This document shows, in pieces, positions 1-64,000 of a stretch of DNA of 64,000 nucleotides. The notes beneath the pieces were generated by a model. The model ran no database searches and had not been told where the DNA came from. It worked only from the letters and a program-made list of their open reading frames with translations. Origin of the DNA: Rhizobacter sp. SG703. Lineage in GTDB: Bacteria; Pseudomonadota; Gammaproteobacteria; Burkholderiales; Burkholderiaceae_C. The position numbers and the translations under genes are program-made. Every line of letters begins with the position of its first letter. Position 1 is the first letter of the stretch. The stretch spans positions 62,001 through 126,000 of the forward strand of contig NZ_JAAZQK010000009.1 of assembly GCF_012275445.1 (NCBI RefSeq), written 5' to 3'.

Positions 1-252
1 GTCGATGCGGCCAATGCGCTGAGCACGATCGGGCCGCGCGCGCACCGCGTCGACACGCTCGAGTGCACCGTCTACGTCCGCCATGCGCAGGACCTGCCGA
101 CGGTGCGCGAGGTGCTGGCGCGGCGGCTCGGTGCCGATGCGCCGGCGCTGCGCAACGCGATCTACCTGCGCGCCGACGTGTGCCGCGCCGACCTGCTGGT
201 CGAGATCGAGGCGCATGGCATCGCGTCGGCTGCCACGCTGTCGCCCACATGA
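1..252 (+). CDS. C-terminal fragment of a chorismatase / pteridine-dependent dioxygenase-like protein (5' end outside window)
   Basis: The frame is open from the first base and stops at 250-252, giving 83 residues of a protein whose start lies outside the window. The tail (TLECTVYVRHAQDLPTV, then a run of alternating hydrophobics ending VEIEAHG) resembles the RidA-like C-terminal half of chorismatases of the XanB2/FkbO type, which hydrolyse chorismate to hydroxybenzoate and pyruvate. The stop overlaps the start of the next gene by 4 bases (ATGA), so the three genes at this edge are probably one operon. Family membership is judged from a short tail only; another RidA-fold protein is possible. 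An acyltransferase and a glycosyltransferase next door fit an aryl-polyene/xanthomonadin pigment cluster. Confidence 0.5.
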   Translation, partial: VDAANALSTIGPRAHRVDTLECTVYVRHAQDLPTVREVLARRLGADAPALRNAIYLRADVCRADLLVEIEAHGIASAATLSPT

Positions 253-1007
253 TCCGGCGCGCCTGGCAGCTCGCGTGTTTCTACCTGCTGCTGCTCGGGT
301 TGGGCCTGGCATCGCTCGCCTGGAACCTGGTCGCCGCGCTGATGCTGCCGGTGGTGCCGCGCCGGCGCGCGCAGGCCATCGGCCGGCATGTGGTCGCGAG
401 TTCGTACCGCGCGTTCTGGAACCTCGCGGCCGGCTTCGGGCTGATGGAGGTCGACAGCCAGGCGCTCGACCGGCTCAATGACGGCGCGACCGGGCTGGTC
501 GTGGTGGCCAACCACCCGAGCATGGTCGATGCGCTGCTGATCGTCGCGCGGTTGCGGCGCGGCGTGTGCATCATGAAGGGCGACCTGATGCGCAACGTGT
601 TCCTCGGCGCCGGCGCGCGGATCGCGCGCTACATCCCGAACGATTCGCCGCGCACGATGCTGCGGCATGCGATCGCGACCCTGCGCGAAGGTGCGCAGCT
701 GGTGATGTTTCCCGAGGGCACGCGCACCGAGGCCGGCGCGATGCTGAACCGCTTCCGCCCCGGCGTGACGGCGATCGCGCACAAGGCCGGCGTGCCGATC
801 CAGACGGTGTTCATCGAGACCGATTCGCCGTACCTGCGCAAGGGCTGGCCGATCTGGCGCGTGCCGCCGTTCCCGATGGCGTTCACGCTGCGGCTGGGCG
901 AGCGCTTCGAGCCGCGCGAGGGCGCTGCGCTGCCGCTGGACGAACTGGAGGCGTATTTTCGCAATGAGCTGTGCAAGAAGGAACTGGCCTTGAAAGAGCG
1001 GACGTGA
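249..1007 (+). CDS. lysophospholipid acyltransferase family protein (PlsC-like)
   Basis: A 252-residue protein of the PlsC fold. An N-terminal membrane segment (residues about 8-36) is followed by the acyltransferase motif NHPSMVD with His89 and Asp94 (HX4D) and the substrate-binding motif FPEGTRT at about 154-160. Such enzymes move an acyl chain from acyl-ACP or acyl-CoA to a hydroxyl acceptor at the inner membrane. The ATG at 249 overlaps the preceding stop by 4 bases and is preferred over an upstream in-frame codon at 63. The family-2 glycosyltransferase that follows overlaps it by 4 bases. Acyltransferases of this type occur in aryl-polyene and xanthomonadin clusters, where they are thought to help attach the polyene to a lipid head group; that role here is inferred from context. 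Confidence 0.85.
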   Translation: MIRRAWQLACFYLLLLGLGLASLAWNLVAALMLPVVPRRRAQAIGRHVVASSYRAFWNLAAGFGLMEVDSQALDRLNDGATGLVVVANHPSMVDALLIVARLRRGVCIMKGDLMRNVFLGAGARIARYIPNDSPRTMLRHAIATLREGAQLVMFPEGTRTEAGAMLNRFRPGVTAIAHKAGVPIQTVFIETDSPYLRKGWPIWRVPPFPMAFTLRLGERFEPREGAALPLDELEAYFRNELCKKELALKERT

Positions 1008-1777
1008 GCGCGATCCGCCAGGCGGTGCTGATCCCGAGCTACGACACCGGCGCAACGGTGTACGACACCGTGCGTGCCGCACGCGCGCAGTGGTCGCCGG
1101 TGTGGGTGGTGGTCGACGGCAGCACCGACGGCACGGCCGAGGGGCTGCAGCGGATGGCCGAGGCCGATGCGCAACTGCACGTGATCGTGCTGCCGCACAA
1201 CCAGGGCAAGGGCGCGGCGGTGCTGACCGGGCTGCAGGCGGCGCAGGCGGCGGGCTTCACGCACGTGCTGACGATGGATTCGGACGGGCAGCACCCGGCC
1301 GGGCTGATCCCGCAGTTCATGGCGACCTCGCAGCAGCACCCTGATGCGATGGTGCTGGGCAAGCCGGTGTTCGACGCATCGGCGCCGCTGCTGCGCGTGC
1401 GCGGGCGGCGCATCTCGAACGGCTGGACCGACCTGGAGACGCTGGGTGCCGGCATCGGCGATTCGCTGTACGGCTTTCGCGTGTACCCGGTCGGGCCGCT
1501 GATCGCGGTGATGCGCCGCCAGCCGTGGATGCGGCGCTTCGATTTCGACACCGAAGCGGTGGTGCGGCTCGCGTGGCGCGGCATCGCACCGATCAACCTG
1601 CCGGCACCGGTGAAGTACCTGACGGCGGAGGAGGGCGGCGTCTCGCACTTCCGCTACGGGCGCGACAACGTGCTGCTGACGTGGATGCACGCGCGCTTGA
1701 TGGTGGAGTTTCTGCTGCGGCTGCCGGTGCTGGCGTGGCGGCGCCTGTTGAAGAAACCGCCGTTCCAATACAAGTAG
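1004..1777 (+). CDS. glycosyltransferase family 2 protein
   Basis: A 257-residue GT-A fold glycosyltransferase. It opens with the GT2 signature LIPSYDTG, followed by VVVDGSTDGT (nucleotide-sugar binding), NQGKGAAVLTGL and the metal-binding acidic motif MDSDGQH. The C-terminus is basic and hydrophobic (MVEFLLRLPVLAWRRLL) and may dock on the inner membrane, as in dolichol-phosphate-sugar-synthase-like enzymes. The GTG at 1004 overlaps the acyltransferase stop by 4 bases and is preferred over the GTG at 971. Sugar donor and acceptor cannot be read from the sequence. Position after the acyltransferase and chorismatase-like gene suggests it decorates or anchors a pigment or lipid. Confidence 0.85.
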   Translation: MSAIRQAVLIPSYDTGATVYDTVRAARAQWSPVWVVVDGSTDGTAEGLQRMAEADAQLHVIVLPHNQGKGAAVLTGLQAAQAAGFTHVLTMDSDGQHPAGLIPQFMATSQQHPDAMVLGKPVFDASAPLLRVRGRRISNGWTDLETLGAGIGDSLYGFRVYPVGPLIAVMRRQPWMRRFDFDTEAVVRLAWRGIAPINLPAPVKYLTAEEGGVSHFRYGRDNVLLTWMHARLMVEFLLRLPVLAWRRLLKKPPFQYK

Positions 1778-1795
1778 CCCGGATTGGCATCCGGG
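1778..1795. repeat. short palindromic intergenic repeat, copy 1
   Basis: CCCGGATTGGCATCCGGG is an 18-base hairpin (7-base arms, 4-base loop) just after the glycosyltransferase stop and before the convergent sdaA stop, followed by CGAC. The same arms, loop size and trailing CGAC recur at 6159-6176 in the opposite orientation. It may act as a transcript end for the convergent genes, but there is no T-tract. Confidence 0.55.
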
Positions 1796-1802
1796 CGACG
1801 GC

Positions 1803-3194
1803 TCAGCACTCGACGATGTTCACCGCCAACCCGCCCCGCGCTGTTTCCTTGTACTTCGTCATCATGTCCGCGCCGGTGTCGCGCATCGTCTTGATGACCT
1901 TGTCGAGGCTCACGTGGTGCGTGCCGTCGCCGCGCATCGCCATGCGGGCCGCGTTGATCGCCTTCACCGACGCGATCGCGTTGCGCTCGATGCACGGGAT
2001 CTGCACCAGCCCGCCGACCGGGTCGCAGGTAAGCCCCAGGTGGTGCTCCATGCCGATCTCGGCGGCGTTCTCCACCTGCTCCGGCGTGCCGCCCAGCACC
2101 GCGCACAGCGCGCCGGCGGCCATCGAGCAGGCGACGCCGACCTCGCCCTGGCAGCCGACCTCGGCGCCGCTGATCGACGCGTTCTCCTTGTAGAGGATGC
2201 CGATCGCCGCGGCCGTCAGCAGGAAGTCGACGATGCCGGCCGGCGTCGCACCTGCGACGAAGCGAGCGTAGTAGTGCAGCACCGCCGGCACGATGCCGGC
2301 CGCGCCATTGGTCGGCGCCGTCACGACGCGCCCGCCGGCGGCGTTCTCTTCATTGACGGCCAGCGCGTACAGGTTCACCCAGTCCAGCACCTGCAGCGGA
2401 TCGCGCAGCGCCGCTTCGGGGTTCGACGACAGCTGCCGGTGCAGGTCGGCGGCGCGCCGGCGCACCTTGAAGCCGCCGGGCAGGACGCCGTCGGTGCGCG
2501 AGCCGCGCGCGACGCAGTCCTGCATCACCTGCCAGATGTGCAGCAGCCCGGCATCGATCTCGTCGTCGCTGCGCCAGTGGCGCTCGTTGCGCCGCATGAT
2601 CTGCGCGATGCTGCAGCGTTCGCGCGCGGCGATCGCCAGCAGGTCGGCGCCCGAATGGAAGGGCAGCGGCAGCACCGTGGTGTCGGGCGCCAGCACCTTC
2701 TGCTTGCTGCCGTCGGCGGCCAGTTCTTCGCTGACGACGAAGCCGCCGCCGACCGAATACCAGGTGCGCGCGCACAGCTCGGCCCCGTCGCCGTCGAACG
2801 CGATGAAGCGCATGCCGTTGGCATGGAAGGGCAGCGTCTGCCGGCGGTAGAAGACGAGGTCGGTCTTCTCGTTGAAGGCCACCGCGTGCTCGCCGAGCAG
2901 CTTCAGTTGCCTGCCGCCGCGGATCGCGTCGAGGTGGGCCGGGATGGCATCGGGGTCGACGCGATCGGGCTCATGCCCGGCTAACCCGAGCAGGACCGCC
3001 TTGTCGGTGCCGTGGCCCTTGCCGGTGGCGCCGAGCGAGCCGTACAGCTCGGCCTGCACGCGCTGCGTGCGGCCGAGCAGCCCATCGTGCTGCAGCCGCA
3101 GCGCGAAGAGCCGCGCGGCGCGCATCGGCCCGACCGTGTGCGAGCTCGACGGGCCGATGCCGATCTTGAACAGGTCGAAGACCGACACGGCCAT
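1803..3194 (-). CDS. sdaA: L-serine ammonia-lyase, iron-sulfur dependent
   Basis: A 463-residue single-chain L-serine dehydratase that converts L-serine to pyruvate and ammonia with a [4Fe-4S] cluster. It starts [19 protein letters not shown], the usual N-terminal signature, and carries the beta-domain region [17 protein letters not shown] and the C-terminal cysteine region ([27 protein letters not shown]) that holds the cluster ligands. Length matches the family (about 455). It begins 26 bases after gcvP on the same strand, with GGGAG upstream of the ATG, so it is probably the last gene of the gcvTHP operon and under the same glycine riboswitch. That gives a route from glycine through serine to pyruvate, with the serine hydroxymethyltransferase step encoded elsewhere. 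Confidence 0.97.
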
Positions 3195-3220
3195 CAGGCG
3201 CTCCCGGTGGGTGGATCAGT

Positions 3221-6121
<2,901 letters not shown>

Positions 6122-6158
6122 GGCAGTTCCGAATGAAGAGAGGTTGGGCAAGTCGTCG

Positions 6159-6176
6159 CCCGGATGTCGATCCGGG
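6159..6176. repeat. short palindromic intergenic repeat, copy 2
   Basis: CCCGGATGTCGATCCGGG has the same 7-base arms as the element at 1778-1795. Read on the minus strand it is also followed by CGAC, so the two copies are in opposite orientation. It lies in the gcvH-gcvP spacer and could stabilise the 3' end of upstream message or lower expression of downstream genes. Confidence 0.55.
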
Positions 6177-6189
6177 ACCGCGGCAAGCC

Positions 6190-6564
6190 TCAGGCGTTTT
6201 TCACGAGCTCGTCGTAGGCCGGCTGGTCCATCAGCTGGTCGAACTCGCCCATGTCGGTGACGTGCACCTTGAAGAACCAGCCGTTGCCCAGCGGGTCGCT
6301 GTTGGCGAGCGACGGGTCGGCGCGCAGCGCTTCATTGACCTCGACGATCTCGCCGGCCACCGGCATGTACAGGTCGGCTGCGGCCTTCACCGATTCGACG
6401 ACCCCGGCGACTTCGCCCTTCTTGAAGCTGCGGCCGACTTCCGGCAGGTCGACGAAGACCACGTCGCCCAGCGCGTCCTGCGCATGGACCGTGATGCCGA
6501 CGGTGGCGGCCTCGTGGTCTTCGATGTTGATCCACTCGTGGTCGGGGGTGTACATGGTCGTCAT
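6190..6564 (-). CDS. gcvH: glycine cleavage system protein H
   Basis: A 124-residue lipoyl carrier protein that shuttles the aminomethyl intermediate between GcvP, GcvT and the dihydrolipoyl dehydrogenase. The lipoylation site is Lys60 in [13 protein letters not shown]. The family start pattern YTPDHEWI and the C-terminal NGWFFKV are present. The ATG at 6564 is preceded by AGGAG at suitable distance. It lies 71 bases after gcvT and 68 bases before gcvP in the same operon. Confidence 0.97.
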
Positions 6565-6635
6565 CTGGGGCTCCTTGGGACGAAGTCGAAAAAAAAGGAA
6601 GGGACGCTGACCGGCAGCGCGATCGACGGCGGCGA

Positions 6636-7754
6636 TCAGCCGCGGAAATACCGGTGCGGCGAGAACGGCATCGGCGCGACGCGCATCGGCTGCCGCTTGC
6701 CGCGCACCTCGGCGAACACCTCGTGGTGCGGCAGTGCATGGTTGCCGGCGAGGTAGGCCATCGCGATCGGCTGGTCGACGCTGGGCGACAGCGTGCCGCT
6801 GGTCACGTGGCCGAGCTTGTGGCCCTGGCCGTCGACGATGGTGGCGCCTTCGCGCACCGGCACGCGCTCGAGGCCGAGCAGGCCGACGCGCTTGTTGGTC
6901 GGGCCGTGGGCGAGCTGGCCGTCGATCACGCCGGCACCGGGGTAGCCGCCGTGGCGCGCGCCGCCGGCGCGCCGCACTTTCTGGATCGCCCAGGTCAGGC
7001 CGGCCTCGACCGGCGTGGTCTTCTCGTCGATGTCGTGGCCGTACAGGCACAGCCCGGCTTCCAGGCGCAGCGTGTCGCGCGCACCGAGGCCGCAGGGCTT
7101 GACCTCGGGCTGCGCGAGCAGCGCGCGGGCGAGCGCCTCGGCCTGGTCGGCGGCGACCGAGATCTCGAAGCCGTCTTCGCCGGTGTAGCCGGAGCGGGTC
7201 ACGAAGCAGTCGGCGCCGGCGAGCGTCAGCGCGCGGCCGGTCATGAAGGTGAGGGAAGCAGCATCGGCGTTCAGACGCGCGAGCGCCTTGACGGCCTGCG
7301 GGCCCTGCAGCGCGAGCAACGCACGGTCGGGCAGCGGCTGCACGGTGCACTTGTGGCCGATGTGGGTCACCATGTGCCGGATGTCGGCGTCCTTGCAGGC
7401 GGCGTTGACGATGACCAGCAGGTCCGTCTCGCGGCGCGTGATCATCAGGTCGTCGAGGATGCCGCCGCTGGCGTTGGTGAAGAAGCCGTAGCGCTGCTTG
7501 CCGACCGCGAGGTCGACGATGTCGACCGGCACCAGCGATTCGAGGGCCTTCGCGGCGTCGGGGCCGACCAGGCGGACCTGGCCCATGTGGGAGACGTCGA
7601 ACAGCGAAGCGGCGCTGCGGCAGTGCCGGTGCTCGGCGATGATGCCGCCGGGGTAGTTCACCGGCATCTCGTAACCGGCGAAGGGCACCATCTTGGCGCC
7701 GAGTTCGAGATGCAGTGCGTAGAGCGGGGTCTTCAGCAGTTCGGCAGCGGACAT
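6636..7754 (-). CDS. gcvT: glycine cleavage system aminomethyltransferase, T-protein
   Basis: A 372-residue folate-dependent enzyme that releases ammonia from aminomethyl-lipoyl-GcvH and makes 5,10-methylene-tetrahydrofolate. It shows the N-terminal substrate region MVPFAGYEMPVNYPGG, LFDVSHMGQV, and the folate-site region GYTGEDGFEI. The ATG at 7754 (MSAAELLKTPLY) has GGAG 6 bases upstream and fits homologues; an ATG at 7772 would add 6 residues. It is the first gene after the tandem glycine riboswitch, so it heads the gcvT-gcvH-gcvP-sdaA operon. Confidence 0.96.
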   Translation of the reverse strand: MSAAELLKTPLYALHLELGAKMVPFAGYEMPVNYPGGIIAEHRHCRSAASLFDVSHMGQVRLVGPDAAKALESLVPVDIVDLAVGKQRYGFFTNASGGILDDLMITRRETDLLVIVNAACKDADIRHMVTHIGHKCTVQPLPDRALLALQGPQAVKALARLNADAASLTFMTGRALTLAGADCFVTRSGYTGEDGFEISVAADQAEALARALLAQPEVKPCGLGARDTLRLEAGLCLYGHDIDEKTTPVEAGLTWAIQKVRRAGGARHGGYPGAGVIDGQLAHGPTNKRVGLLGLERVPVREGATIVDGQGHKLGHVTSGTLSPSVDQPIAMAYLAGNHALPHHEVFAEVRGKRQPMRVAPMPFSPHRYFRG

Positions 7755-7812
7755 GTTCTTCTCCGAGGGCATTCACCGATCCAACGTGTCGCCATGACGG
7801 CCGACGCGTTGG

Positions 7813-8030
7813 GGATGCCCTCTCTGTCCGCTTTACCTGAGAGATTGGCGGCCTCCGGATCCCGGTCGACCGCTTGCCCCTTCGGTGGACCCACTCGAGG
7901 TGAGCCTCTCTCCAGCGAGGAACGCCCCTTGCGGGGCGCTTGCCAGTCCTTTTGCCTGAGCGTTCGAGCCGGCATCGCTGCCGGTCCTGCGCCTTCGGCG
8001 GCTTCGCGTGGAAGCTCTCTCCTGGCGGCG
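7813..8030 (-). promoter_or_regulatory. tandem glycine riboswitch upstream of gcvT
   Basis: Read on the minus strand, this leader has two consecutive glycine aptamers. Aptamer 1 begins with GGAGAGAGC near 8022, has the conserved GCCGAAGG-type bulge near 7990, and closes with CTCAGGCAAAAGGAC near 7960-7946. Aptamer 2 begins with CTGGAGAGAGG near 7915, has CACCGAAGGGGCAAG near 7885, and closes with ATCTCTCAGGTAAAGCGGAC near 7844-7826. These are the conserved strings of the family. It ends about 60 bases before gcvT. Glycine binding would be expected to turn the gcv operon on. Exact ends are approximate. Confidence 0.95.
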
Positions 8031-8060
8031 CGAGTTTAGCCCGGAAAGAGCCCGGCTACG

Positions 8061-8324
8061 TCAGCGGCCGTTCGCGCCCACCGGCGTCATCATGCGGCTG
8101 GTGCCGTCGCGAATGCGCTCGGCATCGGCGCGGGCCGCATCGATCTCTTCCGGCGTCATCGGCCGGCAGGTGCCGCGGCGGGCGATGTTGCTGCCGAGGC
8201 CGGCTTCGGCGGGGCACTTGGCGGGAGCCGCCGCGGCCTGCTGGCCGGTGGGCTTCGGTGCGGGGTCGGAGGCACAGGCGGCCAGCAGCGCGCACAGGGC
8301 TGCCAGGGGAATCAGTCGCGTCAT
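8061..8324 (-). CDS. small lipoprotein of unknown function
   Basis: An 87-residue protein starting [17 protein letters not shown], a clear lipoprotein signal with the lipidated cysteine at residue 17. The mature part is an Ala/Pro-rich linker followed by a short domain with two cysteines ([34 protein letters not shown]). No enzyme motif is visible. I do not recognise the family; short proteins of this kind are common in Burkholderiales. The ATG at 8324 was chosen because the signal peptide begins there; an upstream ATG would bury it. A 12-base palindrome (GTTGTCGACAAC, 8345-8356) sits 20 bases upstream and could be an operator. The gene stands alone between the hybrid kinase and the glycine riboswitch. 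Confidence 0.7.
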
Positions 8325-8526
8325 GGTGAGGTGGAAGGGAGGAAGTTGTCGACAACGAATCGCGCGGGCGCGATGCAGGGTTCGAGAGGATAGCGGGTCG
8401 GGCTGCGCACGGGCAACGTTCATCGAAGCACTGCATCACGATGGCGGACTGCGAGTCTGCGTCCTGGATGATGCAGCGGAGGCGATGCCCGGGCCTGTCG
8501 AGCGTGGACTCTATGTCGGCGCTGCG

Positions 8527-11789
<3,263 letters not shown>

Positions 11790-11790
<1 letters not shown>

Positions 11791-13376
11791 CACCGCGGCA
11801 GGCCGAGCGAGGCCCGGTAGACGCGCCGCTGGGCCTCGCGCCCGAGGCGGATCGTGATCTCCTCGAAGTCGACCGCCGTCGCCTTCAGCGCCGCCTGCGG
11901 GCTCAGCTGGCCGGCCGCGGCTTCGGCCAGGTGCACGTCGAGCGCCTGCCAGTAGCTGAAGGCCCCGGGGATGCGCAGGTACGGGAACTGCAACGGGTTG
12001 CTGAAGTTCTCGAAGTACGCATGCAGGTAGTCGCGGACATCGGCCTCGTTCCAGCCGGCATCGAGGTAGGTCTCGATGCGCGCGGTGCCGTCGGGCGGCA
12101 GGAAATGGAAGCTGCGCCCGGGGTCGATGCCGTCCCAGCCGCGCACCGCATACACCTTCGACTTCTCCTTCGTCGCCATCAGTGCGAACAGGTAATAGGC
12201 GGCCTCCGGGGACTTGGCGTATTTCGAGATCACCCCGGCCCACGAGCCGCCTGTGGTGTTGCCGACCAGGTTGGGCTTCGCGGTCTTGATCCACCGGCCG
12301 GCCGGGATGCTGTAGTACGACAGCGTGCCGGGCATCGGCGCCGAGCCGATCCGCCCGCGCACCCTGCTGCCTTCGTCCTGCGCCAGCGCGCCCAGGTCGC
12401 CCCAGGTGAAGGCGAGCGCCGCGCGGCCGGACAGGAACAGGTCCCAGCTCTTGCCGAGGTCCCAGCTGAGCATGTCCTTCGGGCCGAACTGCACCAGGTC
12501 GACCAGCGCCTCGAGCGCGCGCACGTGGCCCGGGCTCTCGATCAGCGGCTTCATGGTCTTCGGGTCGAACCAGTACAGCCCGGGGTTGTCCGGCCCGATC
12601 ACGAACGGCGCCGAGAAGGACATGAAATGGAACATGCCCTGGGCGCCGACCTTCAGGTGCAGCGTCAGCCCGTGGTCCGGCACGCCGTCGCCGTTCAGGT
12701 CCTGGCCGTTGAAGTACTCGGCCACGTCGCGGAACTGGGCCCAGGTGGCCGGCACGCCCAGCGCGTAGCCGTAGCGGGCGGCGAACGCGGCGCGGTGCCG
12801 CGGGTCGGCCAGCAGGTCGCGGCGGTAGTACATGACCTGGCCGTCGTGGTCGTTGGCGATCATGTACTTCCTGCCCGCATAGCTCAGCAGGCGCCGCGGT
12901 GCCGGCAGCACCTCGTCGATGTCCCAGGACGGGAAGCGCGGGTCCCTGTAGAGCTTGTCGTACGGGACGATGTGCTCGCCCGCCGCCAGCTCGCCCAGCC
13001 ACCAGGCGCCGGCATACGCGGCGTCGTACCGGCCGGTGCCGTTGGTCAGGTCGGCCATGAAGTGCGGGAACAGCTCCTGGTGGGTGACCTGCGCGAAGCT
13101 CAGCGTGGCGCCGGTGGCGGCCTCGAACTCGGCCTTCAGCTCGCCCAGCGAGCCGGCGTCGCGTTCCTTCACCATCAGCACCGTCACGCGCTGGCCGGCG
13201 AACGGGCACGCCCCCGGCTTGCACGGCGGCACGACCCGCGGCGGGACGATGGCGCCGGCTTTCACCACCGAGGTCTTGTACTCCTCCGACGCCGGCGGCC
13301 TGGCGTCCTGTGCCGAGGCCGCGAATGCAAACGCCGCTGCGGCCGCTGCGGCGAACCAGCCCACGATCGTGTCCAT
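11790..13376 (-). CDS. periplasmic extracellular solute-binding protein, paralog B
   Basis: A 528-residue exported protein of the ABC family-1 (carbohydrate-type) solute-binding fold. The signal peptide ends FAFAASAQD. Features shared with the adjacent paralog are a two-cysteine motif [35 protein letters not shown], an EF-hand-like loop [11 protein letters not shown] suited to calcium, and [22 protein letters not shown] lies 6 bases before the ATG at 13376, which decides the start. It ends by overlapping the hybrid kinase start by one base. No ABC permease or ATPase gene is nearby, so a role as a ligand-presenting partner of the kinase, rather than in uptake, is the better inference. The ligand is unknown. 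Confidence 0.85.
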
Positions 13377-13407
13377 GCCTGTCCTCCTGCTGCCGGCTGC
13401 AGCCCGG

Positions 13408-15000
13408 TCACAGTCCCGACGACGAGCGGTATGCACGCCGTTGCCTGTCGCGCCCGAGCCGGATGGTGATCTCTTCGAAGTCCACCGCCGCGGCCTTCAG
13501 CGCCGCTTCGGGACTCAGCTGCCCCGACGTCGCCTCCGCGAGGTGGAGGTCCAGCGCCAGCCAGTAGCTGTAGGCCCCGGGGATGCGCAGGTAGGGCAGC
13601 TGCAGCGGGTTGGTGTAGGTGTCGTGGTAGGCCTGCAGGAAGTCGCGCACGTCGGCCGTGTCCCAGCCGGCGCGCACATAGGTCTCGATCTTCGCGGTGC
13701 CCATCGGCGGCAGGAAGTGATAGCGCCGGCCCGGGTCGACGCCGTCCCACCCGCGTGCGGCATAGACCTCGGACTTGGCCTGCGTGGCCATCAGCGCGAG
13801 CAGGTAGTAGGCGGCCTCCGGCGACTTCGAGAAGCGCGAGATCACGCCGGCCCACGAGCCGCCGGTGGTGTTGCCCACGCGGTTCGGCGTGGCGCTGCGC
13901 AGCCATTGCCGCTGCGCGATGCCGTAGTACTCCGGCACACCCGGCAGCTGGGCCGAGCCGACCTTGCCGCGCACCTGGCTGCCGGCCTGCTGCGCCAGTG
14001 CGCCGAGGTCGCCCCAGGTGACTGCCAGCGCGGCACGGCCGGCCAGGAAGTGGTCCCAGCCGCGGCCCAGGTCCCAGCGCAGCATCTCCTTCGGGCCGAA
14101 CTCGACCAGGCCGACCAGCACCGTCAGCGCACGCACGTGGCCGGGGCTGTCGATCAGCGGCTTCATCGTCTGCGGGTCGAACCAGTAGAGGCCGGGATTG
14201 GCCGGCCCGATGACGAAGGGCGCCGACAGCGACATGAACTGGAACATGCCCTGCACGCCGGCCATCAGCGGCAGCACCACGCCGTGGTCGGGCTGGCCGT
14301 CGCCGTTGAGGTCCTTGCCGTTGAAATAGGCCGCGACGTCGTGGAACTCGTCCCAGGTGGCCGGCACGCCCAGCGGCCGGCCGTAGGCCTTCTGGAAGGC
14401 GGCCCGGTGCACAGGGTCTTCGAGCAGGTCGCGGCGGTAGTACATCACCTGCCCGTCATGGTCGTTGGCCACCATGTACTTGTGCCCGCCGTACTGCAGC
14501 AGGCTGCGCGGCGCCGGCAGCACCTGGTCGATGTCCCAGGCCGGGAAGCGCCGGTCCTTGTAGAAGCGGTCGTAGGGCAGCAGGTAGTTGCCTTCGACCA
14601 GCTCGCCCAGCCACCAGGCGCCGGCGATGCAGGCGTCGTAGGTGCCGCTGCCGGCGGTCAGGTCGGCGGTCAGGGTGCTGAAGACTTCTTCGGTCGGGCG
14701 CCGCACGATCGTCAGCGTCGCGCCGGTGGCGGCCTCGAATTCGGCCTTGACCTCGTCGATCGGCGCGCCGATCGGCTGGCCGTCGGTCACCAGCAGGCTG
14801 ACGTTCTGGCCGGCGAACGGGCAACGGCCCGGCGTGCAGGGCGGTGCGACGCGCGGCGGCACCAGTTCGCCGGGCCTGACCACGGCCGAGTCGGACCCTT
14901 TCAGCTTGCCGGGTGGACCGCCTGCCTGCGCGGCGAAGCCAAAGGCCCAGAGGCTCGCGGCCAGCGGCCACAAGTTCCGGCACCGAAGCCATCGACGCAT
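13408..15000 (-). CDS. periplasmic extracellular solute-binding protein, paralog A
   Basis: A 530-residue exported protein, closely similar throughout to the next gene, from which it is separated by 31 bases. The signal peptide ([20 protein letters not shown], ending AAQA) starts at 15000. It has the same cysteine pair ([11 protein letters not shown]), the same EF-hand-like loop ([11 protein letters not shown]), the same [16 protein letters not shown] segment and the same C-terminal EEITIRLGR. The two differ most at the N-terminus and near the predicted binding cleft ([12 protein letters not shown] against [12 protein letters not shown]), which could mean different ligands. It is probably the first gene of a three-gene unit ending in the hybrid kinase. 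A promoter was not recognised in the 133 bases upstream. Confidence 0.84.
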
Positions 15001-15133
15001 GATCAAGAAGATCTCCAGCGCCCGCCGCACCGTCAGGCTGTGTTGCGTGCTCCCTGCGGCGATCTTGCTCCGAAGTTCGGCAAATGCAATCCCCGGACTA
15101 TCCCCCGGCCATTCCGGCAATGCCGGCCGGACG

Positions 15134-16549
15134 TCAGGAGCGCGGCGGCATCCAGCTCGAATGCCAGCCGCCGCCCATCGCCTGGATCAACCCGATCGCC
15201 GCGAGCTGCTGGTCGACCTGCAACTGCACCAGCGCGCGCCGCGCGCTCAGCGCCGACGATTGGGCGCTCGCCACTTCGAGGTAGCTGACCTGCCCCGCGC
15301 GGTAGCGGTTCAGCGTCTGCACCTCGGTGTCGTCGGCCGCCTTCGACGCCTGCGCGCGCAGCGTCGACTGCTCGGCCAGCATGCGTACCAGCGACAGCTG
15401 ATCCTCGACCGCCTGCAGCGCGGCCAACGTCGTCTGGCGGTAGCGGGCCACAGCCGCATCCCTGCTCGCCTCGGCGCCTTCGACGCGGGCGCGCGTCGCG
15501 CCGGCATCGAAGATCGTCTGCGCCACCGAAACGCCCAGCGACCACAGGTTCTGGCTCGCATTGAACAACTGGCTGGCCGCGCTGCTCTGCTGCCCGACCG
15601 AGCCGCTCAGCGACAGGCTCGGGAAGTACGCGCTGCGCGCAATGCCGATCTGCGCATTGGCCGATGCGACGCTGCGCTCGGCGCCGGCGATGTCGGGCCG
15701 GCGCTGCAGCAGCTCCGACGGCACCGCCAGCGGCACCGCCGGCACCGTCATCTGCCAGGCGGCCGGCGGCAGCGAGAACTGCGCCGGCGCCTGGCCGACC
15801 AGCACCGCGATCGCATGCTCCAGCACCGCGCGCTGGCGGCGCAGCGTCGCCAGGTCGGCCTGCGCATTCGCGAGCTGCGTCTGCGCCTGCAGCAGGTCGC
15901 TCTTCGGCGCGACACCGGCGTCGTAGCGGTTCTGCGTGATCGTCTGCGAGCGGGTGAAGCTCTCGACGGTGCGCGTCACCACGTCGATCTCGGCATCGGC
16001 CTCGCGCAGCGAGAAGTAGTTGGTCGCCAACGCCGCCTGTGCCGACAGCCGTGCCGATGCGAGGTCGGCCTCGCTCGCCTGCGCGGTCGCGGTCGCGGTG
16101 TCGACGCCGGCCTGCAGCTTGCCCCACAGCGGCGCCTCCCAGCTCGCGCCCAGCGCCGCCTGGTAGGTGGTGACTGTCGACGTTCGCGCGTTGCCGCCGG
16201 AGCGCGTCGCGCCGCCGCTCAGGCTCACGTTCGGGAAGAACGACGCACGCGCCTCCTTCACCAGCGATCGAGATTGCGCATAGCCGGCCACCGCGGCCGC
16301 GACGTTCTGGTTCGACACCTCGACCTGCGCGGCCAGCTGGTTCAGCGTCTCGTCGCCGAACAGCGTCCACCACGGCCCGCGGTCGAGCGCGTCGGCCGGT
16401 GCGGCCGGAAGCCAGCCGTCGGCGGCCGCCGGCACTTCCTTGTAGCCGGCGGGCAACGCGGTGTCGGGCACCTGGTAGCGCGGGGCCACCGAGCAGCCGG
16501 CGAGCAAGGCCGCGAGCAGGGCGGCAACGGGAGTGAGGCGTGAAGTCAT
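15134..16549 (-). CDS. RND efflux outer-membrane lipoprotein, NodT/OprM family
   Basis: A 471-residue TolC-like outer-membrane factor with a lipoprotein signal (VAALLAALLAGCSVAPRYQ, lipid Cys19). Two similar halves rich in long amphipathic helices follow, as expected for the trimeric alpha-barrel. NodT-family features include GPWWTLFGD near the start and RRPDIAGAERSVASANAQIG in the second half. It would give the MdtABC pump its own exit duct, unlike E. coli, which uses the unlinked TolC. Its ATG overlaps the mdtC stop by 4 bases, so it is the last gene of mdtA-mdtB-mdtC-nodT. Confidence 0.93.
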   Translation of the reverse strand: MTSRLTPVAALLAALLAGCSVAPRYQVPDTALPAGYKEVPAAADGWLPAAPADALDRGPWWTLFGDETLNQLAAQVEVSNQNVAAAVAGYAQSRSLVKEARASFFPNVSLSGGATRSGGNARTSTVTTYQAALGASWEAPLWGKLQAGVDTATATAQASEADLASARLSAQAALATNYFSLREADAEIDVVTRTVESFTRSQTITQNRYDAGVAPKSDLLQAQTQLANAQADLATLRRQRAVLEHAIAVLVGQAPAQFSLPPAAWQMTVPAVPLAVPSELLQRRPDIAGAERSVASANAQIGIARSAYFPSLSLSGSVGQQSSAASQLFNASQNLWSLGVSVAQTIFDAGATRARVEGAEASRDAAVARYRQTTLAALQAVEDQLSLVRMLAEQSTLRAQASKAADDTEVQTLNRYRAGQVSYLEVASAQSSALSARRALVQLQVDQQLAAIGLIQAMGGGWHSSWMPPRS

Positions 16550-19500
16550 GCGTGCAAGGCCGTGTCGGTGCCGCGGCTCAGGTGGCGCTCGTCGGCGCCG
16601 CGGCGGCGCAGCTTGTCGAGCAGGAGGTAGACGACCGGCGTGGTCAGCAGCGTCAGCAACTGGCTGGCGACCAGCCCGCCGATGATGGCCACGCCCAGCG
16701 GCTGGCGCAGCTCGGAGCCTTCGCCGAAGCCGATCGCCAGCGGCAGCGCGCCGAGGCCCGCGGCCAGCGTCGTCATCAGGATCGGGCGGAAGCGCAGCAG
16801 GCAGGCCTCGCGCACCGCGTCCAGCGGCGACAACCCGCGCGAGCGCTCGGCCTCGAGCGCGAAGTCGATGATCAGGATCGCGTTCTTCTTGACGATGCCG
16901 ATCAGCAGGAACACGCCGATCAGCGCGATGATCGAGAACTCCATGCGGAACATCAGCAGCGCGAGCACCGCACCGACCCCGGCCGACGGCAAGGTCGACA
17001 GCACCGTCACCGGGTGCACCAGGCTTTCGTACAGCACGCCGAGCACGATGTAGATCACGACGATCGCCGCCAGGATCAAGAGCGGCTGCTGCGCCTGCGA
17101 ATCCTGGAAGCCACGCGCGGTGCCGGCGAAGCTGCCGCGCACGTTGGCCGGCATCGCGATGTCGGCCTCCGACTGCTTCACCGCCGCCTGCGCGTCCGAC
17201 AGGCTGACGCCGTCGGGCAGGTTGAACGACACCGTGGTCGCGAGCTCGCCGTCCTGGTGGTTGATCGAGGTCGGCGTCGCGCTCTCGGTGAAGCGGGCGA
17301 GCGCCTGCAGCGGCACCATCGTGTTCGCGGTATTGCTCAGCGCCGAGCCGCCCGACGCGTCGCGCAGCGCCGGGTTCACCGACAGCGTCGCGGTCGCCGC
17401 GGCACCGGTGCCGGCCTTGCGCGGGATGTACACGTCGTTCAGCGAGGTCGGGCTGCGCGTCAGGCTGCGCGCCGCTTCCATCACCACGTGGTACTGGTTC
17501 AACTCGCCGTAGATGGTGGCCACCTGGCGCTGTCCGAAGCTGTCGTACAGCGCGTTGTCGACATCGCGCGTCGTGATGCCCAGCCGCGCCGCGGTCGCCT
17601 TGTCGATGTCGACGAAGCTCTGCACGCCGTTGTCCTGCTGGTTGGTGTCGACGTCGGCCAGTTCTTCCTTGGTGCGCATCTGGTCGGCCAGCTTCAGCGC
17701 CCAGCTGCGCAGGTCGGCGATGTTGTCGCTCTTCAGCGTGTACTGGTAGGTCGAGTTGCTCGACCGGCCGCCGGCCCGCAGGTCCTGCACCGGGTTCAGG
17801 AACAGCTGCACGCCGGTCACGGTGGCCAGCTGCGGCCGCAGCCGCGCGATCACCGCCTGCCCGCCGTCCTTGCGCTGGCCGACCGGCTTCAGGTTGATGA
17901 ACATGAAGCCGCCGCCGGCGCGGCCGCCGCCGGTGAAGCCGACCACCGTGTCGACCGCCGGGTCGGCGTGGATGATGTCGACCAGCTGCTTCAGCTTGCC
18001 CTGCAGCGCCTCGAACGAGATGCTCTGGTCGGCCGACAGCCCGCCGTTCAGCTGGCCGTTGTCCTGCTGCGGGAAGAAGCCCTTCGGCGCCGCCTTGAAG
18101 AGGTAGACGTTCAGGCCGATCACCGCCAGCAGGATCAGCATCACCAGCGCCTTGCTGTGCAGCGCCCAGTCCAGGCTGTGCTCGTAGCCGCGCAGCACGC
18201 CGGCAAACACGCGTTCGGAGAAGCGCGCGAGGCGGCCGGGCGGCTTCTCCGCATGCCCCCCTCTCTTCAGCAGCCAGGCGCACATCATCGGCGTGGTGGT
18301 CAGCGAGATCACCAGCGAGATCAGCACCGCGACCGACAGCGTCACCGCGAACTCGCGGAACAGCCGGCCGATCTGCCCGCTCATGAACAGCAGCGGGATG
18401 AACACCGCCACCAGCGACAGGCTGATCGACAGCACCGTGAAGCCGACCTCGCGCGCGCCGAGCAGCGCGGCCTCGAAGCGGTCCATGCCGGCCTCGATGT
18501 GGCGGCTGGTGTTCTCCAGCACGACGATCGCGTCGTCGACGACGAAGCCGGTGGCCACCGTCAACGCCATCAGGCTCAGGTTGTTCAGGCTGTAGCCGAG
18601 CAGGTACATCACGCCGAAGGTGCCGAGCAGCGACACCACGGTGGCGACCGCCGGCACGATGGTCGCGCGCAGGCTGCGCAGGAACACGCTGACGACCACG
18701 ACGACCAGCAGCACCGAAATGACCAGCGTGCCTTCGATCTCGCGCAGCGATGCACGGATGGAGTTGGTGCTGTCGGAGGCCACCTGCAGCTCGATGTCGC
18801 TCGGCAGCTGCGCCCGCAGCTCGGGCAGCAGCGCCCGCACGCCGTCGACCGTCTCGATCACGTTGGCGCCGGGCTGGCGCGTCAGCAGCACGATGACGGC
18901 CGGCTGGCCGTTGAAGAGCCCCAGCGTGCGCACGTTCTCGACGCCGTCGCTGACCCTGGCCACGTCGGACAGGCGCACCGCCGCGTTGTTGCGCCAGGCC
19001 ACCACCAGCCCGCGGTAGTCGGCCGCCGTTCGCCCCGGCGGCGGCGTGTAGATCTGCATGCGGCGCTCGCCGTCCTCGATCGCGCCCTTCGGCCGGTTCG
19101 CGTTCGACGCCTGGATCGCCGCGCGCACGTCTTCGGAACTGACGCCGAAGCGGTTCAGCGCGAACGGCAGCAGCTCGACGCGCACCGCCGGCAGCGAGCC
19201 GCCGCCGAGCTCGACGTCGCCGACGCCGTCGACCTGCGCCAGCTTCTGCTGCACGATGTTCGACACGGCATCGTAGATCTGCCCCGGCGTGCGGGTCTTC
19301 GAGGTTAGTGCGAGGATGATGATCGGCGCGTCCGACGGGTTCGCCTTGCGGTAGGTCGGGTTGCTGCGCAGCGTCGACGGCAGGTCGGCGCGCGACGCAT
19401 TGATGGCCGCCTGCACCTCGCGCGCCGCGCCGTCGATGTTGCGGCTCAGGTCGAACTGCAGCGTCACGCGGGCCGAGCCGGACGAGCTCGACGAGGTCAT

Positions 19501-19737
19501 CTCGTTGACGCCGGCGATGGTGCCGAGGTGGCGCTCCAGCGGCGTGGCCACGCTGCTGGCCATCGTGTCGGGGCTCGCGCCGGGCAGCGACGCGCTGACC
19601 GAGATGGTCGGGAAATCGACCTGCGGCAGCGGCGCCACCGGCAGCACGAAGAACGCGCCGATGCCGGCCAGCGCGATGCCGATGGTCAGCAGCACCGTCG
19701 CGATCGGCCGCGTGACGAAGGGCTTCGACAGGTTCAT
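16546..19737 (-). CDS. mdtC: RND multidrug efflux transporter, MdtC-type subunit
   Basis: A 1063-residue inner-membrane proton/drug antiporter of the HAE-1 RND class, with 12 expected membrane segments and two large periplasmic loops. The N-terminus [15 protein letters not shown] and the TM4 proton-relay region [20 protein letters not shown] (adjacent Asp pair) are intact. Similarity to MdtC, and its place after an MdtB-type gene with which it overlaps by 4 bases, supports a heteromeric B2C pump. A glycine-rich periplasmic stretch ([15 protein letters not shown]) is slightly unusual. The substrate cannot be read from sequence; E. coli MdtABC exports bile salts and novobiocin. Confidence 0.94.
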
Positions 19738-22700
19738 CCGGCCGCTCCATCGGTGGACGGACCCGGCACGGCAGCGGCCCGGCGCACGCGCCGGCCCAGC
19801 CGGTCGAAGCCGAGGTAGATCACCGGCGTCGTGAACAGCGTCAGCACCTGGCTGACGATCAGCCCGCCGAAGATCGACAGGCCGAGCGGCATGCGCAGCT
19901 CGGCGCCTTCGCCGCCGCCGAACATCAGCGGCAGCGCGGCGAACAGCGCCGCCAGCGTCGTCATCAGGATCGGCCGGAAGCGCAGCAGCGCGGCCTGGTG
20001 GATCGCCTCGCGCGGCGACTTGCCCTGGTGGCGTTCGGCGTCGATCGCGAAGTCGATCATCATGATCGCGTTCTTCTTGACGATGCCGATCAGCAGGATG
20101 ATGCCGATGATGCCGATCACGCCGAGGTCATTGCCCGACAGCATCAGCGCCAGCAGCGCGCCGACGCCGGCCGACGGCAGCGTCGACAGGATCGTCAGCG
20201 GGTGGATGTAGCTTTCGTACAGCACGCCGAGCACGATGTAGACGCAGACCAGCGCGGCGAGGATCAGCCACAGCTCGTTGGCGAGCGAGGCCTGGTAGGC
20301 GCCTGCCGCTCCGAGGAAGGTCATCGTCACCGATGCCGGCAGGTTGATCGCCTTGGCCGCCTGCTTGATTGCATCGACCGCATGGCCCAGCGATTCGCCG
20401 CCGGCGGTGTCGAAGCCGAGCGTGGTGGCCGGGTACTGCGCGACGTGCGTCACCTGCAGCGGCGCCGCCTTCTCGCGGATCGTGGCGATCGCCGACAGCG
20501 GCGTCGCCTCGCCGGAACTGGTGCGCAGGTTCAGCAGGCCCAGCGTCTGCGCGCTGTTCACCAGGCCGGGCTGCGCCTCGAGGATCACGCGGTACTGGTT
20601 GGTCTCGGTGAAGATGGTCGAGACGATGCGCTGGCCGAACGCGCTGTACAGCGCGTCGTCGATCGCGCTCGCGGTGATGCCCAGCCGCGAGGCGGTGTCG
20701 CGGTCGATGTCGATGTAGGCCGACATGCCCTGCGCGCCGGCGTCGGTCACGATGTTGCGCACCTGCGGCACGGTGCGCAGCTGGTCGGCCAGCTTGTGCG
20801 CCCAGTCGGCGACCACCTGGCTGCTGACGCCTTCGAGCGACACGCGGTATTCGGTCGGGCCGGATTCGGCATCGATCGTCAGGTCCTGCGTCGGCTGCAG
20901 GTACAGCGTGACGCCGGCCACCTGCTGCACGCGCTCGCGTAGCCGGTCCATGACCTGCGCCTGCGTGCCGCTGCGCCGGCTGCGCAGGTTGATCAGCATG
21001 CTGCCGGTGTTCAGCATCGTGTTGTTGGCCGCGTCGACGCCGGTGAACGAGCTCAGGCTCGCGACGTCGGGGTCGGCCAACACGGCCTGCGCGGCCTTCT
21101 GCTGCAGCGATGCCATCCGGCTGTACGAGACGTCTTGTGCCGCTTCGAGCCGGGCCTTCAGCTGGCCGGTGTCCTGCGTCGGGAACAGGCCCTTCGGGAT
21201 CACCATGTACAGCACGATGGTCAGCACGAGCGTCGCGGCGGCCACCAGCAGCGTCAGCACCTGGCGGTCGAGCACCCAGCCGAGCCAGACGTCGTAGCGC
21301 GCGATGAAGCGGTCGAACAGGCGCTGGAACGCGGCGCCGAAGCCCTTCGCGTGCCGCGGATCGCCGTGCGCGGTGTCCTGCGGCTCCAGCCAGCGTCCCG
21401 ACATCATCGGCACCAGCGTCAGCGACACCACCGCCGAGATCAGGATCGTGATCGCGAGCGTCACCGCGAACTCGCGGAACAGCCGGCCGACCACGTCGCC
21501 CATGAACAGCAGCGGGATCAGCACCGCGATCAGCGAGACGGTCAGCGAGATGATCGTGAACCCGATCTGCGTCGCGCCCTTCAGCGCGGCCTGCATCGGC
21601 GGCTCGCCTTCCTCGATGTAGCGGGCGATGTTCTCGATCATCACGATCGCGTCGTCGACGACGAAGCCGGTCGCGATGGTCAGCGCCATCAGGCTCAGGT
21701 TGTTCAGGCTGTAGCCGAGCAGGTACATCACGCCGAAGGTACCGATCAGCGAGATCGGCACCGCCAGGCTCGCGATCACGGTGGCGCGCACGCTGTGCAG
21801 GAACGCGAAGATCACGATCACCACCAGCAGCACCGCCAGCAGCAGTTCGAACTCGACGTGCTTGACCGACGCGCGGATGCCGGTGGTGCGGTCGCTCAGG
21901 ATGCTGACGCTGACGCTCGGCGGCAGCCCGGCCTGCAGCTCGGGCAGGCGCTGCTTGATGCCGTCGACGGTGGCGATCACGTTTGCGCCGGGCTGGCGCT
22001 GCACGTTCAGGATGATGGCCGGCACCAGCGGGCGCGCGTCGGGGCGGGCGGCGCAGTCGGTGCAGTCGATGCCGGCCCACGCGCCGAGCCGCACGTTCTC
22101 GGCGCTGTTGACGACCTGGGCCACGTCGGCGATGCGCACCGGCGCGTTGTTGCGCCACGCGACCACCAGCGACTTGTAGTCGTCGACCGTCAGCAGCTGG
22201 TCGTTGGCGTTGATGCTGTAGGTGCGGGTCGGGCCGTCGAAGCTGCCCTTCGCGCTGTTCGCGTTGGCGCCGGTGATGGCGCTGCGCAGCGTGTCGATGC
22301 CGATGCCGTACGACGCGAGGGCCTGGGTGTCGGCCTGGATCCGCACCGCAGGGCGCTGGCCGCCGCTGAGCGTCACCAGGCCGACGCCGCTGACCTGCGA
22401 CATCTTCTGCGCGAGCCGGGTGTTGACGAGGTTCTGCACCTCGGTCAGCGGCAGCGAATCGGAGGTGATCGCGAGCGTCAGCACCGGTGCATCGGCCGGG
22501 TTGACCTTGGCGTAGACCGGCGGCGCCGGCAGGTCGGCCGGCAGCAGCGAGCCGCCGGCGTTGATGGCCGCCTGCACCTCCTGCTCGGCGACGTCGAGCG
22601 TCTGGCCGAGCGAGAACTGCAGCGTGACGATCGACACGCCGGCGGCGCTCGACGAGCTCATGCGCTGCAGCCCGGGCATCTGGCCGAACTGCTTTTCCAG

Positions 22701-22898
22701 CGGCGCGGTGACGGTGTTCGTCATCACCTCGGGGCTCGCGCCGGGGTACAGCGTCTGCACCTGGATGGTCGGGTAGTCGACCTGCGGCAGCGCCGCGAGC
22801 GGCAGGAACTTGAAGCCCACCAGGCCGGCGAGCACGATGGCGAGCATCAGCAGCGAGGTCGCTACCGGCCGCTCGATGAAGGGACGCGACGGACTCAT
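19734..22898 (-). CDS. mdtB: RND multidrug efflux transporter, MdtB-type subunit
   Basis: A 1054-residue HAE-1 RND pump subunit, the partner of the downstream MdtC. It opens [20 protein letters not shown] and carries [21 protein letters not shown] in TM4 and [16 protein letters not shown]. Compared with E. coli MdtB as I remember it, an insertion of about 14 residues follows LGAWA near residue 275 and contains two cysteines ([16 protein letters not shown], Cys279 and Cys282). The insertion lies in the first periplasmic loop just before VQRQPGANV. It starts 12 bases after mdtA and overlaps mdtC by 4 bases, so both subunits are translationally coupled. Confidence 0.95.
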
Positions 22899-22910
22899 GG
22901 GTGGTCCGGC

Positions 22911-24350
22911 TTATTGCTGTTCGGCCTGTTCGCGGCGTTGGCGGCGGCGCTCGCCCCAGGCGCCGGAGGCGCCCGACGCGAAGCCGGCCGGTGCCGACGC
23001 GCCATCGGCGGCGGCACGCGGGCCCCGCTCGCCGCGCGGACCCGATGCGCGGCGGCCGGGCGGGAACGCACCGGCCGGGCCGGAGGCGCCTTGCGCACCC
23101 GATGCGGCGCGGTCGGCCGATAGCGTCACGCGCGCGCCGTCTTTCAACCGGTCGGCGCCTTCGGTGATGACCTGCTCGCCGGCCTCGAGCCCGGCGGTGA
23201 TCGAGACCTTGTCGACCGTCGCCTGGCCGCGCGTGACGGTGCGCTGCTGCACCGTGCGGTCGGGCTGCAGCACGTAGACGTAGTCGCCGTCGCGGCCGTT
23301 GCGCAACGCGGTGATCGGCACGACGACGGCGCCCTTCACGGTGTCGAGCAGCAGGCGCACGTTGACGAACTGGTTCGGGAACAGCGCGCCGCCGGCGTTC
23401 TGGAAGCGGGCCTTCGCGCGCACCGTGCCGGTGGTGGTGTCGACCAGGTTGTCGAAGGTGGAGAAGGTGCCGCTGTCGAGCTTGTTGGTGCGGGTGCGGT
23501 CGTAGGCGGCGACCGGCAGCTGCGCGCCGCTGGCCACGCGGGCCTGGATGGCAGGCAGGCGGTCCTGCGGGATCGAGAACGCGATGTCGATCGGCTCGGT
23601 CTGCGTGATCACCGCGATGCCGGTGGCGTCGCCGGACGACACCAGGTTGCCTTCGTCGACGCTGCGCAGCCCGATGCGCCCGCCCACCGGCGCGGCGATG
23701 CGGGTGTACGCGAGGTTCAGCCGCGCGGTGCCTTCGGCGGCCTTGTCGGTCATCGCGGTGCCTTCGAGCTGCTTGACGAGGGCGGCCTGCGTGTCGACGT
23801 CCTGGCGGGCGATCGAGTCCTGCGCCAGCAGCGTCTGGTAGCGCTTCAGCGTGACGCGCGCGGCATCGAGCTGGGCTTCGTCGCGCAGCCGCTGGCCGCT
23901 GGCCTGCAGCAGCGCCATCTCGAACGGGCGGGCGTCGATGGTGGCGAGCAGCTCGCCCTTCTTGACGACCTGGCCTTCCTTGAACGCCACCTTGGTCAGC
24001 ACGCCGGAGACCTGCGGGCGCACCGTGACGGTGGCAGCCGGCGTGACGGTGCCGAGGGCTTCGATCAGCACCGGCAGCTCGGCCTGCGCTGCGGTGGCGA
24101 CGCCGACGGTGGTGGCGCCGGCACCGCGGCGGCCGGCGGCGCCGCCGGGGCCCCCCGGTCCGCCGGGCCCGCCGGGTCCGCCCGGGCCTGCCATCGCGCC
24201 GGCCGGTGCCGCCGCGGGCCGGTGGGTCAGGTACCACGCGACGCCGCCCAGCAGCGCCAGCCCGATCAGCGCGATCAGCGTGCCCGGCCAGCGTCGACGA
24301 GGCTTGGCGGAAAGCGAGGGCGTGGCGGCGTCTTTCGGCGTGTGGTCCAT
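22911..24350 (-). CDS. mdtA: RND efflux membrane-fusion (periplasmic adaptor) protein, MdtA-type
   Basis: A protein of about 479 residues that links the MdtBC pump to the outer-membrane factor. An N-terminal anchor (GTLIALIGLALLGGVAWYL, residues about 20-40) is followed by a collagen-like Gly-Gly-Pro linker (about 53-70), then biotinyl-lipoyl and hairpin regions (VTVRPQVSGVLTKVAFKEGQ, LNLAYTRIAAPVGGRIGLRS), a beta-barrel and a C-terminal tail of about 60 residues rich in Gly, Ala, Ser and Arg. The tail and linker are low complexity and add length over the E. coli protein (415). Start is uncertain: ATG codons at 24350 and 24356 are 2 codons apart and neither has a clear ribosome-binding site. 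First gene of mdtABC-nodT. Confidence 0.93.
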   Translation of the reverse strand: MDHTPKDAATPSLSAKPRRRWPGTLIALIGLALLGGVAWYLTHRPAAAPAGAMAGPGGPGGPGGPGGPGGAAGRRGAGATTVGVATAAQAELPVLIEALGTVTPAATVTVRPQVSGVLTKVAFKEGQVVKKGELLATIDARPFEMALLQASGQRLRDEAQLDAARVTLKRYQTLLAQDSIARQDVDTQAALVKQLEGTAMTDKAAEGTARLNLAYTRIAAPVGGRIGLRSVDEGNLVSSGDATGIAVITQTEPIDIAFSIPQDRLPAIQARVASGAQLPVAAYDRTRTNKLDSGTFSTFDNLVDTTTGTVRAKARFQNAGGALFPNQFVNVRLLLDTVKGAVVVPITALRNGRDGDYVYVLQPDRTVQQRTVTRGQATVDKVSITAGLEAGEQVITEGADRLKDGARVTLSADRAASGAQGASGPAGAFPPGRRASGPRGERGPRAAADGASAPAGFASGASGAWGERRRQRREQAEQQ

Positions 24351-24540
24351 GGGCATGGGCGAGGGCAGTGAGGGGGCGCGTCGGCGATGGGCGACTGTGC
24401 CACGCGCCGGGGCGCTGCGGTCAGTCGCGGCTGGGTGCGTTGGCACTTGGCGTGCCCGCATTCCAACCTGTCAACGTTGCCGGCTTGTTGCTGCCAAGCG
24501 AATGCCGTTCGCATGCCCACGCGCGCGAAGCGCCGCGACC

Positions 24541-24623
24541 ATCAAGCCACTCCCCAGGATCCGGCTTTGCCGGGCCGAGGGGAGGCGCCCCGTGGGGGCA
24601 GGAGCGAAGCGACTGGGGGGCCG
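24541..24623. repeat. G+C-rich intergenic palindromic repeat, copy 1
   Basis: The spacer between the ETF-QO stop and mdtA contains CCGGCTTTGCCGGGCC at 24561-24576, inside a run of short palindromes (GGCGCCCC, GGGGGCC). The identical 16-mer occurs in reverse complement at 47944-47959, also beside a gene end and with similar flanks (GGAGGCGCC). I read it as a dispersed intergenic repeat typical of G+C-rich Burkholderiales genomes; a transcript-stabilising or terminating role is possible. Confidence 0.45.
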
Positions 24624-24624
24624 T

Positions 24625-26310
24625 TTACATGCTTGCGTAGTTCGGGCCGCCACCGCCTTCGGGCGCGACCCACACGATGTTCTGCGTCGGGTCCTTGATG
24701 TCGCAGGTCTTGCAGTGCACGCAGTTCTGCGCGTTGATCTGCAGGCGGTCCTGGCCGGCCTCGGTCTTCACGAACTCGTAGACGCCGGCCGGGCAGTAGC
24801 GGGCTTCGGGACCGGCGTACTTCGCGAGGTTGATGCCCACCGGCACGGCCGCGTCCTTCAGCGTCAGGTGCGCCGGCTGGTTCTCGCCATGGTTGGTGTT
24901 GCTGATGAACACGCTGGAGAGCTTGTCGAAGGTCAGCTTGCCGTCGGGCTTCGGGTAGTCGATCTTCGGGCAGTCGGCAGCCGGCTTCAGCCGCAGGTTG
25001 TCGGGCACGGTGCTGTGGATGGTCCACGGCGGCGCCTTGAAGCCGAGCTTGGGCAGCAGCCACAGCTCGATGCCGTTCATGATCGACGACAGGAACAGCC
25101 CCTTCTTCATCCACTGCTTGGTGTTGCGCGAGGCCTGCAGCTCTTCGTGCAGCCAGCTCTTCTCGAAGGCCTGCGGGTAGGCGACCAGCTCGTCGTGCTG
25201 GCGGCCGGCGGTGACGGCAGCGAATGCCGCCTCGGCGGCCAGCATGCCGGTCTTGATCGCGGCGTGGCTGCCCTTGATGCGCGAGAAGTTCAGGAAGCCG
25301 GCCTCGCAGCCGACCAGCGCGCCGCCGGGGAACACGAACTTCGGCAGGCTCATCAGCCCGCCGCAGGTGATCGCGCGCGCGCCGTAGCCGATGCGCTTGC
25401 CGCCTTCGAGGCAGGCGCGGATCGCGGGGTGCGTCTTCCAGCGCTGCATCTCCTCGAACGGGCTCAGCCACGGGTTGCTGTACTCGAGCCCGGTGATGAA
25501 GCCGAGCGTGACCTTGTTGTCTTCCGCGTGGTACAGGAAACCGCCGCCGTAGGTGCTGTTGTCCATCGGCCAGCCGAGCGAATGGATCACGTGGCCGGGC
25601 CTGGCCTTCGCGGGGTCGATCTCCCACAGCTCCTTGATGCCGAGCGCATAGGTCTGCGGATCGCGGCCGTCGTCGAGCTTGAAGCGCGCGATCAGCTGCC
25701 GGCCGAGCTGGCCGCGCGCGCCTTCGGCGAACACCGTGTACTTCGCGTGCAGTTCCATGCCGAGCTGGAACTCGCCGGTCGGCTCGCCGTCCTTGCCGAC
25801 GCCCAGGTTGCCGGTGGCGATGCCCTTGACCGAGCCGTCGGCGTTGTAGAGCACTTCGGTGGCCGCGAAGCCGGGGAAGATCTCGACGCCGAGCGCCTCG
25901 GCCTGCTGGCCGAGCCAGCGCACGACGTTGCCGAGGCTGACGATGTAGTTGCCGGCGTTGTGCAGGCTGCCCGGGATCAGGAACTGCGGCGTGCGCAGCG
26001 TGCCGGCCTGGCTGAGGAACAGCATCTCGTCATGGGCGACCGGCTGGTTCAGCGGCGCGCCGAGTTCCTTCCAGTTCGGGAACAGCTCGGTGAGGGCACG
26101 TGGGTCCATGATGGCGCCGCTGAGGATGTGGGCGCCGGGCTCGGAGCCCTTCTCGAGCACGACGACCGAGATCTCCTTGCCCTGGGCCGCAGCCAACTGC
26201 TTCAGCTTGATGGCCGTCGCGAGGCCGCCGGGGCCGCCGCCGACGACCACGACGTCGTACTCCATGGATTCGCGCGGGCCGTGTTGCTCGAGGATGGCTT
26301 CGGGGGTCAT
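24625..26310 (-). CDS. electron transfer flavoprotein-ubiquinone oxidoreductase (ETF-QO)
   Basis: A 561-residue monotopic inner-membrane flavoprotein that passes electrons from ETF (fed by acyl-CoA and other dehydrogenases) to ubiquinone. The N-terminal FAD motif is YDVVVVGGGPGGLATAIKL at about 18-36. The C-terminal [4Fe-4S] site has CVHCKTC plus the upstream RYCPAGVYEF cysteine. Length and order match the family (about 550-560). The ATG at 26310 has AAGGAA close upstream. It is transcribed alone; a 22-base perfect palindrome 72 bases upstream is a candidate operator, fitting control by a fatty-acid-type repressor, though no regulator gene is adjacent. Confidence 0.97.
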   Translation of the reverse strand: MTPEAILEQHGPRESMEYDVVVVGGGPGGLATAIKLKQLAAAQGKEISVVVLEKGSEPGAHILSGAIMDPRALTELFPNWKELGAPLNQPVAHDEMLFLSQAGTLRTPQFLIPGSLHNAGNYIVSLGNVVRWLGQQAEALGVEIFPGFAATEVLYNADGSVKGIATGNLGVGKDGEPTGEFQLGMELHAKYTVFAEGARGQLGRQLIARFKLDDGRDPQTYALGIKELWEIDPAKARPGHVIHSLGWPMDNSTYGGGFLYHAEDNKVTLGFITGLEYSNPWLSPFEEMQRWKTHPAIRACLEGGKRIGYGARAITCGGLMSLPKFVFPGGALVGCEAGFLNFSRIKGSHAAIKTGMLAAEAAFAAVTAGRQHDELVAYPQAFEKSWLHEELQASRNTKQWMKKGLFLSSIMNGIELWLLPKLGFKAPPWTIHSTVPDNLRLKPAADCPKIDYPKPDGKLTFDKLSSVFISNTNHGENQPAHLTLKDAAVPVGINLAKYAGPEARYCPAGVYEFVKTEAGQDRLQINAQNCVHCKTCDIKDPTQNIVWVAPEGGGGPNYASM

Positions 26311-26381
26311 GTCGTTCCTTGTGTCCTGGGCGCTGCGCGGCGCTTGTCTCGGTGCGCGGCATTGTATCGACGCCGAGGGCT

Positions 26382-26403
26382 AAAAAGAACGATCGTTCTT
26401 TTT
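26382..26403. promoter_or_regulatory. perfect 22-base palindrome, candidate TetR-type operator of the ETF-QO gene
   Basis: Each arm is AAAAAGAACGA, and the arms join without a spacer to give a perfect inverted repeat centred between 26392 and 26393. It is 72 bases upstream of the ETF-QO start, in an A+T-rich patch within G+C-rich DNA. Size and symmetry suit a dimeric TetR-family repressor. It could also fold as a hairpin with a T-tract on either strand and act as a terminator; the absence of a gene running into it from either side argues against that. Confidence 0.6.
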
Positions 26404-26435
26404 CAGCATGGCCGGGTTTCGCTTCGGGTGGCATT

Positions 26436-26846
26436 GCCGGGTCTCGCCCCGGCGGGCGAGTCACTTTCATTTGCTGGCTCAAATGAAAGTAACCAAAGCA
26501 AAGCGCCTCAACACACACCCTACGGTTCGTTCTGGCTCGCTGCGGACAACACGGCCACGCCGCTGCACTCCCACCTTGCTTGGGATTGTTGCCCTTCCTT
26601 TTTCCTCACACGCCCCGCTTCGGGTTGCGTAGCCCGAATGCCACTTCGGGCCCAGGCGATGCGCAGCGAGCTGGATGGGAAGAACGCACAACAATCCCAA
26701 CCAAGGTGGGGTTCTAGCGGCGTGGCCGTGTTGTCCGCAGCGTGCAGAACGAGCCGTATGGTGTTCGGGTTCAGGCGCCTTTGCTTTGGTTACTTTCATT
26801 TGGCAAGACAAATGAAAGTGACTCGCCCGCCGGGGCGAGACCCGGC
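26436..26846. repeat. large (about 411 bp) imperfect palindromic intergenic element
   Basis: The left arm (26436-about 26620) and right arm (about 26663-26846) are near-perfect reverse complements; the outer 26 bases match exactly (26436-26461 with 26821-26846). Within each arm lies a smaller hairpin, for example CTTTCATTTG...CAAATGAAAG. The centre (about 26621-26662) is a short unpaired region with its own partial repeats. Short open frames inside it are a by-product of the repeat and are not called. Together with the operator at 26382-26403 this element fills the 584-base gap between the ETF-QO start and the reductase stop; I see no gene in that gap. Confidence 0.85.
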
Positions 26847-26894
26847 AGCAGCCTCACGCAGTGAACCGCCCCCCCCCCGCGCAGGCAAAAGCGC

Positions 26895-28022
26895 CTACCG
26901 TCCGCCAAACGGTACCCCCGCGAGGACGTCCGCATGCCCCCGCGGCGCAGCCCTCCCGTACTGCGGCGGCGGCGCCACCTGCGCCCCCAGCGCCGCTGCC
27001 GCATGCCACACCCAACGCGGGTTCCACAGCATCCCCCGGGCCAGCGCCACCATGTCCGCATCGCCGTCGACGAGGATCTGCTCGGCCTGCGCCGGCTCGG
27101 TGATCAGCCCGACCGCCATCGTCGGCAGGCCGGCCGCTTCCTTGATGGCCCGCGCGAAAGGCACTTGGTAGCCTGCGCCCAGCTTGATCTGCTGCTGCGA
27201 CGTGATCCCGCCCGACGACACGTCGATGAAATCGCAACCGTGCGTCTTCAAGGCCTTCGCGAACTCCACCGTCTGCGGCAACGTCCAACTTGGCGCGTCG
27301 ACGTGCTCCATCCAGTCGGTGGCCGACACCCGCACGCCCAGCGGCTTGTGCGCCGGCCACACCGCGCGCACCGCATCGAACACCGCCAGCGGCAGGCGCA
27401 TCCGGTTCTCCAGGCTGCCGCCCCACGCATCGGTACGCTGGTTGCTGATCGGCGACAGGAACTGGTGCATCAGGTAGCCGTGCGCGCAGTGCAGCTCGAT
27501 CGCGTCCAGCCCCAGCCGCTGCGCGCGCTCGGCCGCCCGCACGAACTGCGCGATCACGGTGCGGATGTCGTCCTCGCTCATCGCATGCGGCGGCGCCTCT
27601 TCAGGCCGCTGGCGCACCGCCGACGGGGCCCACGGCATCCAGCCGCCGTCCTGCGGACCGATCAGCTGCCCGCCCTTCCAAGGCGGCGCGCTCGAGGCCT
27701 TGCGGCCGGCATGCGCCAGCTGGATGCCGATGGCGCCTTTCGCATGCGGGCGGATCGCCGCCAGCACCCGGGCCAGCGCGGCTTCGTTGGCATCGCTCCA
27801 CAAGCCGAGGCAGTCGGGGGTGATGCGCCCCTCGGCGCTGACGCCGGTCGCCTCGATCAGCGTCAGCGCGGCGCCTCCCTGCGTCATCGCGCCGAGGTGC
27901 ATCACGTGCCAGTCGGTGGCCGATCCGTCGACGGCCGAGTACTGGCACATCGGCGCGACGATCACGCGGTTCGGGAGTTGAAGTTCGCGCAGTGCGAGCG
28001 GGCGGAACAAGGTCGGGTTCAT
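26895..28022 (-). CDS. NADH:flavin oxidoreductase, Old Yellow Enzyme family (YqjM-like)
   Basis: A 375-residue FMN-dependent TIM-barrel ene-reductase. The N-terminus LFRPLALRELQLPNRVIVAP continues to MCQYSA, with the cysteine typical of the YqjM subgroup. FMN and substrate residues appear in IQLAHAGRKAS and ELHCAHGYLMHQFLSP, and the C-terminal barrel has ADMVALARGMLWNPRW. AGGAG lies 4 bases before the ATG at 28022, which fixes the start. It is transcribed divergently from the SDR gene across 121 bases that contain an imperfect inverted repeat (28099-28123). Ten consecutive C bases lie just beyond its stop (26869-26878). The physiological substrate is unknown; the family reduces activated alkenes. 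Confidence 0.93.
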   Translation of the reverse strand: MNPTLFRPLALRELQLPNRVIVAPMCQYSAVDGSATDWHVMHLGAMTQGGAALTLIEATGVSAEGRITPDCLGLWSDANEAALARVLAAIRPHAKGAIGIQLAHAGRKASSAPPWKGGQLIGPQDGGWMPWAPSAVRQRPEEAPPHAMSEDDIRTVIAQFVRAAERAQRLGLDAIELHCAHGYLMHQFLSPISNQRTDAWGGSLENRMRLPLAVFDAVRAVWPAHKPLGVRVSATDWMEHVDAPSWTLPQTVEFAKALKTHGCDFIDVSSGGITSQQQIKLGAGYQVPFARAIKEAAGLPTMAVGLITEPAQAEQILVDGDADMVALARGMLWNPRWVWHAAAALGAQVAPPPQYGRAAPRGHADVLAGVPFGGR

Positions 28023-28098
28023 CGGACTCCTGGCGGCAGTTCGGCAAAGGGTTCGTGCTATCTTGCCCGACACCTCCGGCCGCCGCAGACCCCGGGTC

Positions 28099-28123
28099 TT
28101 TGGTGGCCTCATGCCACACCAAA
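28099..28123. promoter_or_regulatory. imperfect inverted repeat in the divergent reductase-SDR spacer
   Basis: TTTGGTG (28099-28105) and CACCAAA (28117-28123) form 7-base arms around an 11-base centre. The element is 20 bases before the SDR start and 77 bases before the reductase start, inside their shared promoter region, so a regulator bound here could act on both. No regulator gene is adjacent. The call rests on symmetry alone. Confidence 0.35.
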
Positions 28124-28143
28124 CAAATCCAGGAGCCAGGAAC

Positions 28144-28926
28144 ATGAGCTACAGCATCGATCTCGCCGGCCGCGTCGCGCTGGTCACCGGTGCCTCCAGC
28201 GGGCTGGGCACCCAGTTCGCGAAGACCCTCGCGAAGGCCGGTGCCGCCGTCGTGCTGGCCGGTCGCCGCGTCGAACGCCTGAAGGCGCTGCGCGCCGAAA
28301 TCGAGGCCGATGGCGGCGATGCCCACGTCGTCAAGCTCGATGTCACCGACCACGGCAGCATCAAGGCGGCCGTCGCGCATGCCGAGACCGAGATGGGCAG
28401 CCTCGACATCCTCGTCAACAACTCCGGCGTCAGCACCACGCAGCGGCTCACCGACGTGACGCCCGACGACTACGACTACGTGATGGACACCAACACCAAG
28501 GGCGCGTTCTTCGTCGCGCAAGAGGTGGCCAAGCGCATGCTGGCGCGCGCCCAGGGCTCGGCGCCCGGCACCTTCACCGGCGGGCGCATCGTCAACATCG
28601 CATCGATGGCCGGGCTCAAGGTGCTCGGGCAGATCGGCGTGTACTGCATGAGCAAGTCGGCCGTCATCCACATGACGCGTGCGATGGCGCTCGAATGGGG
28701 CCGCTACGGCATCAACGTCAACGCGATCTGCCCCGGCTACATCGACACCGAGATCAACCACCACCACTGGAAGACCGAGCAGGGGAAGAAGCTGATCGAG
28801 ATGATGCCGCGCAAGCGCATCGGCCAGCCGCAGGACCTCGACGCCGTGCTGATGATGCTGTGCGCGAACGAGAGCCACTTCGTCAACGGTGCGGTGGTGC
28901 AGGCCGACGACGGGTTCGCGGTGTGA
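28144..28926 (+). CDS. short-chain dehydrogenase/reductase (SDR family) oxidoreductase
   Basis: A 260-residue classical SDR. The nucleotide-binding motif is TGASSGLGTQF near residues 16-26; the NNAG motif is present as NNSG; the active site has the serine of NIASMAG and YCMSK (Tyr-x-x-x-Lys). PGYIDTEI follows, as usual. The start is an ATG preceded by AGGA. It ends in a 4-base overlap (GTGA) with the YceH-family gene. Many homologues act on 3-hydroxyacyl or steroid-like substrates, but no substrate can be assigned from sequence. Divergent transcription from an ene-reductase hints at a shared catabolic use. Confidence 0.9.
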   Translation: MSYSIDLAGRVALVTGASSGLGTQFAKTLAKAGAAVVLAGRRVERLKALRAEIEADGGDAHVVKLDVTDHGSIKAAVAHAETEMGSLDILVNNSGVSTTQRLTDVTPDDYDYVMDTNTKGAFFVAQEVAKRMLARAQGSAPGTFTGGRIVNIASMAGLKVLGQIGVYCMSKSAVIHMTRAMALEWGRYGINVNAICPGYIDTEINHHHWKTEQGKKLIEMMPRKRIGQPQDLDAVLMMLCANESHFVNGAVVQADDGFAV

Positions 28927-29594
28927 GTTTGCGTCCGTTGACCTTGCTGGAGGCGCGGGCCCTGGGCGTGCTGGTCGAGAAGGCCGCCACCGTGCCCGAC
29001 AGCTACCCGCTGTCGCTGAATTCGCTGGTGGCCGGCTGCAACCAGAAGACCGCGCGCGATCCGGTGATGAACGCGACCGACGCCGAGGTGCAGGCCGCGG
29101 CCGACGCGCTGAAGGCGCTGAGCCTCGCGTTCGAATCCAGCGGCTCGCGCGTCAGCCGCTACGAGCACAACCTCGGCCGCGCGCTCGCGCTGCCGTCGCA
29201 ATCGGTCGCGCTGCTCGCGGTGCTGATGCTGCGCGGGCCGCAGACGGCGTCCGAGCTGCGCGCCAACTGCGAGCGGCTGCACCGTTTTGCCGACACCTCG
29301 TCGGTCGAGGCCTTCCTCGACGAACTGGCGACGCGCGCCGACGAGAAGGGTGGCCCGCTGGTGGTGAAGCTGCCTCGCGCGCCGGGTGCGCGCGAGGCGC
29401 GCTGGACGCACCTGCTGAGCGGCGCGGTCGACACCTCGGCGATGCCGGTGGCCGCGAGCGACGACGACTTCGTCGCCACCAGCGAGCTGGCGGCCTTGAA
29501 GGCGCAGCAGCTGAGCCTGAAGCGCGAGGTCGACGAATTGCGGGCGCTGGTGGCGCGGCTGTACCAGGAATTGGGCGTGAGCCGGCAGGACTGA
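28923..29594 (+). CDS. YceH family protein (UPF0502 / DUF480)
   Basis: A 223-residue protein matching the YceH family, a double winged-helix fold of unknown function. Recognisable parts are LEARALGVLVEKAATVPDSY, PLSLNSLVAGCNQKTARDP and LMLRGPQTASELR. The C-terminus is a predicted coiled coil (LKAQQLSLKREVDELRALVA). The GTG start at 28923 overlaps the SDR stop by 4 bases, so the two genes are translationally coupled. No catalytic residues are known for the family. Confidence 0.92.
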   Translation: MSLRPLTLLEARALGVLVEKAATVPDSYPLSLNSLVAGCNQKTARDPVMNATDAEVQAAADALKALSLAFESSGSRVSRYEHNLGRALALPSQSVALLAVLMLRGPQTASELRANCERLHRFADTSSVEAFLDELATRADEKGGPLVVKLPRAPGAREARWTHLLSGAVDTSAMPVAASDDDFVATSELAALKAQQLSLKREVDELRALVARLYQELGVSRQD

Positions 29595-29657
29595 CACGAC
29601 GGACCTGCGCCGGCGATACGGCGGCGGCGAACTGATCGACGAACTGAGCGGAGTCTC

Positions 29658-32075
29658 ATGAGCGGAGCGAGGACCTGGTGCCACCGGTTGGCGGCCGTGA
29701 TCGGCCTGGCCGCTGCGTTCAGCCTGCCGGCCGCGGCCCAGCCGCAGTCGCAGCCGCCAGCCGTCACGCTGCGGCTGACCGACGTCGAGCGGGCCTGGAT
29801 CGCCGAGCACCCTGTTGTGCGCATCGGCACCTCGCCCGGGTTGCCGCCGTATTTCACGTTCGATGCGAACGCCGCGCGGCCGCAGGGCTACGTGATCGAG
29901 CTGATGGACCTGCTGGCCGAGCGCACCGGGCTGCGCTTCGACTACCAGCGCTCGCCGAGCCAGGCCGTGCTGATGGAGACGCTGGCACGCGGCGAGCTCG
30001 ATGCGGTGGCCTTCGTGCCGGCGCCGGCCGATGGCGCCGGCGTCTTGCTGCACACCCGGCCGATGCTCGGCGCGAACATGGTGCTGGCAGTGCGCCGCGA
30101 CATCTCCGACGTGTCGCCGGCCACCGAGTTCGGCGGCTACCGCGTCGCGGTCGAAGCGGCGTCGGCGGCCGACGGGCTGCTGGCGTCGCGCTTTCCCGGC
30201 GCGCAGGTGCAGCGCCACGACAGCGCCGAGGCCGCGCTGCGGGCCGTCGCGTCGGGCGATGCGGATGTCTACATCGGCTACCGCCACGTCGCGGTGCACT
30301 ACATCGAGAAGAACCTGCTGGCCAACGTGCAGGTGCGCGGCGGCTTCGGGCCGGGGCTCACGGCGCTGGGCCCGGCGGTGCGGCGCGACCTGCCGCTGCT
30401 GCATGCGGTGCTCGACAAGGCGATGGCCTCGGTGACGCAGAGCGAGCAGGCGCAGCTGGCGCGGCGCTGGCTGCCCGACGATGCCGACGGCGTGCCGGGC
30501 AGCGCGGTGCTGACCGATGCCGAGCGCCGCTGGGTCGATGCGCACGGGCGCATCCGGGTCGGCTACGACGCGGCCTTCGCGCCGATCACGCTGCGCAACG
30601 ACCTGACGCAGCTGCGCGGGCTGGGCGCCGACTTCATCCGCCTGGCCGCCGGCAAGGTCGGCGTGACGATCGAGAGCGAGACCGGCGGCAGCTTCGCCGA
30701 GATGTACCAGCGCGGCGTCAACGGCGAGATCGACGTGCTGGTCGGGGCCGCCCGCACCGCGCAGCGGCGCGAGGATTTCGATTTCGTCGGCCCGTTCCTG
30801 CGCGTGCCCACCGGCATCGTCACGCGCAGCCCGGACGGGCCGCTGGTGACCCGGCTGGGCGAGGTCGGCCCGATGCGCCTGGCGCTGCTGCAGGACCACT
30901 TCCTGATCCCGCAGCTGAGCACCCGCTATCCGGCGATCCGGCTGTTGACCTTCCCGACGCAGGAAGGCGCGCTGAAGGCGGTGGCCGACGGCCGGGCCGA
31001 TCTCGCGATCGGCAACCTGAAGGTGGTGAACCAGCTGATCAACGACGGCCTGACCGGCCGCGTGCGCGTGACCGGCACGCTGGGCGACGCCGACAGCGAG
31101 CTGTATTTCGCGGTGCGGCGCGACCTGCCGGAGCTGTCGCACCTGCTGCGCAAGGGACTCGATGCGGTGAGCGCGAGCGAGGCCGACGATATCGAGCGCC
31201 GCTGGCTGCTGGGCAGCGGCACGCTGAGCATGAGCCGCGAGCAGGCGGTGCGCCTGGGCGCGCTGCTGCTGGCGACGCTGCTGGTGCTGCTGACCTGGTT
31301 GCTGCTGCTGCGGCGCGGCAACCGGCGGCTGCGGCAGGCACGACAGATCGAGCGCGATGCGCGGCGCCTGGCCGAAGAGAGCACCGCCGCACGCGGCCGC
31401 TTCATCAGCTATTTGACGCACGAGCTGCGCGGCACGATCGGCGCGATCGGCACCGGCGCGCAGATGTTGAAAGAGAGCCTGCCGCCCGAGCGCCGGCAGC
31501 GGTTGGCGGACGCGATCAGCGAATCGGCCGAGGGGTTTCGCAGCCTGCTGGAGACGACGCTGCAGTACGAGCAGCAGCTGGAGCGCAAGGTGGAGCTGCA
31601 GCTGGCGCCGACCGAGTTCGCGGTGCTGTGGCTGCAGATGATCGCGCCGCTGGAACTGAGCGCACAGGGCAAGGGCCTGGGCTTCCGGGCCACGCTGGAG
31701 GCCGACGGCGCGGCGCGCGTGCTGATCGACGCGCAGCGGTTGCGCCAGGTCGTCAACAACCTGGTGGGCAATGCGATCAAGTTCACGCGCGAGGGCGAGG
31801 TGACGGTGCAGGGCCGGCTGAAGGGCGAGGGCACGGCCGTGCAGCTGGAGCTCGACGTGTACGACACCGGACCGGGGCTGAGCGACGAGGATCGGCAGCG
31901 CCTGTTCCAGCCGTATGCGCAGGGCGTGCAGGGGCAGAAGCTGCGGCAGGGCGCAGGCCTCGGGCTGGCGATCACGCGGCAGATCGTCGACGCGATGGGC
32001 GGGCGGATCAGCGCCGAGGCGGCGCCCGGGGGTGGGGCGGTGTTCCGGGTCCGCGCGACGGTGGCGGTGGCGTAG
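29658..32075 (+). CDS. sensor histidine kinase with two periplasmic SBP_bac_3 (Venus-flytrap) domains
   Basis: An 805-residue membrane sensor. The signal peptide ends LPAAAQ. Two amino-acid-binding-protein-like domains follow at about 45-275 and 280-520; both open with the same D.ERAWI.EHP.VRIG / DAERRWVDAHGRIRVG pattern, as in BvgS and EvgS. A membrane segment (about 533-552) leads straight to the kinase core: THELRGTIGAIG (His near 588), NNLVGNAIKF and GAGLGLAITR. Unlike BvgS it lacks a PAS domain, receiver and Hpt. The residues after the H-box HELR are GTIG rather than the usual TPL. It is transcribed alone and no response regulator is next to it. Phosphotransfer partner and ligand are unknown. 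Confidence 0.9.
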   Translation: MSGARTWCHRLAAVIGLAAAFSLPAAAQPQSQPPAVTLRLTDVERAWIAEHPVVRIGTSPGLPPYFTFDANAARPQGYVIELMDLLAERTGLRFDYQRSPSQAVLMETLARGELDAVAFVPAPADGAGVLLHTRPMLGANMVLAVRRDISDVSPATEFGGYRVAVEAASAADGLLASRFPGAQVQRHDSAEAALRAVASGDADVYIGYRHVAVHYIEKNLLANVQVRGGFGPGLTALGPAVRRDLPLLHAVLDKAMASVTQSEQAQLARRWLPDDADGVPGSAVLTDAERRWVDAHGRIRVGYDAAFAPITLRNDLTQLRGLGADFIRLAAGKVGVTIESETGGSFAEMYQRGVNGEIDVLVGAARTAQRREDFDFVGPFLRVPTGIVTRSPDGPLVTRLGEVGPMRLALLQDHFLIPQLSTRYPAIRLLTFPTQEGALKAVADGRADLAIGNLKVVNQLINDGLTGRVRVTGTLGDADSELYFAVRRDLPELSHLLRKGLDAVSASEADDIERRWLLGSGTLSMSREQAVRLGALLLATLLVLLTWLLLLRRGNRRLRQARQIERDARRLAEESTAARGRFISYLTHELRGTIGAIGTGAQMLKESLPPERRQRLADAISESAEGFRSLLETTLQYEQQLERKVELQLAPTEFAVLWLQMIAPLELSAQGKGLGFRATLEADGAARVLIDAQRLRQVVNNLVGNAIKFTREGEVTVQGRLKGEGTAVQLELDVYDTGPGLSDEDRQRLFQPYAQGVQGQKLRQGAGLGLAITRQIVDAMGGRISAEAAPGGGAVFRVRATVAVA

Positions 32076-32183
32076 CTCGGACGTGTTCTGGGGCGCGCGA
32101 TGGCGAAAGTCACCTCACGGACCGGCCTGGCCTTCGTATGATCCAGCGCCACAGGCGGCCATGCAGGCCATTGAGGAACGTCG

Positions 32184-32933
32184 ATGACCGGAGCCCGAGT
32201 CCCTGCCACAGGACACATCGTCAGCACGCAGCGCCATGCAGGCGCGCCGATCGGTCAGGTGATGTACGTGAACAAGGTGGCGAGCGACGGCTGGCTGCAG
32301 GTCAAGCCCGAGAGCCGGACGGGCCTCGTGCCGCTGTGCAAGTACACGAAGCTGGCCATGACGCACTTCGCCGATGGGCGAACCTACTTCAAGGTGCTGG
32401 ATGGCCACCACAAGGGCCAGGTGATGAGCCTCGGCGATGCGAACGCCAAGGAGTATCTCGGCATCCGTGCGCCCGTCCAGTCTGCGGCACAGATCGTGGT
32501 CACCTATGGGCGCTTTGAAGCAGCGTGGCATTCGTCGGTTCGAAAACTGAACATCGATCAGCAGATGGCAACGATGTCCATCGGCAGCATCCAGGTGCAG
32601 GTGACGATGAACTCCGACTGGCGCGGGCTCTTCTACCCCTTGCCCCCTGGAAGTTACGCGGTGCTGCTGCCGGATGCACCGCACGACAAGAACATGACGC
32701 AGTACTACCGAGAAGGTGCGCCCGGCATGAAGTTCGACCAGGTCTGGTTCCCGATCCGCTTCGGCGACAACAGCCGGTACGTGCACGTCGGCAATGTGTC
32801 CGATGGCTGCGTGACGGTGCTCGACCTTGCTCGCTGGAATGACGTGCACGAGGCGCTGATCAGCCACCGCGGAAGCGATGGAGCCAGCGTTGCACAGTTG
32901 ACGGTCAAGGGCACGCCGGAGCGGGCGCGATGA
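32184..32933 (+). CDS. L,D-transpeptidase-like (YkuD-type active site) protein without a signal peptide
   Basis: A 249-residue protein. The C-terminal 110 residues resemble the YkuD/L,D-transpeptidase core: PPGSYAVLLPD, then HVGNVSDGCVTVLDL, where His and Cys stand in the H-x-G...S-x-G-C arrangement of the catalytic site. The N-terminal 110 residues (VSTQRHAGAPIGQVMYVNKV...) match nothing I know. No signal peptide or membrane segment is visible, odd for an enzyme whose substrate would be periplasmic peptidoglycan. It overlaps the next gene by 4 bases (ATGA); that gene encodes a secreted protein. G+C is locally low (31 of 60 at 32521-32580). A toxin-immunity pair is a possible reading, not shown. 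Confidence 0.6.
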   Translation: MTGARVPATGHIVSTQRHAGAPIGQVMYVNKVASDGWLQVKPESRTGLVPLCKYTKLAMTHFADGRTYFKVLDGHHKGQVMSLGDANAKEYLGIRAPVQSAAQIVVTYGRFEAAWHSSVRKLNIDQQMATMSIGSIQVQVTMNSDWRGLFYPLPPGSYAVLLPDAPHDKNMTQYYREGAPGMKFDQVWFPIRFGDNSRYVHVGNVSDGCVTVLDLARWNDVHEALISHRGSDGASVAQLTVKGTPERAR

Positions 32934-33547
32934 AGGCCCCAACCGGATGGCGCACGATGCGTCTGGCAGCGCTCGTCGGGGTGCTCGTGTCGGCACTGAC
33001 GACGGCGCATGCGGACGGCACGGCGACCTCTCCCGACGCTGCGCGGGTACTCGCCGATCTTCAGGCTGCGCGCAGCAAGCAGACGGCAGAAGGTCGCAAC
33101 GCTGCCAAGCGCTTGAATGCGCTCGGCGACAGTGCCTACAGGCGCCAGGATTACGAAGTGGCGTACAAGGCCTATTCCAACTCGTATCCCAACTTCCCGA
33201 CCTCCTACGCTTACCTGATGTCGGCAGACGCGCAGTGGCGTTCCCTGGTGCAGTTCCAGCGGAAGAGGGCGGTGCAGGAATCCTCGGCCACTGCGGCCTG
33301 TCTCGAAGCCAGCGGCCGGTTCATTCATGGCATGAAGATGGACCTCGCGCAGCACTACGAAGTGGGACTTGCACTGGCCAGCGAAGAGCGCGACAAGCAG
33401 TTGCTGAAGTCGCCGATGTTCTCGCGAGCGCGCGAGTCGTTCACCTGCCTGCAGACCGTGGCGAAAGAGCTGGAAGCCTTGCCGGCGAACTCATGCGTCG
33501 ACATCGGTCGGGTGCAGCAATGCCTGGGCGAACCCCTGTTGAAGTAG
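32930..33547 (+). CDS. secreted small protein, putative partner or immunity protein of the YkuD-like gene
   Basis: A 205-residue protein with a Sec signal peptide (LAALVGVLVSALTTAHA, then DGT). The mature part is mostly helical, with a TPR-like segment (LNALGDSAYRRQDYEVAYKAYSNSY) and four cysteines, two in the C-terminal CVDIGRVQQCLGEPLLK. I do not recognise the family. It overlaps the upstream L,D-transpeptidase-like gene by 4 bases, so the two are co-translated. A second, frameshifted copy of the gene lies at 34177-34744, beyond an oppositely oriented regulator. A periplasmic protein coupled to a leaderless peptidoglycan-enzyme-like protein, with a duplicate nearby, is the pattern of interbacterial effector immunity genes; this is inference. 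Confidence 0.65.
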   Translation: MKAPTGWRTMRLAALVGVLVSALTTAHADGTATSPDAARVLADLQAARSKQTAEGRNAAKRLNALGDSAYRRQDYEVAYKAYSNSYPNFPTSYAYLMSADAQWRSLVQFQRKRAVQESSATAACLEASGRFIHGMKMDLAQHYEVGLALASEERDKQLLKSPMFSRARESFTCLQTVAKELEALPANSCVDIGRVQQCLGEPLLK

Positions 33548-33612
33548 TTCGACGTGCGACGCAGGCAGGCATGCCGGGGGTTCGCAGGCTGGTGCCGTCG
33601 AGCCTCCACCGC

Positions 33613-34170
33613 TCAGGCCGCCAGCAGCTTGTAGATCAGCTCCGGCGTCGTCGCCGCGCCGTACTTGCGCATCAGCCGCGCGCGGTAGACGTCGACGGTG
33701 CGCGGGCTGATGCCCAGCCGCTTGCCGATCAGCTTGCTGGTGAGGCCTTCGATCAGCAGCGCCGCGATCTCGCGTTCGCGGGCGGTCAGCTCGGCCTTCA
33801 GCTTGCGGCGCGACGACAGGTCTTCGAAGCTCCAGATGCCGGCCGCGTGCGGTTGCGCCGGGTCGAGCGCGCGGCCCGACACGTGGCACCAGAACAGCTC
33901 GCCGCGCTGCGGGCCGTCGACGCGCTTCATCACGCGTTCGTCGGCATACCAGCCGTCGGCATCGAGCGCGGCGACGATGCGCTCGCCGGTGCGCTCGAAC
34001 TCCTCGTGCGTCGGGTACAGCATCTCGAACGACTGGCCGACGAGCTGCTCGCGCGCCGCGCCGAACATCGCGAGCACCTGCTGGTTGCAATCGACCATCA
34101 ACCGGTTGCGCGACAGCACCAGTCCGACGGGGGCGAGGTCGAAGGCGGTGCGGTAGTCGAGGGTGGGCAT
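33613..34170 (-). CDS. PAS domain-containing LuxR-family transcriptional regulator
   Basis: A 185-residue protein. An N-terminal PAS domain (DYRTAFDLAPVGLVLSRNRL through WSFEDLSSRRK, about residues 4-120) is followed by a LuxR/GerE helix-turn-helix: LTAREREIAALLIEGLTSKL, IGKRLGISPRTVDVYRARLM. It has no receiver domain. The ATG at 34170 begins at MPTLDYRTAF, the natural start of the PAS domain; earlier in-frame starts run into the neighbouring gene. The gene sits opposite to and between the intact and broken copies of the small secreted protein. It may respond to a small molecule or redox cue through PAS; targets are unknown. Confidence 0.88.
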   Translation of the reverse strand: MPTLDYRTAFDLAPVGLVLSRNRLMVDCNQQVLAMFGAAREQLVGQSFEMLYPTHEEFERTGERIVAALDADGWYADERVMKRVDGPQRGELFWCHVSGRALDPAQPHAAGIWSFEDLSSRRKLKAELTAREREIAALLIEGLTSKLIGKRLGISPRTVDVYRARLMRKYGAATTPELIYKLLAA

Positions 34171-34176
34171 GGGAGC

Positions 34177-34744
34177 ATGGTACGGGGTGGAAGCCGCTGG
34201 GCAGATCTCGTTGCGATCTGCTTGACCGCCGTGCTTGCGGCCGGCTGCCACGCAAGGGGGACCGAAGAGCCTGCCCTGCAGAAGATGTCCCCGGCCGTCG
34301 CACAGCAGTTCGACCTGTCCCAACTTCCCGAATGCGCACGCGTACATCATGACGGGCGACGCCCACTGGAGAGGCGCCGTGCAGTTTCAGGAGCAGTCTT
34401 CTCCAGAGGGCACGTGCTGGTCGACCCCGGGTTTCGCAAGGGCGCTGGCCCTCGATCTCGAGCAGCACTGCAACATGGGCTTCGCGTTGGCAGAGCGCGA
34501 CCGGGACCGCGACGCGCTGGGGTCGCCGTTGTTCAAACGGGCTCGTGAGTCGGCGGCATGCCTCGATGAGATGGCACGGGATCGTCGCGCGTTGCTTCCC
34601 ACTGGCGCAGCAGGCGTCTGCACGTCCGTTGCAGATGGCAAGCCTTGCCGCATCCCGTCCGTCCGGCTGTTTCCGAAGCCGGCATCGGCCTGCGTCGACG
34701 TGACACGGATCCAGTCTTGCCTCGGCGAGCCGCTGCTCAAGTGA
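34177..34744 (+). pseudogene. frameshifted and shortened second copy of the small secreted protein gene
   Basis: From the ATG at 34177 one frame encodes a lipoprotein-like signal (LVAICLTAVLAAGCHARG) and then QQFDLSQLPE. The similarity to the protein at 32930-33547 continues in a different frame from about 34318 (PNFPNAHAYIMTGDAHWRG) to the stop at 34744, ending ACVDVTRIQSCLGEPLLK against SCVDIGRVQQCLGEPLLK. The segment corresponding to residues 60-80 of the intact copy is missing. The first start is only 6 bases from the divergent regulator's start, leaving no room for a normal promoter. A sequencing error, or use of the TTG at 34235, cannot be excluded, but neither restores an export signal in the long frame. 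Confidence 0.65.
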
Positions 34745-34754
34745 GCGGGGTGTC

Positions 34755-36482
34755 TCAGGCGGCAGACACCTCGGTCGTCGCCGCACCCCGGCGCCGAACG
34801 CGCCAGCCCACCCAGCCGGCACCCAACACCAGCATCAGTGCCGTCGCCGGCTCGGGCACCGCCGCCATCGGATTGCTGAACGCGACAATCTCGAACGCGG
34901 CGAAGAGCGGCAGCGCGCTGTGGTTGTGCACCGTCAGCGACAGCGCGCCGAAGGAATCGGCGCTGTACGTGAAGTCGTCCGGGCTGGCGACGCGGCCCTG
35001 CGAGCCGGCCCCGTAGTCGAACGGATCGCGGTTCAGCATCCATGCGCGCAGCGAAACCTCGTGCCGCGAGGCCTGCTCGTCGCGCAGGCTCGCGGTCGCG
35101 ACGTGGTAGTACTCGTCGTTGACGGTCTCGGTTTCGTAGTGCGTCGACAGCGGATGGGCATCGCTGCGATCGAGCGTTGCGATGCCGGACAGCGTCAGCG
35201 ACGCATACGGATCGAGCTTGAACGCGCGGTACCAGCTGATCTCGGCATCGGCGGTGTCGGTGGGCAGGTCGGTTCGCCAGCTCACCCCCAGGTGGTTCGG
35301 GCCCGAATGCGCCTCGGTCGACAGCGCCGAGCCGGGCAGCGGCGGCTGCTGGCGGGCCCCCACGCCGAACGGGGGACTGAAATCCAGGCCGTTCTGCATC
35401 GGGTACTGGAGGTCATGGCGCACGTTGTCGCCGTTCGCATGCCCGCTCGACAAGCTCGACCGGACGGTATTGCCGGTCCACCAGGTGCCCGCGCTGCCGG
35501 GCAGGCGCGGCGCGTCGGGCGTCGGTGCCAGTGTGACGATCGGGTCCAGCGTGAACGACGCACTGCCATGCGCTTCGGCATGGACGAGACCGGAGGTGCC
35601 CAACCCGGCGAGCAGCAGCGGCGCCAGGCGGGCGGTGCCGCGCCGGCGCAGCCGCCATGCCACCAGCCCGACACCGAGCGCCATCATCAGCACGGTGGCC
35701 GGCTCCGGGATCGCCTGCACCGAACTGAAGGCGAACACGCCCAGGCTCGCGAACAGCGGCGTGCTGGAATCGTTGTGCAGCGTCAACGACAGCGCGCCGA
35801 AGGAGTCGGCACTGTAGGTGAAGACGTCCGGGCCGCTGGCGTGGGCCTGCGACGGGTCGTTCCACACGGTCGGGTCGTCGTCCAGGATCCAGGCCTGCAG
35901 GCTGACGGCGTGCTGGTAGACGCTGTCGTCGCTCAGCGTCAGCGTCGCGAGGTTGTAGTTGCCGCCCGGCGCGAACTGGTAGTGCGTCGACAGCGGGTGC
36001 GGGTTGCTCCGGTCCAGCGTCGCCAGCCCCGACAGCGTGATCGACCCATGTGGATCCACCTTCACGAAGCGTTGCCACTCGATGCTCGCACTGGCGTTGT
36101 CGGTCGGCACATCGGTCGCCCAGCTCACGCCCAGGCTGTTCGTCGTGCTGTAGGCGCGTGTCGACAGCTGCGATCCGCCGAGTGCCGGGAACAGCCGGTT
36201 CGACTCGCCGAACGGTGCGCTGAACTCCAGACCGTTCGGGCCGACGACGTTCTCGTAGCGCTGCGTCGTGCCGCTCTGGTCCGGCGCCGTGTACATCTGA
36301 CTGCTGATGTAGTTGCCGGTCAGCCAGTTGCCGACATCGCCCGGCTCGCGCGGCGCATCGCGGCTCGCCGCGATGGTGGTGATCGGGTCCAGCGTGAACC
36401 CGGCCGAGCCGTGCTCTGCCGCCGGGGCGGTGGCCTGAAGCCCCAGTCCGGCCAGCATGATGACGAGTGCGTGGATCTTCAT
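34755..36482 (-). CDS. tandem-fused PEP-CTERM sorting domain protein
   Basis: A 575-residue secreted protein made of two homologous units in one frame. Unit 1 (1 to about 285) has a signal peptide, a beta-rich domain (GSAGFTLDPITTIA through YSADSFGALSLTLHN) and a complete PEP-CTERM signal: IPEPATVLMMALG, a membrane segment and RLRRRG. Unit 2 (about 286-575) starts with a second signal-like stretch (LAPLLLAGLGTSGLVHA), repeats the domain (GSASFTLDPIVTLA, YSADSFGALSLTVHN), and ends in a second PEP-CTERM (VPEPATALMLVLG, WRVRRRG). No Met suits independent translation of unit 2. AGGAG precedes the ATG at 36482. The exosortase is not in the window. The natural reading is a tandem gene duplication whose stop codon was lost. 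Confidence 0.85.
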   Translation of the reverse strand: MKIHALVIMLAGLGLQATAPAAEHGSAGFTLDPITTIAASRDAPREPGDVGNWLTGNYISSQMYTAPDQSGTTQRYENVVGPNGLEFSAPFGESNRLFPALGGSQLSTRAYSTTNSLGVSWATDVPTDNASASIEWQRFVKVDPHGSITLSGLATLDRSNPHPLSTHYQFAPGGNYNLATLTLSDDSVYQHAVSLQAWILDDDPTVWNDPSQAHASGPDVFTYSADSFGALSLTLHNDSSTPLFASLGVFAFSSVQAIPEPATVLMMALGVGLVAWRLRRRGTARLAPLLLAGLGTSGLVHAEAHGSASFTLDPIVTLAPTPDAPRLPGSAGTWWTGNTVRSSLSSGHANGDNVRHDLQYPMQNGLDFSPPFGVGARQQPPLPGSALSTEAHSGPNHLGVSWRTDLPTDTADAEISWYRAFKLDPYASLTLSGIATLDRSDAHPLSTHYETETVNDEYYHVATASLRDEQASRHEVSLRAWMLNRDPFDYGAGSQGRVASPDDFTYSADSFGALSLTVHNHSALPLFAAFEIVAFSNPMAAVPEPATALMLVLGAGWVGWRVRRRGAATTEVSAA

Positions 36483-36616
36483 CGCGTCGATCTCCTGAAG
36501 CTGCTGAGGGGCGCCCGGGGGCAACGGGCAGCAGGGCAAACGGCGTGCCCGGCGGGTGGCGGCGCGCCGCCTCTTCGCGCTTGACCCTAGTCATTTCTAC
36601 GTACCGCCGTCGCGGC

Positions 36617-36636
36617 CTACGTAACGCGTTACGTAG
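36617..36636. promoter_or_regulatory. perfect 20-base palindromic operator candidate upstream of the CoA-transferase genes
   Basis: CTACGTAACGCGTTACGTAG is a perfect palindrome 40 bases before the CoA-transferase subunit A start. A related half-site, CTACGTACCG, begins at 36598, so two binding units may lie side by side. The position between divergent genes suggests it covers the promoter of the CoA-transferase pair. Size and symmetry suit a TetR- or LysR-type dimer; no regulator gene is adjacent. Confidence 0.65.
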
Positions 36637-36676
36637 TACGCTTCGCGGCTGATTTCCACTGCGCAGGAGACGCTCC

Positions 36677-37396
36677 ATGAACAAGGTGTACGCCAGTGCC
36701 GCCGATGCCCTGAAAGGCATCGTGCGCGACGGCCAGTTGCTGGCCGTCGGCGGCTTCGGGCTGTGCGGCATCCCCGAGGCCCTGATCGGCGCGCTGCGCG
36801 ACAGCGGCGCGAAGAACCTCACGGTGATCTCGAACAACGCCGGCGTCGACGGCTTCGGCCTCGGCCAGCTGCTCGAGACGCGGCAGATCAGGAAGATGAT
36901 CTCCAGCTACGTCGGCGAGAACAAGGAGTTCGAGCGCCAGTACCTGGCCGGCGAGCTGGAGCTCGAGTTCACGCCGCAGGGCACGCTGGCCGAGAAGCTG
37001 CGCGCCGGCGGCGCCGGCATCCCGGCCTTCTTCACGAAGACCGGCGTCGGCACGCTGGTGGCCGAAGGCAAGGAAACCCGCGAGTTCGACGGCGCCGTCT
37101 ACGTGATGGAGCGCGCGCTGCTGCCCGAGGTGAGCCTGGTGAAGGCGCACAAGGCCGACCGCAGCGGCAACCTGGTGTTCCGCCGCACCGCGCGCAACTT
37201 CAACCCGGCCGTCGCGATGGCCGGCAAGGTCACCGTCGTCGAGGTCGAAGAGATCGTCGAGACCGGCTCGATCGATCCCGATGCGGTCCACCTGCCGGGC
37301 ATCTACGTGCACCGGCTGGTGCTGAACGCGCACCCGGAGAAGCGCATCGAGAAACGCACCATCACCGAAAAAGCGACCGAGAAAGCAGGAGCCTGA
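36677..37396 (+). CDS. scoA: 3-oxoacid (succinyl-CoA:acetoacetate) CoA-transferase subunit A
   Basis: A 239-residue alpha subunit of a family-I CoA-transferase, which moves CoA between succinyl-CoA and a 3-oxoacid such as acetoacetate. Typical segments are [25 protein letters not shown], and [19 protein letters not shown]. Length agrees with ScoA/LpsI-type subunits. The start is preceded by AGGAG (36665-36669). Subunit B follows after 2 bases. A perfect palindrome 40 bases upstream probably controls the pair. Both subunits together would let the cell use ketone bodies or products of poly-hydroxybutyrate and leucine breakdown. Confidence 0.94.
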
Positions 37397-37398
37397 CC

Positions 37399-38037
37399 AT
37401 GGCCTGGACCCACGACCAAATGGCCGCCAAGGCCGCCGCCGAGCTGCAGGACGGCTTCTACGTCAACCTCGGCATCGGGCTGCCGACGCTGGTGGCCAAC
37501 CACGTGCGCAGCGACATCGAGGTGTGGCTGCAAAGCGAGAACGGCATGCTCGGCATCGGCCCGTTCCCGACCGCCGACCAGGTCGATGCCGACCTGATCA
37601 ACGCCGGCAAGCAGACCGTCACCACCATCCCCGGGTCGTCGATCTTCGGTTCGCACGACAGCTTCGCGATGATCCGCGGCGGCAAGATCAACCTGAGCAT
37701 CCTCGGCGCGATGCAGGTCAGCGACAAGGGCGACCTGGCCAACTGGATGATCCCCGGCAAGATGGTCAAGGGCATGGGCGGCGCGATGGACCTGGTGGCC
37801 GGTGTCGCGCGGGTGCTGGTGCTGATGGAGCACGTCGCGCGCAAGAAGGACGGCACCGAAGACCTGAAGATCCTGCCGGCCTGCACGCTGCCGCTGACCG
37901 GCGTCGGCGTCGTCAACCGCATCATCACCGACCTCGCGGTGATGGACGTGACGCCGCAGGGGCTGAAGCTGGTCGAGATCGCGCCGGGGGTCACCCGCGA
38001 AGAGCTGCAGGCGAAGACCGGCGTGCCCTTGATCTGA
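37399..38037 (+). CDS. scoB: 3-oxoacid (succinyl-CoA:acetoacetate) CoA-transferase subunit B
   Basis: A 212-residue beta subunit with the catalytic glutamate in [10 protein letters not shown], near residue 50, where the CoA thioester intermediate forms. [17 protein letters not shown] and [19 protein letters not shown] are further family segments. It starts 2 bases after subunit A, with AGGAG over the end of that gene. Its stop is 3 bases from the convergent pyrD stop, with no space for a hairpin terminator. Confidence 0.95.
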
Positions 38038-38040
38038 CGC

Positions 38041-39075
38041 CTACTTCTTCAAGGCCCGTGCGGCCTCGGTGACGAGCGCCGGGCCCTTGTAGATGAACCC
38101 GGTGTAGAGCTGCACCAGGTCGGCGCCGGCCGCGATCTTCGATTGCGCGTCGGCACCGCTCAGCACGCCGCCGACGCCGATGATCGGGTAGCCCGCGCCG
38201 AGCGCCGCGCGCAGTTGCGCGATCACGCGGTTCGACGCCTGCAGCACCGGCGCGCCGCTCAGGCCGCCGGCCTCTTCGCCATGCGGCAGGTGCTTCACCG
38301 CGTCGCGCGCGATCGTCGTGTTGGTCGCGATCACGCCGTCGATCGCGTTCTTCTTCAACGTGGCGGCGATCACGCCGACCTGTGCCTCGTCGAGGTCGGG
38401 TGCGATCTTCACGAACACCGGCACGCTGCGCCCGTGCTGCTGCGCCAGCTGCTGCTTGCGCGCCTGCACCGCCGACAGCAGCGCATCGAGCGCCTCGTCG
38501 CTTTGCAGCGCGCGCAGGTTCTTCGTGTTCGGCGACGAGATGTTGACCGTCACGTAGTCGGCATGCGGGTACACGCCGTCCAGGCACAGCAGGTAGTCGT
38601 CGACCGCGCGCTCGATCGGCGTCGCGGCGTTCTTGCCGATGTTCAGCCCCAGCACGCCGCCCTGCGAGCGAAAGCGCGCCTGCTTCACGTTGGCGATGAA
38701 GGCGTCGAGCCCGTGGTTGTTGAAACCCAGCCGGTTGATCAGCGCGTTCGCCTGCGGCAGCCGGAACATGCGCGGCTTCGGGTTGCCCGGCTGGCCGAGC
38801 GGCGTCACCGTGCCGACCTCGATGAAGCCGAACCCCATCGCGGCCAGGCCGTCGATGCAGCGCCCGTTCTTGTCGAGTCCGGCCGCCAGCCCGATGCGGT
38901 TCGGGAAGCGGATGCCCGCCAGCGTGACCGGATCGTCGACCCGCGGCTGCGCGACCGCGCAGATCAGCGGCGTGCGCTGCAGGCGCGCCAGTGCGCCGAG
39001 CGTCAGGTCGTGCGCCTGCTCGGGGTCGAGGCCGAACAGGAACGGGCGGGTGAGGGCGTACGGAACCAGGGCCAT
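38041..39075 (-). CDS. pyrD: dihydroorotate dehydrogenase (quinone), class 2
   Basis: A 344-residue FMN enzyme that oxidises dihydroorotate to orotate with ubiquinone, the fourth step of pyrimidine synthesis. The N-terminal helices ([19 protein letters not shown]) are those that dock class 2 enzymes on the inner membrane. FMN and substrate regions include [46 protein letters not shown] (catalytic Ser) and [11 protein letters not shown]. The ATG at 39075 is chosen because it gives the usual length and begins at the N-terminal helix; a clear ribosome-binding site is lacking. It diverges from rpiA across 96 bases. Confidence 0.97.
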
Positions 39076-39171
39076 GGAGATCGGGGGATGGGTGGGGAAG
39101 GAGCAGCGTCTTGGATAATCGCGGATTGTCTCAAACGCGTGCCCGCCCACGATCCGCCCATGACTGCGCCC

Positions 39172-39831
39172 ATGACCCAGGATGAATTGAAGGCCCTCGT
39201 CGGCCAGGCCGCGCTGGCCTACGTGCAACCCGGCAGCGTCGTCGGCGTCGGCACCGGCTCCACGGTGAACTGCTTCATCGACGCGCTGGCCGGCATCAAG
39301 GACAGCATCGTCGGCGCGGTCTCCAGCAGCGAGCGAAGCTCCGAGCGGCTGCGCGCGCACGGCATCGCGGTGCTCGACAGCAATGCGGTCGACAGCATCC
39401 CGGTCTACGTCGACGGCGCCGACGAGATCGACCACCACGGCTTCATGATCAAGGGCGGCGGCGCGGCCCTCACGCGCGAGAAGATCGTCGCCGACATCGC
39501 GAAGACCTTCGTCTGCATCGCCGACGAATCGAAGCTGGTCGACACGCTGGGCCGCTTCCCGGTGCCGGTGGAGGTGATTCCGATGGCGGCCGCGCAGATC
39601 GCGCGGCGGCTGCGCGGCCTGGGCGGCGACGCGCAACTGCGTGCCGGCGTGGTCACCGACAACGGCTGCAGCATCCTCGACGTGCGCGGCATGGCGCTGA
39701 TCGATCCGCTGGCGATGGAGCGCGAGATCAACCAGTGGCCCGGCGTCGTCACCGTCGGCATCTTCGCGCGCCACCGGGCCGGCGTGTGCCTGCTGGGCAC
39801 CTCGCAGGGCGTGAAGACGCTGACGTTCTGA
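39172..39831 (+). CDS. rpiA: ribose-5-phosphate isomerase A
   Basis: A 219-residue enzyme that interconverts ribose 5-phosphate and ribulose 5-phosphate in the pentose phosphate pathway, the same length as E. coli RpiA. Signature segments are [47 protein letters not shown] (catalytic Asp and the phosphate site) and ALTREKI. The start MTQDELK matches the E. coli start exactly; an ATG at 39160 would add four residues. Confidence 0.97.
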
Positions 39832-39908
39832 TCCACTCCCGGGTGTCTGGCGCCCCCAAAAAGGGCGTAACCTCGGGCCTGTTCCGAATCCGCTGAAAAG
39901 GACGGCCC

Positions 39909-40097
39909 ATGGCCAAACCCAACTACTCGTTCGAAAAGCGCCAGCGCGAGCTGGCCAAGAAAAAGAAGAAGGAAGAGAAGCTGAAGGAGAAGGAGCTTCG
40001 CAAGACCAGCCCGGGTTCGGGCGACGCCGGGCAGGGCGACGAGCCGGCCGACGGCGAGCCGCAGGAAGCCGGCGCCGGGGACCAGCCGGCGCCCTGA
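39909..40097 (+). CDS. small highly charged protein of unknown function
   Basis: A 62-residue protein in two parts. The first half is strongly basic with a long Lys/Glu helix ([20 protein letters not shown]); the second is acidic and rich in Gly, Pro, Glu and Asp. The start [18 protein letters not shown] is familiar from short conserved proteins of betaproteobacteria, none with a known function. AAAAGGA lies 8-14 bases upstream of the ATG. It precedes the hydrolase gene by 14 bases on the same strand, so the two may be co-transcribed. Nucleic-acid or ribosome association is a guess from charge. Confidence 0.7.
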
Positions 40098-40111
40098 GCG
40101 CCGCTCCCGCG

Positions 40112-41200
40112 ATGGCTCGCCACAGCAAGCCGCCGGCGCCGGGTGCCTGGGCGGCTGCGGCGAGGGCCGGCTTCGAGGCCACCTCCACTCAGGTGCAGCA
40201 GATGCACCAGGCGATCGCGGACCAGGCATTCGCGGCGGTGCAGCAGGTGCCCGTCGTCGCCGCGCCGGCCCGCTGGGTGCAGCGGGTGCACGACACCATC
40301 AGCACCGCGGTCCACGCGACGGTGCGCCAAACCGGCGCCACCGTCCTCACGCTGGCCGGCCATGCCGAGCAGCGCTTCACCGATCCGACACGGCCGCCCG
40401 GCACGCGCGAGCTGGCGCTGCGCAGCGTGCTGAACGGCGTGGCCGGCGATGCGCTGCAAGCCGCCGGCAACCCGCTGGCGGTGCGCATGGCCTTGCTGCC
40501 CGAAGGCGTGGCGCCGGGCGAGCGGGTCTGCCTGTTCGTCCACGGGCTGGCCTGCGACGACAGCAGCTGGACGGTCGCACGCCGTGCTTCCGAAGGCGAT
40601 TCCTACCCGGCGATGGTCGCGCGTGAGTTCGGCGCGACGCCGCTTTTCCTGCGCTACAACAGCGGGCTGTCGATCGCCGACAACGGCCGCGCGCTGTCGG
40701 CGCTGCTGACGACGTTCATCGCGTCGGTGCCGGGGCGCGTCGGCAGCCTCGTGCTGGTCGGCCACAGCATGGGTGGGCTGGTCGCGCGCGTGGCCTGCGA
40801 GCAGGCGGCGGCCGATGGCAGCCCGTGGCTCGAACGAATTCGCATGCTGGTGTGCCTGGGCACGCCGCACCGAGGCGCGCCGCTGGAGCGAGCCGGGCAG
40901 GTGCTGTCGTCGGTGCTGGACGCGTCGGCGATGACGCGGCCGCTGAGCCGGCTGGCCGATGCGCGCAGCCGCGGCATCCGCGACCTGCGCGATGGCGCGC
41001 CGCCGAACACGGTGGCGGTGCCGATGCGGCTGGTCGCGGGGCTCGGCGACGGGCTGGTGCGGCCTGGCAGCGCGGGCGACCCGGCGCTGGCCGGCGATGT
41101 CGAGCGCGTCGAGATCGACGGCATCGGCCACATGGCCTTGCTGAACCACCCACGGGTCGCGGCCGCGCTGCGGCGCTGGCTGCGCTCGACCTGGCCCTGA
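40112..41200 (+). CDS. alpha/beta hydrolase (lipase / PGAP1-like)
   Basis: A 362-residue protein. About 120 residues of alanine-rich helices come first ([21 protein letters not shown]...), then an alpha/beta hydrolase core: oxyanion region [12 protein letters not shown], nucleophile elbow [18 protein letters not shown] as in lipases, and the likely catalytic His in [11 protein letters not shown]. No signal peptide is seen, so it is probably cytoplasmic. The TPHRG segment and the helical leader resemble PGAP1-like esterases. The substrate is unknown. Its stop TGA and the convergent mnmC stop abut as TGATCA with no base between them. Confidence 0.85.
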
Positions 41201-43159
41201 TCAGCGGGCGTCGCGCCGCGCCTGGCGTGCAACCTGGCGGACGACGAAACGGCCCGGGTCGATCGCGTCGAGCAGGCTGCTTTCCAGCGGTGCCGGCGCG
41301 CCGGTGATCGCCGACGCCAGCACGCCGGCTCCGAGCGCCGACCAGGTGATGCCGCGCGACCCCAGCGCGGTGAACACGAACAGGCCCGGCACGCGCGGCA
41401 CGAAGCGAACCTGGTCGATCGGCCGCGCGATGGTGGCCTGCAGGTCGGGCACCGCGCCGACGACCGGCAAGCGGTCGCCCGCGACCCAGCGCCACGCGGT
41501 GCGGCCCTGCAGCTCGTTCGCCGCGATCGGCGCGGCCTGGCCGGTCAGCCGCTGGTACTGCGCGAGGTTGAGCGCATGGTCGGTCTCTCGCACGTCGGGC
41601 GCCATGTCGCCGACGGCGCTGGTGGCGCCGAACACCGCATGGCCGCCGACCGACGGCAGCAGGTAGCCCGCGCCGGCCACCGGGAGGCGCGGCAGCGCCC
41701 AGCCTGCGTCGGCGGGTGCGAAGCTCAGCTGCCCGCGCACCGCGTCGACGGTCCACTCGGGGTGGCCGAGCAGCCGCAGCGCGTCGCCGGCGTTGGCGAG
41801 CACGAGGACCGGCGCACGGGCGATCGTGGCGCCTTGCGCATCGCGCAACTGCCAGTCGCCCTCGCCGTCGTCGTCTGCCTCCGCGCGGTGGATCGACTCG
41901 ACCCGCAGCCCGCCGCGCCATTGCACCCGCTCGCCGCCCTGGGCGATGAACCAGCGCACCAGCGCGTCGGGCCGCACCCAACCGCCCTGCGGGTAGAACC
42001 AGGCCGGCTGGTGCAACGCCAGGCCGGCGAGGCGTGCAGCCGCATCGGCATCGAGCGCCTGCACGTAGTCGGCCGGCAAGCCGACCCGATCGATCACCGC
42101 CTGCATCGCGGCCGCGTCGGGCAGCGTGGTCTCGAGCCGCAGCAGGCCGTCGAGCGCGCCGGGCACGCCGTCGCGTAGCGCGCCGGCGAGCACGCGGGCG
42201 ATCTCCAGCGCCGCCGCGCGGTTGAAGCGCGCGTGCGTGCCGTCCTGTGCATTGACGATGCCGTGGAACAGCCCGGCCGGGTTGCCGGACGCCTCTTGCG
42301 CCGGTTGCGCGTGCCGGTCGAGCAGCTCGCACTGCCAGCCCTGCGCGGCGAGCGCGGCGGCAGTGGCGCTGCCGGCCAGCCCGGCGCCGACGACGATCGC
42401 GCGGCGCTGCGTCGACGCAAGAGCGGCGCGGGCCGGCGCACGGCGCGGCACGAAGGCCGGCGCGTAGCGGGTGATCGTGATGTCGCGCTTGCCGCCGCGT
42501 CCCGGCACCCGTTCGACCTCGAAGCCGGCCGTCACCAGTCCGTCGCGCACCGCGCGCGCGGCGCTCCAGGTGGCCGCCGTCGCGCCCGGCGCGGCAAGCC
42601 GTCCGAGGGTCTTCAGCAGCCGGCTGTCCCAGGCGTCGGGGTTGCGCGCGGGCGCGAAGCCGTCGAGGTAGAACGCATCGACCTCGGCCACCAGCTCGGG
42701 CAGCCACGCGCGCGCGTCGCCCAGCGCCAGCAGCAGCTGCACCCGGCCGCCGTCGAACGACAGGCGGTGCAGGTTCGGCGTCAGCGGGGGCCAGGCGGCT
42801 TCGAGCTCGCGCGCGAGCGCGGCCCATTGCGGCTCGCGCGGGACATGCGGCAGGTCGTCGCGCCGCAGCGGGTTCAGTTCGGTCGAGATGAACTGCAGCG
42901 TGTCGCAGCGCTGCGGATCGCGCTGCCAGGCATCCCAGGTGGCGAGGAAGTTGTTGCCGAGGCCGAACCCGGTCTCCAGCACGACGAAGCGCGGGCGCCG
43001 CTGCCAGCGTTGCGGCAGCTGGTTGCCGCCGAGGAACACATGCAGGGCCTGTTGCGCAGCGCCGGCGAGCGGGTGGTAGACGTCGCCATGGCGCGGCGAG
43101 AACGGCAGCCCCTGCGGCGACCAGCCGAGCTCCGCCGGCACGATCGGGCGCGTGTTCAT
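41201..43159 (-). CDS. mnmC: bifunctional tRNA 5-methylaminomethyl-2-thiouridine biosynthesis protein MnmC
   Basis: A 652-residue two-domain enzyme for the last steps of mnm5s2U34 in tRNA. The N-terminal methyltransferase (to about 255) has the SAM motif VLETGFGLGNNFLATWDAW and YLDGFAPARNPDAWD. The C-terminal FAD oxidase (about 270-640) has AIVVGAGLAGSATAAAL and EASGNPAGLFHG, and removes the carboxymethyl group before methylation. Length matches the family (about 660). The ATG at 43159 overlaps the upstream DUF3445 stop by 4 bases. It converges on the hydrolase gene with abutting stop codons. Confidence 0.95.
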   Translation of the reverse strand: MNTRPIVPAELGWSPQGLPFSPRHGDVYHPLAGAAQQALHVFLGGNQLPQRWQRRPRFVVLETGFGLGNNFLATWDAWQRDPQRCDTLQFISTELNPLRRDDLPHVPREPQWAALARELEAAWPPLTPNLHRLSFDGGRVQLLLALGDARAWLPELVAEVDAFYLDGFAPARNPDAWDSRLLKTLGRLAAPGATAATWSAARAVRDGLVTAGFEVERVPGRGGKRDITITRYAPAFVPRRAPARAALASTQRRAIVVGAGLAGSATAAALAAQGWQCELLDRHAQPAQEASGNPAGLFHGIVNAQDGTHARFNRAAALEIARVLAGALRDGVPGALDGLLRLETTLPDAAAMQAVIDRVGLPADYVQALDADAAARLAGLALHQPAWFYPQGGWVRPDALVRWFIAQGGERVQWRGGLRVESIHRAEADDDGEGDWQLRDAQGATIARAPVLVLANAGDALRLLGHPEWTVDAVRGQLSFAPADAGWALPRLPVAGAGYLLPSVGGHAVFGATSAVGDMAPDVRETDHALNLAQYQRLTGQAAPIAANELQGRTAWRWVAGDRLPVVGAVPDLQATIARPIDQVRFVPRVPGLFVFTALGSRGITWSALGAGVLASAITGAPAPLESSLLDAIDPGRFVVRQVARQARRDAR

Positions 43160-44103
43160 GCGGCGCGGCGCGACAGCCAGTCGAGCAGGCGCTCGCGCGC
43201 GTCGGTCAGGCCGCGGTAGGCCAGCACTGCCGGGCTCATCGTCGACAGCGCGTCGTGCACCTGGCGGGCCTGCGCCGGGTCGGCCAGCGCCCGGGCCAGC
43301 GGTGCCACGCCGACGCGGATCGTGAACACCGCCTGGTGCGCGCCGGCCACCGGAATGAAGGTCTGGTGCTCGGTGCGGAAGAAGGCGCTCGCCGCGAGCT
43401 CGTCGGCCGTCGCGGTCGGCGACCACGGCGCCGGGTCGACGCGGTCCGGATGGGCGTGCAGCCGCGGATGCCGCGTGATCGTCCAGACGAAACGTTCCCA
43501 GCGGTCGGCCTGCGTGACGAGCCGCGCGAGGTGGTCGCTGGCGTTGACGAGCAACTGGTTGTCGGCGACCGGCGCGTGCACCTCGGCGAAATGCCGGCCG
43601 ACCTTGTCCTCGGGCGCCCAGTTCGATGGCAGGCAGACCGCGAGCCACGGGATGCGGGCGCTGCCGCCGTCGATGACCGCGAAGTCTTCGGCGAAGGCCA
43701 GGCTCAGCAGCGCCGGCAGCCGCCACGGGCCGGGCAGGGCCTGCAGGCAGGGGCCGATCCCGGCCACCGGGTCGGCTTCAGGCACCGGTTCATCGCCCCG
43801 CAGCGACCACCCGAGCCATCGCGCATGCCAACGGCCATCGCCGCCGCGTTGCCAGGCCGCCGGATGCTCCGCCGCCGCGTGCTCGCACAGGGCCCGCAAG
43901 GCCGCGACGGCATCGAAGCCGGGCGCGGCGAGCAGAGCCTGCCTGGGGAAATCCCGCAGCACCTCCAGCTTTTCGCGCAGCGTCGGATCGCCGGGCCGCG
44001 ATGGCGTCAACTGCGGCGCGCCCGGTGCGAGCCGGCGCAGGCCGGGTTGCATCCGGAACGGCGCGGTGACGGCGATGAAGTCGAAGCCGGCGGCAGGGCT
44101 CAT
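43156..44103 (-). CDS. DUF3445 family protein (heme-dependent oxidative N-demethylase-like)
   Basis: A 315-residue protein that I place in DUF3445, a family linked to heme-dependent oxidative N-demethylases. Recognisable segments are a start ending in FRMQPGLRRL, IPWLAVCLPSNWAPEDKVG, and VWTITRHPRLHAHPDRVDP with the likely heme-ligand histidines, then AFFRTEHQTFIPV. The ATG at 44103 is preferred because an upstream start at 44130 would lie inside the efp terminator hairpin. It overlaps mnmC by 4 bases. The close link to mnmC may be incidental or may mean shared regulation; no function in tRNA modification is known to me. Confidence 0.75.
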   Translation of the reverse strand: MSPAAGFDFIAVTAPFRMQPGLRRLAPGAPQLTPSRPGDPTLREKLEVLRDFPRQALLAAPGFDAVAALRALCEHAAAEHPAAWQRGGDGRWHARWLGWSLRGDEPVPEADPVAGIGPCLQALPGPWRLPALLSLAFAEDFAVIDGGSARIPWLAVCLPSNWAPEDKVGRHFAEVHAPVADNQLLVNASDHLARLVTQADRWERFVWTITRHPRLHAHPDRVDPAPWSPTATADELAASAFFRTEHQTFIPVAGAHQAVFTIRVGVAPLARALADPAQARQVHDALSTMSPAVLAYRGLTDARERLLDWLSRRAA

Positions 44104-44121
44104 GGTCACGGACGGTAGCAA

Positions 44122-44145
44122 AAAGGGCACCCGAGGGTGCCCTTT
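44122..44145 (-). terminator. rho-independent terminator after efp
   Basis: On the minus strand, AAAGGGCACC and GGTGCCCTTT pair around a 4-base loop, followed by TTGCTACC. It lies 25 bases beyond the efp stop and 18 bases before the DUF3445 start. If it works fully, the DUF3445-mnmC pair must be expressed by read-through or from a promoter inside efp. Confidence 0.75.
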
Positions 44146-44170
44146 GCGGCGGGGAGTGCCGGCGGCGCGA

Positions 44171-44725
44171 TCAGACGCGCTTGCGGTACTCGTGCGTGCG
44201 GGTGTCGATCTCGATCTTGTCGCCGGTTTCGACGAACAGCGGCACCGAGATCTCGAAGCCGGTGGCCAGCTTCGCCGGCTTCAGCACCTTGCCCGAGGTG
44301 TCGCCCTTGACGGCCGGCTCGGTGTAGGTGATCTCGCGCACCAGGCTGGTCGGCAGTTCGACCGAGATGGCCTTGCCGTCGTAGAACACCACTTCGACCG
44401 GCATCGCGTCTTCGAGGTACTGCACCGCGTCGCCCATGTTCTCGGCCTCGACCTCGAACTGGTTGTACTCGGCGTCCATGAACGCGTACATCGGGTCGGC
44501 GAAGTAGGAGTAGGTGCACTCCTTCTTGTCGAGGATGATCTGGTCCATCTTGTCGTCGGCCTTGAAGACGACTTCGGTGCCCGAGTTGTTCAAGAGGCTC
44601 TTCAGCTTCATGCGCACGGTGGCGGCATTGCGGCCACCGCGGCTGTATTCGGTTTTCAGCACGACCATCGGGTTCTTGTCGTGCATGATCACGTTGCCTG
44701 CGCGAATTTCCTGTGCGATTTTCAT
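44171..44725 (-). CDS. efp: elongation factor P
   Basis: A 184-residue, three-domain translation factor that relieves ribosome stalling at polyproline stretches. The modified loop of domain I reads [13 protein letters not shown], with arginine at position 32 in place of the lysine of E. coli, the form rhamnosylated by EarP. The C-terminal RNA-binding domain ends [17 protein letters not shown]. The gene follows earP by 94 bases on the same strand, and a hairpin terminator follows it. Pro-rich proteins elsewhere in the window (the Pro-Ala lipoprotein at 55952 and the TonB-like lipoprotein at 47880) are the kind of message that needs it. Confidence 0.98.
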
Positions 44726-44819
44726 AACGGTTTCCGTGGGGCGGTGTCGATCGGGCGTGTTCAGCGGTATCAGCGCGCGCCGGAATCTCGATCACCCAGA
44801 ACGCGCAAAGCCGGCGATT

Positions 44820-45869
44820 TTATAGCGATTCGGCGACGAAAGACAGCAACTGGCTGGCGAGGTCGGTCTGGGCGAGCAGCGCTTTGCGCCAAATCAGGCA
44901 CTGCGCCTGCCAGGACGTGCGGTCCGGACCGGCGACCGGCGCTGCCTGCAGGCCGTTCCAGGCGCGCCATGCGGCGCGGATGTCGGGCGACGCGTCGAAG
45001 CGATCGAGGAAGGCCTGCAGCTTCAGTTCGTGCACGCCGTCGTGCTGCGGGTAGATCTGCCAGATGAACGGCCGGCCGGCCCAAAGCGCGCGGACCAGCG
45101 AATCCTCGCCGCGCACGAAATTCAGGTCGCAGGCCCACAGCAGCCGGTCGAAGTCGGGCTGCGTGAGATAGGGCAGAGACTGCACCCGCACCGACGGCGG
45201 CAGCGCCGGCAGCGGCGGGGCGGTGCCGGGCACCAGCAGCAACGTGCGCTCGTGGCCTGCGTGGTCCAGGCAACCCAACAAGGCCTCGACCGACGGCACC
45301 TGGTAGCAGAACAGGCTGGCCAGTTGCTCGCCCGGCTGCGGCGCGATCCGGTGGGCCGCGAGCCAGGCGTCGCGGTCGAAAGCCTCGCGCTGCGCCATCA
45401 GCTCCGGCTCGCGCAGCAGCCCGCCGGTGGCGGCCGTGAAGCCAGGGTAGAAAAACCACTTGCTGAAGCCGCGGGCCGGCCCGTGCATCTGCGGCGAGCG
45501 CAGGCGGTGGCTGCGCTCGACATAGCCTTCGGCGCTCAGGTATTCGAGGTTGATCCATACCGGCTTGCGCGGCGCTTCGGCCGCTTTCTCGGCGATGCGC
45601 ACCAGCACCGCTGGCGGCAGCTCGCAGCCGAAGGCCTCGACCACCACGTCGCCGACCGGCCGGGTGTCGTCTTCCGCGTCGGGCCATGCCTGCAGCTCGA
45701 CGCCGGCCGCGCCGCCCGGCGCCATCCATGCGAGCGCGCGCGCATCGTCGACCCACAGCCGCACCCGTTCGCCGCGCGCGGCCAGGTCGGCGGCGAGGCG
45801 CCAGCACACGCCGACGTCACCGAAGTTGTCGACGACGCGGCAGAAGAGATCCCATTGCAGCTGCGGCAT
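44820..45869 (-). CDS. earP: EF-P arginine rhamnosyltransferase
   Basis: A 349-residue GT-B fold enzyme that transfers rhamnose from dTDP-rhamnose to Arg32 of EF-P. The N-terminus [20 protein letters not shown] holds the conserved Asp region that lines the acceptor site, and the C-terminal half has the donor-binding segment [20 protein letters not shown] followed by YPQHDG. It lies just upstream of efp, the arrangement typical of bacteria with this pathway. ATG codons at 45869 and 45878 (MPRMPQLQW) are both possible. It diverges from uvrC with only 26-35 bases between starts, so the two promoters must overlap each other or the coding regions. Confidence 0.96.
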
Positions 45870-45904
45870 GCGCGGCATTATCGGCAGCGGCACAATCCCG
45901 GGCG

Positions 45905-47893
45905 ATGAACGAGACAACGTCGTTGCCCGAAGAAGAACCTGCAGCGCCCGCGGATTCCGGCCTGCCCGCCGATCCCGGTCGCGAGCGCCTGCTCGCCGAG
46001 GTGCTGGCGCTGCCCGGCCTGCCGGGCGTCTACCGCTACTTCGACGCGCAGGACGCGGTGCTGTACGTCGGCAAGGCGCGCGACCTGAAGAAGCGCGTCT
46101 CGAGCTACTTCCAGAAGAACCATGGCGGCACGCGCATCGGCCACATGGTCGGCAAGATCGTGCGGATGGAGACCACGGTCGTGCGCTCGGAAGCCGAGGC
46201 GCTGCTGCTCGAGAACAACCTGATCAAGACGCTCAACCCGCGCTACAACATCCTGTTCCGCGACGACAAGAGCTACCCCTACCTGAAGATCGTCTCGCAC
46301 GAATTCCCGCGCATGGCGTACTTCCGCGGCGCGGTGGACCGCCGGCACCGCTACTTCGGGCCGTACCCGAGCGCGTGGGCGGTGAAGGAATCGATCCAGC
46401 TGCTGCAGAAGGTGTTCCACCTGCGCACCTGCGAAGACACCGTCTTCAACAACCGCACGCGGCCCTGCCTGCTGTACCAGATCAAGCGCTGCTCCGGCCC
46501 CTGCGTCGACTACATCGCCGCCGACGACTATGCGCGCGACGTGGCGAACGCCGAGCGCTTCCTGCTGGGCCAGCAGCAGGAGGTGATGGAGGGGCTGCAG
46601 GCGCAGATGATGGCGCACGCCGAGGCGCTGCAGTTCGAGCAGGCCGCCGAGATCCGCAACCAGCTCGGCGCGTTGTCGAAGGTGCTGCACCAGCAGTCGG
46701 TCGAGGACAACACCGGCGTGTCGACGAAGGACGCCGACATCCTCGCGGTGAAAGTGCAGGGCGGGCGTGCCTGCGTGAACCTCGCGATGGTGCGCGGCGG
46801 GCGGCACCTGGGCGACCGGCCGTACTTCCCGGCGCACGTCGAGGACGCCACCGAGATCGCAGCCGATGCCGCGCAGAGTGAGGCGACCGAGGCCGCCGAC
46901 GCTGCCGCGCGCGCATCGCCCGAGGTACAGGTGCTGGAGGCCTTCATCGCACAGCACTACCTCGACAGCGAGGTGCCGCCGCTGCTGGTGCTGAGCCACC
47001 CGGTCGGCAAGGCGCTGATCGATGCGCTGACCGAGCACAGCGGCACCCGGGTGACCGCGCAGCACCAGCCGCGCGACGCGCGCCGGGCGTGGCTGGACAT
47101 GTGCATCCAGGGCGCGCAGCTGAAGCTCGCGCGGCTGCTGTCGGAGGAGGGCTCGCAGCAGGCGCGCACGCGCGCGCTGGTCGAGGCGCTGGACCTGTCG
47201 CCGGAGAACCTGGACACATTCCGCATCGAATGTTTCGACATCAGCCACACCGCCGGCGAGTCGACGCAGGCCTCGTGCGTGGTGTTCGAGACCCACAAGA
47301 TGCAGAACGCGCAGTACCGCCGCTACAACATCGAGGGTGTGACCGGCGGCGACGACTACGCCGCGATGCGCCAGGTGCTGACGCGGCGCTACAGCAAGAT
47401 CGCCGCGGTGCTGGCCGAAGCTTCGGAAGGGCCGGCCACGGTGCGCATGCCCGACCTGGTGCTGGTCGACGGCGGGCGCGGCCAGGTCAGCATGGCGCGC
47501 GAGGTCTTCGAGGAGCTCGGCCTCGACCTGTCGCTGATCGTCGGCGTCGAGAAGGGCGAGGGCCGCAAGGTCGGCCTGGAGGAGCTGGTGTTCGCCGACG
47601 GCCGCCAGAAGGTCTACCTCGGCAAGGATTCGGCGGCGCTGATGCTGGTGGCGCAGATCCGCGACGAAGCGCACCGCTTCGCGATCACCGGCATGCGCGC
47701 GCGGCGTGCCAGCGTGCGCACCGGCGGCAGCCGGCTCGAAGACATACCTGGCGTGGGGCCGAAGAAACGTGCGAAACTTTTGCAGCGCTTCGGAGGCGTG
47801 CGTGGCGTGGGCCATGCGAGCGTGGAAGATCTCGTCACCGTCGAGGGGATCTCCAGAGAACTGGCGGAGGAGATCTATCGTGCCCTGCATTGA
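45905..47893 (+). CDS. uvrC: excinuclease ABC subunit C
   Basis: A 662-residue nucleotide-excision repair endonuclease that cuts on both sides of a lesion held by UvrB. Domains in order are GIY-YIG nuclease ([20 protein letters not shown], about 35-115), a UVR motif (about 215-255), a family-specific insert ([20 protein letters not shown]), the RNase H-like domain ([31 protein letters not shown]) and two helix-hairpin-helix motifs at the end ([26 protein letters not shown]). Length is slightly above E. coli UvrC (610). The TonB-like lipoprotein gene and pgsA follow on the same strand, and uvrC-pgsA linkage is common in proteobacteria. Confidence 0.97.
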
Positions 47894-48476
47894 CCACCCC
47901 CGAGGCGCCTGCGGCGCCTCCCCCTCGAGGGGGCGCCGCCAGCGGCCCGGCAAAGCCGGTTCCGCGGCGTCCGCTTGGTTGTCGCTTGCCTGCGGCTTTG
48001 CTCTCTTGCTTGCCGGCTGCGGAACGCCTCCACCCGCACCGACTCCCGCGCCCGCACCTGCTTCGCGGCCTGCGCCGGCCCCTGCACCGGCTGCTGCTGC
48101 GCCTGCGCCATCGGCCGGCGGCTCCGTCAAGCTGACCGCGCCGGGCCCGGTGCGCAACTGGAACGAAGTGCGCCTGCAGGCCGCGCGCCGCATGGTCGCG
48201 TCGAACCCGAACGGCACCTACATGAGCCGCCCGCCCGACATCCTGCTGGCGATCCCGGTGCTCGAGGTCGAGCTGAACTCCGACGGCAGCGTGCGCCGCA
48301 TCGACGTGCTGCGCTACCCGGGCCAGGCGCCCGAGACCACGCAGATCGCGATCGACGCGATCAAGCGCGCCGCGCCGTTCGGCGATGTGTCGAAGCTGCC
48401 GAAGCCCTGGAAGTTCGTCGAAACCTTCCTGTTCGACGACGACAAGCGCTTCAAGCCGCGCACGCTGGATCCCTGA
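47880..48476 (+). CDS. Pro/Ala-rich lipoprotein with TonB C-terminal-like domain
   Basis: A protein of about 198 residues. A lipoprotein signal ([16 protein letters not shown]) leads to a Pro-Ala-rich spacer ([19 protein letters not shown]) and a C-terminal domain of about 105 residues resembling the TonB C-terminus: [47 protein letters not shown]. The GTG at 47880, overlapping the uvrC end, is the best start I can find; it gives an Arg-rich leader that runs through a dispersed intergenic repeat. A TTG at 47979 would leave no positively charged n-region. It may be an envelope protein that spans the periplasm. It is followed by pgsA after 23 bases. Confidence 0.65.
47893..47965. repeat. G+C-rich intergenic palindromic repeat, copy 2
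   Basis: Right after the uvrC stop lies a cluster of short palindromes (GAGGCGCCTGCGGCGCCTC, CCCCTCGAGGGG). GGCCCGGCAAAGCCGG at 47944-47959 is the exact reverse complement of the 16-mer at 24561-24576. The element lies within the leader of the following lipoprotein gene if the GTG at 47880 is its start. Confidence 0.45.
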
Positions 48477-48499
48477 AGAACTTGGGCACAATGCCGCCC

Positions 48500-49066
48500 A
48501 TGTTCTTCAATCTCCCGACGCTGCTGACCTGGGCGCGCATCGTTTCGATTCCGCTGGTCGTCGGGGTGTTCTACCTCGACGTCAAGGAGCCGCACCAGAA
48601 CCTGATCGCGACGGTGCTGTTCATCGTCGTCGCGCTGACCGACTGGGCCGACGGCTACCTGGCGCGCCGCCTCAACATGACGTCGTCGTTCGGCGCCTTC
48701 CTCGATCCGGTGGCCGACAAGTTCCTCGTCTGCGCCGCGCTGCTGGTGCTGGTGCACCTGGGCCGGCTGCATGCGCTGATCGCGCTGGTGATCATCGGCC
48801 GCGAGATCGCGATCTCGGCGCTGCGCGAATGGATGGCGCAGATCGGCGCCTCGCGCAGCGTCGCGGTGCACATGCTCGGCAAGGTGAAGACCACCGTGCA
48901 GATGATCGCGATCCCCTTCCTGCTGTACCACGGCACGCTGTTCGGCCTGATCGACACGCAGCTGTGGGGCACCTGGCTGATCTATGCATCGGCGGTGCTG
49001 ACGATCTGGTCGATGGTGTACTACCTGCAGAAGGCGCTGCCGGAGATCCGAGCCAAGGTGCGATGA
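48500..49066 (+). CDS. pgsA: CDP-diacylglycerol--glycerol-3-phosphate 3-phosphatidyltransferase
   Basis: A 188-residue multi-spanning inner-membrane enzyme that makes phosphatidylglycerophosphate, the committed step to phosphatidylglycerol and cardiolipin. The CDP-alcohol phosphotransferase motif is intact: DWADGYLARR, then eight residues on GAFLDPVADK, giving the D-G...A-R...G...D...D pattern. It starts MFFNLPTLLTWARI, typical of PgsA; an ATG at 48491 would add 3 residues. It overlaps the EamA gene by 4 bases (ATGA). Confidence 0.96.
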   Translation: MFFNLPTLLTWARIVSIPLVVGVFYLDVKEPHQNLIATVLFIVVALTDWADGYLARRLNMTSSFGAFLDPVADKFLVCAALLVLVHLGRLHALIALVIIGREIAISALREWMAQIGASRSVAVHMLGKVKTTVQMIAIPFLLYHGTLFGLIDTQLWGTWLIYASAVLTIWSMVYYLQKALPEIRAKVR

Positions 49067-50022
49067 ACTCCACCAGCGCGCGCGACCGCCTGCTGCAGGC
49101 GATGCCGCCGGTGTTCGTGCTGATCTGGAGCACCGGTTTCATCGTCGCGCGCTACGGCATGCCGCATGCGCCGCCGATCTCGTTCCTGTCGATGCGCTAC
49201 GCGCTGTCGGTGCTGTGCTTCGGCGCGTGGATCGCGATCTCGCGAGCGGCCTGGCCGAGCGGCCGCGCGCAGTGGCTGCACCTCGCGGTCTCGGGCGTGC
49301 TGATGCATGCCGGCTACCTGGGCGGCGTGTGGGCCGCGGTCAAGTCGGGCATGGGCGCCGGCACGATCGCGCTGCTGGTCGGCCTGCAGCCGGTGCTGAC
49401 GGCGGTGTGGCTCAGCGTCATGTCGACCGCGGGCGACGGCGAATCGCGCGTCTCGTCGCGCCAGTGGCTCGGGCTGGTGCTCGGCCTGTCGGGCCTGCTG
49501 CTGGTCGTGTGGCGCAAGCTCGGTGCCGGCGAGCTGACCGCCTGGAACCTGTCGCTTGCCGCCTTCGCGCTGCTGTGCATCACGGTCGGCACGCTGTACC
49601 AGAAGCGCTTCGTCGCGCCCTGCGACGTGCGCACCGCCAACACCGTGCAGCTGCTGGCCGCGCTGGCGGTCAGCCTGCCGGTCGCGCTGTGGGAGGCACT
49701 GGTCGAGCACGAGGCGATCGTGTTCCATCCGCACCTGATCGGCGCGATGGCCTGGTCGGTGATCGGCCTCACGCTGGGCGGCAGCTCGCTGCTGTACCTG
49801 CTGATCCAGCGCGGCGCCGCCACGCGCGTCACCAGCCTGCTCTACCTGGTGCCGCCGACCACCGCGCTGATGGCCTGGCTGTTGTTCGGCGAGTCGATCA
49901 CGCCGACGATGGTGCTGGGCATGGCGCTCACCGCCGTCGGCGTGGCGCTGGTGGTGCGCTCGCCGGCCCCGGCTGCTGGTGCGGCGGTGCCAGCCACGGC
50001 GGCGTCGCCAAGGCCTGAATGA
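49063..50022 (+). CDS. EamA/DMT family transporter
   Basis: A 319-residue inner-membrane protein with about ten predicted membrane segments in two EamA repeats (LIWSTGFIVARYGMPHAPP near the start; LTLGGSSLLYLLIQRG and LLYLVPPTTALMAWLLFGE in the second repeat). Proteins of the drug/metabolite transporter superfamily export amino acids, metabolites or drugs; the cargo here is unknown. It overlaps pgsA by 4 bases, so expression is coupled. The last 95 bases, coding a Pro/Ala-rich tail, overlap the 3' end of the convergent LysR gene on the other strand. Confidence 0.92.
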   Translation: MNSTSARDRLLQAMPPVFVLIWSTGFIVARYGMPHAPPISFLSMRYALSVLCFGAWIAISRAAWPSGRAQWLHLAVSGVLMHAGYLGGVWAAVKSGMGAGTIALLVGLQPVLTAVWLSVMSTAGDGESRVSSRQWLGLVLGLSGLLLVVWRKLGAGELTAWNLSLAAFALLCITVGTLYQKRFVAPCDVRTANTVQLLAALAVSLPVALWEALVEHEAIVFHPHLIGAMAWSVIGLTLGGSSLLYLLIQRGAATRVTSLLYLVPPTTALMAWLLFGESITPTMVLGMALTAVGVALVVRSPAPAAGAAVPATAASPRPE

Positions 50023-50905
50023 GCTGCTGCTGAAGCAGGCGCACTCGGCGCGGCACGCTGCTGTTCGGCGCGCGCGGCGGCAGCACCCAGTGCACGTCGG
50101 CATCGAGCATCGCGTAGCGCGGCAGCACCTGTTGCAGGCGGCCGCTGCGCAGGTGCTCGTGCACGTCCCACAGCGAGCGCAGCATCAGCCCGTGGCCGGC
50201 CAGCGCCCAGTCGCGCACGACCTCGCCGCTGTTGCTCGCGAGCGGGCCGTTCACCCGCATCGTCACCGCGGCACCGCGAGGCGACAGGTCCTGCAGGCGC
50301 CAGGTGGCGGGCTGGTCGTCGTTCTCGCTGACGACCAGGCAGGCATGCTGCGCGAGCTCGTCGAGCGCCTGCGGCACGCCGGCACGCTGCAGGTAGGCCG
50401 GCGCGCCGACGATGATCCGCCGGTTCGATGCCAGCCGGCGCGTGACGACGTTCGGATCGCGCGGCGCCCACAGCCACACCGCGGCGTCGAAGCCGGCGGC
50501 CCGCAGGTCGGGCAGCTGCTCGCGCAGGTGGAGCTGCACCTGCACCTGCGGGTACGCCGCATGGAACTGCGCCAGCAGCGGCCCGAGCCACGCATGGCCG
50601 AAGCCGAACGAGCTGCACAGCCGGATCAGGCCGCGCGGCTCGTCGTGGCGCTCGGTCAGCTGCGCCTGCAGCTGCTCGAAGCCCTGCAGCAGCGACCGCG
50701 CCTGCGCCAGGAAAGCCTCGCCATGCGGCGTGAGCTGCAGCCGGCGCGTGCTGCGGTGGAACAGCCGCAGCCCGAGCCGCGACTCCAGCGCCGCCAGCCG
50801 CTTCGACACCGCCGGCGGTGCCAGGTCGAGCTGGCGCGCCGCGGCGGCCAGGCTCCCCAGCTCGGCCGCGCTGCTCACCAGCAGCAGGTCGGAGCGCTCG
50901 ATCAT
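49928..50905 (-). CDS. LysR-family transcriptional regulator
   Basis: A 325-residue regulator. The N-terminal winged helix is LAAAARQLDLAPPAVSKRLA with LFHRSTRRLQLTPHGEAFL, followed by a two-lobed effector domain (SSFGFGHAWLGPLLAQFHAAYP). AGGAGG lies close before the ATG at 50905 read on the minus strand. It is divergent from the hydrolase-dehydrogenase pair across about 75 bases, the classic arrangement for a LysR activator of its neighbours. DmlR, the activator of the D-malate dehydrogenase gene in E. coli, is a relevant comparison, since a TDH/DmlA-type gene is nearby. The C-terminal 25 or so residues, rich in Pro and Arg, overlap the EamA gene and look like an extension. Confidence 0.93.
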   Translation of the reverse strand: MIERSDLLLVSSAAELGSLAAAARQLDLAPPAVSKRLAALESRLGLRLFHRSTRRLQLTPHGEAFLAQARSLLQGFEQLQAQLTERHDEPRGLIRLCSSFGFGHAWLGPLLAQFHAAYPQVQVQLHLREQLPDLRAAGFDAAVWLWAPRDPNVVTRRLASNRRIIVGAPAYLQRAGVPQALDELAQHACLVVSENDDQPATWRLQDLSPRGAAVTMRVNGPLASNSGEVVRDWALAGHGLMLRSLWDVHEHLRSGRLQQVLPRYAMLDADVHWVLPPRAPNSSVPRRVRLLQQQLIQALATPPWLAPPHQQPGPASAPPAPRRRR

Positions 50906-50980
50906 TGATGCCTCCAGGGAACGAATGGGTTTCCAGATTATTGCTTGATGACCCCGGGCGACCGCACCAGAATGCGCCGC

Positions 50981-51859
50981 ATGTTCGAAGCATTCGAGAG
51001 CCGGCGCTTCGCCGTCGATGGGGCCGAAATCCATGCGCGGGTGGGCGGGCAGGGCGCGCCGCTGCTGCTGCTGCACGGCCATCCGCAGACGCATGCGATG
51101 TGGCACCGCGTGGTGCCGCAGCTCGCGCAGCGGTTTCGCATCGTCGCGATGGACTTGCGCGGGTATGGCGATTCGTCGCGGCCCGCGCCGGACGACGCGC
51201 ATGCGATGCACGGCAAGCGCGCGATGGCGCGCGATGCGGTCGACGTGATGGCGCAACTCGGCCACCCGCGCTTCGCGGTGTGCGCGCACGACCGCGGCGC
51301 ACGCGTGGCGCACCGGCTTGCGCTCGATCATCCGCAAGCGGTGTCGCGGCTGCTGCTGCTCGACATCGCGCCGACGCTTGCGATGTACGAAGGCACGACC
51401 GATGCCTTCGCACGCGCCTACTGGCACTGGTTCACGCTGATCCAGCCGGCGCCGCTGCCGGAGCGGATGATCGGCCACGACCCGGTGTTCTACCTGCGCA
51501 GCGTGATGGGCCGGCGCCATGCCGGGCTGGCCGCGTTCGATGCGGCGGCACTCGCCGAATACGAGCGCTGCATCGCGCTGCCGGGCAGCGTGGCGTCGAT
51601 CTGCGAAGACTACCGGGCCTCCGCCACCATCGACCTCGACCATGACCGCGCCGACCGCGCGGCCAGGCGCGGCATCGAGGCACCGCTGCGCGTGCTGTGG
51701 GCCGAGCACGGCGCCGTCGGGCGCTGCTTCGACGTGCTCGCGCTGTGGCGCGCCGTCGCACGCGACGTGAGCGGTCGGGCCGTGCCCTGCGGCCATTACA
51801 TCGCCGAGGAATTGCCCGAGCTGCTGCTCGCCGAGATGAACGATTTCCTGAAGGACTGA
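50981..51859 (+). CDS. alpha/beta hydrolase, fluoroacetate dehalogenase-like
   Basis: A 292-residue protein of the haloalkane/fluoroacetate dehalogenase branch of alpha/beta hydrolases. Key parts are HGHPQTHAMWH, DLRGYGDSSRP, the nucleophile elbow CAHDRGARVAHRL with aspartate in the serine position, AYWHWFTLIQPAPLPER, and a likely catalytic His in PCGHYIAEE. An Asp nucleophile is expected for dehalogenases and epoxide hydrolases, not esterases. The ATG at 50981 is preferred (MFEAFESRRF); in-frame starts at 50948 and 50972 are possible. It precedes the dehydrogenase gene by 3 bases and is divergent from the LysR gene. Activity on a halo-acid is inferred from family only. Confidence 0.85.
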   Translation: MFEAFESRRFAVDGAEIHARVGGQGAPLLLLHGHPQTHAMWHRVVPQLAQRFRIVAMDLRGYGDSSRPAPDDAHAMHGKRAMARDAVDVMAQLGHPRFAVCAHDRGARVAHRLALDHPQAVSRLLLLDIAPTLAMYEGTTDAFARAYWHWFTLIQPAPLPERMIGHDPVFYLRSVMGRRHAGLAAFDAAALAEYERCIALPGSVASICEDYRASATIDLDHDRADRAARRGIEAPLRVLWAEHGAVGRCFDVLALWRAVARDVSGRAVPCGHYIAEELPELLLAEMNDFLKD

Positions 51860-51862
51860 ACG

Positions 51863-52960
51863 ATGAATTCGCCGAAGAAGACCCACCGCATCGCCGTCAT
51901 CGCCGGCGACGGCATCGGCAAGGAAACCATGCCCGAGGGGCTGCGCGTGCTCGAGGCGGTGGCCGGCCGCTTCGGCATCGGGCTGCAGTTCGACCATTTC
52001 GATTTCGCGAGCTGGGACTGGTACGAGCGCCACGGCCAGATGCTGCCGGACGACTGGAAGGACCGGATCGGCGGCCACGATGCGATCTTCTTCGGCGCGG
52101 TCGGCTGGCCCGAGAAGATCCCCGACCACGTCTCGCTGTGGGGCTCGCTGCTGAAGTTCCGCCGCGAGTTCGACCAGTACGTGAACCTGCGGCCGGCGCG
52201 GCTGATGCCCGGCATCCGTTCGCCGCTGGTGGGCCGCGACGGCCGGCCGCGCGCGCCCGGCGAGATCGACATGATGATCGTGCGCGAGAACACCGAGGGC
52301 GAGTACTCCAGCATCGGCGGGCGCATGTACGAAGGCAGCGAGCGCGAGATCGTGATCCAGGAGACGGTGATGTCGCGCGTCGGCGTCGACCGGGTGCTGA
52401 AGTTCGCGTTCGACCTGGCGCAGTCGCGGCCGCGCCGCAAGCTGACCTCGGCCACCAAGTCGAACGGCATCTCGATCACGATGCCCTACTGGGACGAGCG
52501 CGTCGAGGCGATGGCCCGCACCTATCCCGGCGTGGCGGTCGATCGCTTCCACATCGACATCCTGACCGCGCATTTCGTGCAGCGCCCCGAGGTGTTCGAC
52601 GTGGTGGTCGCGAGCAACCTGTTCGGCGACATCCTGTCCGACCTCGGGCCGGCCTGCACCGGCACCATCGGCATCGCGCCATCGGCCAACCTGAACCCGG
52701 CGGGCACGCACCCGTCGCTGTTCGAGCCGGTGCACGGCTCGGCGCCCGACATCGCCGGGCGCGGCATCGCGAACCCGATCGGGCAGATCTGGTCGGGCGC
52801 GATGATGCTCGACCACCTGGGCCACCGCGACGCGCACGATGCGGTGCTGCGCGCGATCGAGACGGTGCTCGAGCCGTCGTCCGGTGCGCCTCGCACCCCC
52901 GACCTGGGTGGTGCGGCCCGCACCGCCGACCTGGGCCGCGCGATCGCCGAAAGCATGTGA
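51863..52960 (+). CDS. tartrate dehydrogenase / D-malate dehydrogenase (decarboxylating)
   Basis: A 365-residue member of the beta-decarboxylating dehydrogenase family (isocitrate/isopropylmalate type). It begins HRIAVIAGDGIGKETMPEGL, has VRENTEGEYSSIGGRMYEGS, the catalytic Lys in ATKSNGI, metal-binding aspartates in SNLFGDILSDLGPA, and the cofactor region FEPVHGSAPDIAGRGIANP. The acidic residue pattern there fits NAD. TDH/DmlA-type enzymes act on tartrate, D-malate or related 2-hydroxydiacids. It starts 3 bases after the hydrolase, so both are probably under the divergent LysR regulator. The extra Pro/Thr-rich tail near the C-terminus is not essential to the family. Confidence 0.93.
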   Translation: MNSPKKTHRIAVIAGDGIGKETMPEGLRVLEAVAGRFGIGLQFDHFDFASWDWYERHGQMLPDDWKDRIGGHDAIFFGAVGWPEKIPDHVSLWGSLLKFRREFDQYVNLRPARLMPGIRSPLVGRDGRPRAPGEIDMMIVRENTEGEYSSIGGRMYEGSEREIVIQETVMSRVGVDRVLKFAFDLAQSRPRRKLTSATKSNGISITMPYWDERVEAMARTYPGVAVDRFHIDILTAHFVQRPEVFDVVVASNLFGDILSDLGPACTGTIGIAPSANLNPAGTHPSLFEPVHGSAPDIAGRGIANPIGQIWSGAMMLDHLGHRDAHDAVLRAIETVLEPSSGAPRTPDLGGAARTADLGRAIAESM

Positions 52961-53101
52961 CGCCACATGACAGGCGGGGTGGCCGACACGGCTGCAACCC
53001 GCGCCGAATATGACGCGGACAGCCTATTGTCAAGCGAGGAAGCACGCTCGCGGACGCTGCCTTCGGATGCAGCTGATTACGCATAGAATCCGCTTCCGCG
53101 C

Positions 53102-53130
53102 TTGACACTGTGGGTGCCTGAGGCTGTAAT
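53102..53130 (+). promoter_or_regulatory. sigma-70 promoter of hupB
   Basis: TTGACA at 53102-53107 and TGTAAT at 53125-53130 are separated by exactly 17 bases. The -35 is the consensus; the -10 matches TATAAT at four of six positions. It lies about 97 bases before the hupB start, with no gene between, so a leader of about 90 bases is expected. The long spacer upstream (52961-53101) shows no other feature. Confidence 0.75.
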
Positions 53131-53226
53131 CGTTCGAGCCGATGGCCCCATACCGCGCGGCCCGGATCCAGGCTCCACACCCATCCAGATTCTTTTCAAG
53201 ACACCTTTTTTTGAGGGGGTACCTTC

Positions 53227-53499
53227 GTGAACAAATCCGAACTGATTGAGCACATCGCCAAGCAGGCCGACATCTCCAAAGCAGCAGCGACGCGCGCGCT
53301 CGAAGCTCTGATCGGCGGCGTGAAATCCACGCTGAAGAAAAACAACAGCGTGTCGCTCGTTGGCTTCGGCACCTTCAGCGTCAGCAAGCGCGCCGCACGT
53401 GCCGGCCGCAACCCGCGCACCGGCGCCACCATCAAGATCAAGGCCGCCAAGGTGCCGAAGTTCCGTCCGGGCAAGGCCCTGAAAGACGCGGTCAACTGA
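53227..53499 (+). CDS. hupB: DNA-binding protein HU
   Basis: A 90-residue HU/IHF-family protein that bends and compacts DNA as a dimer. It begins [20 protein letters not shown] and carries the DNA-binding beta-arm [20 protein letters not shown], whose RNPRTG tip proline intercalates into DNA. The start is a GTG with GAGGGGG 8 to 14 bases upstream. A near-consensus sigma-70 promoter lies at 53102-53130. tRNA-Val begins 25 bases after the stop, on the same strand, and probably shares the transcript. Confidence 0.97.
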
Positions 53500-53524
53500 A
53501 GACCGCGGGCGACCGGAAGCATCC

Positions 53525-53600
53525 GGGTGCTTAGCTCAGTTGGTAGAGCGGCGCCCTTACAAGGCGTAGGTCGGGGGTTCGAGCCCCTCAGCACCCACCA
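53525..53600 (+). tRNA. tRNA-Val (anticodon UAC)
   Basis: A 76-base cloverleaf including the encoded CCA. The acceptor stem pairs GGGTGCT with AGCACCC, the D arm reads GCTCAGTTGGTAGAGC, the anticodon loop is CTTACAA (anticodon TAC), and the T arm is GGGGGTTCGAGCCCCT. It follows hupB by 25 bases and precedes a hairpin at 53649-53672. Confidence 0.97.
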
Positions 53601-53648
53601 CGGGACACCGTTGCGCAAACGCTAGAATCCGCGCCGTGTCCACCCCCC

Positions 53649-53672
53649 AAAGGCGAACCCAGGTTCGCCTTT
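53649..53672 (+). terminator. hairpin terminator after the hupB-tRNA-Val unit
   Basis: AAAGGCGAACC and GGTTCGCCTTT form an 11-base inverted repeat with a 2-base centre, so the real loop will take in the inner pair. GTTGCATTTG follows. It separates the hupB/tRNA-Val transcript from ppiD, which starts 56 bases later. Confidence 0.7.
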
Positions 53673-53728
53673 GTTGCATTTGAAGCAGCGCCGTCCGGCT
53701 GCACAGCGATCACCGTTCGAGGCCATCG

Positions 53729-55666
53729 ATGTTTGAATTTGTTCGCACGCACAACCGCCTGTTCCAGTTCCTGTTGCTGATACTGGTCGTTCCCGCCTTC
53801 GTGCTGACCGGGGCTTACCAAGGCTATCGCTCGATGGCCGGCAGCGGTGGCGTCGCGAGCGTCGATGGTCACAAGATCACACAAGTCGAGTGGGATGCCG
53901 CCCAGCGCGACCAGGTCGATCGCATCCGCCGCCAGGCCCCGAACGTCGACATCCGCATGTTCGACACGCCTGCGATGCGTCGGCAGACGCTGGACAACCT
54001 GGTGCGCGAACGCGTGCTGCAGACCGCGGCCGCGAAGGCGAACTTCATCGCCACGCCCGATCGCGTGCTGAACGTCTACATGAACGATCCGCAGTTCGCG
54101 CAGTTCCGCGGCGCCGGTGGTGGCTTCGACAAGGAGGCGCTGACGGTCGCACTGTCGGCGCAGGGCATGACGGTGGCCGGCTTCGAGCAGACGCTGCGCC
54201 AGCAACTTGAGATGCGCCAGGTGATGTTCGGCATCGGCGGCACCGTGTTCGCGCCGGCCGCGGCGGCGTCGAGCGCGATCGACGCGATGTTCCAGCAGCG
54301 CGAGTTCCAGCAGCAGCGCTTCGACACCAAGGACTACCTCGCGAAGGTGTCGCCGACCGATGCCGAGATCCAGGCCTACTACAAGGACCCGGCGAACGCC
54401 TCGCAGTTCATGTCGCCGGAGCAGGCCAACATCGAGTACGTGGTGCTCGACGTCGACGCGATCAAGAAGACGCTGACGGTGCCCGAAGACAAGCTGCGCG
54501 AGTACTACAAGGAAAACGAGAAGCGCTTTGCCGTCGCCGAAGAGCGCCGCGCGAGCCACATCCTGATCAAGGCCGACAAGTCGGCGCCGGCCGCCGAGCG
54601 CGCGCAGGCCAAGGCGAAGGCCGAAGCCCTGCTGGCCGAGGTCAAGAAGAACCCGGCGAGCTTCGCCGACGTGGCCCGCAAGAATTCGCAGGACACCGGT
54701 TCGGCGGTGAATGGCGGCGACCTCGACTTCTTCGGCCGCGGCGCGATGGTCAAGCCCTTCGAGGATGCGGCGTTCGCGCTGAAGCCTGGCGGCATCAGCG
54801 GTGTGGTCGAAAGCGATTTCGGCTACCACATCATCCAGGTGACGCAGGCCCGCGGCGGCGAGACGAAGAGCTTCGAGCAGGTGCGCCCGGAGATCGAGGA
54901 CGAGGTCAAGAAGCAACTCGCGCAGGCCAAGTTCTCCGAGGCGGCGGTCGAGTTCACCAACACGGTCTACGAGCAGCCGGACAGCCTGAAGCCGGTGGCC
55001 GACAAGCTGAAGCTGACGGTGCAGACCGCGCAGGGCGTGACCCGCACGGCCGGCCCGGCGGCCAAGGGCCCGCTCGCATCGCCGAAGTTCCTCGAAGCGC
55101 TGTTCGGCAACGACGCGCTGCGCAACAAGAAGAACACCGAAGCGGTCGATGCCGGTTCGAGCCAGTTGATCTCGGGCCGCATCGTGACCTACAGCCCGGC
55201 CGCGATGAAGCCGCTGGCCGACGTCACTGCCAGCGTGAAGGAAAAGCTGGTGGCCCGGCAGGCGGCGGCACTGGCGCGCAAGGAAGGCGAGGCCCGGCTG
55301 GCCGAACTGCGCAAGGCGCCTGAGACGGCGCTGGCCGATCCGGCGCAGCTGGTGTCGCGCGCACAGTCGCGCGACCTGCCGAAGCCGCTCGTCGATGCCG
55401 TGCTGAAGGCCCCGGCCGCCAAGCTGCCGGCGGTCGAAGGTGTCGACCTGGGCGACCAGGGCTACGTGGTCGTGAAGGTCACCAAAGTGCTGGGTCGCGA
55501 CCCGGTGGCGGCCGACCCGGCGCGCTCGCAAAGCCAGTACGCGCAGGCGTGGGCCGCGGCCGAGGCACAGGCCTACTACGTTGCGTTGAAGAGCCGCTTC
55601 AAGGTCGACGTGCACCCGGCGGCCGGTGCGGCCGAAGAAGCCGCAGCGAGCAACGCCGCCAACTGA
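53729..55666 (+). CDS. ppiD: peptidyl-prolyl cis-trans isomerase, PpiD-type periplasmic chaperone
   Basis: A 645-residue inner-membrane-anchored periplasmic folding factor. A short cytoplasmic start (MFEFVRTHNR) is followed by one membrane segment (LFQFLLLILVVPAFVLTG, about 11-28), SurA_N-like helices, and one parvulin domain (about 265-370: RRASHILIKADK, SFADVARKNSQD, DLDFFGRGAMVKPFEDAAF, FGYHIIQV), then a large C-terminal chaperone region. Length and layout match E. coli PpiD (623). PpiD binds emerging exported proteins near the Sec translocon. It sits between tRNA-Val and tRNA-His, after hupB, the same order as hupB-ppiD in E. coli. Confidence 0.95.
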   Translation: MFEFVRTHNRLFQFLLLILVVPAFVLTGAYQGYRSMAGSGGVASVDGHKITQVEWDAAQRDQVDRIRRQAPNVDIRMFDTPAMRRQTLDNLVRERVLQTAAAKANFIATPDRVLNVYMNDPQFAQFRGAGGGFDKEALTVALSAQGMTVAGFEQTLRQQLEMRQVMFGIGGTVFAPAAAASSAIDAMFQQREFQQQRFDTKDYLAKVSPTDAEIQAYYKDPANASQFMSPEQANIEYVVLDVDAIKKTLTVPEDKLREYYKENEKRFAVAEERRASHILIKADKSAPAAERAQAKAKAEALLAEVKKNPASFADVARKNSQDTGSAVNGGDLDFFGRGAMVKPFEDAAFALKPGGISGVVESDFGYHIIQVTQARGGETKSFEQVRPEIEDEVKKQLAQAKFSEAAVEFTNTVYEQPDSLKPVADKLKLTVQTAQGVTRTAGPAAKGPLASPKFLEALFGNDALRNKKNTEAVDAGSSQLISGRIVTYSPAAMKPLADVTASVKEKLVARQAAALARKEGEARLAELRKAPETALADPAQLVSRAQSRDLPKPLVDAVLKAPAAKLPAVEGVDLGDQGYVVVKVTKVLGRDPVAADPARSQSQYAQAWAAAEAQAYYVALKSRFKVDVHPAAGAAEEAAASNAAN

Positions 55667-55706
55667 TCGAATGGCCTGCGGATGAGGCTATACTCCGAAG
55701 TTCGGC

Positions 55707-55783
55707 GGTGGCTGTAGCTCAGTTGGTAGAGTCCAGGATTGTGATTCCTGTCGTCGTGGGTTCGAGTCCCATCAGCCACCCCA
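55707..55783 (+). tRNA. tRNA-His (anticodon GUG)
   Basis: A 77-base cloverleaf with the extra 5' G (position -1) that marks tRNA-His, opposite C73. The acceptor stem pairs GTGGCTG with CAGCCAC, the anticodon loop is TTGTGAT (anticodon GTG), the T arm is GTGGGTTCGAGTCCCAT, and CCA is encoded. It lies 40 bases after ppiD on the same strand and is followed by a strong hairpin. Confidence 0.96.
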
Positions 55784-55791
55784 CCCAATAG

Positions 55792-55832
55792 CTGGAAACA
55801 ACGGGCACTTCGGTGCCCGTCGTCGTTTCCAG
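55792..55832 (+). terminator. hairpin terminator after tRNA-His
   Basis: ACGGGCAC and GTGCCCGT pair around a TTCG tetraloop (55801-55820), and the stem extends with a bulge through CTGGAAAC / GTTTCCAG. The T-run is short. A stable UUCG-capped hairpin just after a tRNA gene fits transcript end formation. Confidence 0.65.
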
Positions 55833-55951
55833 GGCCGCTTCAACACGTTGTGAAAAGCAAGTTGCCAAGCTTCACCGATGGCTGGCAAGGCGCAGGCTGC
55901 GCGTCTCGATAATTCGAGCATCCCCAGCCAATGGCAAGCGCCGTCCACTCG

Positions 55952-57535
55952 ATGAGAATCAGAAAGAATGTCCGGAGGCTGATGGCCTTGGTGGCGCTGT
56001 GCGCCAACAGCGCGTTCGTCGCGGGCTGCGGTGGTGGCACGGATGACGCCCCGCAACAGGGCGGTCCTGCTCCTGCACCGGCAGCGACGCCCTCTCCCGC
56101 GCCTGCACCTGCACCTGCACCTGCACCTGCACCTGCGCCTGCGCCTGCGCCTGCGCCTGCGCCTGCGCCGTCACCCGCACCCGCACCCGCACCCGCACCC
56201 GCACCCGCGCCGACGGTGTCCGCGCAATTCACCGCGACCACCGCCGAGATCCCGAACCCCGAGCGCGGCTTCTACCGCTGGGCCTGGTCGGACCTGGACC
56301 AGTTCAGCAAGGCCGACGGTGCCGACGCGTACACGAACGGTTTCCGCGTGCTCTACGCGATGGTCCGGCTCGACGCCTACAAGGACGCGGCGCTGCCTGC
56401 CAGCCTGCTGGACGGGCTGCGCGCCGGCTTCGCCAACGCCAGGCAATCGGGCGTGAAGCTCATCCCGCGCTTCGTCTACAACTACCCGGACGGCGAGACC
56501 GAGTACCGCAATGCCACCGACGCATCGCTCAGCCGCGTGCTCGCCCACATCGCCCAGCTCAAGCCGGTGCTGCAGGAGAACGCCGACGTCATCGCCTACC
56601 TGCAGGCGGGCTTCATCGGGGCCTGGGGCGAGTGGCACACCTCGTCGAACGGGCTGACCAATGCGAGCAGCCGCACGAGCATCCGCGATGCCTTGCTCGA
56701 TGCGCTGCCTCGGGAGCAGTTCGTCCAGTTCCGCTACCCGCCGTACGTGATGGAATGGTTCGCGACGCCGCCGACGGAATCGACCGCCTTCGACGGATCG
56801 GCCGGATCACGCTCGGGTGTGCACAACGACTGCTTCCTCGCCAGCGCGACCGACGTCGGCACCTACAGCGACAACGCCACGACGAGGCAGCAGCAGCGCA
56901 GCTACACGATGGCCCTCGCCAGGGTGACGCCGTTCGGCGGCGAGACCTGCAACCCGGCCGACGACGCCGGCGCTCAGCCGCGGACCAGCTGCGCGGACAT
57001 CCTCGCCGAAGGCAGGCAGTTCTCGCTGACCTACCTGAACAACGACTACTACACCGAAGCCTTCCATGCCCGCTGGAAGCAGGACGGATGCTACGACGAG
57101 GTCAAGCGCCTGATGGGCTACCGGCTCGAGTTCGTCTCGGCCGAACACGCCGCCAGCGCGACGGTCGGTGCCGCGTGGGCGATGCGATTCACCGTGCGCA
57201 ACGTCGGCTGGGCCAGGCCGTTCAAGGCCCGCCCGGTCAGCCTGCTGCTGAAGCACCGAAGCACCGGCAACGTCGTGAAGCTCGCGACGTCCGTCGATCC
57301 CCGGACCTGGACGGCGGGCAACACCTTCACCCACGAGCTGTCGCTGACCGTCCCGGCGGGCACGCCAGCCGGCGAGCACGACGTCTACATCGCGCTGCCC
57401 GATGGCGCGGGGCAGCTCGGCAACGACGCACGTTATGCAGTGCGTCCGGCCAATGCAGACAATGCAGCCAGCCGGCAGGCCTGGGACGCGTCATTGGGGG
57501 CTTTCCGCCTCGGCACCGCGCTGACGGTGAAGTAG
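55952..57535 (+). CDS. Pro-Ala-repeat lipoprotein with DUF4874/DUF4832-like domain
   Basis: A 527-residue surface lipoprotein. A basic leader (MRIRKNVRRLM) and a lipobox (NSAFVAGC) are followed by a Pro-Ala spacer of about 55 residues and then a body that begins IPNPERGFYRWAWSDL. That opening, followed by GVKLIPRFVYNYPDGE, YLQAGFIGAWGEWHTSSNG and LNNDYYTEAFHARW, is the pattern of DUF4874/DUF4832 proteins, which look like inactive or uncharacterised TIM-barrel glycoside hydrolases. The C-terminal 110 residues form a beta-sandwich-like domain (WAMRFTVRNVGWARPFKARP). An ATG at 55931 would add 7 residues. It is transcribed alone. A carbohydrate or exopolysaccharide role is a guess. Confidence 0.8.
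   Translation: MRIRKNVRRLMALVALCANSAFVAGCGGGTDDAPQQGGPAPAPAATPSPAPAPAPAPAPAPAPAPAPAPAPAPSPAPAPAPAPAPAPTVSAQFTATTAEIPNPERGFYRWAWSDLDQFSKADGADAYTNGFRVLYAMVRLDAYKDAALPASLLDGLRAGFANARQSGVKLIPRFVYNYPDGETEYRNATDASLSRVLAHIAQLKPVLQENADVIAYLQAGFIGAWGEWHTSSNGLTNASSRTSIRDALLDALPREQFVQFRYPPYVMEWFATPPTESTAFDGSAGSRSGVHNDCFLASATDVGTYSDNATTRQQQRSYTMALARVTPFGGETCNPADDAGAQPRTSCADILAEGRQFSLTYLNNDYYTEAFHARWKQDGCYDEVKRLMGYRLEFVSAEHAASATVGAAWAMRFTVRNVGWARPFKARPVSLLLKHRSTGNVVKLATSVDPRTWTAGNTFTHELSLTVPAGTPAGEHDVYIALPDGAGQLGNDARYAVRPANADNAASRQAWDASLGAFRLGTALTVK
56102..56209 (+). repeat. hexanucleotide tandem repeat encoding (Pro-Ala)n
   Basis: Within the lipoprotein gene, 5 copies of CCTGCA, 6 of CCTGCG, one CCGTCA, 5 of CCCGCA and one CCCGCG follow each other without a gap. 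Every unit encodes Pro-Ala except the CCGTCA unit, which encodes Pro-Ser. The blocks are uniform inside and differ between each other at third codon positions, so at least three separate expansions are recorded. Unit loss or gain keeps the frame and would change only the spacer length. Confidence 0.9.
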
Positions 57536-57586
57536 GGTGCAGGGTGGGCGTCTCGGTGTTGCGATGCCTTTCAACGCCAGGCGCGC

Positions 57587-59599
57587 TCAACGTCCCACCA
57601 GGTTCGCCACCGTCAGCACCAGCTCGGTCACGTCGAACGGCTTGGCCAGGTGGGCCTGGTAGCCGGCGAGGAGCGATTTCTTGCGGTCGTCGGCGCGCGC
57701 GAACGCCGTCAGCGCGAGTGCCGGAATGCGGTCGTTGCGCGTTTCGCCGGCACGCAGCGAGCGCATGAACTGGTAACCGTCCATCGTCGGCATGCCGATG
57801 TCGCTGACGATGACGGCCGGGCGGCTCTGCTGCAGCGCCGCCAGCGCGTCGTGTGCCGACGCGAAGACCGTCACCTGGGCGCCCTGGTCCTCGAAGACGC
57901 GCCGCAGCAGCTCGCGTGCATCGGCCTCGTCGTCGAGGATGAAGGCATGCACGCCACCGAGCCGGGGCAGCGCCTGCGAATCGGCCGGCGCCGGCTGCAC
58001 GGCCGGTGGCTCGCACTGCGCCGCTTCGGCCTCCAGCTGCACATGGTCCATCGGCAGGTCGACGACGAAGCTCGCCCCTTGGCCGTCGCCGGCGCTGGCG
58101 GCCCTGATCGTGCCGCCGTGCAGTTCCACCAGCTGCCTGCAGATCGCGAGCCCGAGGCCCAGGCCACCGAAGGCTCGCGTGGTCGAGCTGTCGTTCTGCG
58201 AGAAGCGGTCGAACACCTGCGGCAGGAAGCTCGCCGGAATGCCGATGCCGGTGTCGCTGACGGTCAGCTCCACCCGCGGCCCGACCCGCTGGACGTCGAC
58301 CTGCACCTGGCCGCCGTCCGGCGTGAACTTGATGGCGTTGGTAAGCAGGTTCCACACCACCTGCTGCAGGCGCCCGCTGTCGCCGAGCACGGTCGACGCG
58401 GCCGGGTCGAGCCGCGCAGCGAGGCGCAGGTTCTTGGCCTCCGCCGCCGGCCGGGCCGAATCGACGGCGGCCTGCACCACGTCCAGCAGCGGGATCGGTT
58501 GCGCATCGATGCGTACCTTGCCCGCCATGATCCGGCTCAGGTCGAGCAGGTCGTCGATCAGCTTGACCTGCGCGCGCGCATTGCGCTCGATCACGTCGAC
58601 GGCCCGTTCCAGATCGACCGGCCTGCCGCCGCCGCCGGCCCGCCGCAGCACCTGCGTCCAGCCGAGGATGGCGCTCAGCGGCGTGCGCAGTTCGTGCGAC
58701 AAGGTCGCGAGGAACTCGTCCTTCATGCGGGTCGCACGCTGCGCTTCCATGCGGGCGCCGCGTTCTGCCTGCAGCAGTTCGTCGCGTTGCCTGCCGGCCG
58801 CTTCGGCGGCCTCGGCCTGCCGGCGCTCGGTCAGGTCGCGCGTCAGCTTCGCGAAGCCGAGCAAGCGGCCGTCGTCGTCGCGCAGCGCGGTGATCGTGAC
58901 GTTGGCCCAGAACATCGAGCCGTCGCGACGCACTCGCCATCCCTCGTCGACGAAGCTTCCCTTCTCGCTGGCCACCTGCAGTTCGTGGTCGGGCCAGCCG
59001 CTCGCGCGCGCCTCGTCGGGGTAGAAGACCGAGAAGTGCTTGCCGACGATCTGCGCGGCGGTGTAGCCCTTGATGCGTTCGGCGCCGACGTTCCACGTGG
59101 CGACCACGCCGTTGGCATCGAGCATGAAGATGGCGTAGTCGGCCACGCCCTCGACCAGCAGGCGAAACCGCTCCTCGCTGCGGCGCAAGGCTTCCTCGTG
59201 GCCGCGGCGCTGCGTGAGGTCGCGCGTGACCTTGGCGAAGCCGATCAGCCGGCCGTCGGGCGTGCGCATCGCGGTGATGACGACGTTGGCCCAGAATTGC
59301 GAGCCGTCCTTGCGGACGCGCCAGCCCTCGTCCTCGAACGAGCCGTCGCTGGCGGCCACCTCGAGCTCGTGGGCGGGCAGGCCGCGCGCGAGGGCCTCTG
59401 CCGGATAGAAGCGCGAGAAGTGTTCGCCGATGATCTCGTGCGCGCGGTACCCCTTGAAGCGCTCGGCGCCGGCGTTCCAGGTGACGACCCGGCCCTCGGG
59501 ACTCAGCATGAAGATGGCGTAGTCCCGGACGCTCTCGACGAGCAACCGGAAACGTTCTTCGCTGTGATGTTCAGGGTCCGCGGGCGGGTCGGCGGTCAT
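57587..59599 (-). CDS. soluble hybrid histidine kinase, PAS-PAS-HisKA-HATPase-REC
   Basis: A 670-residue kinase without membrane segments. Two very similar PAS/PAC units (about 15-135 and 140-260) share ERFRLLVE, DYAIFML, W-N-x-GAERxKGY and DEGWRVR-(K/R)-DGS; HisKA follows with TLSHELRTPLSAILGW (His near 315), then HATPase (NLLTNAIKFTPDGG, DTGIGIP, FGGLGLGLAICRQLVELHGG) and a C-terminal receiver with phospho-Asp in VIVSDIGMPTMDGYQFM. It belongs to the PAS-type cytoplasmic hybrid kinases common in Burkholderiales. The start follows a short leader; the gene stands alone and no partner regulator adjoins. The cue is unknown; the PAS units could bind heme or flavin, but no diagnostic residue is seen. 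Confidence 0.93.
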   Translation of the reverse strand: MTADPPADPEHHSEERFRLLVESVRDYAIFMLSPEGRVVTWNAGAERFKGYRAHEIIGEHFSRFYPAEALARGLPAHELEVAASDGSFEDEGWRVRKDGSQFWANVVITAMRTPDGRLIGFAKVTRDLTQRRGHEEALRRSEERFRLLVEGVADYAIFMLDANGVVATWNVGAERIKGYTAAQIVGKHFSVFYPDEARASGWPDHELQVASEKGSFVDEGWRVRRDGSMFWANVTITALRDDDGRLLGFAKLTRDLTERRQAEAAEAAGRQRDELLQAERGARMEAQRATRMKDEFLATLSHELRTPLSAILGWTQVLRRAGGGGRPVDLERAVDVIERNARAQVKLIDDLLDLSRIMAGKVRIDAQPIPLLDVVQAAVDSARPAAEAKNLRLAARLDPAASTVLGDSGRLQQVVWNLLTNAIKFTPDGGQVQVDVQRVGPRVELTVSDTGIGIPASFLPQVFDRFSQNDSSTTRAFGGLGLGLAICRQLVELHGGTIRAASAGDGQGASFVVDLPMDHVQLEAEAAQCEPPAVQPAPADSQALPRLGGVHAFILDDEADARELLRRVFEDQGAQVTVFASAHDALAALQQSRPAVIVSDIGMPTMDGYQFMRSLRAGETRNDRIPALALTAFARADDRKKSLLAGYQAHLAKPFDVTELVLTVANLVGR

Positions 59600-59727
59600 C
59601 CCGTAACCCTAGCACAGCGATAGCGGTGAACTTGGGGAACTCGCCACCGGCCGACGGGCCGGCGTCGCCCTCCGTCATCGCCCGCTGCCCGAGTTGCGCA
59701 TACGCGCACGGATGCCGTCGAACGACG

Positions 59728-61977
59728 TCAATGCCTTTCCGACAGCTGGCGGATCGTCACCCGGCACCGGATCCCGAGCGCGCCGGCTTCCTTCCACTCG
59801 ACTTCGCCGCCCAGTTGCTTCACCCGTTTGCGCACGCCGCCCAGCCCGAGGCCGTGGGCCCAGGCCTGCGGGTTGCGACCGATGCCGTTGTCGGTGATGG
59901 TCAGCTCCAGCCGGTCCTGCAGCAGGTGGAACTCGATGTCGACGCGGCGTGCCTTCGCGTGCGCGATCGCGTTGCTCACCAGCTCGCGCATCACGCGCGT
60001 CAGCGCCGACCACTGCACCACCGTCAGCGAGATGTCGCGGTCGAAGCTCAGGTTCCAGCCGAGTTCGATGTGGGCCGCGGTCAGGCGCTGCGTCAGGTCG
60101 GCCTTCCATTCGGCCGACGCATGCGACAGCGGATGGTTCGGCGCGGCGAGTCCGCGCGTCAGCGTCTTCAGGTCCTGCAGCGTGTGCCGCACGTACTCTT
60201 CCATCTCGGGCGACTGCGCCTTGTACATCAGCGTCAGCAGCCGGGCGCCGATGTCGTCGTGCAGGTCTTGCGCCAGGCGCAGCCGCTCCTCGCTGCGGCC
60301 CTGTTCGACGGCCTTGTCGAACGCGATCGCCCGACGCAATTGCTCGAGGATGCGCTCGGCCAGCCGCGCGTCTTCCGACGTGAAGAGCCGCCGCCCGCGG
60401 TGCGCGAAACGCAGCACCACCGAGCACGGCAGGCCGTCGCCGACGCCGGGCAGCTGCGGCACCGGCACCACCAGCGTCGAGCCGTCGCCGGCGACGCGCG
60501 CGCTGCGCGTCGCCTTCTCGACCACCACCGCTTCCATCGGCTCGAACAGCTCGCGCAGCAGCTGCATCAGCATGTCGGAGGCGCGCTCGGGATGCGTCTC
60601 GACCTCGCGCGCCATGCGGTAGAGCTTCTCGAACATGCGCTCGGTGGTCAGCACGTTGCTGCCGAGCAGCTGGTTCAGGATCCACTGCCGCGCGCCGGAG
60701 TAGATGCCCAGCGACAGGAACAGTGCCAGCGTCACCGAGGCGAACTGCCCGAGCGAGAACACCGCGACGAACAGCAGGTCGAGCGAGGTCGCGATGGTGC
60801 TCACCGCCGCCAGCAGCGAGAACTCGCGCATCACCTGCTGCGATTTCGACAGGAAGGGCACCAGCAGCAGCAGCGACGCGAAGAACACGTACCAGACCGC
60901 CGGGCCGATGCTGGCCACCTGCTGCTGCACCGCCGGCATCCGGTGGCCGGCGGCGATCGCGATCGTCAGCAGCAGCCAGGTGCTGATCGCCATCACGCCG
61001 AAGCGGCGCATCACGACCGCGAACGGGTGCGGCTCGCGCCGGTACGACCAGCTCAGCAGGCCGAGCGCGGCGAGCCCCAGCAGGAGCACGCCGCCCTGTG
61101 CCCACCACCACGCGCCGCGCAGCGACCCGCCGGCGCACAGCACCGCGAGCAGCGGCGCGATGCTCCAGCCGGCCCACGCGATGTGCCGCCCGCCGGCCGG
61201 CCGCTGTGGCGCGGGGCAGGCGGCGTGCACCAGCGCGGCCGCGGTGAGCAGGTCGAAGGCCAGGCGCAGCGGCAGGTCCCAGCGCAGGAAGCCGAGCGGC
61301 AGCCCGAGCTGCAGCGTCGACTCGACGGCCATGAACGCGAGGCTGCCGGCCTGGCACAGCGAGGCCACGGCATACAGCAGGTTGCGCATCGACGGCTTGG
61401 CCAGCAGCACCACCATCGCCACCAGGTACAGCGTCAGGCTCAGCGCCGACAGCACCCAGAACATCGTGCCGAGCCGCGCCAGCCCGCGCGGCTGCAGCGC
61501 CAGCTCGACCTGCCGGCCGCCGATGAAGAACACCCGCACCGTGCTGCCGCCCATCACCGCGGCGACCTGCTGGTGCTGGTCGACCTGTCGCTCGCGCTGC
61601 GCGTCGCTGGCGATCCAGCGCGGCGAGCGCTGCAGCGCCAGGCCATCGACGATCGCGACCTGCCCGTTGTCGTTCAGCAGCCCGACCAGCGCGCGGCCTT
61701 CGAGCGGCTTCAGTGCCGCGTCGTCGGTGCGCACCAGTTCGATCTCGCCCTGCGCGCCGACGCGCCAGTCGGCCGGCAGGTGCGGCTGCGCGGCCAGCCA
61801 GCGGGCCGTCATCACGAGCGCGACGCAGCCGAGCAGCGCGGCCACCACCAGCAGGCGCAGCCGCCAGCCCATCCAGCGCGACAGGCGCTGGTCGTCGCCG
61901 AGCGCGTGGTCGATCAGCCCGGAATCGAGCGCCGAATCGGCGTGCAGGCTCGCCGGCCGTGACGCGGAGTTGTCCAT
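59728..61977 (-). CDS. multi-spanning sensor histidine kinase, NarL-family (HisKA_3)
   Basis: A 749-residue membrane kinase. One N-terminal membrane segment (about 40-58) and a periplasmic part of about 110 residues are followed by a block of 7 or 8 membrane segments (about 170-430), a GAF-like linker, and a HisKA_3/HATPase module: RLRLAQDLHDDIGARL with the phosphorylated His near 568, RELVSNAIAHAKA and DNGIGRNPQAWAHGLGLGG. The layout resembles 7TMR-DISM-type sensors, but the match is not certain. It is encoded 28 bases after its LuxR-type response regulator on the same strand. Helix count and the small periplasmic part suggest a membrane-borne cue. Confidence 0.92.
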   Translation of the reverse strand: MDNSASRPASLHADSALDSGLIDHALGDDQRLSRWMGWRLRLLVVAALLGCVALVMTARWLAAQPHLPADWRVGAQGEIELVRTDDAALKPLEGRALVGLLNDNGQVAIVDGLALQRSPRWIASDAQRERQVDQHQQVAAVMGGSTVRVFFIGGRQVELALQPRGLARLGTMFWVLSALSLTLYLVAMVVLLAKPSMRNLLYAVASLCQAGSLAFMAVESTLQLGLPLGFLRWDLPLRLAFDLLTAAALVHAACPAPQRPAGGRHIAWAGWSIAPLLAVLCAGGSLRGAWWWAQGGVLLLGLAALGLLSWSYRREPHPFAVVMRRFGVMAISTWLLLTIAIAAGHRMPAVQQQVASIGPAVWYVFFASLLLLVPFLSKSQQVMREFSLLAAVSTIATSLDLLFVAVFSLGQFASVTLALFLSLGIYSGARQWILNQLLGSNVLTTERMFEKLYRMAREVETHPERASDMLMQLLRELFEPMEAVVVEKATRSARVAGDGSTLVVPVPQLPGVGDGLPCSVVLRFAHRGRRLFTSEDARLAERILEQLRRAIAFDKAVEQGRSEERLRLAQDLHDDIGARLLTLMYKAQSPEMEEYVRHTLQDLKTLTRGLAAPNHPLSHASAEWKADLTQRLTAAHIELGWNLSFDRDISLTVVQWSALTRVMRELVSNAIAHAKARRVDIEFHLLQDRLELTITDNGIGRNPQAWAHGLGLGGVRKRVKQLGGEVEWKEAGALGIRCRVTIRQLSERH

Positions 61978-62005
61978 GCGTGGTCAGCCCCGGAGGGCCA
62001 TGGAC

Positions 62006-62740
62006 CTAGACCAGGCCCTGCTTGCTGGCCAGCACGGCGGCTTCGGCGCGGCTGGACACGTTGAGCTTCTTGTAGATCGACTTGATGTGGTCGTTGACGG
62101 TGAACCACTTGATGCCCATCAGGTTCGCGATCTCCTTGATCGTGAAGCCCTTGCTGAGGTAGGTCAGCACCTCGCTCTCGCGCGGCGTCAGGCGCTCGTG
62201 GTCGAGCGGCGCGCCGCGGCCGAGCGGCATCGGCCGGCTGCTCTGGAAGCCCGACGGTGCCGGCTCGGACAGCCCGCCCATGCCGCCCGGGCCCTGGCGG
62301 AAGTGGCCGAGCAGGCGCCGCGCGATGGCCGGCGACAGTGGCGGCTGGCCGCGCACGATCTTCTGCAGTTCTTCGACGAGCACCTCGAAACGGTCTTCCT
62401 TCAGCAAGTAGCCGTCGGCACCGCACTGCAGCGCGGGGAACAGGTGGTCGTCGTCGGAGTAGAGCGTGGTGACGATCTTGGTGGCCGGATAGCGGGCCAG
62501 CTCGGCCAGCAGTTCCATGCCGTTGCCGTCGGGCAGTTCGAGGTCGACCAGGATCAGCTTGAAGGGGTCGGTCGCCGCGTCGACCTTCTGGTGGTCGGGC
62601 AGGCCGATGTGGCGGCGCGCACTCTCGAGGTCGCCGGCTTCGGTGATCGCGATCGTGTCGCTGAAACTTTCGCGCACCACCCGGCACAGGAAGCTGCGGG
62701 CGACCGGGTTGTCTTCAACGATCAGGACCTTGATTGCCAT
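62006..62740 (-). CDS. NarL/FixJ-family response regulator
   Basis: A 244-residue regulator. The receiver (IKVLIVEDNPVARSFL, phospho-Asp in LILVDLELPDGNGM, then TTLYSDDDHLF, and the conserved Lys in GYLLKEDRF) spans about residues 1-130. A spacer of about 40 residues rich in Gly and Pro (GPGGMGGLSEPAPSGF) precedes a LuxR helix-turn-helix (LTPRESEVLTYLSKGFTIKE, IANLMGIKWFTVNDHIKSIY). The long flexible spacer is unusual for the family. The partner kinase follows 28 bases later. Confidence 0.94.
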   Translation of the reverse strand: MAIKVLIVEDNPVARSFLCRVVRESFSDTIAITEAGDLESARRHIGLPDHQKVDAATDPFKLILVDLELPDGNGMELLAELARYPATKIVTTLYSDDDHLFPALQCGADGYLLKEDRFEVLVEELQKIVRGQPPLSPAIARRLLGHFRQGPGGMGGLSEPAPSGFQSSRPMPLGRGAPLDHERLTPRESEVLTYLSKGFTIKEIANLMGIKWFTVNDHIKSIYKKLNVSSRAEAAVLASKQGLV

Positions 62741-62933
62741 GCCATGTGCCGAGGAGCGTGCGCGACCTGCGATCGTAGCGCACTCCCCCTGCAACAAGCT
62801 GTGTCGAGCCGTGTATCGCACGGCCTGGGGCCCCCTGGATTGGGGGGCGTTCGCAGGCGCGCCGGGCCGCCCCAAGCCGGCCCGCGCAGGCGGGCTTGGA
62901 GCCGCGGCCATCGTTCCCCTCGACCGAGGGTCG

Positions 62934-63908
62934 TCAATTCTCCAGGACGATCTTGCCCTGCACCTGCCGGCTGCCCATGCGGGCGAAGGCATCCGACAGT
63001 CCGCTCATCGGCAGCCTGCAGTCGATGGCCGGCTTGATCCGGCCCTGCGCATACCAGCCGGCCAGCTCGGCCAGCGCGCGGGCGTTGTGCTTCGGCTCGC
63101 GGCGGGCGAACTCGCCCCAGAACACGCCGACGATGGATGCGCCCTTCAGCAGCGCCAGGTTCAGCGGCAGCGCCGGGATGCCGCCTTGCGCGAAGCCGAT
63201 CACCAAGTAGCGGCCCCGCCAGGCGATCGAGCGGAACACCGGCTCGGCGAGGTCGCCGCCGACCGGGTCGTAGACCACGTCGGGGCCCTGGCCCTTCGTC
63301 AGCGCCTTCAGTTCCTCGCGCAGTTGGCCGCGGCTGTAGTTGATGGTCTCGTCGGCACCGAGCTGCTTGCAGAAGCTGCATTTCTCGTCGGTGGATGCGG
63401 CGGCGATCACCCGCGCGCCGGCCGCCTTCGCGATCTGGATCGCCGCGCTGCCGACGCCGCCGGCCGCGCCCAGCACCAGCACCGTCTCGCCGGACTGCAG
63501 CGCCGCGCGGTCCATCAGCGCATGGTGGGTGGTGCCGTAGGTGCACAGGAACGCGGCCGCATCGTCGAACGCGAAGCCCTGCGGCAGCGGCATCAGCAGC
63601 GCGGCGTTCACGCAGGCATGCGTCGCGAAACCGCCGGTGCCGGCGAACGCGGCGACCGCATCGCCGACCTTCAGGTGCGTGACGCCTTCGCCGACCGCAT
63701 CGACCACGCCGGCGTATTCGGCGCCCGGCACGAAGGGCAGCGGCGGCTTGATCTGGTATTTGTTCTGGACGATCAGCAGGTCCGGGAAGTTCAGGCTCGC
63801 GGCGCGGATCGCGACGCGCACCTCGCCGGCGGCCGGCTGCGGTGTCGGCAGCTCGGTCCAGGTCAGCGCTTCGGGGCCGATGGGGTTCTCGCACAACCAG
63901 GCTTGCAT
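62934..63908 (-). CDS. NADPH:quinone oxidoreductase-like, zinc-independent MDR family
   Basis: A 324-residue medium-chain dehydrogenase/reductase. It has the N-terminal GroES-like fold (VRVAIRAASLNFPDLLIVQN, LPFVPGAEYAGVV) and a Rossmann motif, VLGAAGGVGSAAIQIAKAAG, about residues 145-163, without the zinc-ligand cysteines of alcohol dehydrogenases. The C-terminus is typical for QOR2-like enzymes (IGFAQGGIPALPLNLALLKG). AGGAG precedes the ATG at 63908 by about 8 bases, and the short upstream leader from 63971 is rejected for that reason. It is transcribed alone; the actual acceptor is unknown. A promoter was not identified in the remaining bases before the window end. Confidence 0.92.
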   Translation of the reverse strand: MQAWLCENPIGPEALTWTELPTPQPAAGEVRVAIRAASLNFPDLLIVQNKYQIKPPLPFVPGAEYAGVVDAVGEGVTHLKVGDAVAAFAGTGGFATHACVNAALLMPLPQGFAFDDAAAFLCTYGTTHHALMDRAALQSGETVLVLGAAGGVGSAAIQIAKAAGARVIAAASTDEKCSFCKQLGADETINYSRGQLREELKALTKGQGPDVVYDPVGGDLAEPVFRSIAWRGRYLVIGFAQGGIPALPLNLALLKGASIVGVFWGEFARREPKHNARALAELAGWYAQGRIKPAIDCRLPMSGLSDAFARMGSRQVQGKIVLEN

Positions 63909-64000
63909 CGTGTCGTCTCCTTGGGTGACGCGGGGTGGGCGCCGGATGATAGGCAGGCAGCTCGCCTGCATGCGTCGCGCAGGTGACGCGCCCCTACATC

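Follow-up and report, generated by a model that had tools for sequence, protein, structure and literature searches.

The window, as we call the whole 64,000-nucleotide stretch of DNA analysed here, contains a gene that encodes two complete PEP-CTERM proteins fused head to tail in one reading frame. We propose, with a probability of roughly 0.6, that its product is an exported polyprotein, in which two partner PEP-CTERM surface proteins would be made as one chain and cut into products at a 1:1 ratio. This reading draws its support from the conservation of the frame in two species, the sequence motifs, the lack of a junction start with an SD energy ≤ -6, the dN/dS values, which stay well under 1 in each unit and over the whole junction, the presence of exosortases and the recurrence of such fusions. 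The mere presence of a PEP-CTERM tail and a leader is no proof of their use, because a gene fusion brings both for free.

The frame listing places the gene on the minus strand, with the ATG at 36482 and the stop codon at 34755-34757; a plus-strand reading of 34755-36482 was rejected. Alignment of the two units (residues 1-281 against 279-575) gave 52% identity over 277 columns, with an E-value of 4e-98. The earlier note had described a single 575-residue frame of two homologous units, each with its own PEP-CTERM signal and separated by a Sec-like stretch, and every part of this description was borne out. Both units carry the near-identical segments that the note had quoted (GSAGFTLDP/GSASFTLDP and YSADSFGALSLTLHN/YSADSFGALSLTVHN). 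TIGR02595 matches the internal site with 23.9 bits and the terminal site with 28.9 bits (cut-off 16), and the Pfam PEP-CTERM family (PF07589) matches two stretches of the fused protein with 30.9 bits (gathering score 20.7). The Sec-like stretch at residues 282-302, GTARLAPLLLAGLGTSGLVHA, follows directly after the first PEP-CTERM signal and ends in VHA followed by EA. One of the two sorting signals is thus C-terminal (residues 542-565), as in the usual type, whereas the other is internal and departs from it, since its motif, helix and basic cluster are followed by more protein (Table 1). Besides PEP-CTERM, the fused protein matches no Pfam family at E ≤ 1; few PEP-CTERM proteins match known families, according to the accessible text of the original description (PMC1569441).

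Table 1. Positions in the window of the fused gene, its parts and the upstream palindrome
Feature	Position	Strand	Extent or basis
Fused gene, two PEP-CTERM units head to tail	34755..36482	-	575 aa + stop
N-terminal Sec-like signal peptide, aa 1-21, ending APA before A	36420..36482	-	sequence; hydropathy peak aa 3-17
Unit 1 beta-rich domain, aa 22-256	35715..36419	-	alignment; low-confidence mostly-beta prediction
Internal PEP-CTERM signal, aa 257-281: PEP motif, hydrophobic helix, RRR cluster	35640..35714	-	TIGR02595, Pfam
Internal second leader, aa 282-302, APLLLAGLGTSGLV, ending VHA before EA	35577..35639	-	hydropathy, SD scan
Unit 2 beta-rich domain, aa 303-541	34860..35576	-	alignment, structure prediction
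Terminal PEP-CTERM signal, aa 542-565	34788..34859	-	TIGR02595, 28.9 bits
Perfect 18-bp palindrome TACGTAACGCGTTACGTA, upstream of the fused gene, before the divergent gene	36618..36635	.	identical in three Rhizobacter genomes

A topology check gave hydropathy peaks at both leaders, namely 1.88 at the N-terminal one, which is hydrophobic and has a small-residue end (by eye and hydropathy), and 1.75 at the second, as well as at both PEP regions (2.05 at the internal PEP helix and 1.56 at the terminal region). However, two extra peaks (1.61 and 1.68) lie within the beta domains directly before the PEP tails, and one of them exceeds the terminal PEP helix, so that the topology does not follow from hydropathy alone. 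PEP-CTERM members are described, in the accessible text, as having no predicted membrane segments between the signal peptide and the PEP-CTERM, save for one three-member family (PMC1569441). The structure of the full fusion predicted by AlphaFold from three alignment rows is mostly beta and of low confidence (mean pLDDT 41), and that of the unit-2 domain, predicted from five rows, is nearly all beta (mean pLDDT 62.9). Structural similarity search of the PDB using Foldseek with the predicted structure gave no match at E ≤ 0.001, and a profile search of PDB sequences yielded two matches with an E-value of 0.2.

The palindrome upstream of the fused gene looks like the operator of a regulator and has no second copy in the window when up to three mismatches are allowed; a TACGTA lies nearby at 36598-36603. 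Beyond it, a divergent gene pair resembles CoA-transferase subunits A and B by eye. On the other side of the fused gene, two small plus-strand genes (32930-33547 and ~34235-34744) look related and both end in ...CLGEPLLK, the second of which lacks a convincing N-terminus and is perhaps a remnant. Between them sits a minus-strand gene (33613-34350) that appears regulator-like, of the PAS-LuxR type by eye. Elsewhere in the genome, further PEP-CTERM matches form single-strand runs of three (L024, G000:C9:249562-252122) and two (L025, G000:C6:233872-234602).

The same fusion, with an open junction and 88% identity, is present in Rhizobacter sp. Root1238 (G004, L030). This bears on the missed stop codon or indel that the earlier note had raised as a possible artefact. 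That a stop codon between the units is masked by an error of assembly or sequencing is extremely improbable: nothing found for locus A, the locus of the fused gene, speaks for it, and the open junction recurs in a separate assembly of another species, so that a sequencing slip in the window does not account for it. Moreover, a base-calling slip would not explain the loss of the internal ribosome-binding site, and the GC3 at locus A is highest in the coding frame among all three throughout the junction. In the short junctions of two fusions from other genera (G177a and G191, see below), another frame is equal or slightly higher.

Matches to locus A at E ≤ 1e-5 were found in four of the 11 genomes of the genus, namely the window's own (G000), Root1238, Rhizobacter sp. 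OV335 (G010) and, weakly, G003, and the fusion itself in two of the 11. A family-wide protein search, in which at most the best three candidates per genome were scored, gave matches at E ≤ 1e-8 in 3 of 399 genomes. At locus A, OV335 (L031/L033) possesses a single unit and lacks unit 1. Its protein groups with the unit-2 rows of the tree with a support of 100/97, and the units therefore look older than the split of OV335. The sole N-terminal signal of this gene is a leader of the unit-2 type, which aligns with the unit-2 leader, and the bases around the start match those of unit 1 (29/42); part of this likeness may be shared ancestry, because the units are homologous. On either account, a unit-2-type leader sits N-terminally on an ordinary PEP-CTERM protein in OV335. 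The homologue search accordingly yielded single-unit relatives in addition to the recurring fusions described below.

Comparison of the window with Root1238 gave, from small counts, dN/dS values of 0.43 for the unit-1 domain, 0.26 for the junction and 0.24 for the unit-2 domain. The value is 1.16 for the nine codons past the last Arg cluster, also from small counts, and 0.84 for the internal PEP tail alone, from one synonymous and two nonsynonymous changes.

We consider it very improbable that unit 2 is also made alone from an internal start, which would render the fusion one of two products. At codon 264, both the window and Root1238 have an in-frame GTG with an SD energy of -5.8, and an in-frame ATG is present at codon 283 in Root1238, just past RRR-Gly. 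However, the latter codon is ACC in the window, and none of the nine fused junctions offers a start with an SD energy ≤ -6 in the 120 nt preceding the leader, a cut-off that was chosen after the best junction start (GTG 264 of locus A) was known to reach -5.8. By contrast, all ten separate second genes have a start at this level, ranging from -6.4 for the weakest control, to which GTG 264 comes close, to -11.0 at the chosen starts. Even with an internal start, the polyprotein would still be made, as unit 1 has no stop codon.

A second, paralogous locus, termed locus B, shows a fusion arising from two genes, which are separate in two species and form one gene in a third. In the window's genome (L022) and Root1238 (L042), the stop codon of gene B1 and the start codon of gene B2 share the sequence ATGA, and a strong ribosome-binding site precedes B2. 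In OV335 (L035), B1 and B2 form one frame of 602 residues counted from its ATG, without the tail of B1, the ribosome-binding site and the ATG of B2. Loci A and B are separated in the tree, which indicates two independent fusions. By analogy, the pair at locus A probably existed as an operon and was fused later; the unfused two-gene state was not seen at locus A itself. The earlier note was thus supported in proposing an in-frame fusion of two complete PEP-CTERM proteins, but its further suggestion, a fresh tandem duplication that merely lost its stop codon, is probably incorrect, since the units are only 52% identical and the pair at locus B consisted of ATGA-overlapping genes first.

Fusions beyond Rhizobacter were searched for using two profiles. 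Profile A3, built from three junctions, was applied to 200 family genomes, scoring up to 32 candidates in each, and to 274 class genomes, scoring up to 23, and profile A4, built from eight junctions, to 20 PEP-CTERM-rich genomes with 150 candidates scored in each; the survey gives a lower bound, since most genomes had only a portion of their candidates scored. For the 274 class genomes, the matches listed with A3 include no full-junction one besides the window's own. Reading of 14 candidate regions revealed six in-frame fusions. The arrangement of a PEP-CTERM signal, an Arg cluster, a leader and a second protein is present in two further genera (g53 and g78), and as singletons in two more (g63 and g117).

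In g53, genome G177 harbours two paralogues (L085 and L086), each composed of two homologous PEP-CTERM units. The two fusions of g78, L087 (G191, 1336-2934) and L088 (G087, 921-2519), come from two species, share 92% identity and consist of a PEP-CTERM protein, a leader and then a second protein. The second part gave no terminal PEP-CTERM match in either of them, and family search on L087 assigned to it CBM96/DNRLRE and collagen-repeat matches. Between G191 and G087, the dN/dS of the internal leader is 0.50 (from 2.5 + 2.5 changes), which is looser than the values of 0.21 and 0.16 for the domains. In the singleton of g63 (L089, G072), a PEP-CTERM protein with 18.7 bits, just below the Pfam score of 20.7, precedes a leader and a cyanophycinase-like protein (92 bits, cut-off 126.6); the two other genomes of its genus contain no relative of this fusion at E ≤ 1e-15. 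The singleton of g117 (L093, G126) joins, by eye, two dissimilar PEP-CTERM-type proteins. Both singletons may contain sequence errors. Among the other regions read, L090, L094, L095, L096 and L097 were rejected as fusions for having ordinary C-terminal PEP-CTERM ends, L091 and L092 for a stop codon after the tail, and L079 for the absence of a PEP motif. Outside the 14 regions, a match over profile positions 11-40 (L084) yielded no frame.

Profile A4 gave 680 matches summed over the 20 genomes, and among the matches listed five span the junction without a stop codon (two in G177 and one each in G072, G010 and G126); the ratio serves as a rough guide, because four of the five were already in the profile and some genomes were picked for their fusion. 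Fusions are rare. As judged by eye and hydropathy, all nine fusions share a PEP motif (PEA in G177b), a hydrophobic helix, an Arg-containing cluster, a short loop, a second hydrophobic stretch and a small-residue end.

Neighbouring genes might also have fused by neutral accident, with the internal signals remaining only for lack of time to vanish. The presence of the locus A fusion in no more than two of the 11 genus genomes is compatible with such an origin, as is the occurrence of PEP-CTERM genes in tandem pairs, from which chance fusions are expected. Against it, fusions recur at unrelated loci; two species share the one at locus A and two species of g78 share another, the G177 fusion outlasted a duplication of the whole gene, and dN/dS is well below 1 over both units; altogether we deem this explanation improbable.

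The genus of G177 (g53, four genomes) provides a closer view, since the relatives of the fused genes are arranged there as tandem pairs. In six of eight separate pairs, 28 to 68 nt lie between the genes, whereas in the other two the genes overlap, by 4 and by 11 nt; both genes are in the same frame in one pair of the eight. In a tree of 21 proteins, a clade (99/98) unites the nine first units, and the nine second units split from the rest (89/84); three proteins, the pair of G321 plus an additional gene of G254, fall outside both groups. The two fused genes of G177 cluster together among the first units (92/78) as well as among the second units (100/99), so that duplication of an already fused gene is probable, with both copies remaining fused as they diverged. 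Altogether, G177 carries six copies of the first/second cassette, two of them fused. The g53 cassette (L111-L118, L085 and L086) is possibly a two-component surface structure. A mirror-tree comparison of first against second units gave a correlation of r 0.72 over nine cassettes, which is no proof of contact because the cassettes are inherited together.

The fused G177 copies are 48% identical overall. Their internal signals show 68% identity in the PEP tail (17/25) and 59% in the leader (13/22), compared with 50% (116/230) and 37% (87/236) in their domains. The terminal PEP tail (26/29) is better kept than the internal one, and one internal motif reads PEA. This retention is our best evidence for a function of the internal signals. 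Profile comparison of the mature domains of the Rhizobacter and G177 units gave a probability of 74% with an E-value of 2.8e-5, and kinship between them is suggestive only.

The window's genome encodes two matches to the exosortase family PF09721 (239.7 and 92.8 bits, cut-off 25.7), and an exosortase is present in all seven other fusion-bearing genomes. Sorting tails of this type are described, in the accessible text, as composed of a motif, a helix and cytoplasmic basic residues (PMC11980579); in the published model, as far as the accessible text gives it, the PEP motif lies where the membrane meets the periplasm, while the helix holds the exported protein in the inner membrane (PMC1569441). 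For the fused protein, we propose that unit 1 would be exported via its N-terminal signal peptide until the internal PEP-CTERM helix halts the transfer, leaving the RRR cluster in the cytoplasm. This cluster would supply the second leader with its positive n-region, and the leader would re-enter Sec and export unit 2. With cuts by signal peptidase I behind VHA and by exosortase at each PEP motif, the outcome would be two mature surface proteins at 1:1 in addition to a discarded helical hairpin. The calculated mass is ~59 kDa for the uncut chain after removal of the first signal peptide, and ~25 kDa for each of the two predicted products. Unlike a soluble exported C-terminus, the end of the tail would lie in the cytoplasm, so that a second signal peptide can follow directly, which would explain the point of fusion. 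We infer the topology, both cleavages, the benefit of a 1:1 ratio and the partnership of the units from these features. There is about an even chance that Burkholderiales, of which Rhizobacter is a member, have repeatedly welded surface proteins into secretory chains that signal peptidase and exosortase split, with the Arg cluster of one protein forming the beginning of the following signal peptide.

Alternatively, the chain may stay uncut or be only partly cut, the two domains remaining joined by the membrane hairpin as one two-domain membrane-anchored protein. The distance from the PEP motif to the leader end is short, with 41-48 residues in all nine fusions, which would suit a stable hairpin, and G191 and G087 have a less typical leader end (ALEA/ALDA). 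Nevertheless, the G177 copies have kept PE(P/A), the Arg cluster and the small-residue leader end, none of which a mere linker would need. In addition, cleavage does occur in the archaeal precedent, the uncut form of which is unstable according to the accessible text (PMC7157517). We regard such a tether as unlikely. Between the two outcomes that the earlier note had put forward, two products or a silent internal site, the conservation of the junction favours two products.

The fused protein resembles the known PEP-CTERM/exosortase EpsH system (TIGR02595, PF07589 and PF09721) in that each unit consists of a leader, a beta-rich domain of low homology and a PEP-CTERM tail, in a genome that has exosortases. 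Unlike the usual PEP-CTERM proteins, in which the signal is normally C-terminal, it has two signals, the internal one being followed at once by a leader. The FbcH cytochrome b/c1 precursor of Bradyrhizobium is likewise a bacterial polyprotein, which signal peptidase splits at an internal signal sequence; its products are respiratory membrane proteins, without a sorting signal or a sortase. In a literature search outside of which most subscription papers fell, we found no bacterial PEP-CTERM/exosortase case of a mid-protein signal, nor a signal peptide joined at the Arg cluster, a chain with two sorting signals or a repeated origin.

Mid-protein sorting signals as such are already known from two proteins, as the accessible texts describe them. 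HVO_0405 of Haloferax volcanii is a fusion protein that is cut in vivo at a central site in an ArtA-dependent manner (PMC7157517, PMC9263693, PMC7305310). Similar to the window protein, this archaeosortase ArtA substrate has a tripartite sorting signal left mid-protein by gene fusion; it differs in being archaeal, described as a Tat substrate and equipped with a PGF-type signal, and the accessible texts mention neither a second signal peptide past the basic cluster nor a second sorting signal (PMC7157517, PMC9263693, PMC7305310). MXAN_5598 of Myxococcus also has a sorting tag inside the protein, an internal MYXO-CTERM tag that may stem from a fusion of two genes, and its processing has been proposed; in the same accessible text, MYXO-CTERM tags are stated to work mid-protein, and internal cases are given as rare, with one protein named (PMC11980579). 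It differs in depending on a myxosortase and in its second part, an outer-membrane beta-barrel with OmpA domains (PMC11980579).

The fusions point to partner pairs among PEP-CTERM proteins and show how one reading frame can give a bacterium two exported proteins. To our knowledge, the action of exosortases on their substrates has been little tested in bacteria. A substrate of ~59 kDa that is predicted to give two products of ~25 kDa would be a ready reporter for exosortase, as HVO_0405 is for archaeosortase.
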